DNA of 41,681 nt, taken from assembly GCA_947454425.1 (NCBI GenBank), contig CANGJV010000004.1, positions 1-41,681 on the forward strand, given 5' to 3'. The notes under the pieces are model-generated. The model searched no databases. It was not told where the DNA came from and saw only the letters and a program-made list of their open reading frames with translations. This document shows, piece after piece, positions 1 through 41,681 of this stretch. Position numbers and translations under genes: made by a program. This stretch comes from Candidatus Nanopelagicaceae bacterium. Lineage in GTDB: Bacteria; Actinomycetota; Actinomycetes; Nanopelagicales; Nanopelagicaceae. Within the stretch, counting starts at the first letter, position 1. Each line of letters begins with the position of its first letter.

Positions 1-12
1 AGGGAGAATAAA

Positions 13-1599
13 ATGAAGAAGTTAATCGCCACAGTATTGATTGCATCATTCCCGTTATTGAGCGCGGTGTCGATGGAGTCGTCCCATGCTGCAGTAAGCG
101 AGAGCGCATCTGTAACCATGCGCTTAGTCAGCCCCGCATTCTCTTCTCCCGATGGCGTACCTTCTAATTACGTAGATTTCAGCTCTGACCCAATCCAAAA
201 TAACTGGGCAAAGTACTACGGCCCTGGTCTTAAAGTTTATTACCGCTACTTTGATGTTGCTAGCGCTTTAACATTTAAGTGGCGCGTCACCGATACAACA
301 TCTGGATCTCCTCTTCCAAAGCAGCCAGTCTGGATGATTGTAAATAAGAACTACGGTGGAAAGCAGCTGGCAACATTTACCTACAAGGTAAACGGCGAAC
401 TGAAGACAATCGCTGCCCTCACCACAGATACAGGTGAGACACAGATTCCAGGTGAGACTGATGCTGATGGTTTTGTAACCTTTGAAATTCTTAATACCAA
501 TACATCTGAGCAAGCTGAGCCAGTTCCACCAGCTCTCAATCGAGAGCAACCAATCGGGACTCCGGCGCTGCTCTCACAAATTACTTTGACAACCCATCAA
601 CTCGGTGGCGCTACCGGTGGTGGCGACAATGGCGCTCTCGATGAAGAACTCGAGAACAAGGACCTCATCTGGGCTCACTTTGTAAAGTCTGCAGGTGGCA
701 CAACCCCTGTAGTAACGACTCCGGCGGTAGAAGTAAAAGATGTAACGATTCGTCTTCTGGAACCGGTCATGAGCAAAGATTCCAATGGAGATCCTGTTAA
801 CTACGCAGATTACTCATTCGACGCTAAGGCCAATGGCTGGGAGAAGTATTACGGCGCCGGAGTTGGCGTCTACTACCGCTACTTCCAGCCTGGTTCAACT
901 TTCACAACTAAGTGGAAGTTAACTGATTCAAAGAGTAAGGCCCCGCTAGCTAATCAAGATATCTGGTTAGTGATCAATAAGAATTACGGTGGAACTCAAT
1001 TAGGTTCATTTACTGCCACCTACAACGGAGTCGAGACTGTCGCTAAGGCGAGCAAGTCAGATACTGGCGAGACTCAGGTTCAAGGCAAAACAGATAGCAA
1101 TGGCGAAGTTGTATTTACTCTCAAGAATACAAATGCCCTCTCAGAGGCAGAGGCTTCTCCACCAGCGCTCAATCTTGCGCAGCCAGAGGGTGCAAAGTTG
1201 CTCTTCTCAAGTATCACTGTGACAACACATATCCCTGAGACCAAAGAGTCAAAGGACTTCCTTTGGGCACATATCGCTGAAGCAATTAAGGTTGCAATTC
1301 CAGTTAATAAAGTTGCGCCAAAGATTTCTGGCACTGCAAAGGTTGGACAGACGCTCAAGCTCAATGCAGGCACTTGGTCTGATACATCTAATGTAAAAAT
1401 TCAGTGGTTCGCTTGTAAGGCTAAGGCTGCTGCAGCAAACGCTGTTCCAGCAGGCTGTAAGGCAATCGCGGGTGCTACTAGTGCAACTCTTAAGATTGCA
1501 GCAACAAGTAAGAACTCATTTATCGTGGCACAGGTAAAGTCTTCTAACGCTGCAGGATCTGCCGAGAAAATCACCGCTTCTACAGTCAAGGTTGGATGA
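13..1599 (+). CDS. Exported protein with two copies of an unrecognised ~185-residue domain and a C-terminal Ig-like domain
   Basis: A Sec signal peptide spans about residues 1-27 (MKK, hydrophobic core, then SSHAA). Two tandem copies of one domain follow, at about 33-225 and 243-424. Both carry the same landmarks: N/GW-x-KYYG, VYYRYF, K-W-x-(V/L)TD, NKNYGG, DTGETQ, G-x-TD-x-(D/N)G-x-V-x-F, PPALN and a closing (I/L)WAH. The TD-x-NG-x-V-x-F element resembles bacterial Ig-like beta-sandwiches. Residues 434-527 form a different Ig-like module (APKISGTAKVGQTLKLNAGTW, QWFAC, IAGATSATLKI) of a kind common in actinobacterial surface proteins. AGGGAG at 1-6 is a good ribosome binding site for this ATG. 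The stop overlaps the start of the downstream GH16 gene by 4 bases, so the two are probably translated together. A role in cell-surface or glycan binding is inferred; no catalytic motif is visible. Confidence 0.85.
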   Translation: MKKLIATVLIASFPLLSAVSMESSHAAVSESASVTMRLVSPAFSSPDGVPSNYVDFSSDPIQNNWAKYYGPGLKVYYRYFDVASALTFKWRVTDTTSGSPLPKQPVWMIVNKNYGGKQLATFTYKVNGELKTIAALTTDTGETQIPGETDADGFVTFEILNTNTSEQAEPVPPALNREQPIGTPALLSQITLTTHQLGGATGGGDNGALDEELENKDLIWAHFVKSAGGTTPVVTTPAVEVKDVTIRLLEPVMSKDSNGDPVNYADYSFDAKANGWEKYYGAGVGVYYRYFQPGSTFTTKWKLTDSKSKAPLANQDIWLVINKNYGGTQLGSFTATYNGVETVAKASKSDTGETQVQGKTDSNGEVVFTLKNTNALSEAEASPPALNLAQPEGAKLLFSSITVTTHIPETKESKDFLWAHIAEAIKVAIPVNKVAPKISGTAKVGQTLKLNAGTWSDTSNVKIQWFACKAKAAAANAVPAGCKAIAGATSATLKIAATSKNSFIVAQVKSSNAAGSAEKITASTVKVG

Positions 1600-3233
1600 A
1601 CTTAAAAAGGTTTATCACTAGCGTTGCTGTACTCGCACTGCCATTTATTCTCTTAAGCAGCGGGTATTCGGCTGTAAAGGTTTCGCCGGGGGCTAAATGC
1701 TCAAAGGTTGGCCTTACCGCGACTCAAGCTGGGAAGAAGTACATCTGCGCAAAGGTTGGTAAAACTCTTCAATGGAGTTACCGCACCCCGGCGCCTGTGA
1801 TTACTGCTCCCCCTGTTCTTGTACCTGTAACCCCTGTTCCGCCGCTCAAAAGCGTTCGAGTCAGTATGAGAATTCAGGCTCCTACAATTGAGAGAAATGC
1901 CGATGGCACTCCAAAGAATTTCTATGACTTCTCTGCCAGCTCTAGAAATTCTGACTGGGCTATCTACTATGGCCCGCAACTCAATACATACCAAAGAAAC
2001 TTTGCCGCCGGTGAAACTTTTACAATCATTTGGAAGGTCACTGATGCAGATCTAGGAGTTCCTTTAGCAAACGAGAAAGTTTGGCTACTGGTAAATGGAA
2101 ATAGCGCTGGAAAACAGTTTGCAACCTTCTCTTATCAATTACAAGGTAAATCCGCGCTGGTTGCACCCCACAATAATTCAGGTAGCGGCGAGACTCAGAT
2201 TGCAGGAGTTACTGACTCGGCTGGCTTAGTTACTTTTACTCTTCGAAACCTCAACTACGGGACGACCGCAGATACTTGTTGCGCATCGGGAAGCTTCAAT
2301 CCGAATGTGCTCAACGCATTTTCAAATATCTCACTTACGACTAAACGTGACTACAAGAATGAAAATAGAGATTTCTTATGGGCAGATTTCGTCAACTCCA
2401 CAGGAAGTGCTGGACCAGAATATAAATTAATCTGGTCAGATGAATTCTCTGGTGGCGCAGGATCTGGAATTAATTCCAAGTTTTGGACGGGCCGTTACTG
2501 TGGGCAATCGCAAAGCAATGGTGGCGGAACTTGCCACAATAATGAATCACAGTACTTCACGCCTTCCGCGATTGCTCTCGATGGCAGTACCCAAGGAAAT
2601 GCAGTCATCACGGCTACTCGACTAACTGATAAACCTCTCAATGCAGGTGCATGTTTGAACGCGACTAACAATTGTCCATTTACGAGTGGTCGCTTTGACA
2701 CTCAAGGAAAAGTTTCTTTCCTCTACGGAAAGATTGAAGCCCGCATCAAAATGCCTGCAGGATCAGGTAATTGGGCTGCATTTTGGGCTTTAGGAAATAG
2801 CATCACAACCTCTGGCTGGCCTGTCTCGGGAGAGTTAGATATCGCCGAGCAATGGAGATTTCAGCCAACCCGGAACTCTGGCGCTATTCACTATTCCACC
2901 GGTGCCGATGGCTGTTGCGATAACCACACCTACGACGTCAGCGAAGTATATGGCCCTGATTATTCGTCAGATTTTCACACTTACTCGATGACTTGGTTGC
3001 CAAACTCTGTCACCTTCGCAGTCGACGGAGTGACTTTTTTAACCGAAACTTCGCTCACTGTGAGAACGACATTATGGCCTTTTAATCAACCAATCTTTTT
3101 GATCTTCAATAATGCAATCAGTGATCAAAACTCCAACTTCAATAAGTGGAGTGGCTGGAGCAGCTCCACCATGTCTATTGATTACGTCCGTGCCTACTCC
3201 ATTAATGGAATAGGTGCAGTAACTTTCCCTTAA
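1596..3233 (+). CDS. Secreted GH16 glycoside hydrolase (beta-glucanase/laminarinase-like) with N-terminal copy of the domain shared with the upstream gene
   Basis: A signal peptide (about 1-26) is followed by a short Cys/Lys module (residues 31-62, with GAKCSKVG, KKYICAKVG and LQW), a Pro/Val linker, and one copy of the upstream protein's domain at about 86-268 (SDWAIYYGP, WKVTD, GETQIAGVTDSAG, FLWADFV). The GH16 fold starts at about residue 276 (LIWSDEFSG) and runs to the end. The signature GELDIAEQW gives nucleophile Glu413, Asp415 and acid/base Glu418, so the hydrolase looks active. GH16 enzymes cut beta-1,3 or beta-1,3/1,4 glucans and related polysaccharides; the substrate here is unknown. 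ATG overlaps the previous stop (ATGA), implying translational coupling. The stop overlaps the convergent Bax-inhibitor gene by 4 bases. Planktonic algal glucan is a plausible but unproven substrate. Confidence 0.9.
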   Translation: MNLKRFITSVAVLALPFILLSSGYSAVKVSPGAKCSKVGLTATQAGKKYICAKVGKTLQWSYRTPAPVITAPPVLVPVTPVPPLKSVRVSMRIQAPTIERNADGTPKNFYDFSASSRNSDWAIYYGPQLNTYQRNFAAGETFTIIWKVTDADLGVPLANEKVWLLVNGNSAGKQFATFSYQLQGKSALVAPHNNSGSGETQIAGVTDSAGLVTFTLRNLNYGTTADTCCASGSFNPNVLNAFSNISLTTKRDYKNENRDFLWADFVNSTGSAGPEYKLIWSDEFSGGAGSGINSKFWTGRYCGQSQSNGGGTCHNNESQYFTPSAIALDGSTQGNAVITATRLTDKPLNAGACLNATNNCPFTSGRFDTQGKVSFLYGKIEARIKMPAGSGNWAAFWALGNSITTSGWPVSGELDIAEQWRFQPTRNSGAIHYSTGADGCCDNHTYDVSEVYGPDYSSDFHTYSMTWLPNSVTFAVDGVTFLTETSLTVRTTLWPFNQPIFLIFNNAISDQNSNFNKWSGWSSSTMSIDYVRAYSINGIGAVTFP

Positions 3234-3979
3234 TCACGACCGCGCAAGATTGAGATAAGTCGCAAGACCTCCATATAGAGCCATACGAGTGTGACCATGA
3301 GGCCAAAAGCGCATCGCCATGACTCTTCTGCCGGCACCTTTGCAGCTACCGCTTTCTGAATCTGATCAAGGTCCATTGCGATAAACATTGATGCAAGCAG
3401 CACGCCACCGATTGCAATGATTGTTCCGAGACCGCCTGATGGGAAGCTATTTGTGAGCATTACAAAGATTCCAAAGACAAAGTAACCAATCAGAGAACCC
3501 ATGAGGACTCGTGTGAACTTTGGTGTGACTCGAATCTTGCCGCTCTTATATGCAATAAGAACACCTATGAAAGCACATGCAGTTGCAACAACTGCCTGTC
3601 CAACGATGCCTTGGTATTGCTGCTCATACATCCAACTGATTGTTCCGAGTGCTAATCCTTGAGCAGCTGCATATGCAATTACTAGCGCAGGGCGGATCTT
3701 CTTTGAAAATGAGTTAACCATGGCGAGAATCAATCCGCCGAAAAGACCAACGAGGGCCAATGTGGTGTTCTGGGCGCGCCAAGCAAATGCGCCGACACCG
3801 ACGAGAACTGCAAAGAGGGCTGCCGTCTTGATGATTACATCATCGATTGACATCGGTGCTGAGTTTGGACGAGACTCAAGTGTTGTTGCTCCTTGAGCTG
3901 GAACTTCACGGCCATCTAGAACGGCTGGGTTGATACGAGCAAAACCGCGGCCGGTAAGGACTGGGTTAGAACTGCGCAT
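3230..3979 (-). CDS. Bax inhibitor-1/YccA family integral membrane protein
   Basis: The protein has a soluble N-terminus of about 45 residues (RSSNPVLTGRGFARINPA is typical of the actinobacterial members) followed by about seven hydrophobic segments. The last helices (GTIIAIGGVLLASMFIAMDL, then LVWLYMEVLRLISILRGRD) match the BI-1/YccA family ending. Length (249 aa) is normal for the group. Family members are membrane proteins linked to ion (calcium/proton) leak or to membrane-protease modulation; the function in actinobacteria is not established. The ATG is preceded by AGGAGAG. It is convergent with the GH16 gene and shares 4 bases at the stops. The 95-nt leader carries a small hairpin just before the ribosome binding site. 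Confidence 0.88.
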   Translation of the reverse strand: MRSSNPVLTGRGFARINPAVLDGREVPAQGATTLESRPNSAPMSIDDVIIKTAALFAVLVGVGAFAWRAQNTTLALVGLFGGLILAMVNSFSKKIRPALVIAYAAAQGLALGTISWMYEQQYQGIVGQAVVATACAFIGVLIAYKSGKIRVTPKFTRVLMGSLIGYFVFGIFVMLTNSFPSGGLGTIIAIGGVLLASMFIAMDLDQIQKAVAAKVPAEESWRCAFGLMVTLVWLYMEVLRLISILRGRD

Positions 3980-3996
3980 TAATCTCTCCTTTTATA

Positions 3997-4017
3997 TGCG
4001 GGAAACGCCTCCCCGCA
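3997..4017 (-). promoter_or_regulatory. Small hairpin in the leader of the Bax-inhibitor gene
   Basis: TGCGGG and CCCGCA form a 6-bp stem with a 9-nt loop, ending about 18 nt before the ATG and just before the AGGAGAG ribosome binding site. A TATATT sequence just upstream could be the -10 element. There is no T-run on either strand, so it is not an obvious terminator. Role unknown. Confidence 0.35.
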
Positions 4018-4074
4018 GCAAATATAACTGATAGCTGGCCAATCTTATTCCCAATATTAATTGCAAAAAGGTTG

Positions 4075-4500
4075 TTAGCAGAGATCCACTAGCAAGTCTT
4101 TTGCAGCATTTCGGCTATCTTGAATCTCGCCCAAGTTGCTTAAAACTTCGTCCGCACTCATCTTTGCAAATTCATCAAATTTTAATCGAGCTTCTCTAAT
4201 ATTTTTCGCCAATTCTGAGATGGTCTTGTTCTTAGAATCTTCACCTAAAATGGAAAATTTTGTTTCAAAGCCATAGGCGGCATTCAACTGAAAGACTAAT
4301 TTATCGAGAGTTATTGAAATGCCCTGGCCATCGTTGGCCTCTAATTCCCCATCTAAATCTTCAAGAAGATTCTTGACTCCACATTTGACTGTCTCGTTGA
4401 TTTCAGGTTTCTCTTTAAAAAATAGAATGTGGAACTTTGAATCAACTAGAAAGAAGCCAGCGCTGACTATCGCAACCAGCAACGCTGCTTTTAGCTTCAC
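4075..4500 (-). CDS. Small exported or membrane-anchored protein of unknown function
   Basis: This 141-residue protein was not recognised. The first ~20 residues (KLKAALLVAIVSAGFFLVD) are a signal peptide or signal anchor with no clear cleavage site. The rest is acidic, probably helical, and rich in Glu, Asp, Lys and Ala, with two cysteines (in VKCGVKNLL and at the C-terminal residue). The start is GTG and abuts the stop of the upstream 405-residue gene with no spacer and no Shine-Dalgarno, so translation probably depends on reinitiation. Together the two genes look like one transcription unit for a pair of exported proteins. The function cannot be inferred. Confidence 0.65.
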   Translation of the reverse strand: MKLKAALLVAIVSAGFFLVDSKFHILFFKEKPEINETVKCGVKNLLEDLDGELEANDGQGISITLDKLVFQLNAAYGFETKFSILGEDSKNKTISELAKNIREARLKFDEFAKMSADEVLSNLGEIQDSRNAAKDLLVDLC

Positions 4501-5718
4501 TTATGGAGTGTCTTCAGTATATGGAACGTCTGAATATGTCCACATCTCAAAGAAATTCCGGATTGGAACTAGGCGACTTACTTGGTCTCCATAAGGGGTA
4601 AGCGAACCTATAGATGAATTATTTTGCAAGCTTCCATCTACGCTGAAGAATACGATGGAATTTGGTCCGCTGCCGTAAGGCATAAAGTAACCGGAATTTC
4701 CGTCAAAACCTAAGATGGTTCCTTCGGTACCCTCATTAGGATCAGTAGAACCAGAGAAGGAGAGAATGTTTTCGCTGCCAATATAAACAATTAATTTCCA
4801 ACGAGAATCACTAGGACGTCCAGCGTCGTAAACAAATTTCGCTGTTATTAGGTTTGATATTTGAGATCGGGTAAGTCCCGATGTTCCAATTTGGTTATTG
4901 AAATTATCAAGGTCTTCACTAGGGATATTTGCAATCCAATCACGTGCTGTAAAATATCCAGCGCAACCCATATCGCAACTTCCAGAGAAATTTCCACCTG
5001 GTAAAGCATCTTGGATATCAAAACCTCGCTCGAGGACACCTGATTCGATGAGAATTCCTAATTGAGATGTGGTCAGAATTCGATTTGCTAGAAGATGTGC
5101 ATCATATGTTTCTACCGTAATGCTTTTTACTGATTCTGCATTGGCGAGTGCGGTACGAACAATAGGTTGGGCATTGCTCGTCAAGTTTATTGTGAATGAG
5201 GTATTAGTAAGGTCTCTTCCTGGATCCCCCACATTGCCATCATTGACTATATCGTCACCGTCTGTTCCGCCACTTAACCAGCTAAAAACACCAGCGTTAT
5301 TGTAAATTTCAATTGAAGTGAAATCTTGATCTACTGAAGTGTCGTAATTTGTATAATTAAAAAGATTGAGCAGCCCACTATCGCCGTAAGCTCTTATCGT
5401 AAAAGTCTTACCTGAACATTTATCGGAAGAGCTATCAATCCCGCTTACCTTCAGCGAGGTAAGAAGACTCGAACCGGCGCCCACCTGATTGATAAAAGTT
5501 GAATAAGGGGTAATTGTAATTTGATTATCGCAGGCAACTATTCTTGTTACACCTTGACCAAATTCAACTGGTGCGCCTGAGTTCAAACTGATGTTTCCTG
5601 CAAAGGTCGTTCCAAAAGCGCCTAACCCAAGTAAGGCGAAGGCAGTGACTACATATTTGAGTTTGCCGGTTCTGCGCCCCAAATCAGCAGCGAAAGACTT
5701 TAACTTCGATAGAGGCAT
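4501..5718 (-). CDS. Exported protein of unknown function with N-terminal signal anchor
   Basis: A basic N-terminus (KLKSFAADLGRRTGKLK) precedes a hydrophobic segment at about residues 22-41 (YVVTAFALLGLGAFGTTFAG), then GNISLNSGAPVEFGQGV, which looks like the start of the mature protein. The first ~150 mature residues are beta-rich, with two cysteines (VACDNQITITPYS and DKCSGKTFTIRAYG) likely to form a disulfide. A further Cys pair (SGSCDMGCAGYF) sits mid-protein. The C-terminal half is rich in Gly, Ser, Asn and aromatics. I recall similar N-termini in other actinobacterial surface proteins but name no family. The frame extends 8 codons upstream to a TTG; I chose the ATG giving MPLSKLK because neither start has a strong ribosome binding site and TTG is rarer. 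It abuts the downstream 141-residue gene. Confidence 0.72.
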   Translation of the reverse strand: MPLSKLKSFAADLGRRTGKLKYVVTAFALLGLGAFGTTFAGNISLNSGAPVEFGQGVTRIVACDNQITITPYSTFINQVGAGSSLLTSLKVSGIDSSSDKCSGKTFTIRAYGDSGLLNLFNYTNYDTSVDQDFTSIEIYNNAGVFSWLSGGTDGDDIVNDGNVGDPGRDLTNTSFTINLTSNAQPIVRTALANAESVKSITVETYDAHLLANRILTTSQLGILIESGVLERGFDIQDALPGGNFSGSCDMGCAGYFTARDWIANIPSEDLDNFNNQIGTSGLTRSQISNLITAKFVYDAGRPSDSRWKLIVYIGSENILSFSGSTDPNEGTEGTILGFDGNSGYFMPYGSGPNSIVFFSVDGSLQNNSSIGSLTPYGDQVSRLVPIRNFFEMWTYSDVPYTEDTP

Positions 5719-5823
5719 AGGGGTAACTCTAGCGTTGTTCAATCGGTATAGATAGCGGACCTCGGAAGAGATAACTGCTTTTGGGGCCGTAAAAAATGAA
5801 CATATTGGCGCTCATATAGGGCA

Positions 5824-5857
5824 CAAAAAACACCTGAAGCATTAAAGTTCCCAGGTC
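5824..5857 (-). terminator. Probable intrinsic terminator of the 579-residue exported-protein gene
   Basis: On the minus strand, shortly after the stop at 5868, ACCTG and CAGGT form a stem extended by AA/TT around a 2-nt bulge, followed directly by a run of six T. It separates the 579-residue gene from the 405-residue gene downstream. Confidence 0.65.
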
Positions 5858-5867
5858 AGAGGATGGG

Positions 5868-7607
5868 CTATTTCTTCTTATATCCCGCAGGACATTTAGG
5901 GCTTACTGCGGTGACTTTCTTAGTTAATTTTCCTTTCACGCAGGTAATGGTTAAACGGTCGGCAACTTTCACTTGTGGAAGAACTTTGCTTCCCAAAGAA
6001 ACACTGATGCTATTGGTGCTGTAGTGAAAACCAGATGCAGAGAAATTAACCTGACCATCTGACTTTCCTACTGAAGTTACGGCTATCTGTTTTTCCCCAT
6101 TAGCGTCAACAATGGAAATTGATGCATCGGCACCTAATTCTGAGGCTCCCCAAATGCACTTAGCGACATCATCGGAAATGCTTAAATTATAATTTCCAAG
6201 ATTTACATCTCCATTTTGCTTAAAATGAGTGCTGGCAATCTGGAAGTTTAATTTTCCGTTTGATTCTAATTTAGGCGGGCCTTGTACGAAAACTGTCGCA
6301 TTAGTTGAAATCAAACCACTAAACGACGGACTCGAGTTCATCTTAGACTTACATTTTGCTACCCAAGAGTCTCCAGAGTCTTCCAATGCGATAACAGAGA
6401 AATCCCAAAGAGTCTGCTCAATTGTTAAAGATGGATCGATGTATTTTTCAGTTGTTTTCCATTGATTTATAGATTCCCAGCCGGCCCCATTCCAGCTTTC
6501 TCCACCGCTATAATTGGTATCAATTCCCCAGTTTCGTTTCAAGTCTTCCAACCAATTTGCACCGTATTTTCCCTCGTCAAATGCTTTCTTGTGGGGACTC
6601 CCAGAAAACCAACTGTTGAAACCCTCTAATGTATGAGGAATGCGAGTGACACCTGCTTGTACTGCTGTTGGATATCCCTGGAATATCACCAAGGTTGGTT
6701 TTCCTTTACCTAATGACTTTGAATATACTCTGGAATCTTTGGTTCTGGACGTCACCCAATTAGCTAAATCTTTTTCTGTAAAGCTAGGCGATAGTTGCGT
6801 ATTAATCCGATACGAGACATTTTCGTCGAATTTGGTTTTTACCAAACAATAGTCATAAATTCCAGTATCAGGATTTGAGCGATTTAATGGGTGAAAATTA
6901 TTTCCTTGGAAAAAAGAGTCCCCGTATCCTGTGCGAGCACACCATGTCTCATCAGGATCCATCCCCGAGTACTGACTAGCATCTGAGACGGAAACCTCTG
7001 CGACTGGGGTTAGATTTAGGTTGAATTGGGTGTACCAGTGAAAGAGGGCGTCGTAACCGATAGATACAGAAGCTAAATATTTCTTACTGCCAGATTTTGT
7101 CTTAATTTCCCAAATGCTGCTTCTTGCAGAATCCAAGGGCCAGTTGCTGTCTCTTTTAGAATCGACATCACCACTGGCCCAATCCACATATCTATCTCGG
7201 TTGGATGTCTTAAAAGGCAACGTGGTTACGGGAAGATAATAAAGAAATTGCGCCTGAGACCAAAGTGAATCTTCCTCGCTCTTGAATTCTAAAGAACTAA
7301 TACAACGTTCCGTGATTTGTGTACTGCATTTTGGAAATACTGCCCTTGCCCAGTTCAAACTTGGAGAATTGGAATCAAATATCTCGGAGCTAGCTAAATT
7401 TGTGAACTCTGGATGTGGAGGTGTTTTCCATTGACCAACCCAGGTCAGTTGAAAGTATCCAGGAATCAAAGGCGCGTTATATGCAGGTGGCGAAAGATGA
7501 GGAGAGGTCGGAACTTCGGCTTCTGAGGTCGATGGGATCAGTAGAGTGGCAATTGCCAGGACGAAAATGGATGCACGCCTCATGGGTAGATGATAACGAA
7601 CGCGCAT
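5868..7607 (-). CDS. Large exported protein of unknown function with C-terminal Cys-Lys tail module
   Basis: A signal peptide is clear (basic MRRASIFVLAIATLLIPSTS, then EAEV). The mature protein is about 550 residues, rich in Trp, Tyr, Ser and Asn, with no catalytic motif I recognise. The C-terminal 27 residues form a distinct module: LTITCVKGKLTKKV, then SPKCPAGYKKK at the very end, with two cysteines and a strongly basic tail. The open frame runs back across the tRNA-Leu gene, so the real start must be later: ATG 7607, only 4 nt after the mature tRNA 3' end, or ATG 7583 (MRRASIF). Neither has a Shine-Dalgarno sequence. The gene probably shares the tRNA promoter and is freed by tRNA 3' processing. 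A surface or wall-associated role is inferred from the signal peptide and tail only. Confidence 0.75.
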   Translation of the reverse strand: MRVRYHLPMRRASIFVLAIATLLIPSTSEAEVPTSPHLSPPAYNAPLIPGYFQLTWVGQWKTPPHPEFTNLASSEIFDSNSPSLNWARAVFPKCSTQITERCISSLEFKSEEDSLWSQAQFLYYLPVTTLPFKTSNRDRYVDWASGDVDSKRDSNWPLDSARSSIWEIKTKSGSKKYLASVSIGYDALFHWYTQFNLNLTPVAEVSVSDASQYSGMDPDETWCARTGYGDSFFQGNNFHPLNRSNPDTGIYDYCLVKTKFDENVSYRINTQLSPSFTEKDLANWVTSRTKDSRVYSKSLGKGKPTLVIFQGYPTAVQAGVTRIPHTLEGFNSWFSGSPHKKAFDEGKYGANWLEDLKRNWGIDTNYSGGESWNGAGWESINQWKTTEKYIDPSLTIEQTLWDFSVIALEDSGDSWVAKCKSKMNSSPSFSGLISTNATVFVQGPPKLESNGKLNFQIASTHFKQNGDVNLGNYNLSISDDVAKCIWGASELGADASISIVDANGEKQIAVTSVGKSDGQVNFSASGFHYSTNSISVSLGSKVLPQVKVADRLTITCVKGKLTKKVTAVSPKCPAGYKKK

Positions 7608-7611
7608 AAAG

Positions 7612-7684
7612 TGCCCCCAGTCGGACTCGAACCGACACTGGAAGGATTTTAAGTCCTCTGTCTCTGCCATTGGACTATGGGGGC
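7612..7684 (-). tRNA. tRNA-Leu (anticodon UAA), short variable loop
   Basis: A cloverleaf folds on the minus strand: acceptor GCCCCCA/TGGGGGC, anticodon stem GAGGA/TCCTT around loop CTTAAAA (anticodon TAA), and T arm GTCGG-TTCGAGT-CCGAC. The discriminator is A and CCA is not encoded. The variable loop has 5 nt (CCAGT), whereas bacterial tRNA-Leu normally has a long arm. The D stem has only about three good pairs. The anticodon arm resembles other UUA-reading leucine tRNAs. The downstream exported-protein gene begins 4 nt after the discriminator base. Confidence 0.85.
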
Positions 7685-7696
7685 CAATGAGAGTGA

Positions 7697-7724
7697 ATTC
7701 TACTAGTTACTTCAGCGATTCAAA
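7697..7724 (-). promoter_or_regulatory. Probable promoter of tRNA-Leu and the following gene
   Basis: On the minus strand, TAGAAT (7697-7702) fits a -10 element and TTTGAA (7719-7724) a -35 element, with 16 nt between. The -10 ends 12 nt before the tRNA 5' end, a normal distance for a short precursor leader. Confidence 0.5.
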
Positions 7725-7742
7725 ATCACGATAGCGCAGAGC

Positions 7743-7777
7743 AAATCCTCACCATGAATAGATCAAAGTGAGGATTT
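7743..7777 (-). terminator. Perfect 10-bp inverted repeat, likely hairpin terminator
   Basis: AAATCCTCAC (7743-7752) and GTGAGGATTT (7768-7777) are exact reverse complements with a 15-nt loop, about 20 nt after the stop of the small exported-protein gene and before the tRNA-Leu promoter. No T-run follows the stem on the minus strand, so if it is a terminator it is of the T-less kind often proposed in actinobacteria. Confidence 0.5.
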
Positions 7778-7795
7778 ACCTGAAAAGACTGGACT

Positions 7796-8305
7796 TTATA
7801 GGGCTCTAAATGTGCGCGTAAAGGCAGTTATTTTTGCACGGCCTTTTGATAAGTAGGAATTTGCTTGAGTCATTTGCGCATAATCTTGATTTTCAAGTGC
7901 TGCCATCACCATGGTAAATCCTTGGTATTGGTAATTCCAACCATCGATATACATTCTGTGGGCTGCATAAATCTTTGAGTTCTTTGGCTGAATCGCTTCA
8001 ACGCGACCCACAAATACATTTACCTTTGGAAGCAACTTTATTAACTTGTTGTACATGACTTCATCAGTTGTGTAGTTCACTCCCGAGACGGAAGACCAAC
8101 CATTGATAATCTCTGTTTCAGCGCTCATCAAGCGAGATAACTGTGCCTTATAGGTCTTGAGCTCTGAAGAGTAACTAGATGTGATCTGAATTTTAGATTT
8201 CGGATTTGAAGGAAGTGCTGCAGTCGCAGAGTAGCTCTGGGTTCCAATCAACGCTGCGAGAATTGATATTGCTGAAATTACTTTCATACCCTTTTGCATC
8301 TTCAT
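7796..8305 (-). CDS. Small exported protein of unknown function
   Basis: A signal peptide is clear: MKMQKGMKVISAISILAALI, then a SYSATAALPS cleavage region. The mature ~140 residues are mostly helical and Lys/Tyr/Ala-rich, with no cysteines and no motif I recognise. The open frame begins 13 codons earlier, but GGAG lies 5 nt before the ATG at 8305, so I place the start there. It is a single-gene unit: a hairpin follows the stop, and the uracil-DNA glycosylase gene upstream ends about 80 nt away. Confidence 0.72.
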   Translation of the reverse strand: MKMQKGMKVISAISILAALIGTQSYSATAALPSNPKSKIQITSSYSSELKTYKAQLSRLMSAETEIINGWSSVSGVNYTTDEVMYNKLIKLLPKVNVFVGRVEAIQPKNSKIYAAHRMYIDGWNYQYQGFTMVMAALENQDYAQMTQANSYLSKGRAKITAFTRTFRAL

Positions 8306-8384
8306 GACTTCTCCATCCGTTTGGTTCATCTCGAATGATTTCATGAAATCCCAGTGCGAGGCTTAGCAACTGGTCATTCTTGCT

Positions 8385-9101
8385 CTATGACTGGTCTGCT
8401 GCTGCTCTCTTAATGATTGAATCGAGCATCTTCTCCGTTAACTTTCCGGTGAATGTGTTCTGCTGGCTCGGGTGGTAGCTGCCGAACACTTGGCGTCTCA
8501 CCCCATCCGGAGCGATGAAAAAGAATTTCTCTCCATGTCCGAATTTCGGCCGAGGGGTTGGGATTTCGCAACCTAAATCTTTTAGGGTTACGGCGATTGA
8601 ATCCCATGCAAGTTTGCCGAGGGCAAGAAAAGATTTCGCAGTAGGAAGCAAGAGCGAGATTTCGTTTGTAAAGAAATCAGAGCAGGTGGCTTTCTCTTCT
8701 GTAGTTGGTTTGTTATCTGGCGGAGCGCAACGAACTGCACAGAGAATGCGAGTATCAATCAATACTTGTCCGTCATCTGCGCTATTGCTCGTAGCAATCT
8801 TTGCTAATCCAGCTTTATGTAGCGCGCGATAAAGCCAGTCACCTGAACTATCTCCAGTAAATACACGCCCAGTGCGATTGGCGCCGTGAGCTCCAGGAGC
8901 TAAACCAAGAATGATTATTCGAGCATTCGATGGACCGAAGCCTGGAACCGGCTTACCCCAATACTTTTCATTTTCGTATGACTTGCGCTTTGTGATTGCC
9001 ACTTCTTCTCGCCATTCAACCAGACGCGGGCATTGATGGCATTTAATGATTGCCTTATCAAGAAGTTCTAACTTCTTATACAAGTGACCAAGCCATTCCA
9101 T
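8385..9101 (-). CDS. Uracil-DNA glycosylase, family 5 (UdgB-like, iron-sulfur)
   Basis: This base-excision repair enzyme removes uracil and other deaminated bases from DNA. The family 5 signature GLAPGAHGANRTGRVFTGD is present near residue 66, followed by GDWL, and the second motif GSYHPSQQNTFTG is near the C-terminus. Family 5 lacks the Asp/Asn catalytic residue of classical Ung in motif A, and that is so here. Four cysteines (KCHQCP, then LCAVRCAPP and ATCSDF) fit the 4Fe-4S cluster of families 4 and 5. The frame opens 13 codons earlier; the ATG giving MEWLGHLYKK overlaps the end of ppx by 26 bases and leaves a normal N-terminus before the first Cys pair. It is the last gene of the mfd-to-ppx run. 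Confidence 0.88.
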   Translation of the reverse strand: MEWLGHLYKKLELLDKAIIKCHQCPRLVEWREEVAITKRKSYENEKYWGKPVPGFGPSNARIIILGLAPGAHGANRTGRVFTGDSSGDWLYRALHKAGLAKIATSNSADDGQVLIDTRILCAVRCAPPDNKPTTEEKATCSDFFTNEISLLLPTAKSFLALGKLAWDSIAVTLKDLGCEIPTPRPKFGHGEKFFFIAPDGVRRQVFGSYHPSQQNTFTGKLTEKMLDSIIKRAAADQS

Positions 9102-9984
9102 CGAGAATGTCTGACTCAGATGCAACAAACTCTTGTGCACCGGTTGCAGCCATGATGCGATCTAATACAAGTGAACCTGCACCAATTACATCTACCCGAC
9201 CTGGGTGCATATATCCATGCGCTGCTCGTTGTTCGCGAGTCTCGCGCAAAAGTTCTGTACTAATCTCGTGTGCTCTTGCCGTACTAATGCGGGCTAAGTG
9301 AATGGCATATCTGTCATAGGCAGGAAGATCTAGCGCAGCGGCAGCAACAGTTGTGGCAGTACCTGCCACCATGATTACTGTCTTTGCTTGGGTGATAGGA
9401 ACGCTCTTTGCTGCCTGACGGATTGCCTCATCTATATCCTCTATTGCAGAAGCAATCTGACCTGGATCTGGTTGATCTCCAGTGAAGTGACGTTCGGACA
9501 TTCGAACGCAACCAATGTTCATACTGCGCGCTGCCTCTACCGAATCTGTTCCAAATACAAACTCAGTTGATCCGCCGCCAATATCTATTACTAGAAATGG
9601 TCCTTCGCTCTTGTCGAAATCTTTAGTAGCTCCCTGAAATGAAAGTGCTGCTTCTACCTCGCCGGCAATGACTTCAGGTTCGATGCCTAAACGTTCTTTT
9701 ACACCATCAGTAAATAGCGCACGATTTGTGGCATCCCGTGTGGCGCTAGTTGCGCAGAAACGTACCTTTTCAACTCCACGCTTTGCAATCTCTGCCGCGA
9801 AGATATCAACTGCTGCAAGTGTGCGAGCAATTGCATCGGGATGAAATGCTCCGGTCTTATCTACACCTTGCCCCAATCGGACAACTTCCATAATTCGAGT
9901 TATCTCGCGGAAGTTTCCACCTTCGATATCGGCAATCAATAGGCGAATTGAATTGGTTCCACAATCAATGGCTGCTACTCGCAT
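9076..9984 (-). CDS. ppx: Ppx/GppA family phosphatase (exopolyphosphatase)
   Basis: This actin-fold phosphohydrolase of the Ppx/GppA family releases phosphate from polyphosphate and/or pppGpp. It begins MRVAAIDCGTNSIRLLIADI, the first phosphate-binding loop, followed by ICATSATRDA-like FCATSATRDATNR and the second loop VIDIGGGSTEFVFG near residue 140. Length (302 aa) is that of the short actinobacterial Ppx type with only the N-terminal domains. The frame opens 6 codons earlier, but this ATG is the family start and overlaps the DUF501 stop. It lies between DUF501 and the uracil-DNA glycosylase, as in many actinobacteria. Confidence 0.92.
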   Translation of the reverse strand: MRVAAIDCGTNSIRLLIADIEGGNFREITRIMEVVRLGQGVDKTGAFHPDAIARTLAAVDIFAAEIAKRGVEKVRFCATSATRDATNRALFTDGVKERLGIEPEVIAGEVEAALSFQGATKDFDKSEGPFLVIDIGGGSTEFVFGTDSVEAARSMNIGCVRMSERHFTGDQPDPGQIASAIEDIDEAIRQAAKSVPITQAKTVIMVAGTATTVAAAALDLPAYDRYAIHLARISTARAHEISTELLRETREQRAAHGYMHPGRVDVIGAGSLVLDRIMAATGAQEFVASESDILDGMAWSLV

Positions 9985-10466
9985 GGTTGGGACTTCCACC
10001 ATTCTGGCAACTTTGCGAGTGCTTCATCACCGAGCGGGTTTACACCTTCACCAACAGATACAGAGTGCGCGACGAGTGAATGCAAGCACTTCACGCGATC
10101 TGGCATCCCGCCGGCAGAAATATTCTCAACCTCAGGGACATCAATTCCTAGTGCGCTTCGGCAAGCGATGTAATCATCATGAGCTGCTGCGTATTCTCTG
10201 GCGAGTACAGGATCTATTGCTAGGCGATCGTTCATCTCACCCATTAACCCAGTTGTTTCTAATGTTGAAATTGCTGCAGTTAATCTCGGACATGTTGCGT
10301 AGTAGAAAGTTGGAAAAGGTTCGCCATTACTCAGACGAGGCGGAGTTTCAACAACTGCGGCGTTTCCACATGGGCAACGGTATGAAATTGCATGTACATC
10401 GCGTGGAGTGCGGCCGAGCTGTCGCTCGATGACTTCAAGATCTGCACCAGTAGGAGTGCGACTCAC
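9975..10466 (-). CDS. DUF501 domain-containing protein
   Basis: This 163-residue protein belongs to a conserved actinobacterial family of unknown function. Recognisable features are RQLGR near the N-terminus, YRCPCG, then GEPFPTFYYATCP, and the SxLE/TxGxM region (TLETTGLMGEMNDRL). The cysteines in CPCG and CP could bind a metal. The start is GTG, overlapping the ftsB stop by 4 bases, and the stop overlaps the ppx start. Its fixed position between ftsB and ppx in actinobacteria hints at a role tied to the cell envelope or phosphate metabolism, but none is established. Confidence 0.9.
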   Translation of the reverse strand: MSRTPTGADLEVIERQLGRTPRDVHAISYRCPCGNAAVVETPPRLSNGEPFPTFYYATCPRLTAAISTLETTGLMGEMNDRLAIDPVLAREYAAAHDDYIACRSALGIDVPEVENISAGGMPDRVKCLHSLVAHSVSVGEGVNPLGDEALAKLPEWWKSQPCE

Positions 10467-10909
10467 TTCTTACCCGCCTCTGTAATGGATGCAATCATCC
10501 TGGTGTACCAAGGTTGGCCTTCGGGAAGATTTTCGACGATATCAACTGAACTAGCGTTACCTTCTTGAGAAGTATCTCCGCCCGTAACTATGTATTGGCG
10601 CTCACCTGGCATTACAAAGTGAAGGCGTTCGCGCGCCTGAGACTTTACATATTCAGGGTCCTGCCAGAGAGTTAATTCTTTACGAGCCTCATCCAGGGCT
10701 GCACGATCACTAGAGAGTTGTGCTTGAAGTGCACTGATCTGAGCACGTTGAGTGAAATAGTTCTTTATCGGCGGTGCTAAGAAGAGGGCGATTGCAAAGA
10801 ATATTGCTGCAATTGCAAATGTCCGCCCTGATCCCTGATGGCGATTGAAGTTCAAATTACGGGATGCGTAACTCTTCCTTCTTGCGCCACCAGAGGATCG
10901 ACGGACCAT
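10463..10909 (-). CDS. ftsB: FtsB/DivIC-type septum formation initiator
   Basis: A basic cytoplasmic N-terminus (RRSSGGARRKSYASR) is followed by one membrane helix (about residues 29-47, TFAIAAIFFAIALFLAPPI), then an extracytoplasmic coiled coil (ISALQAQLSSDRAALDEARKE) and the conserved WQDPEYVKSQARERLHFVMPGE block. This is the actinobacterial FtsB/DivIC pattern: a bitopic divisome protein that forms a complex with FtsL and FtsQ and helps activate septal peptidoglycan synthesis. The ATG lies 9 nt after the enolase stop, with AAGGA as binding site. The stop overlaps the DUF501 start. It is the second division-related locus in the window, besides the glp/sepX group. Confidence 0.9.
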   Translation of the reverse strand: MVRRSSGGARRKSYASRNLNFNRHQGSGRTFAIAAIFFAIALFLAPPIKNYFTQRAQISALQAQLSSDRAALDEARKELTLWQDPEYVKSQARERLHFVMPGERQYIVTGGDTSQEGNASSVDIVENLPEGQPWYTRMIASITEAGKK

Positions 10910-10918
10910 GAATAATCC

Positions 10919-12226
<1,308 letters not shown>

Positions 12227-12251
12227 TTATTTGAAAATCACTGAGATTAAG

Positions 12252-12267
12252 CGTTCATCGTTGAACG
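12252..12267 (-). terminator. Short hairpin between mazG and eno
   Basis: CGTTCA and TGAACG form a perfect 6-bp stem with a 4-nt loop, 22 nt after the mazG stop on the minus strand. There is no T-run after it. It may be a weak terminator or an RNA-processing hairpin ahead of eno. Confidence 0.3.
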
Positions 12268-12289
12268 ACCTGAGGCAATCTTACCGCGC

Positions 12290-12949
12290 TTACTGTGGCG
12301 GAATAGAGCGGGTGAGTTCCGCAATAAATTTACGTGCTTGGGCGCGAAGAGCCATTTCTGGGTCAATTTCATGCTCATAAGCCCATGCGATTACCGATGC
12401 GAGGGCGGCTCCGACAGATTCCTCGCTCGCCTGAACATCGGATGAATATTTATCAATCGCTAATGGAGTCCCATATTTATCTGCTCGATAGATCAACTTT
12501 GAAAGAAGTGGGAGGGCTGGCTGTGACATTGCAACCCCGTCAACGGCAGAGGTGCGACCTTTCTCTTTTGCTTTGATTGCTTCCCAATTTTCAATAATCT
12601 CTTCGGTGCCACTTACTGCAAGGCCAGCAAATACATGTGGGTGGCGGCTAATTAACTTATCTGCAATCGCACCTGCAACATCATCGATTGTGAATGGATC
12701 AGTTGGGTGATCTTGTGCAATCCGAGAGTGGAAATACACTTGCAAGAGAACGTCGCCAAGTTCTTCTCGCATTCCGACTCGATCATCGGTTTCGATTGCA
12801 TCAATAAACTCGTATGACTCTTCTAGCAGATATTTGATAAGCGACTCGTGAGTCTGCTCGGCATCCCATTCGCATCCACCAGGCGAACGGAGCCGATCCA
12901 TGACTTCGACTAATCGAAGAAGTTCGCTGCCAAAAATCTGCTCGGTCAT
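12290..12949 (-). CDS. mazG: MazG nucleoside triphosphate pyrophosphohydrolase
   Basis: This all-alpha NTP pyrophosphatase hydrolyses (d)NTPs to monophosphates, cleaning the nucleotide pool. The N-terminal motif RLRSPGGCEWDAEQTHESL, the metal-binding EESYEFIDAIE and the REELGDVLLQVYFHSRIA block give the EExxE...ExxD signature. One clear MazG domain is present; the region after residue 130 is shorter than in the two-domain E. coli protein. There is no Shine-Dalgarno, but TACTCT lies 6 nt before the ATG, so the mRNA may be leaderless even though the upstream lipoprotein gene ends only 15 nt away. The position between mfd/lipoprotein and eno is typical for actinobacteria. Confidence 0.93.
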   Translation of the reverse strand: MTEQIFGSELLRLVEVMDRLRSPGGCEWDAEQTHESLIKYLLEESYEFIDAIETDDRVGMREELGDVLLQVYFHSRIAQDHPTDPFTIDDVAGAIADKLISRHPHVFAGLAVSGTEEIIENWEAIKAKEKGRTSAVDGVAMSQPALPLLSKLIYRADKYGTPLAIDKYSSDVQASEESVGAALASVIAWAYEHEIDPEMALRAQARKFIAELTRSIPPQ

Positions 12950-12955
12950 AAAGTA

Positions 12956-12961
12956 AGAGTA
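12956..12961 (-). promoter_or_regulatory. Possible -10 element for leaderless mazG mRNA
   Basis: TACTCT, of the TANNNT type, ends 6 nt before the mazG ATG, and no ribosome binding site is present. No convincing -35 was found. Confidence 0.4.
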
Positions 12962-12964
12962 GGC

Positions 12965-13573
12965 TTACTTGGTCGCTGGAACCTGAACAGCATCTCCGGC
13001 AGGCTCAACAGCGACAATGTCACCGTTTTCCTGATCCCATTTGCCGTAACGTGGGTTTACCGAAATCTTTAATTGCTTGCCTTTTGCACTGACGAGCTGA
13101 GAAATCTTGTCGCTGACATCCGCTTCTGCAACTCCTGATGCTTTAAGAGCATTTGTAATCTTGTCAGAGATGATAATTGCGCGAACATATCGATCAAAGT
13201 TAGTTGATGCGATTTGCGCTGCTACAAGATTCTTAGCAATTGTCGAATCTCCACCGCTCTGAGAAATTAAACCTGAGCGAGTTGTTGCAATCTCAGTCTT
13301 CGTTACATCAAGTTTGAGTTCTTTCGCAATCTCATCAAAGATTGTTGTGATAATTCTGAAACGGAGCTGGCTGCGATTAAGTGTTGCACCAGTTTCGAGC
13401 TGCATCTGTGATGTATCGATGCCTTCACGCTCTTTAAGAATTGTGTCGACAGTTGATTGAAGCTCTGTCTGTGTAATTGTTATCTTGCCAAGTGTTGCCG
13501 CTGAGTTCGAGCTTCCGCAAGCAGAGAGAGTTACCAATGAAAGTGCGGCAATGAGGGCAATAATCTTCTTCAC
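12965..13573 (-). CDS. Lipoprotein with SurA N-terminal-like (chaperone) domain
   Basis: A lipoprotein signal peptide ends in a lipobox (LVTLSAC-GSS, Cys at residue 19), so the protein is probably anchored outside the cytoplasmic membrane. The body reads ATLGKITITQTELQSTVDTIL, then helices with RSQLRFRIITTIFDEIAKE. This matches the SurA N-terminal fold seen in chaperones and in lipoproteins found at this spot in actinobacteria. There is no parvulin isomerase domain; the C-terminal ~40 residues (NPRYGKWD) are the usual tail of this family. GTG start with GGAG 7 nt upstream. It lies between mfd and mazG. A role in folding exported proteins is inferred from the fold. Confidence 0.82.
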   Translation of the reverse strand: MKKIIALIAALSLVTLSACGSSNSAATLGKITITQTELQSTVDTILKEREGIDTSQMQLETGATLNRSQLRFRIITTIFDEIAKELKLDVTKTEIATTRSGLISQSGGDSTIAKNLVAAQIASTNFDRYVRAIIISDKITNALKASGVAEADVSDKISQLVSAKGKQLKISVNPRYGKWDQENGDIVAVEPAGDAVQVPATK

Positions 13574-13600
13574 GTAATAACTCCAATATCGTCGTAGCGC

Positions 13601-16600
13601 TTATGCGCCTGCTAGTTCTCTCAGCGCCTGGCGGGCAAACGCTAGAAGAGAAGTATCCCCTAAATCTGCACTGCTTTGCGCAGCTGGAGTCCATGCCGCC
13701 GTGCGAGGAATCGTCACCATCACAGTTGAAGTCTGCGTTTTATAGAGCGACGCGGGATAGAGCCGATTGAGTTTGAGTTGCTTCGACTCGGGCAGGACGA
13801 GTGGAGAGATTCTCACGTACTTCCCAGCGAGAACTACTTCGCGCACGCCAAATGACTTTGCATAGGCGCGCAACTCGGCAACATCCAATAAAGCAAGAGC
13901 TTCAGGTGGCAGCTCCCCAAATCTATCGACCAACTCTTCTCGAATGGATTCGACATCTTCATTGTTGCGCACATCTGCCAGGCGGCGATAGAGATCAAGG
14001 CGCAGCCTTTCACCTGGGACGTACTCTTCAGAGAGATGCGCATTGATAGGTAATTCAACTTTGCATTCGTGGTTGATTTCTTCGCCTTCAACGATTCCTG
14101 ATTTGTAATCGTTTACTGCTTCGCCAACCATGCGCATATAGAGATCAAAACCGACATCAGCGATATGTCCTGATTGTTCGCCTCCTAGAAGATTTCCGGC
14201 TCCGCGAATTTCCAAATCTTTAAGCGCTACTCGCATGCCAGAACCTAAATCAGTATTTGTCGCGATTGTTTTTAAGCGATCGAGCGAAACTTCACTAAGT
14301 GGTTTATCTGCTGGATATAAGAAGTATGCGTAACCGCGTTCGCGACCGCGCCCTACACGACCACGTAATTGGTGGAGTTGTGAGAGACCAAAGTTTTCGG
14401 CGTGCTCGACAATTAAAGTGTTTGCATTCGGTATATCGAGACCGCTTTCGACAATTGTGGTGCAGACCAAGACATCAAAATCGCGATTCCAAAAACCTAG
14501 AATCACGTCCTCAAGTTGGTTTTCACTCATCTGCCCGTGTGCAACACGGATTCGCGCCTCTGGAATCAACTCTTGAATATGAGAGGCACATCGGTCGATA
14601 CTTTCTACGCGATTATGAAGATAGAAAATTTGTCCATCGCGCAGTAGCTCACGATGTATCGCCGCTTTAATCTGTGATTCATCCGATGGTCCTACATACG
14701 TCAAGATTGGGTGGCGCTCTTCCGGTGGAGTCGTAATCGTCGACATCTCACGAATGCCGGTCACTGCCATTTCAAGTGTGCGCGGGATTGGGGTCGCAGA
14801 CATAGCCAAGACATCAACAGTCGTGCGCATTTTCTTCAGCGATTCTTTCTGCTCAACTCCAAAACGCTGCTCTTCATCGACAATTACGAGGCCCAGATCT
14901 TTAAAAATCACATCGTTCGAAAGCAAGCGGTGGGTACCAACAATTACATCGACCGAGCCAGCTTCGAGCTCTTTCAAAATCTCTTTGCTCTCTTTAGCTG
15001 TATTAAAGCGAGAGATGCCGGCGACTTTGAGTGGAAAGCCCGAGTATCTCTCGGCAAACGTCTTTGTATGTTGCTGGACCAGCAAGGTTGTTGGAACTAG
15101 AACAGCAACCTGCTTGCCATCTTGTACCGCTTTAAAAGCTGCTCGGATAGCAATCTCGGTCTTGCCATATCCAACATCACCGCAGATGATGCGATCCATC
15201 GGATATGGACGTTCCATATCGCGCTTTACATCTTCAATTGTTGAGAGTTGATCTGGAGTTTCGATATAACTAAATGCATCCTCGAGCTCTCGCTGCCACG
15301 GGGTATCGGCAGAGAATGCGAATCCGGGTGCGCTTGTTCTCGCTGCATAGAGTCGAATGAGCTCGCCCGCAATTTGGCGAACTGCTTTTCTCGCTCGCCC
15401 TTTCGCCTTTTGCCAATCACCGCTTCCGATGCGATGCACTGCCGGAGATTCGCCTCCTACATATTTACTGACTTGCTCCAGAGTGTCAGTTGGAACAAAG
15501 ATGCGATCGCCTGGTTGACCACGTTTGGCCGGTGCGTATTCAATGACTAAATATTCTCGGGTAATCCCGCCGACCGTGCGCTGTACTAGTTCAACATAAC
15601 GTCCGATTCCGTGTTGCTCATGAACAACAAAGTCACCAGTTTTCAGTTCAAGCGGATCAATAGCTTGCTTACGTTTTGTCGGCATTCGAGCGGCATCTTT
15701 TGAAGTGACTTTACTTCCAGATAAATCGCGCTCGGTGATAAAGAGCAGCTCGTGATCTTCACTGGTGAAACCATGAGAAAGCGTGGATTGGAAAACGTGG
15801 ATTGCGCCCTTAGTTGGCTTTGCTACCAAAGCAGCGCTTAATTGCACTGGTAAATCAGCATCGCGGAATATTCCGGCATATCGCTCTGCCATGCCGTGAC
15901 CGGTTGCTGCAAAGAGAACGCTTTGATGCAGATTTAAGCCATCTGAAAGAAGCTGACAGAGTCTCTCTACATTGCCACGCATGGGCTCAATGGCAGTGAA
16001 GTCAGTGAAGTACGAGCCTTCATCAAGGTCGCTTCCAAAGTTATTGAGTGAGAGGTGTTTTAGGCCAATTCGATTGATTTCTTCAAAGAGAGAGTCCCAC
16101 TGCATATAAGTGACTTTATCTACCGGCATGGGTGCCGCGCCGCCTAAAGATGCACTGGACCAAGAAGCTTGTAGGAACTCTTCATTGGTTTCAATCAGAT
16201 CAGCAGTGCGAGAGCGGATGCGCTCTTCGTCGATAAAGATAACTTCACTGCGTGGACTGATTCGTTCGAAGATAGTTGCTTGTTCATCAATTAAGAATGG
16301 GATGAGCGATTCCATTCCATCAACGCTAATTCCTTGAGAAATCTTCTCTAACACTTCGATTGCCGCCGGAAAACGATTCTTTAATTGCTCGGCTCGTTCT
16401 TTTACTGCTTCAGTAATCAAGAGTTCTCGGCACGGAATGATTGTAAGTTTTCCGGTTACCGGTTTTGTGGTGCGTTGATCTGCAATATCAAAGTAACGCA
16501 GTTCTTCAATCTCATCACCAAAGAAATCGATACGAACTGGATAATTTGCAAGCGGTAGAAAGACATCAACAATTCCACCGCGCACTGCAAATTCGCCCCG

Positions 16601-17086
16601 TTTTTCAACTAAGTCAGTTCTCGTAAAGGAGAGATCAGCGAAATGTGTAATGAGTTCAGTTAATGAAACTTCTTGACCGAGTTCTATTGTTCGTAACGGT
16701 TGCGTCGCTAAGTTCGCAATAAAGCGATGAATCACAGCTCGGATTGGTGCGACGATAATTGGGTTTGATTCCGAGCTCATTGAATGAAGTGCTGCAAGAG
16801 TTTGAATTCTCTTCGCAACAGTGTCGCTACGTGGACTCAGACGTTCGTGGGGCAAGGTCTCCCAGGCAGGAAATTCCAGCACCACTGGGTGAAGATTGCG
16901 AAGATCTTCGGCTAGATCCTCGGCTCCTCGACTCGAACTTGTCACCACAAGAATGGGATGGGTAGCAGCCTGCAGCGCAATCAAAAATGGATTACTCGAA
17001 GTTGGCGCGATGATCCGACTATGGCCATCTAAGGCCTCACGAAGTCGAGCATCTGCTGATAGTTGTGAGAGTAAGCCAAACACCAT
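13601..17086 (-). CDS. mfd: Transcription-repair coupling factor Mfd
   Basis: Mfd is an ATP-dependent translocase that removes RNA polymerase stalled at DNA lesions and recruits UvrA. The 1161-residue length fits. The N-terminal UvrB-like region contains FPAWETLPHERLSP and RGGIVDVF. The RNA-polymerase-interacting domain is around residue 480 (FVVHEQHGIGRYVELVQR). Helicase motifs follow: Walker A GDVGYGKTEIAIR (about 636), DEEQRFGVEQKE (about 735), SATPIPRTL, the translocation motif IFYLHNRVESI, and QLRGRVGRGRERGYAYF. The C-terminal domain includes ELVDRFGELPPEA. The frame extends 7 codons to a TTG; I prefer the ATG preceded by AGGGGG. It is the first gene of the mfd-lipoprotein-mazG run and is divergent from ppc. 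Confidence 0.97.
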   Translation of the reverse strand: MVFGLLSQLSADARLREALDGHSRIIAPTSSNPFLIALQAATHPILVVTSSSRGAEDLAEDLRNLHPVVLEFPAWETLPHERLSPRSDTVAKRIQTLAALHSMSSESNPIIVAPIRAVIHRFIANLATQPLRTIELGQEVSLTELITHFADLSFTRTDLVEKRGEFAVRGGIVDVFLPLANYPVRIDFFGDEIEELRYFDIADQRTTKPVTGKLTIIPCRELLITEAVKERAEQLKNRFPAAIEVLEKISQGISVDGMESLIPFLIDEQATIFERISPRSEVIFIDEERIRSRTADLIETNEEFLQASWSSASLGGAAPMPVDKVTYMQWDSLFEEINRIGLKHLSLNNFGSDLDEGSYFTDFTAIEPMRGNVERLCQLLSDGLNLHQSVLFAATGHGMAERYAGIFRDADLPVQLSAALVAKPTKGAIHVFQSTLSHGFTSEDHELLFITERDLSGSKVTSKDAARMPTKRKQAIDPLELKTGDFVVHEQHGIGRYVELVQRTVGGITREYLVIEYAPAKRGQPGDRIFVPTDTLEQVSKYVGGESPAVHRIGSGDWQKAKGRARKAVRQIAGELIRLYAARTSAPGFAFSADTPWQRELEDAFSYIETPDQLSTIEDVKRDMERPYPMDRIICGDVGYGKTEIAIRAAFKAVQDGKQVAVLVPTTLLVQQHTKTFAERYSGFPLKVAGISRFNTAKESKEILKELEAGSVDVIVGTHRLLSNDVIFKDLGLVIVDEEQRFGVEQKESLKKMRTTVDVLAMSATPIPRTLEMAVTGIREMSTITTPPEERHPILTYVGPSDESQIKAAIHRELLRDGQIFYLHNRVESIDRCASHIQELIPEARIRVAHGQMSENQLEDVILGFWNRDFDVLVCTTIVESGLDIPNANTLIVEHAENFGLSQLHQLRGRVGRGRERGYAYFLYPADKPLSEVSLDRLKTIATNTDLGSGMRVALKDLEIRGAGNLLGGEQSGHIADVGFDLYMRMVGEAVNDYKSGIVEGEEINHECKVELPINAHLSEEYVPGERLRLDLYRRLADVRNNEDVESIREELVDRFGELPPEALALLDVAELRAYAKSFGVREVVLAGKYVRISPLVLPESKQLKLNRLYPASLYKTQTSTVMVTIPRTAAWTPAAQSSADLGDTSLLAFARQALRELAGA

Positions 17087-17232
17087 CCACCCCCTTCGCC
17101 ATTGCAACGCGCCTATGCCCCACTTCTAAAAGAAGGGGGGCTCGAATACAGCAATATTAACTCACTATAGGGATTATCGAATAATGAGATTACGGGTCTC
17201 ATGGAGTGGGCGGAAGGTGCGAGAATTGCGCC
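17087..17232. promoter_or_regulatory. Divergent promoter region of mfd and ppc
   Basis: This gap between mfd and ppc must hold promoters for both. Visible items are an imperfect hairpin (CTTCT-AAA-AGAAG flanked by C and G runs, about 17120-17138), TATAGG and TATCGA as candidate -10 elements for ppc, and a 14-base match to part of the T7 promoter (17160-17173). No operator for a known regulator is recognisable. Confidence 0.4.
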
Positions 17233-19950
17233 GTGAACGAGCATCCATCCAAATCAATCATCGCTATCGATGATGCGCATTTGCGCGCTGATGTTCGACG
17301 TCTTGGAGACTTGCTTGGCGAATCACTCGTTCGGCAAGAAGGTCCAGAGTTATTAGAACTCGTCGAAAAAGTTCGTAAAGCCGTTCGTGATAATGGTGAA
17401 GATGCACTTCTTGCCGATATTACCGATGATCAAGCAGTTGATCTTGTTCGCGCATTTAGCACTTACTTTCACTTAGCCAACGTTGCAGAGCAGGTACACC
17501 GTTCGCGAGTATTGGCCGAAGCGCGTCGCGATGGAAAGTCTTGGTTGTCGAGGGCTGTCGATAAAATTATTGAGGCGCAGAAGAACCCAGCAGCTGGACA
17601 TGAATTTACTGATGAAGATATCGTCAAGTGGGTTTCAGAACTACAAGTGCGTCCAGTTTTTACAGCGCACCCAACAGAGGCCGCTCGTCGCTCGATTCTT
17701 GGCAAGCTCTCTGAGATCTCAACGCTATTGGATTTACCAAAGAGCGTTTCGCAAGATGAGCGCTTGGCAGAGATTGTTGATCTTCTATGGCAGACCGATG
17801 AACTTCGCCTAGATCGCCCCGAGCCGCTTGATGAAGCGATGAACGCTCTTTACTACCTCGATGATCTTGCAAAGCAGACCGTGCCTGAAGTTCTCAATGA
17901 TTTTGCACGCGAGTTGAAGCGTCTTAACATCGAACTTCCCGTCACTGCACGCCCACTGACCTTTGGAACATGGATTGGTGGAGACCGTGACGGTAATCCA
18001 AATATCACTCCAGAGGTAACCGAGGATGCGGTAGTTCTTCAAGTTGGCCATGCCATCCGCACCACAATTGCTGCGATGGATCGTCTTCGTCAGTTGTTAT
18101 CAGTCTCAACTCGCATCGCAGGTGCAACTCCTGAACTCAGCGCATCTGTTGCTGAAGATCTCAAGCACATTCCAGAGTTCGAACCACGCTTCTTGCGCCT
18201 CAATGTGCAAGAGCCATATCGCCTCAAGGCAACTGCAATCGTGCACCGCCTAGCATTTACACGTAATCGCCATGCTGTTGGTGGACCACACGTTCCAGGT
18301 CGCGACTATGCAAATACTGCAGAGCTGCTGGCTGATTTAACTTTGATGCGTGATTCCCTCTTCCAGCATCGTGGTGAATTGATTGCTACTGGCCTGCTTG
18401 AGCGCACAATTCGCTCGATTGCAGCCTTTGGATTAACTCATGCAACGCTCGATGTTCGTGAGCACTCCGATGCTCATCACAACGTACTCAAGAATTTCTT
18501 TGGTGATGATTACCTGGCTAAATCTCATGATGAGAAGTTTGAAATTCTTACTGGAGAGCTCGCAAATGGCATGAAGCGCAGCGCATCTTCACTTGATGCA
18601 ACGGCGGCAAAGACGCTCAATACTTTTGTTGCAATCTCAGACTTAATTGAACGTTTTGGTCCAGAGGTGATTGAGACGTATATCGTTTCAATGACTAAGG
18701 GCGCTGACGACCTCATTGCAGCAGCTCTGCTCGGTAAGTATGCAGGTCTAGTGGATCTTGAGAAGAAGGTTGCAAAGATTGGTTTTGCGCCACTTCTTGA
18801 AACCGTTGCAGAGCTTCGCGCAGCTGGAGAGATTCTCGAGAAGCTACTATCGAATCCAACTTATCGCGCACTTGTTGAGCTCCGCGGAAATATCCAGGAA
18901 GTCATGTTGGGTTACTCGGATTCAAATAAAGATGCCGGTATCGCAACAAGCCAGTGGGAGATTCACCGCGCACAACGTCGCCTTCGCGATGTTGCAATGA
19001 AATACGGCGTAAAGCTTCGTTTATTCCATGGTCGTGGTGGCTCGGTCGGTCGTGGTGGCGGGCCAACTTATGAAGCGCTCGTTGCACTTCCGTGGGGCTC
19101 TGTCGATGGTGAAATTAAGATGACCGAACAAGGTGAAGTTATCTCTGATAAGTATGCGCTACCTGCACTTGCACGCGAAAACGTTGAACTTACTCTTGCG
19201 GCATCCCTCGAGGCGACGATTCTTAATCGCGGACCACGCCAAAGCCCGGAAGATCTTGCACAATGGAACGAGTGCATGGATCTCGTCTCAGATAATTCAT
19301 TTGCACGTTATCGCACATTGATTGATCATCCTGATTTGCCTGCGTATTTCTATGCTTCAACTCCGGTAGAACAATTAGGAAATCTCTTCTTAGGCTCACG
19401 TCCGTCACGTCGCCCAGATGCATCGGGCGGCCTTGATTCTTTACGTGCGATTCCTTGGGTATTTGGCTGGACTCAATCGCGTCAGATTGTTCCTGGTTGG
19501 TTTGGAGTCGGTAGCGGCCTCAAGGCAGCTCGGGAAGCCGGAAAGACCGACATCTTGCAGAAGATGCTCGCTGAATGGCACTTCTTCTCAACCTTTATCA
19601 GCAACGTTGAGATGACTCTGGTAAAGACAGATCTCAAGACTGCACGTCGCTATGTCGAAACTCTTGTTCCGGCAGAGTTGCAACATTTCTTAGGCACTAT
19701 TGAAGAAGAGTTTGCACTTACCGTTCAAGAAATTCTTACCCTGACAGGAAAGTCTGAGCTTTTGGGAGATCGGCCGGTTCTGGCACGTACGTTAGAGGTT
19801 CGCGATCAATATCTCGCACCGCTTCACTCATTGCAGGTAAATCTGCTTAACCGTGTTCGTACTGCGGGAGATCAGGCAGAGCCAACCTTGGTTCGCGCAC
19901 TTTTGCTAACAATCAACGGTGTAGCTACCGGTCTTCGTAATACCGGCTGA
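17233..19950 (+). CDS. ppc: Phosphoenolpyruvate carboxylase
   Basis: This enzyme adds bicarbonate to phosphoenolpyruvate to give oxaloacetate, refilling the TCA cycle. The family signatures are present: VFTAHPTEAARRSILGK with the catalytic His, GTWIGGDRDGNPNITPEVT, VMLGYSDSNKDAGIATSQW, LRLFHGRGGSVGRGGGPT, and the C-terminal NTG end. Length of about 905 residues is normal for bacterial PEPC. The start is uncertain: GTG 17233 gives NEHPSKSIIAIDD ahead of the conserved LRADVRRLGDLLG; GTG 17206 in the same frame adds 9 residues. Neither has a good Shine-Dalgarno. It is divergent from mfd and convergent with pth, with a 7-bp gap. Confidence 0.96.
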   Translation: MNEHPSKSIIAIDDAHLRADVRRLGDLLGESLVRQEGPELLELVEKVRKAVRDNGEDALLADITDDQAVDLVRAFSTYFHLANVAEQVHRSRVLAEARRDGKSWLSRAVDKIIEAQKNPAAGHEFTDEDIVKWVSELQVRPVFTAHPTEAARRSILGKLSEISTLLDLPKSVSQDERLAEIVDLLWQTDELRLDRPEPLDEAMNALYYLDDLAKQTVPEVLNDFARELKRLNIELPVTARPLTFGTWIGGDRDGNPNITPEVTEDAVVLQVGHAIRTTIAAMDRLRQLLSVSTRIAGATPELSASVAEDLKHIPEFEPRFLRLNVQEPYRLKATAIVHRLAFTRNRHAVGGPHVPGRDYANTAELLADLTLMRDSLFQHRGELIATGLLERTIRSIAAFGLTHATLDVREHSDAHHNVLKNFFGDDYLAKSHDEKFEILTGELANGMKRSASSLDATAAKTLNTFVAISDLIERFGPEVIETYIVSMTKGADDLIAAALLGKYAGLVDLEKKVAKIGFAPLLETVAELRAAGEILEKLLSNPTYRALVELRGNIQEVMLGYSDSNKDAGIATSQWEIHRAQRRLRDVAMKYGVKLRLFHGRGGSVGRGGGPTYEALVALPWGSVDGEIKMTEQGEVISDKYALPALARENVELTLAASLEATILNRGPRQSPEDLAQWNECMDLVSDNSFARYRTLIDHPDLPAYFYASTPVEQLGNLFLGSRPSRRPDASGGLDSLRAIPWVFGWTQSRQIVPGWFGVGSGLKAAREAGKTDILQKMLAEWHFFSTFISNVEMTLVKTDLKTARRYVETLVPAELQHFLGTIEEEFALTVQEILTLTGKSELLGDRPVLARTLEVRDQYLAPLHSLQVNLLNRVRTAGDQAEPTLVRALLLTINGVATGLRNTG

Positions 19951-19957
19951 TTTTTCT

Positions 19958-20533
19958 CTAAGAGTTAAATTTACTTTGAGTTAAATCCAAGCCATTTTCG
20001 ATTAAGGATTCGACTACATCTGCGCCACGATCTAAGAAGAGAGGCAACTCTTTCTTCTCTGGCTGGCTAAATTGCTTTAATACAAAATCTGCTGGATCTT
20101 GCTGACCCATTGGTCGGCCGATACCAAGCCGAACGCGGAAATAATCTGGACCGCCAAATGAAGAAGTAAGTGACTTCAAACCGTTGTGGCCATTATCGCC
20201 ACCGCCTAGTTTTGTTCGAATGGCTGCAAAATCGATATCAAGTTCATCATGCAGAACGATTATCTTTGCAGGTTCTACCGAATAGAACTGGGCAAGAGCT
20301 TTGATAGGGCCGCCGGTCTCGTTCATATATCCGAGAGATTTGGCAAGAATTACTGAATGAGCATCAACTCCAAAACCTAACTTAAAGGCCGCGATTGATG
20401 TTCGAGATTTATGTGTTGAAAATTTAACGTTGTGGCGCTTACTTAATTCATCGATAACCATCTGACCAACGTTATGACGGGTGGCAACGTATTGATCGCC
20501 CGGATTACCGAGCCCCACTACCAACCACGTCAT
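19958..20533 (-). CDS. pth: Peptidyl-tRNA hydrolase
   Basis: Pth releases tRNA from peptidyl-tRNA dropped by stalled ribosomes. The N-terminus WLVVGLGNPGDQYVATRHNVG contains the catalytic His and substrate Asn. KSLGYMNETGGPIKAL, VLHDELDIDF (catalytic Asp) and GGGDNGHNGLKSL complete the family motifs. The 191-residue length is standard. It follows rplY with a 21-nt gap, the common actinobacterial rplY-pth pair. Confidence 0.97.
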   Translation of the reverse strand: MTWLVVGLGNPGDQYVATRHNVGQMVIDELSKRHNVKFSTHKSRTSIAAFKLGFGVDAHSVILAKSLGYMNETGGPIKALAQFYSVEPAKIIVLHDELDIDFAAIRTKLGGGDNGHNGLKSLTSSFGGPDYFRVRLGIGRPMGQQDPADFVLKQFSQPEKKELPLFLDRGADVVESLIENGLDLTQSKFNS

Positions 20534-20554
20534 AACGCGTCAGAGTTTTCTTAC

Positions 20555-21157
20555 TTATTCAGCTGCTGGAGCTGCTGGTGCATCCGCTGCTGGAGCTGCA
20601 ACAACTTCATCTGCTGGTGCTGCACGACGCTCTGAGAGGTGAACAACTGTCGCTGTTGGATCGATAACAAGTGTGACACCTGCTGGAAGGATTACATCAG
20701 ATGCAACCTTTGAAGTTCCGGCCTGCATGCCTTCGATATCGAGAACGAGGAACTTAGGAATCGCTGTTGCCTCTGCCTCAACTTCAAGTGTGTTGTGAAC
20801 GTGCTCGAGGATTCCATCTGGGTCGTGCTTACCTTCAGTGTGAATTGGAACCTGAACAGTTACCTTCTCGCCACGACGTACAAGTACGAGGTCGATGTGC
20901 TCGAGGTTCTGCTTGAGTGGGTTCTTAACAACTGACTTAGGAAGTGTGAGCTCTGTCTTGCCATCGAATGTGATGTTGAGAAGAACGTTTGACTCCTTGA
21001 GAGCGTTACCAAGCTCGCGCGCTGAAAGTGTGATGTGAACTGGATCAGCACCGTGGCCGTAGATAACAGCTGGAACTAAACCTTCGCGACGTGCGCGACG
21101 TGATGCACCCTTACCGAATTCGGTACGTGTGGTGCCGTTGATTGCTACTTCTGCCAT
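20555..21157 (-). CDS. rplY: Ribosomal protein bL25, long (CTC/general stress) form
   Basis: The protein binds 5S rRNA in the 50S central protuberance. The N-terminal L25 beta-barrel has TRTEFGKGASRRARREGLVPAVIYG near the start, then the C-terminal TL5/CTC domain (EVEAEATAIPKFLVLDIEGM, DVILPAGV). The last ~30 residues are an Ala/Pro/Glu-rich tail typical of actinobacterial CTC forms. AGGAG sits 7 nt before the ATG and lies in one arm of a perfect 10-bp inverted repeat, so translation may be controlled by leader folding. It follows prs after a 172-nt gap and precedes pth. Confidence 0.95.
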   Translation of the reverse strand: MAEVAINGTTRTEFGKGASRRARREGLVPAVIYGHGADPVHITLSARELGNALKESNVLLNITFDGKTELTLPKSVVKNPLKQNLEHIDLVLVRRGEKVTVQVPIHTEGKHDPDGILEHVHNTLEVEAEATAIPKFLVLDIEGMQAGTSKVASDVILPAGVTLVIDPTATVVHLSERRAAPADEVVAAPAADAPAAPAAE

Positions 21158-21162
21158 GAAAA

Positions 21163-21227
21163 AACTCCTAGTTAGTAGTTCAAAGTTTTCGGTCTAAACC
21201 TCAAACGATGTGCTCTGACTAGGAGTT
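21163..21227 (-). promoter_or_regulatory. rplY leader hairpin masking its Shine-Dalgarno sequence
   Basis: On the minus strand, AACTCCTAGT (21218-21227) and ACTAGGAGTT (21163-21172) are exact reverse complements separated by 45 nt. The second arm contains the AGGAG binding site of rplY and is followed by a T-run just before the ATG. When folded, the stem hides the ribosome binding site and resembles an intrinsic terminator. Autoregulation by L25 or another ribosomal protein is plausible but unproven. Confidence 0.55.
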
Positions 21228-21248
21228 AAAGTCCTTGCCGTCGATAAC

Positions 21249-21264
21249 GGTTTCGTTCGAAACC
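21249..21264 (-). promoter_or_regulatory. Second hairpin in the rplY upstream region
   Basis: GGTTTC and GAAACC form a perfect 6-bp stem with a 4-nt loop, upstream of the Shine-Dalgarno-masking repeat. A TAAACT (21282-21287) further upstream could be the -10 of an rplY promoter, placing this hairpin inside the leader. Confidence 0.4.
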
Positions 21265-21314
21265 CTCGCCAGAATGGTTGAAGTTTATGCGGGTAGGGCT
21301 TAATCCACCAAATC

Positions 21315-21329
21315 GCGGTTATTTACCGC
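21315..21329 (-). terminator. Hairpin immediately after the prs stop codon
   Basis: GCGGT and ACCGC form a 5-bp stem with a 5-nt loop directly after the prs TAA, followed by GATTT. It is a weak candidate terminator between prs and rplY. Confidence 0.4.
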
Positions 21330-22310
21330 TTAGCTATGGCCGTCAAAGAGGCTAGTGACAGAGCCATCTTCAAAGACTTCACGAATCGCACGAGCAAGTA
21401 ATGGTGCAATCGAAATAACGGTCAGCTTGTCGAACTTCTGATCTTCCGTCAATGGAAGTGAGTCTGTGACAACAATTTCAACTGCGCGAGAACCCTTTAG
21501 GCGTTCGACCGCAGGTCCAGAGAAGACAGCGTGGGTGGCGGCGATAATGACATCGCTCGCACCTGCTTCAAAGAGAGCATCTACTGCTTTAGTAATAGTT
21601 CCGGCTGTATCAATCATGTCATCGATAACAACACATGTGCGGCCTTCAACATCACCTACAACCTTGCCAGTCACTGCTTCATTTGGAACAAGTGGGTCGC
21701 GAGTCTTATGGATAAATGCGATTGGGCATCCGCCTAGAAGTTCTGACCAACGCTCTGCAACTCGGACGCGACCTGAGTCAGGAGAAACAATTGTTAAAGA
21801 GTTGCGATCAACTTTGCTTCCAACGTAATCTGCCAACATCGGAAGTGCGAAGAGATGATCTACCGGACCATCAAAGAATCCTTGAATCTGTGAAGTGTGT
21901 AGGTCGACCACCATCAAACGGTCGGCGCCTGCTGCCTTAAATAAATCAGCCATCAAACGAGCTGTAATTGGTTCGCGACCGCGGCTCTTTTTATCTTGGC
22001 GGGCATAACCATAGAAAGGTGCAACTACAGTGATTCGCTTTGCAGATGCGCGCTTAAGAGCATCGATCATGATGAGTTGTTCCATGATTTGTTTATTGAT
22101 TGGTGTTGCATGTGACTGAATTACAAAGGCATCGCAACCACGAACTGATTCTTCGAAACGAACGAAAATTTCACCATTTGCAAAGTCATAAGCAGATGTA
22201 GGTGTGAGAGGTATTCCAAGTTCGGCTGCTACATGTTCTGATAACTCTGGAAATCCTCGCCCAGAAAAGATGCGGAGTTTTTTCTCTGAGGATAAACGGA
22301 TTTCGCTCAC
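21330..22310 (-). CDS. prs: Ribose-phosphate pyrophosphokinase (PRPP synthase)
   Basis: The enzyme makes PRPP from ribose 5-phosphate and ATP for purine, pyrimidine, His and Trp synthesis. The 326-residue class I protein has FSGRGFPELSEHVA (near the N-terminus), IMIDALKRASAKRITVVAPF, YARQDKKSRGREPI with the flexible-loop catalytic residues, the PRPP synthetase signature around DLHTSQIQGFFD, and the PRPP-binding VVIDDMIDTAGT. The start is GTG. It follows glmU with only 5 nt between, and the glmU-prs pair is a standard actinobacterial arrangement. Confidence 0.97.
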   Translation of the reverse strand: MSEIRLSSEKKLRIFSGRGFPELSEHVAAELGIPLTPTSAYDFANGEIFVRFEESVRGCDAFVIQSHATPINKQIMEQLIMIDALKRASAKRITVVAPFYGYARQDKKSRGREPITARLMADLFKAAGADRLMVVDLHTSQIQGFFDGPVDHLFALPMLADYVGSKVDRNSLTIVSPDSGRVRVAERWSELLGGCPIAFIHKTRDPLVPNEAVTGKVVGDVEGRTCVVIDDMIDTAGTITKAVDALFEAGASDVIIAATHAVFSGPAVERLKGSRAVEIVVTDSLPLTEDQKFDKLTVISIAPLLARAIREVFEDGSVTSLFDGHS

Positions 22311-22315
22311 GAGTA

Positions 22316-23743
22316 TCAGCCTTCCTGGTCGTTACTTGGAGCTGAAGCTGCTGCTTCAGCCGACTTGGTGCCTGGGCGCTTACGCATGACCCAACCTATT
22401 ACATTTCTTTGGCGAGCACGACCCACGCCCATCGCGCCGGCAGGAACATCTTCTGTAATAACAGATCCAGCAGCTGTGTAGGCGCCGTCGCCGATAGTCA
22501 CGGGTGCAACGAGCATGCTGTCACTTCCGATACGGACATGATCACCGACATGTGTGTGGTGCTTATCAACGCCATCGTAATTTACAAAGATAGTGGCGGC
22601 TCCGATATTGGAACCTGCCCCGATTGTTGCATCTCCGACATATGAAAGATGAGGGACTTTCGAACCTTCGCCAAGCGAAGCATTCTTCATTTCTACAAAT
22701 GCACCCGCGCGAGTATTGGCAGCAAGATTTGTACCTGGACGAAGGTATGTATAAGGCCCAACGCTGGCGTTTTCGCCGATTACAGCTTTTGTTGCATGTG
22801 ACTCTTTTACTTCAGCGCCGCTTGCAACTGTGCAATCAATCAACATCGAGCGAGGTCCAATGACGGCACCTGTTGCAATTGTTGATTTGCCACCGATCAC
22901 TGTTCCGGGCAAGAGCGTGACATCTTGCGCAATAATCGAATCTGCGCTGACCCAGGTATTTGTTGGGTCAACAATTGTGACACCGCTGCGCATTAATTTT
23001 TCATTAATGCTATCTCGCAAAAGCGCCTCTGCTTCAGCTAATTGAACTCGATCATTGACGCCAAGAGTCTCTGTGAAATCCTCAATGCAGACAGCTGCAA
23101 TCTTTCCACCTTCATTACGGAGAATTTCAATCACATCGGTGAGGTAAAGCTCGCCCTGTGCATTGTTATTGCGAAGCTTGCCAATTGCTCCGGCAAGTTT
23201 TGCGCCATCAAAAGCGTAGACACCAGAGTTGATCTCTTCAATCGCCTTCTCTAATTCGTCTGCATCTTTCTCTTCTACGATCCGCACAAGCGAGCCGTCA
23301 TCGCCGCGAATGATTCGTCCATAGCCGGTTGGATCTGGATGCTCAGCAGTCAGAACTGATGCGGTAAAGCCGCCAGCATGATGGCCTGCTAGTAATTGCT
23401 CGAGCGATTCGCCAGTAAGCAAAGGTGTATCGCCTGCCAAAATCAAGATTGTTCCTTGCGGGGTTAAGTCAGCGAGCGCCAATTGCGCCGCATGTCCGGT
23501 ACCACCGCGATGCTCTTGGAAAACTGTGATCGCCTTGGGAGCAATCTCTGCGATATGAGCTTCAACCTTTTCGCGACCAGAACCAACAACAACTCGTAGG
23601 TGCTTGGGAGAAAGTGTTTCGACCGCAGCAATGACATGACCGAGTAGTGAGCGACCAGCAATAGCGTGGAGCACCTTTGGAGTCTGCGATTTCATTCGCG
23701 TGCCTTCACCCGCAGCGAGAATGACTACGGTCTCAAGGCTCAT
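22316..23743 (-). CDS. glmU: Bifunctional GlmU: GlcNAc-1-phosphate uridyltransferase and GlcN-1-phosphate acetyltransferase
   Basis: This enzyme makes UDP-GlcNAc for peptidoglycan. The N-terminal half is the uridyltransferase (VILAAGEGTRMKSQTPKVLH, then LILAGDTPLL and GYGRIIR). From about residue 250 it becomes a left-handed beta-helix with hexapeptide repeats and acetyltransferase motifs (LRPGTNLAANTRAGAFVEMK, SYVGDATIGAGSNIGA, FVNYDGVDKHHT). At 475 residues with a short Ala/Ser tail, it is complete. There is no Shine-Dalgarno, but TAGACT lies 6 nt before the ATG, suggesting a leaderless mRNA. It lies downstream of tRNA-Gln and a set of 33-nt hairpin repeats. Confidence 0.97.
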   Translation of the reverse strand: MSLETVVILAAGEGTRMKSQTPKVLHAIAGRSLLGHVIAAVETLSPKHLRVVVGSGREKVEAHIAEIAPKAITVFQEHRGGTGHAAQLALADLTPQGTILILAGDTPLLTGESLEQLLAGHHAGGFTASVLTAEHPDPTGYGRIIRGDDGSLVRIVEEKDADELEKAIEEINSGVYAFDGAKLAGAIGKLRNNNAQGELYLTDVIEILRNEGGKIAAVCIEDFTETLGVNDRVQLAEAEALLRDSINEKLMRSGVTIVDPTNTWVSADSIIAQDVTLLPGTVIGGKSTIATGAVIGPRSMLIDCTVASGAEVKESHATKAVIGENASVGPYTYLRPGTNLAANTRAGAFVEMKNASLGEGSKVPHLSYVGDATIGAGSNIGAATIFVNYDGVDKHHTHVGDHVRIGSDSMLVAPVTIGDGAYTAAGSVITEDVPAGAMGVGRARQRNVIGWVMRKRPGTKSAEAAASAPSNDQEG

Positions 23744-23749
23744 GCGGTA

Positions 23750-23755
23750 AGTCTA
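23750..23755 (-). promoter_or_regulatory. -10 element for leaderless glmU mRNA
   Basis: TAGACT ends 6 nt before the glmU ATG, where transcription would begin at or next to the start codon. There is no ribosome binding site. Confidence 0.45.
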
Positions 23756-23767
23756 CCTTCTGATGGC

Positions 23768-23839
23768 TCCGCCTCTTCGAACGGCGGATTCATATATTGC
23801 TCCGCCCGCTTAACTGGCGGATTCATATATTGCTCCGCC
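23768..23839 (-). repeat. 33-nt tandem repeats built from tRNA-Gln acceptor-stem sequence
   Basis: A 24-nt sequence beginning GGCGGATTCATATATTGC occurs at 23783-23806 and 23816-23839, and TCCGCC recurs exactly every 33 nt at 23768, 23801 and 23834. The last of these is the tRNA-Gln 3' acceptor strand. Read on the minus strand, two mini-hairpins (23801-23821 and 23768-23788) have the tRNA's own first six acceptor pairs closing 9-nt loops. The distal one is followed by GCCA, like a discriminator plus CCA end, and its loop contains TTCGA. Confidence 0.8.
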
Positions 23840-23904
23840 ACCAGGTATCGATCCTGGACCCTGGGCTTCAAAGGCCCATGTGCTAGCCACTACACAATGG
23901 CGGA
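23833..23904 (-). tRNA. tRNA-Gln (anticodon UUG)
   Basis: A normal cloverleaf folds on the minus strand: acceptor TCCGCCA/TGGCGGA, D arm with AGTGGCTAGCAC, anticodon stem TGGGC/GCCCA around CTTTGAA (anticodon TTG), and T arm CCAGG-ATCGATA-CCTGG with discriminator G. CCA is not fully encoded (GCA). The 3' end is repeated downstream as acceptor-stem hairpins. The gene is upstream of glmU on the same strand and divergent from marR. Confidence 0.95.
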
Positions 23905-23967
23905 ACCTATATTCTCCCTTATCACCGCCTGACTTTCCAAACTGACGGCGATTACTTCATTCTCAGA

Positions 23968-23973
23968 TAGCCT
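23968..23973 (+). promoter_or_regulatory. -10 element for leaderless marR mRNA
   Basis: TAGCCT (TANNNT) ends 7 nt before the marR ATG, and no ribosome binding site is present. Confidence 0.35.
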
Positions 23974-23980
23974 TGCCCGC

Positions 23981-24493
23981 ATGGAGGAACACGACGACCA
24001 TCGCGACGAAGTAGACAGACTTATCGCTGCATGGAAGCGCGAACGTCCCGATGTTGACCTCTCCCCTTTGGCAATCCTTAGCCGTATCACTCGAATTTCG
24101 CGCCATCTCGATTTAGCTCGTAGAGATGCATTTGCTGACCTTGATACGTGGGGATTCGATGTATTGGCAGCCCTTCGCCGAGCTGGCGAGCCTCACACTC
24201 TCTCACCAAGTCAATTGATGCAAGAGACAATGGTTTCCAGTGGAACGATGACAAATCGTCTTGATCGATTAGAAGAATTGAATTTAATTACGAGAGAACC
24301 AGACCCAAGCGATGGACGTGGGTCATTGGTCTCATTGACTCCATCTGGAATGAAAAAAGTTGATATTGCATTAGACCAGTTGATTAAGAATGAGCGAACA
24401 TTTCTGACAGACCTCAATAAGGATGAACAAGCAATGCTTGCAGATTTACTGAGTCGCCTGGCGGCAAACTTTGATATCGAACCTGAGAATTAG
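23981..24493 (+). CDS. MarR family transcriptional regulator
   Basis: This winged helix-turn-helix regulator binds DNA as a dimer. After an N-terminal helix pair (SRITRISRHLDLARRDAF), the DNA-binding part reads DVLAALRRAG, LSPSQLMQETMVSSGTMTNR (recognition helix), LEELNLITREPDPSDGRGS with the wing Asp-Arg, and LTPSGMKKVD. The C-terminal dimer helices follow. The 170-residue length is normal. No target gene is adjacent: it is alone on the plus strand between tRNA-Gln (divergent) and ispE (convergent, 6-bp gap), so the ligand and regulon cannot be inferred beyond possible autoregulation. Confidence 0.92.
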   Translation: MEEHDDHRDEVDRLIAAWKRERPDVDLSPLAILSRITRISRHLDLARRDAFADLDTWGFDVLAALRRAGEPHTLSPSQLMQETMVSSGTMTNRLDRLEELNLITREPDPSDGRGSLVSLTPSGMKKVDIALDQLIKNERTFLTDLNKDEQAMLADLLSRLAANFDIEPEN

Positions 24494-24499
24494 AAAAAC

Positions 24500-25414
24500 T
24501 TAAGAGATAACTCGGGCTCCATGCACAGGGCCACTTGCACGAGCAACGCTTCCAACAACTCCACTTGCGGTGAGTGCAACCGCCAAATCAAGTCCGGCTT
24601 CTTCATCGCTGACTAAAAATGCAACAGTCGGACCAGAGCCAGAGACAATTGCGCCAAGCGCGCCATACTCGCGACCAACCTCTAAAACAAGTGTGAGAGC
24701 CGGTCGTAAAGAACAAGCAGGATTTTGTAAGTCGTTTGTTAAAGCTCTACCGACCTGCGATGGATCTCCTGTGAGCAACGCCTGCATCAGTAAATCGCTT
24801 ACCTTCGGATCTGCAACTTCAAGTTCTGCCCGCATCCGGTCGCACTCTGAATAGACAGCAGGGGTTGAAAGTCCGACAGTTGAGAGTGCGAAAACCCAGT
24901 GATAGCTTCCTCGTGAAAGCGCTGCTGTGAGCTGATCACCGCGACCGGTGCCAACTGCCGTTCCGCCTGAAATCATAAATGGAACATCGCTGCCAAGTTG
25001 GCTACCAAGATCAAGCAGCTCTTCGCGAGAAGCATCTAATTTGTAGAGCGCATCGAGTGCAACCAGTGTTGCTGCAGCATCTGCCGAACCACCGGCCATT
25101 CCTCCTGCAACTGGAATTGATTTCTTTATCTCAATGTGTACATCAACATCGATATCAAATGTTTTTCCAATTAAAAGCGCTGCTTTTACAGCTAAATTTG
25201 AACCATCTTCTGGGACACCGTGGGTTTGATCACCCGTCACAGCAATTGTGACACCGCTACCTCTATGAGATTTTGTAACAGTGACATCATCAAAGATTGA
25301 GACTGCTTGAAATACAGAGACTAGATTGTGATAGCCATCTGATTCGCGCGGGCCAACGGAAAGTTGGAGGTTAACCTTTGCAGGAACCCGCACAGTTACT
25401 GAATTAAGAGCCAC
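24500..25414 (-). CDS. ispE: 4-diphosphocytidyl-2-C-methyl-D-erythritol kinase
   Basis: This GHMP kinase phosphorylates CDP-methylerythritol in the MEP route to isoprenoids. Motifs are VRVPAKVNLQLSVGPRESDGYH at the N-terminus (substrate site), the ATP-binding PVAGGMAGGSADAAATL, DVPFMISGGTAVGTGRGD and the C-terminal GAIVSGSGPTVAFLV. Length is 304 residues. The start is GTG, with TAGGCT 6 nt upstream inside the end of ksgA, so an extra leaderless start is possible besides read-through from ksgA (1-nt gap). It is the last gene of the rsmI-metG-tatD-ksgA-ispE run. Confidence 0.96.
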   Translation of the reverse strand: MALNSVTVRVPAKVNLQLSVGPRESDGYHNLVSVFQAVSIFDDVTVTKSHRGSGVTIAVTGDQTHGVPEDGSNLAVKAALLIGKTFDIDVDVHIEIKKSIPVAGGMAGGSADAAATLVALDALYKLDASREELLDLGSQLGSDVPFMISGGTAVGTGRGDQLTAALSRGSYHWVFALSTVGLSTPAVYSECDRMRAELEVADPKVSDLLMQALLTGDPSQVGRALTNDLQNPACSLRPALTLVLEVGREYGALGAIVSGSGPTVAFLVSDEEAGLDLAVALTASGVVGSVARASGPVHGARVIS

Positions 25415-25415
25415 G

Positions 25416-26261
25416 CTAAGAGCCTATCTCTAACTCATGCTGAGCAATTGAAACAAAGTCGGCTATCTTCAAAGCTTCGCCACGAAGCGTTGGATTTATT
25501 CCTGCCCCGGTAAGGACAACTTCAGCTGGAGCAGAACCTCCATAACGCGATGAGAGCGCTGAGCGCAGCATCTTTCGACGTTGTGCGAAGGCGAGGTCGA
25601 TGATGGCAAATGTTCGTAACCGAAGTGCATCATCTCCGGGTGTCGCGCGGCGAGTAAATGCAACTAGTTTTGATTCGACATTTGGAACTGGCCAAAAAAT
25701 CTGTCGCGAAACAACCCCGGCTCCTATGACCTCTGCCCACCAGGCAGCCTTCACAGTAGGTACGCCATACTCTTTTGTAGATGGCGCAGCGGCAAGTCGA
25801 TCGGCTACCTCCGCCTGCACCATTACGACTCCGGTCCGAAGAGTTGGAAACTTCTCGAGCATATGAAGAAATACCGGGACAGAGACGTTATATGGCAAGT
25901 TGGCAATCAATACCGTGGGATCGATTGGAAGTGCATCAATTGCAAGTGCATCTTTATTGATAACAGTTAACTTCTCCGGATTATCTGAGTGCTTGGCGGC
26001 GGTGATTGGTAGCTGATCTGCAAGGCGTTTATCAATCTCTACCGCAACAACATGCTTTGCCTCTTGCATCATCGCAAGGGTGAGCGAACCGAGACCGGGT
26101 CCAATTTCAAGTGCAACATCATCAGGTCGCACACCAGCGGTGCGAACAATCTTCAGGCAAGTATTTCCATCATGAACAAAGTTTTGACCAAGAGATTTCG
26201 AAGGTTTCAGGTCGAGCGCTGCAGCTAACTCGCGAATCTCAGCTGCACCGAGCAGGCTCAT
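25416..26261 (-). CDS. rsmA: 16S rRNA (adenine1518/1519-N6)-dimethyltransferase RsmA/KsgA
   Basis: The enzyme dimethylates two adenines in the 3' terminal helix of 16S rRNA with S-adenosylmethionine. Visible motifs are LKPSKSLGQNFVHDGNT, the SAM-binding VALEIGPGLGSLTLAM, and the catalytic VLIANLPYNVSVPVF (NLPY). The C-terminal domain has FAQRRKMLRSALS. Length is 281 residues. It overlaps the tatD stop by 4 bases. In many actinobacteria a resuscitation-promoting factor gene lies between tatD and ksgA; here there is none. Confidence 0.96.
   Translation of the reverse strand: MSLLGAAEIRELAAALDLKPSKSLGQNFVHDGNTCLKIVRTAGVRPDDVALEIGPGLGSLTLAMMQEAKHVVAVEIDKRLADQLPITAAKHSDNPEKLTVINKDALAIDALPIDPTVLIANLPYNVSVPVFLHMLEKFPTLRTGVVMVQAEVADRLAAAPSTKEYGVPTVKAAWWAEVIGAGVVSRQIFWPVPNVESKLVAFTRRATPGDDALRLRTFAIIDLAFAQRRKMLRSALSSRYGGSAPAEVVLTGAGINPTLRGEALKIADFVSIAQHELEIGS
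25421..25426 (-). promoter_or_regulatory. Possible -10 element for leaderless ispE
   Basis: TAGGCT ends 6 nt before the ispE GTG, within the ksgA 3' end. It fits the TANNNT pattern seen before several other genes here. Confidence 0.3.
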
Positions 26262-27115
26262 GCGAAAGACCCAAATACTCGTTCGGTGTTCTTTGAGAGA
26301 GCCTCGCAGAGTTCGGCTAAATCTTCATTTCGCTCTGCCGCCATAGCGCGGACAATTGTTGGAATCTGCGCAGGAGTGTTCTGCATTCCGCGATGAGGCG
26401 TAGGTGCTAAAAATGGTGAGTCCGTCTCTACAAGCAACTGGTCATGCGGCACAAGTTTTACCGCTTCTCGAAGTGCCGGAGCATTCTTAAAAGTCATCGT
26501 GCCGGCAAAGGAAAGTATGTAGCCACGCTCGATACAAATTTTTGCCATCTCAACATCACCAGAGAAACAATGGAAGACAGTCTTTTCTGGCGCTCCCACT
26601 TCAAGCAAAACTGAGAGCACATCTTCATGTGAATCACGATCATGAATAACTAGCGCCTTATTGGTCTTCTTTGCTAATTCAATATGCCACTTAAATGATT
26701 CTTGCTGCACCCCACGCAGCTCTGGTGGAGTGCGGAAATAATCGAGACCTGTTTCACCAATCGCACGAACTCGAGGCATCTGTGCAAGTTGTTCAATGAT
26801 GGCCAGATCCGCCGCTAAATCTTCAACTACTGGCGCCTCATTTGGATGCATCGCCACTGCTGCAAGAACGCGACCAGGATAGAGATCGGCAAGGGCGGCA
26901 CACCATTGCGATTGTTCGGCCGAATATCCAACTTGCACAATTCGATTAACCCCAACTGACGCCGCTTCATCAATCACATCTCTGACAGCTTGAGAGTCAG
27001 GTGCGTCGTTAGTAACAATCTCTAAATGTGCATGTGCATCAGCAACCGCAACCGGAAGTGGCTCTGGCAGAGGTGCGAATTCTCGATCAATATCGCGATT
27101 GTGGCGATCAGCCAT
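26258..27115 (-). CDS. tatD: TatD family metal-dependent hydrolase (DNase)
   Basis: This TIM-barrel metal hydrolase has reported 3'-5' DNA exonuclease activity. The first metal motif is ADAHAHLEI near residue 25, followed by AMHPNE, AIGETGLDYFRTP, ALVIHDRDSHEDV, VFHCFSGD and LLVETDSPFLAPTPHRG (second metal Asp), in the usual order. The N-terminal ~20 residues (DRHNRDIDREFAPLPEPLP) are typical of actinobacterial members. Length is 285 residues. AAGGA precedes the ATG by 10 nt; the gene lies 6 nt after metG. Confidence 0.94.
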   Translation of the reverse strand: MADRHNRDIDREFAPLPEPLPVAVADAHAHLEIVTNDAPDSQAVRDVIDEAASVGVNRIVQVGYSAEQSQWCAALADLYPGRVLAAVAMHPNEAPVVEDLAADLAIIEQLAQMPRVRAIGETGLDYFRTPPELRGVQQESFKWHIELAKKTNKALVIHDRDSHEDVLSVLLEVGAPEKTVFHCFSGDVEMAKICIERGYILSFAGTMTFKNAPALREAVKLVPHDQLLVETDSPFLAPTPHRGMQNTPAQIPTIVRAMAAERNEDLAELCEALSKNTERVFGSFA

Positions 27116-27121
27116 AAACGA

Positions 27122-28675
27122 TTATTCCTTCACCTCAAGGCGTGGAAATAACACGGGAGTCTTAGTCACGTTTGCACCTTGTGGTAACTGACCCCAGGTT
27201 GCAACTGCATCAATTCGCTGCGCTGCAATTTCGCCAAGAGTTGCCTTTGCACCGAGTGATTCCCAAAGAATCTCGGTTGTGGCAGGCATGACTGGATGGA
27301 GCAAAACGGCGAGTGCCCGAAGAGATTCGGCGGTGTTATAGAGGACATCTTCAAGCGCTTGTTGATTTGCTGGATCCTTAGCAAGGATCCATGGCTCTTT
27401 AATGGTGACATAGCCATTGACCATCTTGCAGTAATCCATAATTGCGTTGATCCCACCTTGGAAATCCAAAACTTGCATCGCGGCATCTGCCTTTGCAACT
27501 GTTTCTTCGAGAGCGGCAGAGAGCTCGGCATCTCGCGCAACTGCTGGAAGCAAGCCGCCACAATACTTTTCGACCATTGCAGCAAGACGTGAAGCGAGAT
27601 TGCCAAAGTCATTTGCTAGTTCAGATGTATACCGCGCGCTCATATCTTCCCAAGAGAAAGAACCATCGCTACCAAATGGAATAGCGCGAAGGAAGTAATA
27701 TCTAAATGCATCGACACCGAAGTGATCGGTAATTTGTGAAGGTGCAATGCCGGTGAGCTTTGACTTGGACATCTTTTCGCCGCCGACTAAGAGCCAACCA
27801 TGTGCAAATACTTTCTGCGGAACTTCAAGTCCAGCAGCCATCAACATCGCTGGCCAGATAACGGCGTGGAATCGAAGAATATCTTTACCAACTAAGTGAA
27901 CATCGGCCGGCCAAGTTTGAGCAAACTTTTTTCCACCCTCTGATTCTGGGTCATCTGTGAGTCCAACCGCTGTTGCATAGTTGAGCAACGCATCAAACCA
28001 GACGTAGACAACTTGATCTGTATCCCATGGAACTGGAACACCCCAATCAAATGTTGAACGAGAGATAGAGAGGTCGCGAACTCCGCCTTCAAGAAAAGCA
28101 ACAACTTCGTTTCGTGCCGATTCTGGCTGGCATGCATCAGGATTATTCTTGTAATGCGCCAAGAGTCGATCTGTAAATTCAGAGAGTTTAAAGAACCAGT
28201 TTGTCTCTTTTACATTTTCAACTGGCTTGCTATGCGTCGGGCAGAGATTGCCTTCAAGTAAATCGCCGGGCAACTTAAACTCTTCGCAGCCAACACAGTA
28301 TGGGCCTTCGAAATCGCCCTGATAGATAAAGCCTTTATCTTTAAGGGATGTAAGGAACTTCTGGACCCGGTCCATGTGGCGTGGCTCAGTCGTACGAATA
28401 AAATCATCATTTGCGATATTGAGTGCGTGCCAATTTGGCTTCCATGCATCTTCAACTAATTTATCTGCCCAAGCTTGCGGAGCAACTCCATTTTGTTCTG
28501 CAGTGCGCATAACTTTCTGACCATGCTCATCTGTTCCGGTCAGGAACCAGACTGATTCTCCACGTTGGCGATGCCAACGAGTCAAGACATCGCCTGCAAC
28601 AGTTGTGTAGGCGTGCCCAATATGTGGGGCATCGTTGACGTAGTAAATCGGAGTCGTCAGATAGAAGGACTTCAT
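27122..28675 (-). CDS. metG: Methionyl-tRNA synthetase
   Basis: This class I synthetase charges tRNA-Met. The N-terminus FYLTTPIYYVNDAPHIGHAYT contains the HIGH motif. FLTGTDEHGQKV is the substrate site. CVGCEEF with a later CPTH gives a zinc knuckle, and GEKMSKSKLTGI holds KMSKS. At 517 residues it ends with the anticodon-binding helices and lacks the C-terminal dimer/tRNA-binding extension found in E. coli, which is normal for this group. There is no Shine-Dalgarno; TAAGAT lies 6 nt before the ATG, inside the end of rsmI, so a leaderless transcript is likely. Confidence 0.97.
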   Translation of the reverse strand: MKSFYLTTPIYYVNDAPHIGHAYTTVAGDVLTRWHRQRGESVWFLTGTDEHGQKVMRTAEQNGVAPQAWADKLVEDAWKPNWHALNIANDDFIRTTEPRHMDRVQKFLTSLKDKGFIYQGDFEGPYCVGCEEFKLPGDLLEGNLCPTHSKPVENVKETNWFFKLSEFTDRLLAHYKNNPDACQPESARNEVVAFLEGGVRDLSISRSTFDWGVPVPWDTDQVVYVWFDALLNYATAVGLTDDPESEGGKKFAQTWPADVHLVGKDILRFHAVIWPAMLMAAGLEVPQKVFAHGWLLVGGEKMSKSKLTGIAPSQITDHFGVDAFRYYFLRAIPFGSDGSFSWEDMSARYTSELANDFGNLASRLAAMVEKYCGGLLPAVARDAELSAALEETVAKADAAMQVLDFQGGINAIMDYCKMVNGYVTIKEPWILAKDPANQQALEDVLYNTAESLRALAVLLHPVMPATTEILWESLGAKATLGEIAAQRIDAVATWGQLPQGANVTKTPVLFPRLEVKE

Positions 28676-28681
28676 GGCTCA

Positions 28682-28687
28682 ATCTTA
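28682..28687 (-). promoter_or_regulatory. -10 element for leaderless metG
   Basis: TAAGAT ends 6 nt before the metG ATG, overlapping the rsmI stop region. It has the same layout as for glmU, mazG and purU. Confidence 0.4.
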
Positions 28688-29545
28688 ATTGGCTTCTAGA
28701 TTATTTTTTACCTTCGCTTGCGCCTCAACAACGGCGGCATAGACAAGTTTCTTAGGTAAATCGAGCTCTTTTGCCACCGTTGCAATCGCTAACTTGCGCT
28801 CCATCCCCGCTTCTTCGAATTCGCGGACTCGAGCGACCAATTGATCGTTGGTTTTGATCTCTGTACCGACCTCAACTCCTGCCAGAACCAAAGTAATTTC
28901 ACCAAGTACCTCATGATTGGTAGCCCACTCAAGAAGTTGATCAAGTGAACCTCGAATGGTTTCTTCATATGTCTTTGTCATTTCGCGACAGATTGCACCT
29001 AAGCGAGCTCCACCTAAAATTGATTGAGCGTCCTGAAGAGATTCAAGGAGGCGGTGAGGAGCTTCAAAGAGAACAATGGTTCGCTCTTCAAATCTCAGTG
29101 ATTCGTAGAATGCAATTCGCGCGCCGGAAGTACGAGGTGCAAATCCTTCAAAGGTAAATCGATCAGTTGGAAGACCACTCAAGGCGATTGCCATCGTGGG
29201 TGCACTAGGACCCGGAATGACATGCACTTCAATTCCCTCTGCAATTGCATCACGCATTAAACGAAAACCTGGATCGCTAATTGTTGGCATGCCTGCATCT
29301 GAAACGACAAGGACATTACGACCTTCACGCAGCTGAAGTAACAACTCTTTGGTGCGATCGGTTTCATTGCCTTCGAAGAAAGAAAGGATTCGGGCAGTAA
29401 AAGTTGCCTTGATATCGGAGGCTAATCTGTGGAAACGTCGTGAATCTTCTGCGGCGATAATTTCAGCTGATTCAATCGCCGCAATCAGACGCGGGCTGGC
29501 ATCGAGCGGATTTCCGAGCGGAGTCGCTGCAAGGGTGAGTGCCAT
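28685..29545 (-). CDS. rsmI: 16S rRNA (cytidine1402-2'-O)-methyltransferase RsmI
   Basis: This SAM-dependent methyltransferase of the tetrapyrrole-methylase fold modifies C1402 in the ribosomal P site. Motifs are LTLAATPLGNPLDASPRLIA at the start, IIAAEDSRRFHRL, LVVSDAGMPTISDPGFRLM, VIPGPSAPTMAIALSGLP and FEGFAP. Length from the chosen ATG is 286 residues. The open frame extends 30 codons upstream, but this start matches the family N-terminus and has GGAAG 8 nt upstream. It is divergent from pmt with a 28-nt gap, so the two promoters must overlap. Confidence 0.95.
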   Translation of the reverse strand: MALTLAATPLGNPLDASPRLIAAIESAEIIAAEDSRRFHRLASDIKATFTARILSFFEGNETDRTKELLLQLREGRNVLVVSDAGMPTISDPGFRLMRDAIAEGIEVHVIPGPSAPTMAIALSGLPTDRFTFEGFAPRTSGARIAFYESLRFEERTIVLFEAPHRLLESLQDAQSILGGARLGAICREMTKTYEETIRGSLDQLLEWATNHEVLGEITLVLAGVEVGTEIKTNDQLVARVREFEEAGMERKLAIATVAKELDLPKKLVYAAVVEAQAKVKNNLEAN

Positions 29546-29560
29546 ATGAGTATCTTCCCA

Positions 29561-29566
29561 TATTCT
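29561..29566 (+). promoter_or_regulatory. -10 element for leaderless pmt
   Basis: TATTCT ends 7 nt before the pmt ATG; there is no ribosome binding site. The divergent rsmI start lies only 28 nt away, so its ribosome binding site region overlaps. Confidence 0.45.
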
Positions 29567-29573
29567 TATACAC

Positions 29574-30863
29574 ATGATTGTTGCCATCGCTCCGCTACTC
29601 ATCGCGCTAGCTTCATTCCTCTTGCGAATGGTCAATATCGGATCTATTAAGAGTTTAATCTTTGATGAGGTCTATTACGTCGATGGCGCCCGAGATTTTT
29701 TGAAATATGGCGTTGAAGTCACAGGTTCAAAGCCAGAGTTTGTCGTTCATCCACCGGTCGGTAAATGGATGATTTCAATCGGTATCAAAATTTTCGGCGA
29801 CAACCCACTTGGATGGCGTTTTCTCACTGCGCTCGTTGGCTCGCTCATGATTCTTATAGTTGCACTCATCGCCCATCGACTTTTCTATTCTCCTTTATTG
29901 ACAGCTCTCGCTAGCGGATTAATGGCTGTTGACGGTCTAGCGCTAGTTCATTCTCGAACCGCATTGCTCGATAACTTCTTAGCATTTTTTATCCTGGTTG
30001 CAACATATTTCTTCATTGCAAAGAAATATTGGTGGAGTGGTTTATTCCTTGGCCTCGCACTAGGAACAAAGTGGAGTGCTCTATATTTCATCCTGGTCTT
30101 CGCCTTGATTGCGCTCTATCGTGCTTTTACACATCACACAGGACGTGATCTGTGGCGACCAACTCTTTCGCGAATTGGTGCCTTTGGATTTCTCCCTATT
30201 GCGGTCTACCTGACAAGCTGGTGCGGCTGGTTCTTCTCTGATCGAGGATGGGATCGCAATTATTCATCTAATGTGGTGAAGTCATTTATCCACTATCACC
30301 AAGAGATGCTTCGCTTTCACACCACCCTAACCGAAAAGCATAGCTACCAAGCAAATCCCTGGTCGTGGATGATTCTCGGAAGGCCGACAAGTTTCTATTA
30401 CGAATCACCAAAGAATTGTGGTGCAACTTCTTGTTCTCAAGAAGTCCTTGCACTTGGCACTCCATTCTTATGGTGGTTAGGAACAATTGCGATTGCAGTA
30501 GTTTTCGGGTTCTGGCTTCGGTCACTTCTCCATCGCAACTTTGATCCTGCGCTCACAATAATTATCTCTGGAATGGCTGCCGGATACCTTCCTTGGTTCT
30601 TTTTTCAGCAGCGGACAGTCTTTTCGTTCTATGCAATTATCTTCGAGCCTTTTGTAATTCTGGCGCTCGTTTATTGCGCACGAATATTTCTGACTTCGCA
30701 ACGACGTAAAGGCAATCGATCCTATTTACTTGGAGAAATTGGAATTTTGGTGGTCTTTCTTATGATTGCACTCAATTTCATTTACTTTTTGCCGCTCTAT
30801 CTAGGTGAAGTCACCACTTATGCATCATGGCATGCACATATGTGGTTTGAGAGCTGGATTTAA
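29574..30863 (+). CDS. pmt: Dolichyl/polyprenyl-phosphate-mannose protein mannosyltransferase (GT39)
   Basis: This multi-pass membrane enzyme moves mannose from polyprenyl-phosphate-mannose to Ser/Thr of exported proteins. The catalytic first loop reads LIFDEVYYVDGARDFL, with the DE pair, followed by HPPVGKWMISIGI and GWRFLTALVGS. About ten hydrophobic segments follow, with GTKWSALYFI and PWFFFQQRTVFSFYAIIFEPF in the usual order. At 429 residues it is somewhat shorter than typical actinobacterial PMTs (about 500), mainly in the N-terminal region. The arrangement divergent from rsmI is conserved in actinobacteria. The Ser/Thr-rich exported proteins in this window are possible substrates (inference). 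Confidence 0.93.
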   Translation: MIVAIAPLLIALASFLLRMVNIGSIKSLIFDEVYYVDGARDFLKYGVEVTGSKPEFVVHPPVGKWMISIGIKIFGDNPLGWRFLTALVGSLMILIVALIAHRLFYSPLLTALASGLMAVDGLALVHSRTALLDNFLAFFILVATYFFIAKKYWWSGLFLGLALGTKWSALYFILVFALIALYRAFTHHTGRDLWRPTLSRIGAFGFLPIAVYLTSWCGWFFSDRGWDRNYSSNVVKSFIHYHQEMLRFHTTLTEKHSYQANPWSWMILGRPTSFYYESPKNCGATSCSQEVLALGTPFLWWLGTIAIAVVFGFWLRSLLHRNFDPALTIIISGMAAGYLPWFFFQQRTVFSFYAIIFEPFVILALVYCARIFLTSQRRKGNRSYLLGEIGILVVFLMIALNFIYFLPLYLGEVTTYASWHAHMWFESWI

Positions 30864-30873
30864 TTCTTAAGAA

Positions 30874-31650
30874 TTACTGATTGGCCGCGCGGTTAATACG
30901 TAGACGCTCAACTGCTTCATCGGCTAATTGCTGATCGAAAATCTCATCACGTGAAGGAGCTGCAGCTGCAAGTGCTGCGAGTTCGAGCGCTTCTTGCTCA
31001 TCGCTCCACTTTCCTGGTTCGGTGAGATCGATGACGCGCTTAGGTTGAATAGCTTTCGCGGCACTAACGTATGTAGGAAGCGGAATTTCATTAGGTTGCC
31101 ACTCTGCACGAGCCGCAGCAGTTCCCTTAGGCAAAATCGTGACGCCACCAATTTCGCGCTCTGCAAATGGAATCCATTGTTCAGTTGAAATCTTTGGAGA
31201 AATAACTTCAGAGAGATTTGTGTGGGAGACACCTTCGGTGCGGCGATGAATCTGATCCATACGGCGATGTTGAATTGCCTCTACATTGGCTTGTCTACGG
31301 ACACTGGCTACATAAATTATTAGTCCCGTAATTGGAAGCAATATTGAAGTAAGTGCGAGAGTCTGCATGACAACTCCTACGATCGTAGATATTAAGGTAA
31401 ATGTGATAATTGAAAAGATGATTCGGCGGCGTAAAAGAGTCTGAGCAACACGTGCAACTCGATCGACATCTGTGTAGATAACTCCACGGCCAACAATTGC
31501 ACCAGGGGTGTTTCCGGCGACCGCACGCAGCGCGCTCTTGTAATTTTCAACATGTTTTCCTGAGAATTCATTTTTATTGTGCATCCAGCGAGGCAAGAAG
31601 TAGGCAACCCACATCCCTGCTATCGCTAGATAAATAATTCCCGACGCCAT
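30874..31650 (-). CDS. SepX/GlpR-like actinobacterial division membrane protein
   Basis: The N-terminus SGIIYLAIAGMWVAYFLPRW (TM1, about 4-20) resembles the start of SepX of Streptomyces and GlpR of Corynebacterium as I remember them. Two more membrane helices lie at about 77-95 and 98-116. They follow a cytoplasmic segment (NYKSALRAVAGN) and precede a long C-terminal tail (residues 117-258) with an Ala/Glu-rich end. In those species the protein joins the divisome and GlpR recruits the gephyrin-like Glp. Here it is the last gene of a glp-GNAT-sepX run with the MoeA-like gene two positions upstream, which supports the call. TAATCT lies 9 nt before the ATG. Confidence 0.72.
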   Translation of the reverse strand: MASGIIYLAIAGMWVAYFLPRWMHNKNEFSGKHVENYKSALRAVAGNTPGAIVGRGVIYTDVDRVARVAQTLLRRRIIFSIITFTLISTIVGVVMQTLALTSILLPITGLIIYVASVRRQANVEAIQHRRMDQIHRRTEGVSHTNLSEVISPKISTEQWIPFAEREIGGVTILPKGTAAARAEWQPNEIPLPTYVSAAKAIQPKRVIDLTEPGKWSDEQEALELAALAAAAPSRDEIFDQQLADEAVERLRINRAANQ

Positions 31651-31702
31651 GATGAGCCAAGATTAGTTGGATGGCCTTAAAACTCTTGGGATTTACGAGG
31701 GT

Positions 31703-32278
31703 TTATTTCACTAATTCATTAACTCTGACAAAGGTTTTATGGTCTCGCCAAGCCCCAGAGATATGGAGAAATTCAGGCCGATCTCCTTCAAATTTATATC
31801 CCGCTTTTTCGGCGACTCGGATAGATGCATCATTTTCGGGGCGGATATTTATCTCGATCCGGTGCAGGCCGAGCTCTTCAAAAGCGAAGCGGGTCAATGT
31901 ATTTACAGCATCTGTTGTAAAACCGCGACCGGCATAGTTGCGGTCAATCCAATATCCGATATGTGCGCCACGAAGGGCGCCGTAGATAACGCCCCCCATC
32001 GTGATCTGTCCAACGAGGTTGTTATCTCTCCACACCATAAATGAATACGCCCGGCCTGCCTTTGCCTCACGATGTATTGCCCGCACCATCGAATAGAAGG
32101 ATGGTCGCTTGTTTAAGAATTCGCCGGTTGGAGCTGAAACTGGTGGCTTAGGTCGAGAAGCTTCCCACGGTGCAAGCCACTCTTTATTTTCGGCACGTAC
32201 GCGATCCCATTGCGCACGATCCCTCAAGCGAGGTGGGCGAAGTTCAATCTGCTCACCGATGAGGGTTGTAGGCCACAT
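31703..32278 (-). CDS. GNAT acetyltransferase, RimJ/RimL type
   Basis: This acetyl-CoA-dependent N-acetyltransferase has a RimJ-like layout: LIGEQIELRPPRLRDRAQWD at the start, NNLVGQITMGGV, HIGYWIDRNYAGRGFTTDAV containing the acetyl-CoA loop (RNYAGRG), LHRIEINIRPENDASIRVAE, and KAGYKFEG. Length is 191 residues. Related enzymes acetylate ribosomal-protein N-termini, but the substrate here is unknown. It lies 5 nt after the MoeA-like gene and 52 nt before sepX; this glp-GNAT-sepX order is common in actinobacteria. Confidence 0.92.
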   Translation of the reverse strand: MWPTTLIGEQIELRPPRLRDRAQWDRVRAENKEWLAPWEASRPKPPVSAPTGEFLNKRPSFYSMVRAIHREAKAGRAYSFMVWRDNNLVGQITMGGVIYGALRGAHIGYWIDRNYAGRGFTTDAVNTLTRFAFEELGLHRIEINIRPENDASIRVAEKAGYKFEGDRPEFLHISGAWRDHKTFVRVNELVK

Positions 32279-32283
32279 GATTG

Positions 32284-33195
32284 TTAAATGTAACGACGTT
32301 CTAGAACGACGACAGTGACTTCAGTGCCGGCAACTAATTCTGCTTCACCTTCTGGGACGGCGATAAAGGCGTTGGCATCGGACAAAGTTGCTTGCTCATC
32401 TTGTGAACCGAGCGGCAACACCGATTTACCATCTTCGCTTAAAACTGCGCGAACATACGAACGAACTCCGGAGACTGATGTGAGCGCCTTCTCGAGTTTT
32501 GCTTTCACTGAAGGTCGGTGAATCGTTGCAGCACCAAGCATTGTGCGAATCATTGGGCGGACCAAGAGTTCGAAGGATATGTATGCCGCAACCGGGTCTC
32601 CTGGCAGGGTTACAACTGGAGTTTTATCCGGTCCGATAGTGCCGTAGTTATGTCGGCCACCAGATTCAATTGCAATTTCGACTGCCGAAACTTCGCCAAA
32701 CTTCTGCAATGTACGAGTAATCAAATCAAAGGAATCATCATGGCGCTCACCACTGATGATTATTAAATCAGCACGGACAAGTTGATCCTCAATGGCATTT
32801 TGCAACTGATCCTCATTTTCTGGGATCGAGTGGACTCGATATGCAACCGCCCCAGTCTCACGGACAGCAGTTGTTAATAACCAGGAATTAGTTTCGTACT
32901 CTTCGTCACCCACCAAATCAATCCCCGGTTCCACTAAATCTGGACCAGCTGAGATGACAACTACTCGTGGATGTGGGCGGGTGGGGAGATGATCAAGTCC
33001 GATAGATGCAGCAAGACCAATTTGGGTTGATCGAATGCGGCTTCCGGATTTCATTACCAAGCGATCTCCGGCATAGATATCTTCCGAAAGTGTGGCCCCA
33101 TGCGCATCAAGGAGAGGCATATCAAAAGGCTCAAGCGGGCGGCAGAGATTTAATAAAGAGGTAAGGACCTCATCAACGCGCGCACGATCGGACAT
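32284..33195 (-). CDS. Gephyrin/MoeA-like protein (Glp type) lacking domain II
   Basis: The sequence aligns by eye to MoeA/gephyrin but is only 303 residues; MoeA has about 400. The N-terminal domain I part ends at GATLSEDIYAGDRLVMKSGS and passes straight to RIRSTQIGLAASIGLDHLP. The ~110 residues of domain II and the DNSAMDGYA-type active-site segment are absent. Domain III keeps RVVVISAGPDLVEPG and VVTLPGDPVAAYISFELLVRP, but the molybdopterin-site motif SGGxSxG is replaced by SGERHDD (residues 148-154). Domain IV follows from about 228. It sits upstream of GNAT and sepX, the arrangement of the Corynebacterium division protein Glp. A scaffold role in division rather than molybdenum insertion is inferred. 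ATG is 8 nt after a TAAGGT. Confidence 0.82.
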   Translation of the reverse strand: MSDRARVDEVLTSLLNLCRPLEPFDMPLLDAHGATLSEDIYAGDRLVMKSGSRIRSTQIGLAASIGLDHLPTRPHPRVVVISAGPDLVEPGIDLVGDEEYETNSWLLTTAVRETGAVAYRVHSIPENEDQLQNAIEDQLVRADLIIISGERHDDSFDLITRTLQKFGEVSAVEIAIESGGRHNYGTIGPDKTPVVTLPGDPVAAYISFELLVRPMIRTMLGAATIHRPSVKAKLEKALTSVSGVRSYVRAVLSEDGKSVLPLGSQDEQATLSDANAFIAVPEGEAELVAGTEVTVVVLERRYI

Positions 33196-33240
33196 AGACA
33201 GTAACCTTACTTGCTGAAGCGGAATTATTAGGGGATTTCA

Positions 33241-33762
33241 ATGGCTATCAATCGTGCAGATGCTAAGCAAGGTCTGCGACGACGCCTACGTGCGCAACGT
33301 GAAGAGCGTTATGTAGAGCACACACTTTTGCATCTGCTCGATATTCCTGAGATCGCTCGAGCTGAAGTAGTTGCTTCATATTTTGCTTATGGAACCGAAC
33401 CCAATACCGCTGAATTAAATCAAGCACTTATCTCAGCGGGTAAGAAATTGTTTCTTCCCCGCATCAATAAAGAGGTTATCGAATGGGTTTTATGGGATGG
33501 AAATCTTGATGCACTTGAGCAAAATGGAAATTTTAAAGAGCCAATTGGTTCCCCGCTTAATGATGTGAATTTAATTGATCTTGTCTTAGTTCCAGCACTT
33601 GCAATTGATCCTGATGGATTTCGACTAGGACAAGGCGGCGGCTTTTATGATCGCGCTTTGCCAGGTATGAGGGCGTGGAAGCATGGCGTTGTCTATAACT
33701 ATGAACGGATGGAACATGATCTGCCGCGAGATTCTTGGGATATCGCAGTCGATAGTTGGTAA
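33241..33762 (+). CDS. 5-formyltetrahydrofolate cyclo-ligase
   Basis: The enzyme converts 5-formyl-THF to 5,10-methenyl-THF with ATP, recycling folate. The signature FRLGQGGGFYDRAL (ATP/Mg site) is near residue 135. The N-terminus has AKQGLRRRLRAQREE, and VASYFAYGTEPNT and KLFLPRINKE are conserved. Length is 173 residues. The binding site AGGGGA is 5 nt before the ATG. It is divergent from the MoeA-like gene (45-nt gap) and its stop abuts the convergent acyl-CoA dehydrogenase stop. Many actinobacteria have galU here; it is absent. PurU further along also acts on formyl-folates. Confidence 0.94.
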   Translation: MAINRADAKQGLRRRLRAQREERYVEHTLLHLLDIPEIARAEVVASYFAYGTEPNTAELNQALISAGKKLFLPRINKEVIEWVLWDGNLDALEQNGNFKEPIGSPLNDVNLIDLVLVPALAIDPDGFRLGQGGGFYDRALPGMRAWKHGVVYNYERMEHDLPRDSWDIAVDSW

Positions 33763-34908
33763 TTAAGGAAGATTTCGCGCAATGACAATGCGTTGAATCT
33801 GATTAGTACCCTCATAAATTTGAGTTAACTTCGCATCGCGCATCATGCGCTCAACCGGATAGTCGCTGACATATCCATAGCCACCCAGAATCTGAACTGC
33901 ATCCGTGGTGACCTTCATTGCGACATCGGTGGCAAGGGTTTTACATGCCGCTGAGAAGAACTTGAGATCAGCATCCATGCGCTCACTCTTTGCCGCGGCT
34001 GCATATGTAAGTTGGCGGGCAGATTCAATTGCAATAGCCATATCCGCCAACATAAATTGAATGCCTTGAAAGTCAAAGATTTCTTTGCCGAATTGCTTTC
34101 GTTCATGTGAATATTTCTTTGCAATATCAAAAGCGCCTTGCGCTAATCCCAATGCTTGTGCAGCGATAGTAATTCTTGTGTGATCGAGCGTATCCATCGC
34201 AAGCGCAAAACCTTTACCGATTTCAGAAATTCTTCGGTCGTCACCGACCGTTACATTGTCAAAGTAAACCTCTCGGGTTGGTGAACCGCGAAAACCCATC
34301 TTCTTCTCTGGCGCACCAAATGAGACTCCGGGATCGCTCTTTTCAATAATAAATGCAGTGATTCCTTTGGAGCCAAGTGAGGGATCGGTCTGTGCAATCA
34401 CTGTGTAGAAATCTGAGACTCCCGCATTTGAGATCCACTTCTTGCTTCCGTTAATTACCCAACTGTCTCCGACTCGCTCTGCCTTAGTCTTCAGCGCAGA
34501 TGCATCTGAACCTGCCTCTGATTCAGAAAGACAGTATGAGAAACCTTTTCCTTTTGCCAGTTGTGGCAGCCACTTATTCTTTTGCTCTTGACTTCCCCCA
34601 AGAATAAGTGGAACTGAACCAAGTTTATTTACAGCTGGAATTAGTGATGCTGATCCACAGACGCGCGCAATCTCTTCGATGATGATTACTATCGCGAGTG
34701 CATCTGCGTCATCTCCACCATTTTCGGTAGGAACATGAGCGGCATAGAGACCATTCTTAACTAGGACATCATGCGCCTCTTGTGGGTAACGATGATCTTC
34801 ATCTACTGCATGTGCAAAAGGAGCAATCTCTTTTTCGGAAAGGGCGCGAACGCTTGCGCGGAGGTCGTTGTACTCCTCAGGTAATACGAATACATCTTTC
34901 AACGTCAT
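33763..34908 (-). CDS. Acyl-CoA dehydrogenase
   Basis: This FAD-dependent enzyme forms the trans-2,3 double bond in acyl-CoA thioesters of fatty-acid or branched-chain amino-acid breakdown. Motifs are YCLSESEAGSDASALKTKAE, WVINGSKKWISNAGVSDFY, LDHTRITIAAQALGLAQGAF, RKQFGKEIFDFQGIQ and the C-terminal VQILGGYGYVSDYPVERMMR with IYEGTNQIQRIVIAR, where the Glu is the likely catalytic base. Length is 381 residues. The ATG overlaps the CopD/CtaG stop by 4 bases with GAGGGA as binding site, so it is co-translated with a copper/oxidase assembly gene. The chain-length preference cannot be read from the sequence. Confidence 0.95.
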   Translation of the reverse strand: MTLKDVFVLPEEYNDLRASVRALSEKEIAPFAHAVDEDHRYPQEAHDVLVKNGLYAAHVPTENGGDDADALAIVIIIEEIARVCGSASLIPAVNKLGSVPLILGGSQEQKNKWLPQLAKGKGFSYCLSESEAGSDASALKTKAERVGDSWVINGSKKWISNAGVSDFYTVIAQTDPSLGSKGITAFIIEKSDPGVSFGAPEKKMGFRGSPTREVYFDNVTVGDDRRISEIGKGFALAMDTLDHTRITIAAQALGLAQGAFDIAKKYSHERKQFGKEIFDFQGIQFMLADMAIAIESARQLTYAAAAKSERMDADLKFFSAACKTLATDVAMKVTTDAVQILGGYGYVSDYPVERMMRDAKLTQIYEGTNQIQRIVIARNLP

Positions 34909-36758
34909 TTGTTTCCCTCTTCTTTTGAGCTATTCCGGTCGTCGCGCTGTTGAAGTCTATTAAGAAAGGCGTTGTATTGGGCGAGCTCATCTGGCTCTCC
35001 CATCGCCGCTTGTCGAGCCTCATTGCGATCTATTCGTACAGTTTCGCGCTTGTCATCGCGCACCCACAAGATAAAGGTGGCAATCAGGGCGAGCAGAATT
35101 GGAATTTCCCCCATTGCCCATCCGACCGTTCCGCCGAGCGCCTGATCATGCAATAGATCTGGCAGCCAATAAGTGTGAAGGGATGCGTAGTAGCCACCAT
35201 CAATGAGCGTTGATTCTGACATCAGTGCAATTGAGAAAAATGCGTGAAGGCTCATTGCAGCAAAGAGAATAACTATTCGAACAATATGAGGGTATCTACG
35301 TGGGTTGGGGTCAACTCCAATGATGACTTGAAAGAAGAGGAAACCAGCAAGAATAAAGTGGATATTCATTAACAAATGTCCAGCATGGTTGCCCATCAAA
35401 TTACCGAATAGCTTTGTGAAGTAGAGTACGAATAGAGATCCATCAAAGAGTGCGAGTGCGGTAATCGGATGAGTAATAATTACCGAATAACGCGAATGAA
35501 GTGCGGTCAGCGCAAATCCACGAATACCGCGCTCTGATGCATCTCTATCTTGCGGCAAAGTTCGAAGGGCTAATGTAATTGGCGCGGCGAGAGCCAATCC
35601 AATTGGGGCAATCATTCCAAGCAACATATGAGCCATCATGTGATATTCAAAAGAGAAAAGTGAGTAGACACCTAGTCCGCCAGAAGTTGCTAAATCAATG
35701 AGCGCAATCGAAACCGCAAATGAAATTGTGCGCCCAACTGGCCAACTATCGCCACGCTTTTTTAATACAGCGACTCCCTTGATGTAGAGCGCCACTGAAG
35801 TAACAAGTATCGCGATCATCAACGCGTCAGGGTTGTAGAGTTTTAAAATATTTAGAATTGTAGGCGGCGGGGGAGTTTTCATTCCCACGATTAATTCAGC
35901 AGGTGTCAGATTAGATGTTTCACCAACCGGTGGTTGAATTTGCGATAACCAACTTCCCATCAGAACTACGGTCACCATCACCATCGCCTCGACAGAAATT
36001 AAACGTATGAGCTCTTGCAGCTTAATTTCTGCTCGAGAAGCCAGTGCCTTTCGATTGGCATATCCCATCGCCAGAAGTGCAACAGTAAGAATGACTTTTG
36101 CAATCACTACATAGGCATATTGCGTATTCCAGGTAGATCGCTCGTGCAGTCGTGTCCAGGCTGTGGCAAGCCCGCTAATAACAACGCCGATTGCCGCCCA
36201 TAGTGCTAGAACAGAGAAGCGATAGAGCGCGCCAATTCGAAGAGCTACTGGCGCAAAGAGAATTCCAAATAACCCGCCTACCCAGAGCGAGAGGGCAATC
36301 ACGTGGGTGACAAGCGCTCCAATTGCAAGTGAGTGTGATCCATTTGCTGCAGAGTGACTTTGGAAGATTGGGGCAATCAGCGCCACAAGTGCAAGGCCAG
36401 TGAATAGTAGAAGTGGGAGTGCGCGGCGAATAAGAGGCAATGCCGTTACGACGATGGCTATCACAACCACTTGGAAGAACATCGATTTACCTAAAGTGGT
36501 TTGAGTTAGATAGGAAGTCAGTGTTGTTGAATCTAGCGCATCTGAAATTGAGCCATCAATAATTTGGTTAACTTTAAGAATGAATGCAATAAAAGATGAG
36601 AGGAACCATAACGTTGCAAAGAGTGATGCCTTCTTCTTAATGAGAAGTCCTGCATCAGTCAGTGCGCCTTCAATATTTGGAATGAATAGCGAGGCCGTAA
36701 GTAATGTTCCGATTGTGGCAAAGGCGAGTAAGTAAAACGCGCCTTGATTTAAAATCAT
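34905..36758 (-). CDS. CopD-CtaG fusion membrane protein (copper import/cytochrome oxidase assembly)
   Basis: This 617-residue protein has about 14-16 hydrophobic segments in two parts. The first ~300 residues match the CopD copper-import family (e.g. ALSLWVGGLFGILFAPVALR and YRFSVLALWAAIGVVISGLA). The second part (about 330-590) matches CtaG-type oxidase assembly proteins: FEYHMMAHMLLGMIAPIGLA, HPITALALFDGSLFVLYFT, GNHAGHLLMNIHFILAGFLF and VDPNPRRYPHIVRI. The fusion is common in actinobacteria and is thought to deliver copper to the cytochrome c oxidase. The ATG overlaps the copC stop (ATGA), and the stop overlaps the acyl-CoA dehydrogenase start. Confidence 0.93.
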   Translation of the reverse strand: MILNQGAFYLLAFATIGTLLTASLFIPNIEGALTDAGLLIKKKASLFATLWFLSSFIAFILKVNQIIDGSISDALDSTTLTSYLTQTTLGKSMFFQVVVIAIVVTALPLIRRALPLLLFTGLALVALIAPIFQSHSAANGSHSLAIGALVTHVIALSLWVGGLFGILFAPVALRIGALYRFSVLALWAAIGVVISGLATAWTRLHERSTWNTQYAYVVIAKVILTVALLAMGYANRKALASRAEIKLQELIRLISVEAMVMVTVVLMGSWLSQIQPPVGETSNLTPAELIVGMKTPPPPTILNILKLYNPDALMIAILVTSVALYIKGVAVLKKRGDSWPVGRTISFAVSIALIDLATSGGLGVYSLFSFEYHMMAHMLLGMIAPIGLALAAPITLALRTLPQDRDASERGIRGFALTALHSRYSVIITHPITALALFDGSLFVLYFTKLFGNLMGNHAGHLLMNIHFILAGFLFFQVIIGVDPNPRRYPHIVRIVILFAAMSLHAFFSIALMSESTLIDGGYYASLHTYWLPDLLHDQALGGTVGWAMGEIPILLALIATFILWVRDDKRETVRIDRNEARQAAMGEPDELAQYNAFLNRLQQRDDRNSSKEEGNK

Positions 36759-37270
36759 CTCTCGCTATACAGCTTTCTTGCATAACGTGCGAGCGCAACT
36801 GTCACTACTAGCGCTGCTAGGAGAAGCCCGAGCACAAATATTGTGGTTCCGGAATTATTTCCGGAAGGCGTAGGCAATGCGCTTGGGGTAGGCGCAACAG
36901 TTTGGACAACAGTTGGTTGAGCAAAGTTAAAGGTGAATGAACCAGTGAGCGGAACATCGTTTTCAGAGAGCAACGTGTAATTTACTGTGTAAATACCAGA
37001 GCGGATAAAATTCTTAAGTCCCACCACAGCTTCGTTCGATGCGATTGTCAGGGTTCCATCATCAACGCGGATTCCCGAAGGATCAGTCACGACAACTTCA
37101 TTTCCGGTATCAAGCAATGGAAGTTCAGTTGTAATTGTGACCGCACTTGGAGCCGCTTCGAGCGTTTGAGCAGATGTTGGGCTAGTTGAGACCAAGGTGT
37201 TGGCATTTGCCGCCACCGGCAGAGCGAGAAACCCAATAGCGATAAGAACCACGCCTATTAACTTCTTCAT
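36755..37270 (-). CDS. CopC-like exported protein lacking the copper ligands
   Basis: A signal peptide (MKKLIGVVLIAIGFLALPVAANA) is followed by a CopC-type beta-barrel (LVSTSPTSAQTLEAAPSAVT, NFIRSGIYTVNYTLLSENDVPLTGSFTFNF), a Pro/Ser linker and a C-terminal membrane helix with a basic end. CopC proteins bind Cu(II) through the first mature His and a later Asp-Gly-His. Here the mature N-terminus is Asn (ANA-NTLVS) and the DGH position reads NDV, so the Cu(II) site seems lost. GGAGG lies 5 nt before the ATG at 37270; the frame opens 4 codons earlier. It is translationally coupled to the CopD-CtaG gene. Its role may be structural or use another site. Confidence 0.88.
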   Translation of the reverse strand: MKKLIGVVLIAIGFLALPVAANANTLVSTSPTSAQTLEAAPSAVTITTELPLLDTGNEVVVTDPSGIRVDDGTLTIASNEAVVGLKNFIRSGIYTVNYTLLSENDVPLTGSFTFNFAQPTVVQTVAPTPSALPTPSGNNSGTTIFVLGLLLAALVVTVALARYARKLYSER

Positions 37271-37372
37271 ACTGCCCTCCATCCGTTGTTGATTCGCGCC
37301 TATCGTCCCACTTCTTTAGACTATGGCACCAGTGCTAAGCCCTTGAATCTCATAGTAGAAAGGTCACATCTG

Positions 37373-37570
37373 ATGCCTACATATCAATATGCATGCAGCG
37401 CCTGCGGCCATGCCTTTGAGATAGTCCAATCATTTAGCGATAACGCCCTCACGGAATGCCCCGAATGTAAGGGCGAATTGAAGAAGGTTTACTCCAATGT
37501 TGGAGTGGTCTTTAAGGGTTCTGGTTTCTACAAGACTGATTCAGCACCTAAACCTGCCGCCAGCGAATAA
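37373..37570 (+). CDS. FmdB family zinc-ribbon protein
   Basis: This 65-residue protein starts MPTYQYACSACGHAFEIVQS and has a second pair, CPECKGELKKVYSNVGVVFK, giving a CxxC...CxxC zinc ribbon, then GSGFYKTD. It is the FmdB regulatory family, whose role is poorly known; homologues neighbour 5-formyl-THF cyclo-ligase in many actinobacteria. The open frame extends 29 codons upstream, but MPTYQY is the invariant family start and has AGAAAGG about 8 nt upstream. It is divergent from copC and followed by a hairpin with a T-rich tail. Confidence 0.93.
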   Translation: MPTYQYACSACGHAFEIVQSFSDNALTECPECKGELKKVYSNVGVVFKGSGFYKTDSAPKPAASE

Positions 37571-37589
37571 TCGCCCACTGCCTGCCAGG

Positions 37590-37709
37590 TTAACCCCCGT
37601 GATGCGGTGGGCGGTCGCCCTTTATTTCTGCCTCTCGGCGATCTAACTCCGCTTGGTCCTCACGCGGATCTCTTTCATCATCGGTTGTTTCAGGGAAGAT
37701 ATTGCTCAC
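37590..37709 (-). CDS. Candidate small acidic protein, 39 residues
   Basis: The minus strand encodes a 39-residue frame with a GTG start preceded closely by AGGGG. The product is highly charged: it starts MSNIFPETTDDERDPRED, has a Glu/Arg-rich middle likely to be helical, and ends KGDRPPHHGG. Codon use looks like that of neighbouring genes. It fills most of the otherwise empty gap between fmdB and the MMPL transporter. The hairpin thought to end fmdB lies inside its 3' end. I do not recognise a named family. The short SD-to-start spacing (4 nt) is a weakness. Confidence 0.55.
   Translation of the reverse strand: MSNIFPETTDDERDPREDQAELDRREAEIKGDRPPHHGG
37609..37627 (+). terminator. Probable intrinsic terminator of fmdB
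   Basis: GGGC-GGTC-GCCC is followed by TTTATTT. A larger imperfect stem (CGCCCACTGC with GCGGTGGGCG, 37572-37612) precedes it. On the other strand this overlaps the end of the candidate 39-residue gene. Confidence 0.45.
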
Positions 37710-37758
37710 AATTCCCCTGCTTTCTCTTATCCAACATGAACTCTTAAGTGTACTCCTG

Positions 37759-37764
37759 CATACT
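37759..37764 (+). promoter_or_regulatory. Possible -10 element for leaderless MMPL gene
   Basis: CATACT ends 7 nt before the MMPL ATG at 37772; there is no ribosome binding site. It has the same spacing as in glmU, pmt and purU. Confidence 0.35.
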
Positions 37765-37771
37765 TCGTTCT

Positions 37772-39877
37772 ATGTTTGAAAAACTAGGCCATCTTATGTA
37801 TCGCCGCCGAAAAGCTGCGGTCGCCATCTTTATTATCGGAATCCTTTCAGCTGGCGGCGTTGGCTCGATGGTATTTAACCACCTGGATGCAGGCGGGTAC
37901 TCCAACCCAAAGAGCGACTCATACAAGGTCTATACCTACCTTCACGACACGTTGAAGCAGTCAGATCCAACTGTTGTCATCGTTGTAGATGCCGTTACCG
38001 CAGATGTAACTGACCCTGCCGTTGTTGCCAAAGCACAAGCACTTGAAGCGAGAATTGCAAAAGAGCCTTCAGTCACAAAGACAATTTCTTTCTGGAGCGC
38101 GGGTGGCGCGCCTGAATTTAAATCATCAGATGGAAAAGCTGCATACATCCTGGTCTACGGAAAAGGCGATGCCTTCTCACCTGCCAGTCAAGATATGGGC
38201 GCTTACTTTCAGAAGAATTACAATGGAAAGCAAAATGGACTCACGCTCTACGCAGGTGGTGTTGGTGTAATTGGAAATGCCATCACCGAGAAAATTTCGA
38301 AAGATCTCAGTATCTCTGAAGCAATTTCTATCCCATTAACTTTTATTTTGCTGGCATTTGTATTTGGTGCGATGGTTGCATCAGCAATGCCGTTAATTGT
38401 TGGAGTTTCAGCAATCCTCGGTGCTTTCTTTATCCTCTATCTCTTTACGCTCTTTACCGATGTCAGCATCTATGCCCTTAACCTCACCACTGGTATGGGG
38501 CTTGGGCTAGGTATCGATTATGCGTTGCTGATGGTCAATCGGTTTCGAGAAGAGCTACATCACGGCAAAGATGTTGAGGATGCGATTATCACTACTTTGA
38601 AGACTGCCGGAAAGACTGTCTTTTACTCAGGACTTACCGTTCTCGTCACTTTACTTTCTTTAACATTCTTCCCGCTCGGATTCCTTAAATCATTTGGATA
38701 TGCCGGCGTATCGGTCGTCGCTCTCGCAGTCTTTGGAGCGCTCTTTGGTTTACCGCCAATCCTTGCTCTCCTTGGTCACAAAATAGATAAGGGAGTGATT
38801 CGCAAATCTGCAATCACACCAAAAGAAGATGGTCGCTGGGCGCACACTGCGCGATATGTAATGAAGCGCCCGGTAGCAGTTGTTGTACTTGCAATGATTG
38901 TTCTTGGAGTTTTGGCAGCACCGCTGAAGAACATCGCCTTCTCACAAGGTGATTCAAGGATGTTGCCAGAATCAAATCCTGCTGCGGTTGCAACTGCACT
39001 CCAAGCTGCACGTTTTCCAGGACAGACCGGTAATCCGATTGAGATTGTTATCGTCAATGGCGCTGGTCGCGAAGCTGAAATCGCTACGTATTCAGCAGCG
39101 GTCGCCAAAGTCGCTGGAGTAGTTGCAGTTACTCCTCCTCAGACATTTGGAAGAGATATTCGAATCGTCGCTTATGAATCTATGTTGCCACGTACACCAG
39201 AAGCACAGAAAATGATTCACGATATTCGCGACATCAAATCAGTGCCCGGGACTTTAGTTGGTGGCGTCGCAGCTGACTACACCGATTCACAAGATGGTAT
39301 TGCCCAGACACTTCCGTGGGCGCTTGGCTGGATTGCAAGCAGTGTTCTTGTGCTAATTTTTATCTTCACTGGATCAATTATCCTGCCAATCAAAGCGGTC
39401 TTGCTCAACGTGCTCTCACTTGGTGCAACTATGGGCGCTTTAACATGGGTATTTATTGATGGCCACCTTCAGTGGCTCGTGGGTTCATTTACCTTGACCG
39501 GCACACTCGATACCTCAATTGTTATTTTGATTTCAGTAGTGGTCTTTGGTCTTTCGATGGATTATGAACTCTTCTTACTCTCACGAATTCGAGAAGAGCA
39601 CTTGGCAGGTAAGAGCAATGTGGAAGCGGTCGCAACTGGCTTGCAGCGTTCAGCTCGCATCATCACAGCCGCAGCGCTAATTCTTGCAGTCGTCTTTGCT
39701 GCATTTATTACAAGCGGCGTTACATCAATCAAATCAATGGGTTTCGGTGTCGCACTTGCCGTGATTCTTGATGCCACAATCGTTCGCGGTCTCTTGGTTC
39801 CTGCCTTGATGCGTCTCTTCGGGGAGCGCAACTGGTGGGCGCCAAAATGGATGCAGCGATTCACCATTACCCACTAG
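37772..39877 (+). CDS. MMPL/RND family transporter
   Basis: This 701-residue membrane protein has the two-repeat RND layout: one N-terminal helix (KAAVAIFIIGILSAGGVGS), an extracytoplasmic domain of about 130 residues, five or six helices, then the same again. The conserved transmembrane motifs are GLGLGIDYALLMVNRFREEL in repeat 1 and FGLSMDYELFLLSRIREEHL in repeat 2, with the Asp that carries protons. Actinobacterial MMPL proteins export lipids or other amphipathic molecules; the substrate here is unknown. The frame opens 8 codons earlier; MFEKLGHLMYRRR fits the family start. It is 20 nt upstream of purU but that gene has its own -10. Confidence 0.93.
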   Translation: MFEKLGHLMYRRRKAAVAIFIIGILSAGGVGSMVFNHLDAGGYSNPKSDSYKVYTYLHDTLKQSDPTVVIVVDAVTADVTDPAVVAKAQALEARIAKEPSVTKTISFWSAGGAPEFKSSDGKAAYILVYGKGDAFSPASQDMGAYFQKNYNGKQNGLTLYAGGVGVIGNAITEKISKDLSISEAISIPLTFILLAFVFGAMVASAMPLIVGVSAILGAFFILYLFTLFTDVSIYALNLTTGMGLGLGIDYALLMVNRFREELHHGKDVEDAIITTLKTAGKTVFYSGLTVLVTLLSLTFFPLGFLKSFGYAGVSVVALAVFGALFGLPPILALLGHKIDKGVIRKSAITPKEDGRWAHTARYVMKRPVAVVVLAMIVLGVLAAPLKNIAFSQGDSRMLPESNPAAVATALQAARFPGQTGNPIEIVIVNGAGREAEIATYSAAVAKVAGVVAVTPPQTFGRDIRIVAYESMLPRTPEAQKMIHDIRDIKSVPGTLVGGVAADYTDSQDGIAQTLPWALGWIASSVLVLIFIFTGSIILPIKAVLLNVLSLGATMGALTWVFIDGHLQWLVGSFTLTGTLDTSIVILISVVVFGLSMDYELFLLSRIREEHLAGKSNVEAVATGLQRSARIITAAALILAVVFAAFITSGVTSIKSMGFGVALAVILDATIVRGLLVPALMRLFGERNWWAPKWMQRFTITH

Positions 39878-39884
39878 TTACCTT

Positions 39885-39890
39885 TACTCT
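39885..39890 (+). promoter_or_regulatory. -10 element for leaderless purU
   Basis: TACTCT ends 6 nt before the purU ATG, in the 19-nt gap after the MMPL gene. There is no ribosome binding site. Confidence 0.45.
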
Positions 39891-39896
39891 TTGGGT

Positions 39897-40736
39897 ATGG
39901 ACCTCATCGCAACTCTGCAATGTGCTGATCAACCCGGCATAGTTCATGCGATGACGAGCGCGGTTTTGGCTGCGCAAGGAAACATCATTGAAAATCAGCA
40001 ATTTACTGATCACGCAACAAATACCTTTGTTATGCGCACTCGTTTTGAATCTGCACAAGGGTTAGAAAAAGCAGCCGCCACCTTGCAGGCAAGTTTGGCT
40101 CAATTTAATCCCGCTCTCCAGATTCGCCCAACAGGTATAAAGCCGCGCGCACTTGTTTTGGTGACCAAGGAAAGCCACTGTCTACGCGACCTGCTTTACT
40201 TACTAGAGCTTGATGAGCTTCCAATTGAGATTCCATTAGTCATCTCTAATCGTGAAGATTTGAAGACCTTAGTTGAATCTCACGGTATTCCATTCTTATT
40301 CCTGCCAGTTGATGGTGCCAATAAGGCTGCGCAAGAGAAGGTGGCGCTGGCAAAGATTGAAGAGCTCGCAATCGATTTCGTCGTTCTTGCTCGTTATATG
40401 CAGATTATTTCGCCAGAGTTCTGTGCTGCTCTTCCTGGCAAAATCATCAACATTCATCACTCATTCTTGCCAGGCTTTAAAGGCGCGAAACCTTATCACC
40501 AGGCCCACGATCGCGGTGTAAAAATTATTGGAGCAACAGCGCACTTTGTCACAGCCGACCTTGATGAAGGTCCAATTATCGAACAAGATGTTGCGCATGT
40601 TAATCACACAGCTACTCCAGAACAATTAATCTCTTTAGGCCGCGATATCGAACGCCGCGTCTTATCGCGCGCAGTTCGTATGTTTGCAGAAGACCGAATC
40701 TTTATTGTCGGCCATCGCACCGTCGTCTTTTCATGA
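39897..40736 (+). CDS. purU: Formyltetrahydrofolate deformylase
   Basis: PurU hydrolyses 10-formyl-THF to formate and THF, balancing one-carbon pools. The N-terminal ACT domain begins MDLIATLQCADQPGIVHAMT (a frame extension to an upstream TTG adds 2 residues). The C-terminal half is the formyltransferase fold with ARYMQIISPEF, INIHHSFLPGFKGAKPYHQA (catalytic Asn/His) and GATAHFVTADLDEGPIIEQD (catalytic Asp). Length is 279 residues. It is followed after 13 nt by a small membrane protein gene on the same strand. Confidence 0.96.
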   Translation: MDLIATLQCADQPGIVHAMTSAVLAAQGNIIENQQFTDHATNTFVMRTRFESAQGLEKAAATLQASLAQFNPALQIRPTGIKPRALVLVTKESHCLRDLLYLLELDELPIEIPLVISNREDLKTLVESHGIPFLFLPVDGANKAAQEKVALAKIEELAIDFVVLARYMQIISPEFCAALPGKIINIHHSFLPGFKGAKPYHQAHDRGVKIIGATAHFVTADLDEGPIIEQDVAHVNHTATPEQLISLGRDIERRVLSRAVRMFAEDRIFIVGHRTVVFS

Positions 40737-40749
40737 TGCGTAGATTCAA

Positions 40750-40926
40750 ATGCTAGGTGGAATAAATAACGCGCTCTTCTTTCAGGGGCTTGCCGGTTAT
40801 GTTGTGATTGCGTTAATTCTCATTCCAATTTTAAAGTGGGCATTTCCTACAAATAAGGCGATAAAAGCTGAGCGAGCAGAGATTCGTAAGATGCGAAGAG
40901 AAATCCGTGAGATTAAGCGGAAGTAG
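40750..40926 (+). CDS. Small single-pass membrane protein with basic helical tail, 58 residues
   Basis: This frame starts 13 nt after the purU stop. The N-terminal part (GINNALFFQGLAGYVVIALI) leads into a membrane helix at about residues 14-30. After KWAFPTNKAIKAE the protein becomes a strongly basic, probably coiled helix with RAEIRKMRREIREIKRK at the end. A small N-out or N-in membrane protein is likely, with the tail on the cytoplasmic side. There is no Shine-Dalgarno, so it may be coupled to purU. I do not recognise a family. The next gene is convergent, 39 nt on. Confidence 0.72.
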   Translation: MLGGINNALFFQGLAGYVVIALILIPILKWAFPTNKAIKAERAEIRKMRREIREIKRK

Positions 40927-40948
40927 GTTTTAAAACCACTTCAGCCCG

Positions 40949-40963
40949 CAAAATTCTATTTTG
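40949..40963. terminator. AT-rich hairpin between convergent genes
   Basis: CAAAAT-TCT-ATTTTG is a perfect 6-bp hairpin between the small membrane-protein gene and the convergent dioxygenase gene. It could serve both strands, but the stem is AT-rich. A GTTTTAAAAC palindrome lies at 40927-40936. Confidence 0.35.
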
Positions 40964-40965
40964 GG

Positions 40966-41610
40966 TCATGCATTGACAACTATAGTGAATGTGGCTTTGG
41001 ATCCAACTAGCTTCATTAGTGCAGAATTAAGATTAATTCCACCACGAGTTAGAACCATATCAGTTGCATTCGTTACTCGCTGAGTTCCACTCTTGTTGTA
41101 GGGAGCCGCAGATACCACTGCCGCATTTTGTTTATCTGTAAAGTAAGTCTGTGTTGTAAGTATCTGCTTTCCTCCAATCCAGATTTTTTCGTGAATATGG
41201 ATTGTCCTAGCTGGGTACCACCCTGGATATATTCCTTTAAAGGTGACCACGCCTTTAACATTTGAAAACTGGGTGCCTCTTAGGAAACGTCCCGAATTAA
41301 TGCCGGCTCCAAGATCATCTCCTTGGTTGGCAACACCGGAATAAACTCCTTGTGCATTTGCATACCAAATATCAACCCGAGCATTTTTAATTGGTTTACA
41401 GCTGCTATCAATGACTGTGAAGGAGATCGTGATTGGCTTGCCGGCTTGCCCATCAGTTACATCGCTTCGAGTCGCGGTATCGCTCAAATAGTAAGGACCT
41501 TCTTCAATTGCCTGGGTGGTCATACAAGTCTTTGCCGCTGCCACCGCTGGAGTGATAATTAGAACTGGGATGGCGATGAGGGCTGCAACGAGTGCCGATA
41601 TTTTCTTCAT
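40966..41610 (-). CDS. Secreted intradiol ring-cleavage dioxygenase family protein
   Basis: A signal peptide (KKISALVAALIAIPVLIITP, then AVAAAKTC) shows export. The body has the intradiol dioxygenase core: TQAIEEGPYYLSD, NARVDIWYANAQGVYSG (first Tyr), FLRGTQFSNVKGVVTFKGIY and PGWYPARTIHIHEKIW, where one Tyr and two His are expected Fe(III) ligands. These enzymes open catechol rings between the hydroxyls. Cytoplasmic members work in aromatic catabolism; secreted short forms (214 aa here) are less studied. GGAAGGG lies about 12 nt before the ATG, after a TCAACAACGGA leader sequence shared with copC. It is convergent with the small membrane-protein gene. Confidence 0.88.
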   Translation of the reverse strand: MKKISALVAALIAIPVLIITPAVAAAKTCMTTQAIEEGPYYLSDTATRSDVTDGQAGKPITISFTVIDSSCKPIKNARVDIWYANAQGVYSGVANQGDDLGAGINSGRFLRGTQFSNVKGVVTFKGIYPGWYPARTIHIHEKIWIGGKQILTTQTYFTDKQNAAVVSAAPYNKSGTQRVTNATDMVLTRGGINLNSALMKLVGSKATFTIVVNA

Positions 41611-41681
41611 AGGTAAATCATCCCTTCCGTTGTTGAGAAAGCAATCTGATAAATCTGAAATTCCTCTGTAAATGTGTCCTA

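Follow-up and report, generated by a model that had tools for sequence, protein, structure and literature searches.

What does a MoeA-like protein do once its enzyme domain is gone, and why does its gene lie next to that of a SepX/GlpR-like membrane protein? Gephyrin and Glp are the standard cases of an enzyme fold turned scaffold. The window, by which we mean the whole 41,681-nucleotide stretch analysed here, is contig C4 of a 1.27 Mb genome (G000; 99 contigs, 88% complete) from the streamlined freshwater actinobacteria (Candidatus Planktophila-like, Nanopelagicaceae), which are dominant lake bacteria.

The locus and the missing domain

The minus strand of the window carries a run of three genes, as the first-pass annotation had described it. 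The first encodes a Glp/MoeA-like protein of 303 aa with domains I, III, and IV only (32284..33195). A RimJ-like GNAT acetyltransferase, a conserved member of the locus, begins 5 bp downstream (31703..32278, minus strand) and is followed by the gene for a SepX/GlpR-like membrane protein of 258 aa with a short first loop (30874..31650, minus strand). Upstream of glp lies a divergent gene for 5-formyltetrahydrofolate cyclo-ligase (33241..33762, plus strand), a neighbor that glp keeps throughout the class, and a PMT mannosyltransferase gene (29574..30863, plus strand) converges on the run from its downstream side. The order MTHFS-Glp-GNAT-GlpR is conserved in the loci read. Elsewhere in the window, three long open reading frames of 528, 600, and 413 aa (13-1599, plus strand; 5868-7670 and 4501-5742, minus strand) have no Pfam match at 1e-4, and a GH16 glycosyl hydrolase-like frame (1596-3233) directly follows the first of them.

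That annotation had also claimed that domain I runs on without domain II, that the AMDG motif is lost, and that SGGxSxG has become SGERHDD; alignment confirmed all three. Among Pfam profiles, the protein covers MoeA_C in full and MoCF_biosynth almost in full, while MoeA_N is matched over its last 28 positions only, at 15.9 bits against a cut-off of 30.8. The Glp model NF045515, an NCBIfam equivalog with a cut-off of 475 bits, is matched at positions 138-403 only and with 264 bits, which is below that cut-off. The domain II columns (46-140 in E. coli MoeA) hold 95 residues in E. coli MoeA and 108 in Corynebacterium glutamicum Glp (8bve) but only 2 in the window protein, and AMDG is absent for that reason. 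Across all aligned rows, short forms have 1-2 residues in these columns and full-length forms 84-120, with no intermediates.

The first half of domain I, PLEPFDMPLLDAHGATLSEDIYAG (33067..33138, minus strand; aa 20-43), includes the proline-rich hinge 1 region and ends at the domain II junction, and it is fused straight to the second half, DRLVMKSGSRIRSTQIGLAASIGLDHLPT (32980..33066, minus strand; aa 44-72). Roughly 85-100 residues of domain II are missing at this joint, aa 43/44. In C. glutamicum Glp, domain I consists of residues 20-45 and 146-181 and domain II of residues 46-145 (PMC10522489). Alignment to a full-length Glp from the same family breaks into two segments, window residues 7-40 to 8-41 with 59% identity and 27-301 to 127-404 with 46%, the pattern expected of an internal deletion. 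Both proline-rich hinges between domains I and III are present. Hinge 2 is of the Glp type and clear (RPHPR within LPTRPHPR, 32965..32988, minus strand; VPVIRKVR in E. coli MoeA), and hinge 1 (RPLEPFDMP) is a weaker discriminator. SGERHDD lies at 32734..32754 on the minus strand. What marks a MoeA enzyme, namely a domain II that carries AMDG together with acidic and basic catalytic residues, is not found in the window protein.

An AlphaFold2 model of the window protein built with 14 orthologs (pLDDT 88.9, pTM 0.85) corresponds to MoeA and Glp structures in domains I, III, and IV alone. VIA-align aligned it to 8bve over 292 of 398 residues (Z 31.2, identity 30%) and gave a Z of about 28-33 against MoeA, Cnx1E, and gephyrin E. 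Two Glp entries rank first in Foldseek, and 8bve is also the top PDB sequence match. The window protein shares MoCF_biosynth, MoeA_C, and the overall fold (Z about 30) with E. coli MoeA and the gephyrin E domain but, unlike them, has neither domain II nor AMDG nor SGGxSxG, and no molybdenum cofactor (Moco) pathway was found in its genome. No description of a MoeA or Glp without domain II was found in the openly readable main texts of the literature searched, in keeping with the earlier suggestion that this minimal form is undescribed.

Descent of the short form

The window protein is an ortholog of the corynebacterial divisome protein Glp, by tree and by gene order. In a MoeA tree, it falls in the clade of 75 Glp rows, apart from four MoeA outgroup rows (99/98). 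A 25-row Nanopelagicaceae clade, in which short forms and the full-length Glps of genera g8 and g15 stand together, has support of 100/100. In the same tree, which was built without the domain II columns, the closest named relatives of the window protein are from Candidatus Planktophila sp. With C. glutamicum Glp (Cgl0883; 8bve/8bvf; PMC10522489) it shares the tree clade, the order MTHFS-glp-GNAT-glpR, hinge 2, and the fold of domains I, III, and IV; it differs in having 303 rather than 417 aa, no domain II, and a hairpin that is four residues shorter and lacks M361 and Y369.

The short form is not peculiar to the window. The Glp model matched in 150 of 151 genomes of the order, a sample and not an exhaustive set; four of these matches are full length (g8 and g15) and almost all others are short, so that short Glp is found in 13 of the 15 genera and in about 146 of the 151 genomes sampled. 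At the level of the class, two more short forms occur outside the Nanopelagicaceae, G239 (family f5) and G288 (family f39), in genomes of 1.4-1.5 Mb. Among the named relatives of the G288 form (L148-L152), one is titled Candidatus Nanopelagicales. G239 forms a long branch, and its position beside the full-length forms of f5 is supported at 100/100. The short and full-length states require three changes on the tree, forced by well-supported branches. Constraining all short forms together cost 81 log-likelihood units, and a single origin was rejected by the AU test (p-AU 3.1e-5). Short Glp therefore has at least three origins, all of them in small-genome actinobacteria.

Putative division partners

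We consider it likely that the window protein is a Glp ortholog minus domain II that acts as a homodimeric scaffold for the membrane protein SepX/GlpR, and probably for FtsZ, at the septum, with no molybdotransferase activity. The partner is nearly always present, GlpR being found in 148 of 151 genomes. The window's SepX/GlpR-like protein matches NF050099 (NCBIfam) below the curated cut-off (1.5e-23, 84 bits against 150) and has two features of this type, namely its place after glp-GNAT and two C-terminal motifs that are common to actinomycetes, PxPTYVxAPKA...R.IDL...W and an RRAVNE-like end. Both are kept. The first is EIPLPTYVSAAKAIQPKRVIDLTEPGKWS (31003..31089, minus strand), a candidate Glp-contact peptide, and the second is the extreme C-terminus RINRAANQ (30877..30900, minus strand; consensus RRAVNE); judged by their conservation, the two are candidate contacts for Glp. 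With Streptomyces SepX (PMC8748795) and Corynebacterium GlpR, the protein shares an N-terminal and paired central membrane segments as well as these motifs, whereas its first cytoplasmic loop has about 50 residues compared with about 190 in C. glutamicum GlpR.

The first-pass annotation had proposed a MoeA fold reduced to its FtsZ-binding scaffold. The structural part of this proposal held, with domains I, III, and IV retained, no active site, and a Glp ortholog paired with SepX/GlpR; FtsZ binding is putative. FtsZ of the window genome ends in a canonical C-terminal peptide, EDEIDVPDFMK, close to the peptide DDLDVPSFLQ that was crystallized with Glp. In domain IV, the counterpart of the hairpin with which C. 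glutamicum Glp binds FtsZ (32410..32463, minus strand) has 18 residues in columns where C. glutamicum has 22; at the loop M361-Y369 it reads LSEDGKSVL, and it offers no equivalents of Met361 and Tyr369. In most other orders, the same hairpin has 20 residues with the Tyr, and in Streptomyces 16 without it. The FtsZ-binding loop M361-Y369 as defined in Corynebacteriales is found neither in the window protein nor in other orders of the class. Because the window protein lacks both this loop and the four-domain (I-IV) architecture of Corynebacteriales Glp, domain II being absent, we class it as a Glp-derived variant rather than a standard Glp.

It is possible, though in our judgment unlikely, that the short protein keeps binding to GlpR or another partner but not to FtsZ, and is recruited to the septum via GlpR or SepF. 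The shortened hairpin with its lost side chains in Nanopelagicaceae would fit, as would the retention of GlpR with its C-terminal motifs and the presence of SepF (12 of 12 genomes searched). However, C. glutamicum Glp contacts FtsZ in part through beta pairing between backbones, and that loop is also required for GlpR (PMC10522489). Hairpins of other orders differ in length and sequence too, so that the signature seen in Corynebacteriales may not hold throughout the class. We keep to a scaffold that would hold GlpR and probably FtsZ, and we infer that it dimerizes and serves division through these contacts.

How the pair works must differ in some respect from the corynebacterial model, since DivIVA was not found. 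A search for DivIVA (PF05103) gave no match in ten Nanopelagicaceae genomes, while it scored in the C. glutamicum control, G288, and G239. The slot between yggT and ileS that divIVA usually occupies has closed in G000, G002, and G035, and in G288 it holds DivIVA. The slots lie at L228 (G000:C39) 2936-3224, L229 1250-1542, and L230 1287-1580, and at 1533-2384 in the DivIVA-bearing L231. Unlike in Corynebacterium, where DivIVA/Wag31 is present, the proposed Wag31 link is thus probably absent from the family of the window organism.

Molybdenum cofactor genes and a proposed origin of the short form

The first-pass annotation had noted that no other molybdenum cofactor gene is visible near the locus, and this was borne out across the genome: moaA, moaC, and a PF02738 molybdoenzyme were not found in the window genome (88% complete), nor was any MoCF-domain protein besides the short Glp. 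The near-complete genomes of the same genus searched alongside it (G001-G005 and G010) were likewise found to be without moaA, moaC, and PF02738. These absences bear on whether the short protein is still an enzyme, either a minimal MoeA or one with a new substrate in the MoCF domain pocket. The MoCF_biosynth fold and the acidic positions equivalent to D142 and D259 (E. coli numbering, as below), which persist in many short forms, could be read in this way. However, the loss of domain II took D59, T100, and R137 with it, Q mostly stands in place of S371 and E in place of K279, and with the Moco genes not found in the window genome, we regard such an activity as improbable.

The protein might also be a functionless moeA remnant, decaying in a shrinking genome. 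The small genome without Moco genes would agree with this, but the short form is near-universal in 13 genera, strongly conserved, and always accompanied by GlpR, its fold is predicted with confidence, the reduction is repeated in three lineages, and neither relaxed selection nor frequent frameshifts are seen. dN/dS of short glp is 0.05-0.08 in two pairs (it could be computed in two of seven, synonymous sites being saturated in the other five), and the short Glp is under purifying selection. Because it occurs in nearly all genomes of 13 of the 15 genera with such a dN/dS, the short form is not due to chance or a frameshift, and we hold decay to be very improbable. An assembly or gene-calling artefact (frameshift or chimera), for which one could cite the 99 contigs of the window genome, has practically no chance of being correct, as the same open frame without internal stops is present in many single-contig genomes and domain II is all-or-none; complete genomes, dN/dS, and the confident fold rule out artefact and pseudogene alike.

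Returning to the scaffold, we sought the circumstances of domain II loss in a Moco survey run family by family. moaA scored above the cut-off in 53 of the 151 genomes. A full-length Glp is missing from 49 of these, 45 of which have two or more MoeA-profile matches, in counts that may include fragments; we take this to mean a separate MoeA in those 45 genomes. In the loci read, the separate MoeAs keep [S/A]MDG and often lie on the same stretch as moaA. In g8 and g15, moaA, moaC, and PF02738 molybdoenzymes are present and the full-length Glp is the only MoeA-family match. Glp thus stays full length where the genome depends on it as its MoeA. The loss of domain II as a simple result of present-day Moco loss is rejected by the 49 moaA-bearing genomes without full-length Glp, 45 of them with a second MoeA-family match. 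The idea that domain II loss follows Moco loss thus stands in a modified form, decided by whether Glp is the sole MoeA, and fails in its original one, as the loss is not confined to Moco-free genomes.

Other families show further combinations. In f39, G288 (short) is without moaA, and G297 (full length) has it. Family f5 lost moaA, yet most of its members keep a decayed domain II, so that domain II loss is not obligatory. The f5 loci L132-L136, from genomes without moaA, encode full-length Glps whose domain II site is decayed (KVDG/AVDG, T100 to A). It is possible that these Glps are a stage between an intact domain II and its loss. In some short-Glp genomes, a separate full-length MoeA, moaA, moaC, and a PF02738 molybdoenzyme share a contig (L059, G107:C19, 1951-3255 and surroundings), perhaps a regained Moco island.

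The neighbors of full-length glp tell more about its active site. The usual order across the class is galU-glp-moaC-mog-GNAT-glpR, as in g8 (L057, 7009-11435) and in L153 (3001-5791). In a count that includes some repeated loci, 59 of the 76 full-length loci with a visible GNAT have moaC and/or mog between this gene and glp, as against none of 108 short loci. All 54 unique Glps with moaC/mog keep D59, T100, R137, E188, D228, D259, R350, and S371, and 51 of them have [A/S]MDG. In the 17 full-length Glps without moaC/mog, T100 is lost in 15 and [A/S]MDG is found in none. A fully intact catalytic set is present in 54 of 54 Glps with adjoining moaC/mog and in 0 of 31 without, an agreement in 85 of 85 unique sequences, although moaC adjacency and active-site state involve four tree changes only, too few for a significant phylogenetic sign test. 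The operon and the intact MoeA site suggest that Glp is still an enzyme in most actinomycetes. Catalysis was previously inferred to be lost in Glp as a group, based on a limited sample of Actinobacteria (PMC11733289); judged by their residues, the moaC/mog-linked Glps qualify that inference. That moaC adjoins glp is not discussed in the text of PMC10522489 or of the SepX paper (PMC8748795), and no literature on the moaC/mog linkage of glp was found among openly readable main texts.

A history can be proposed from these patterns, although the order of its steps is our inference. An actinomycete ancestor would have had a galU-moeA/glp-moaC-mog-GNAT-glpR operon in which one gene did both jobs. 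With Moco synthesis lost or handed to another MoeA, moaC and mog would have left the operon, after which the active site of Glp may have eroded. In at least three small-genome lineages, domain II would then have been removed, while the scaffold part and GlpR stayed. The short Glp would now hold membrane SepX/GlpR, and probably FtsZ, at the septum via domains III and IV. We give about even chances to the whole of this broader reading, in which Glp normally has two jobs, as an active MoeA and in division with GlpR, becomes a pure scaffold only where Moco synthesis was lost or moved, has dropped domain II in at least three lineages, and in the window organism works without DivIVA.

The repeated loss of the active-site domain suggests that the protein can serve division without its enzyme part. 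A lineage-wide form without the enzyme domain, with three independent origins, is a natural experiment on what a scaffold requires. The prediction is that division can proceed without domain II and that the enzyme site is intact in most full-length actinomycete Glps, as it is in the 54 that adjoin moaC/mog. If this is true, the window protein would amount to a naturally occurring deletion in which division and catalysis are uncoupled, working without DivIVA, and Glp-GlpR would be a candidate pair of division factors for the very abundant acI freshwater actinobacteria, in which DivIVA was not found.
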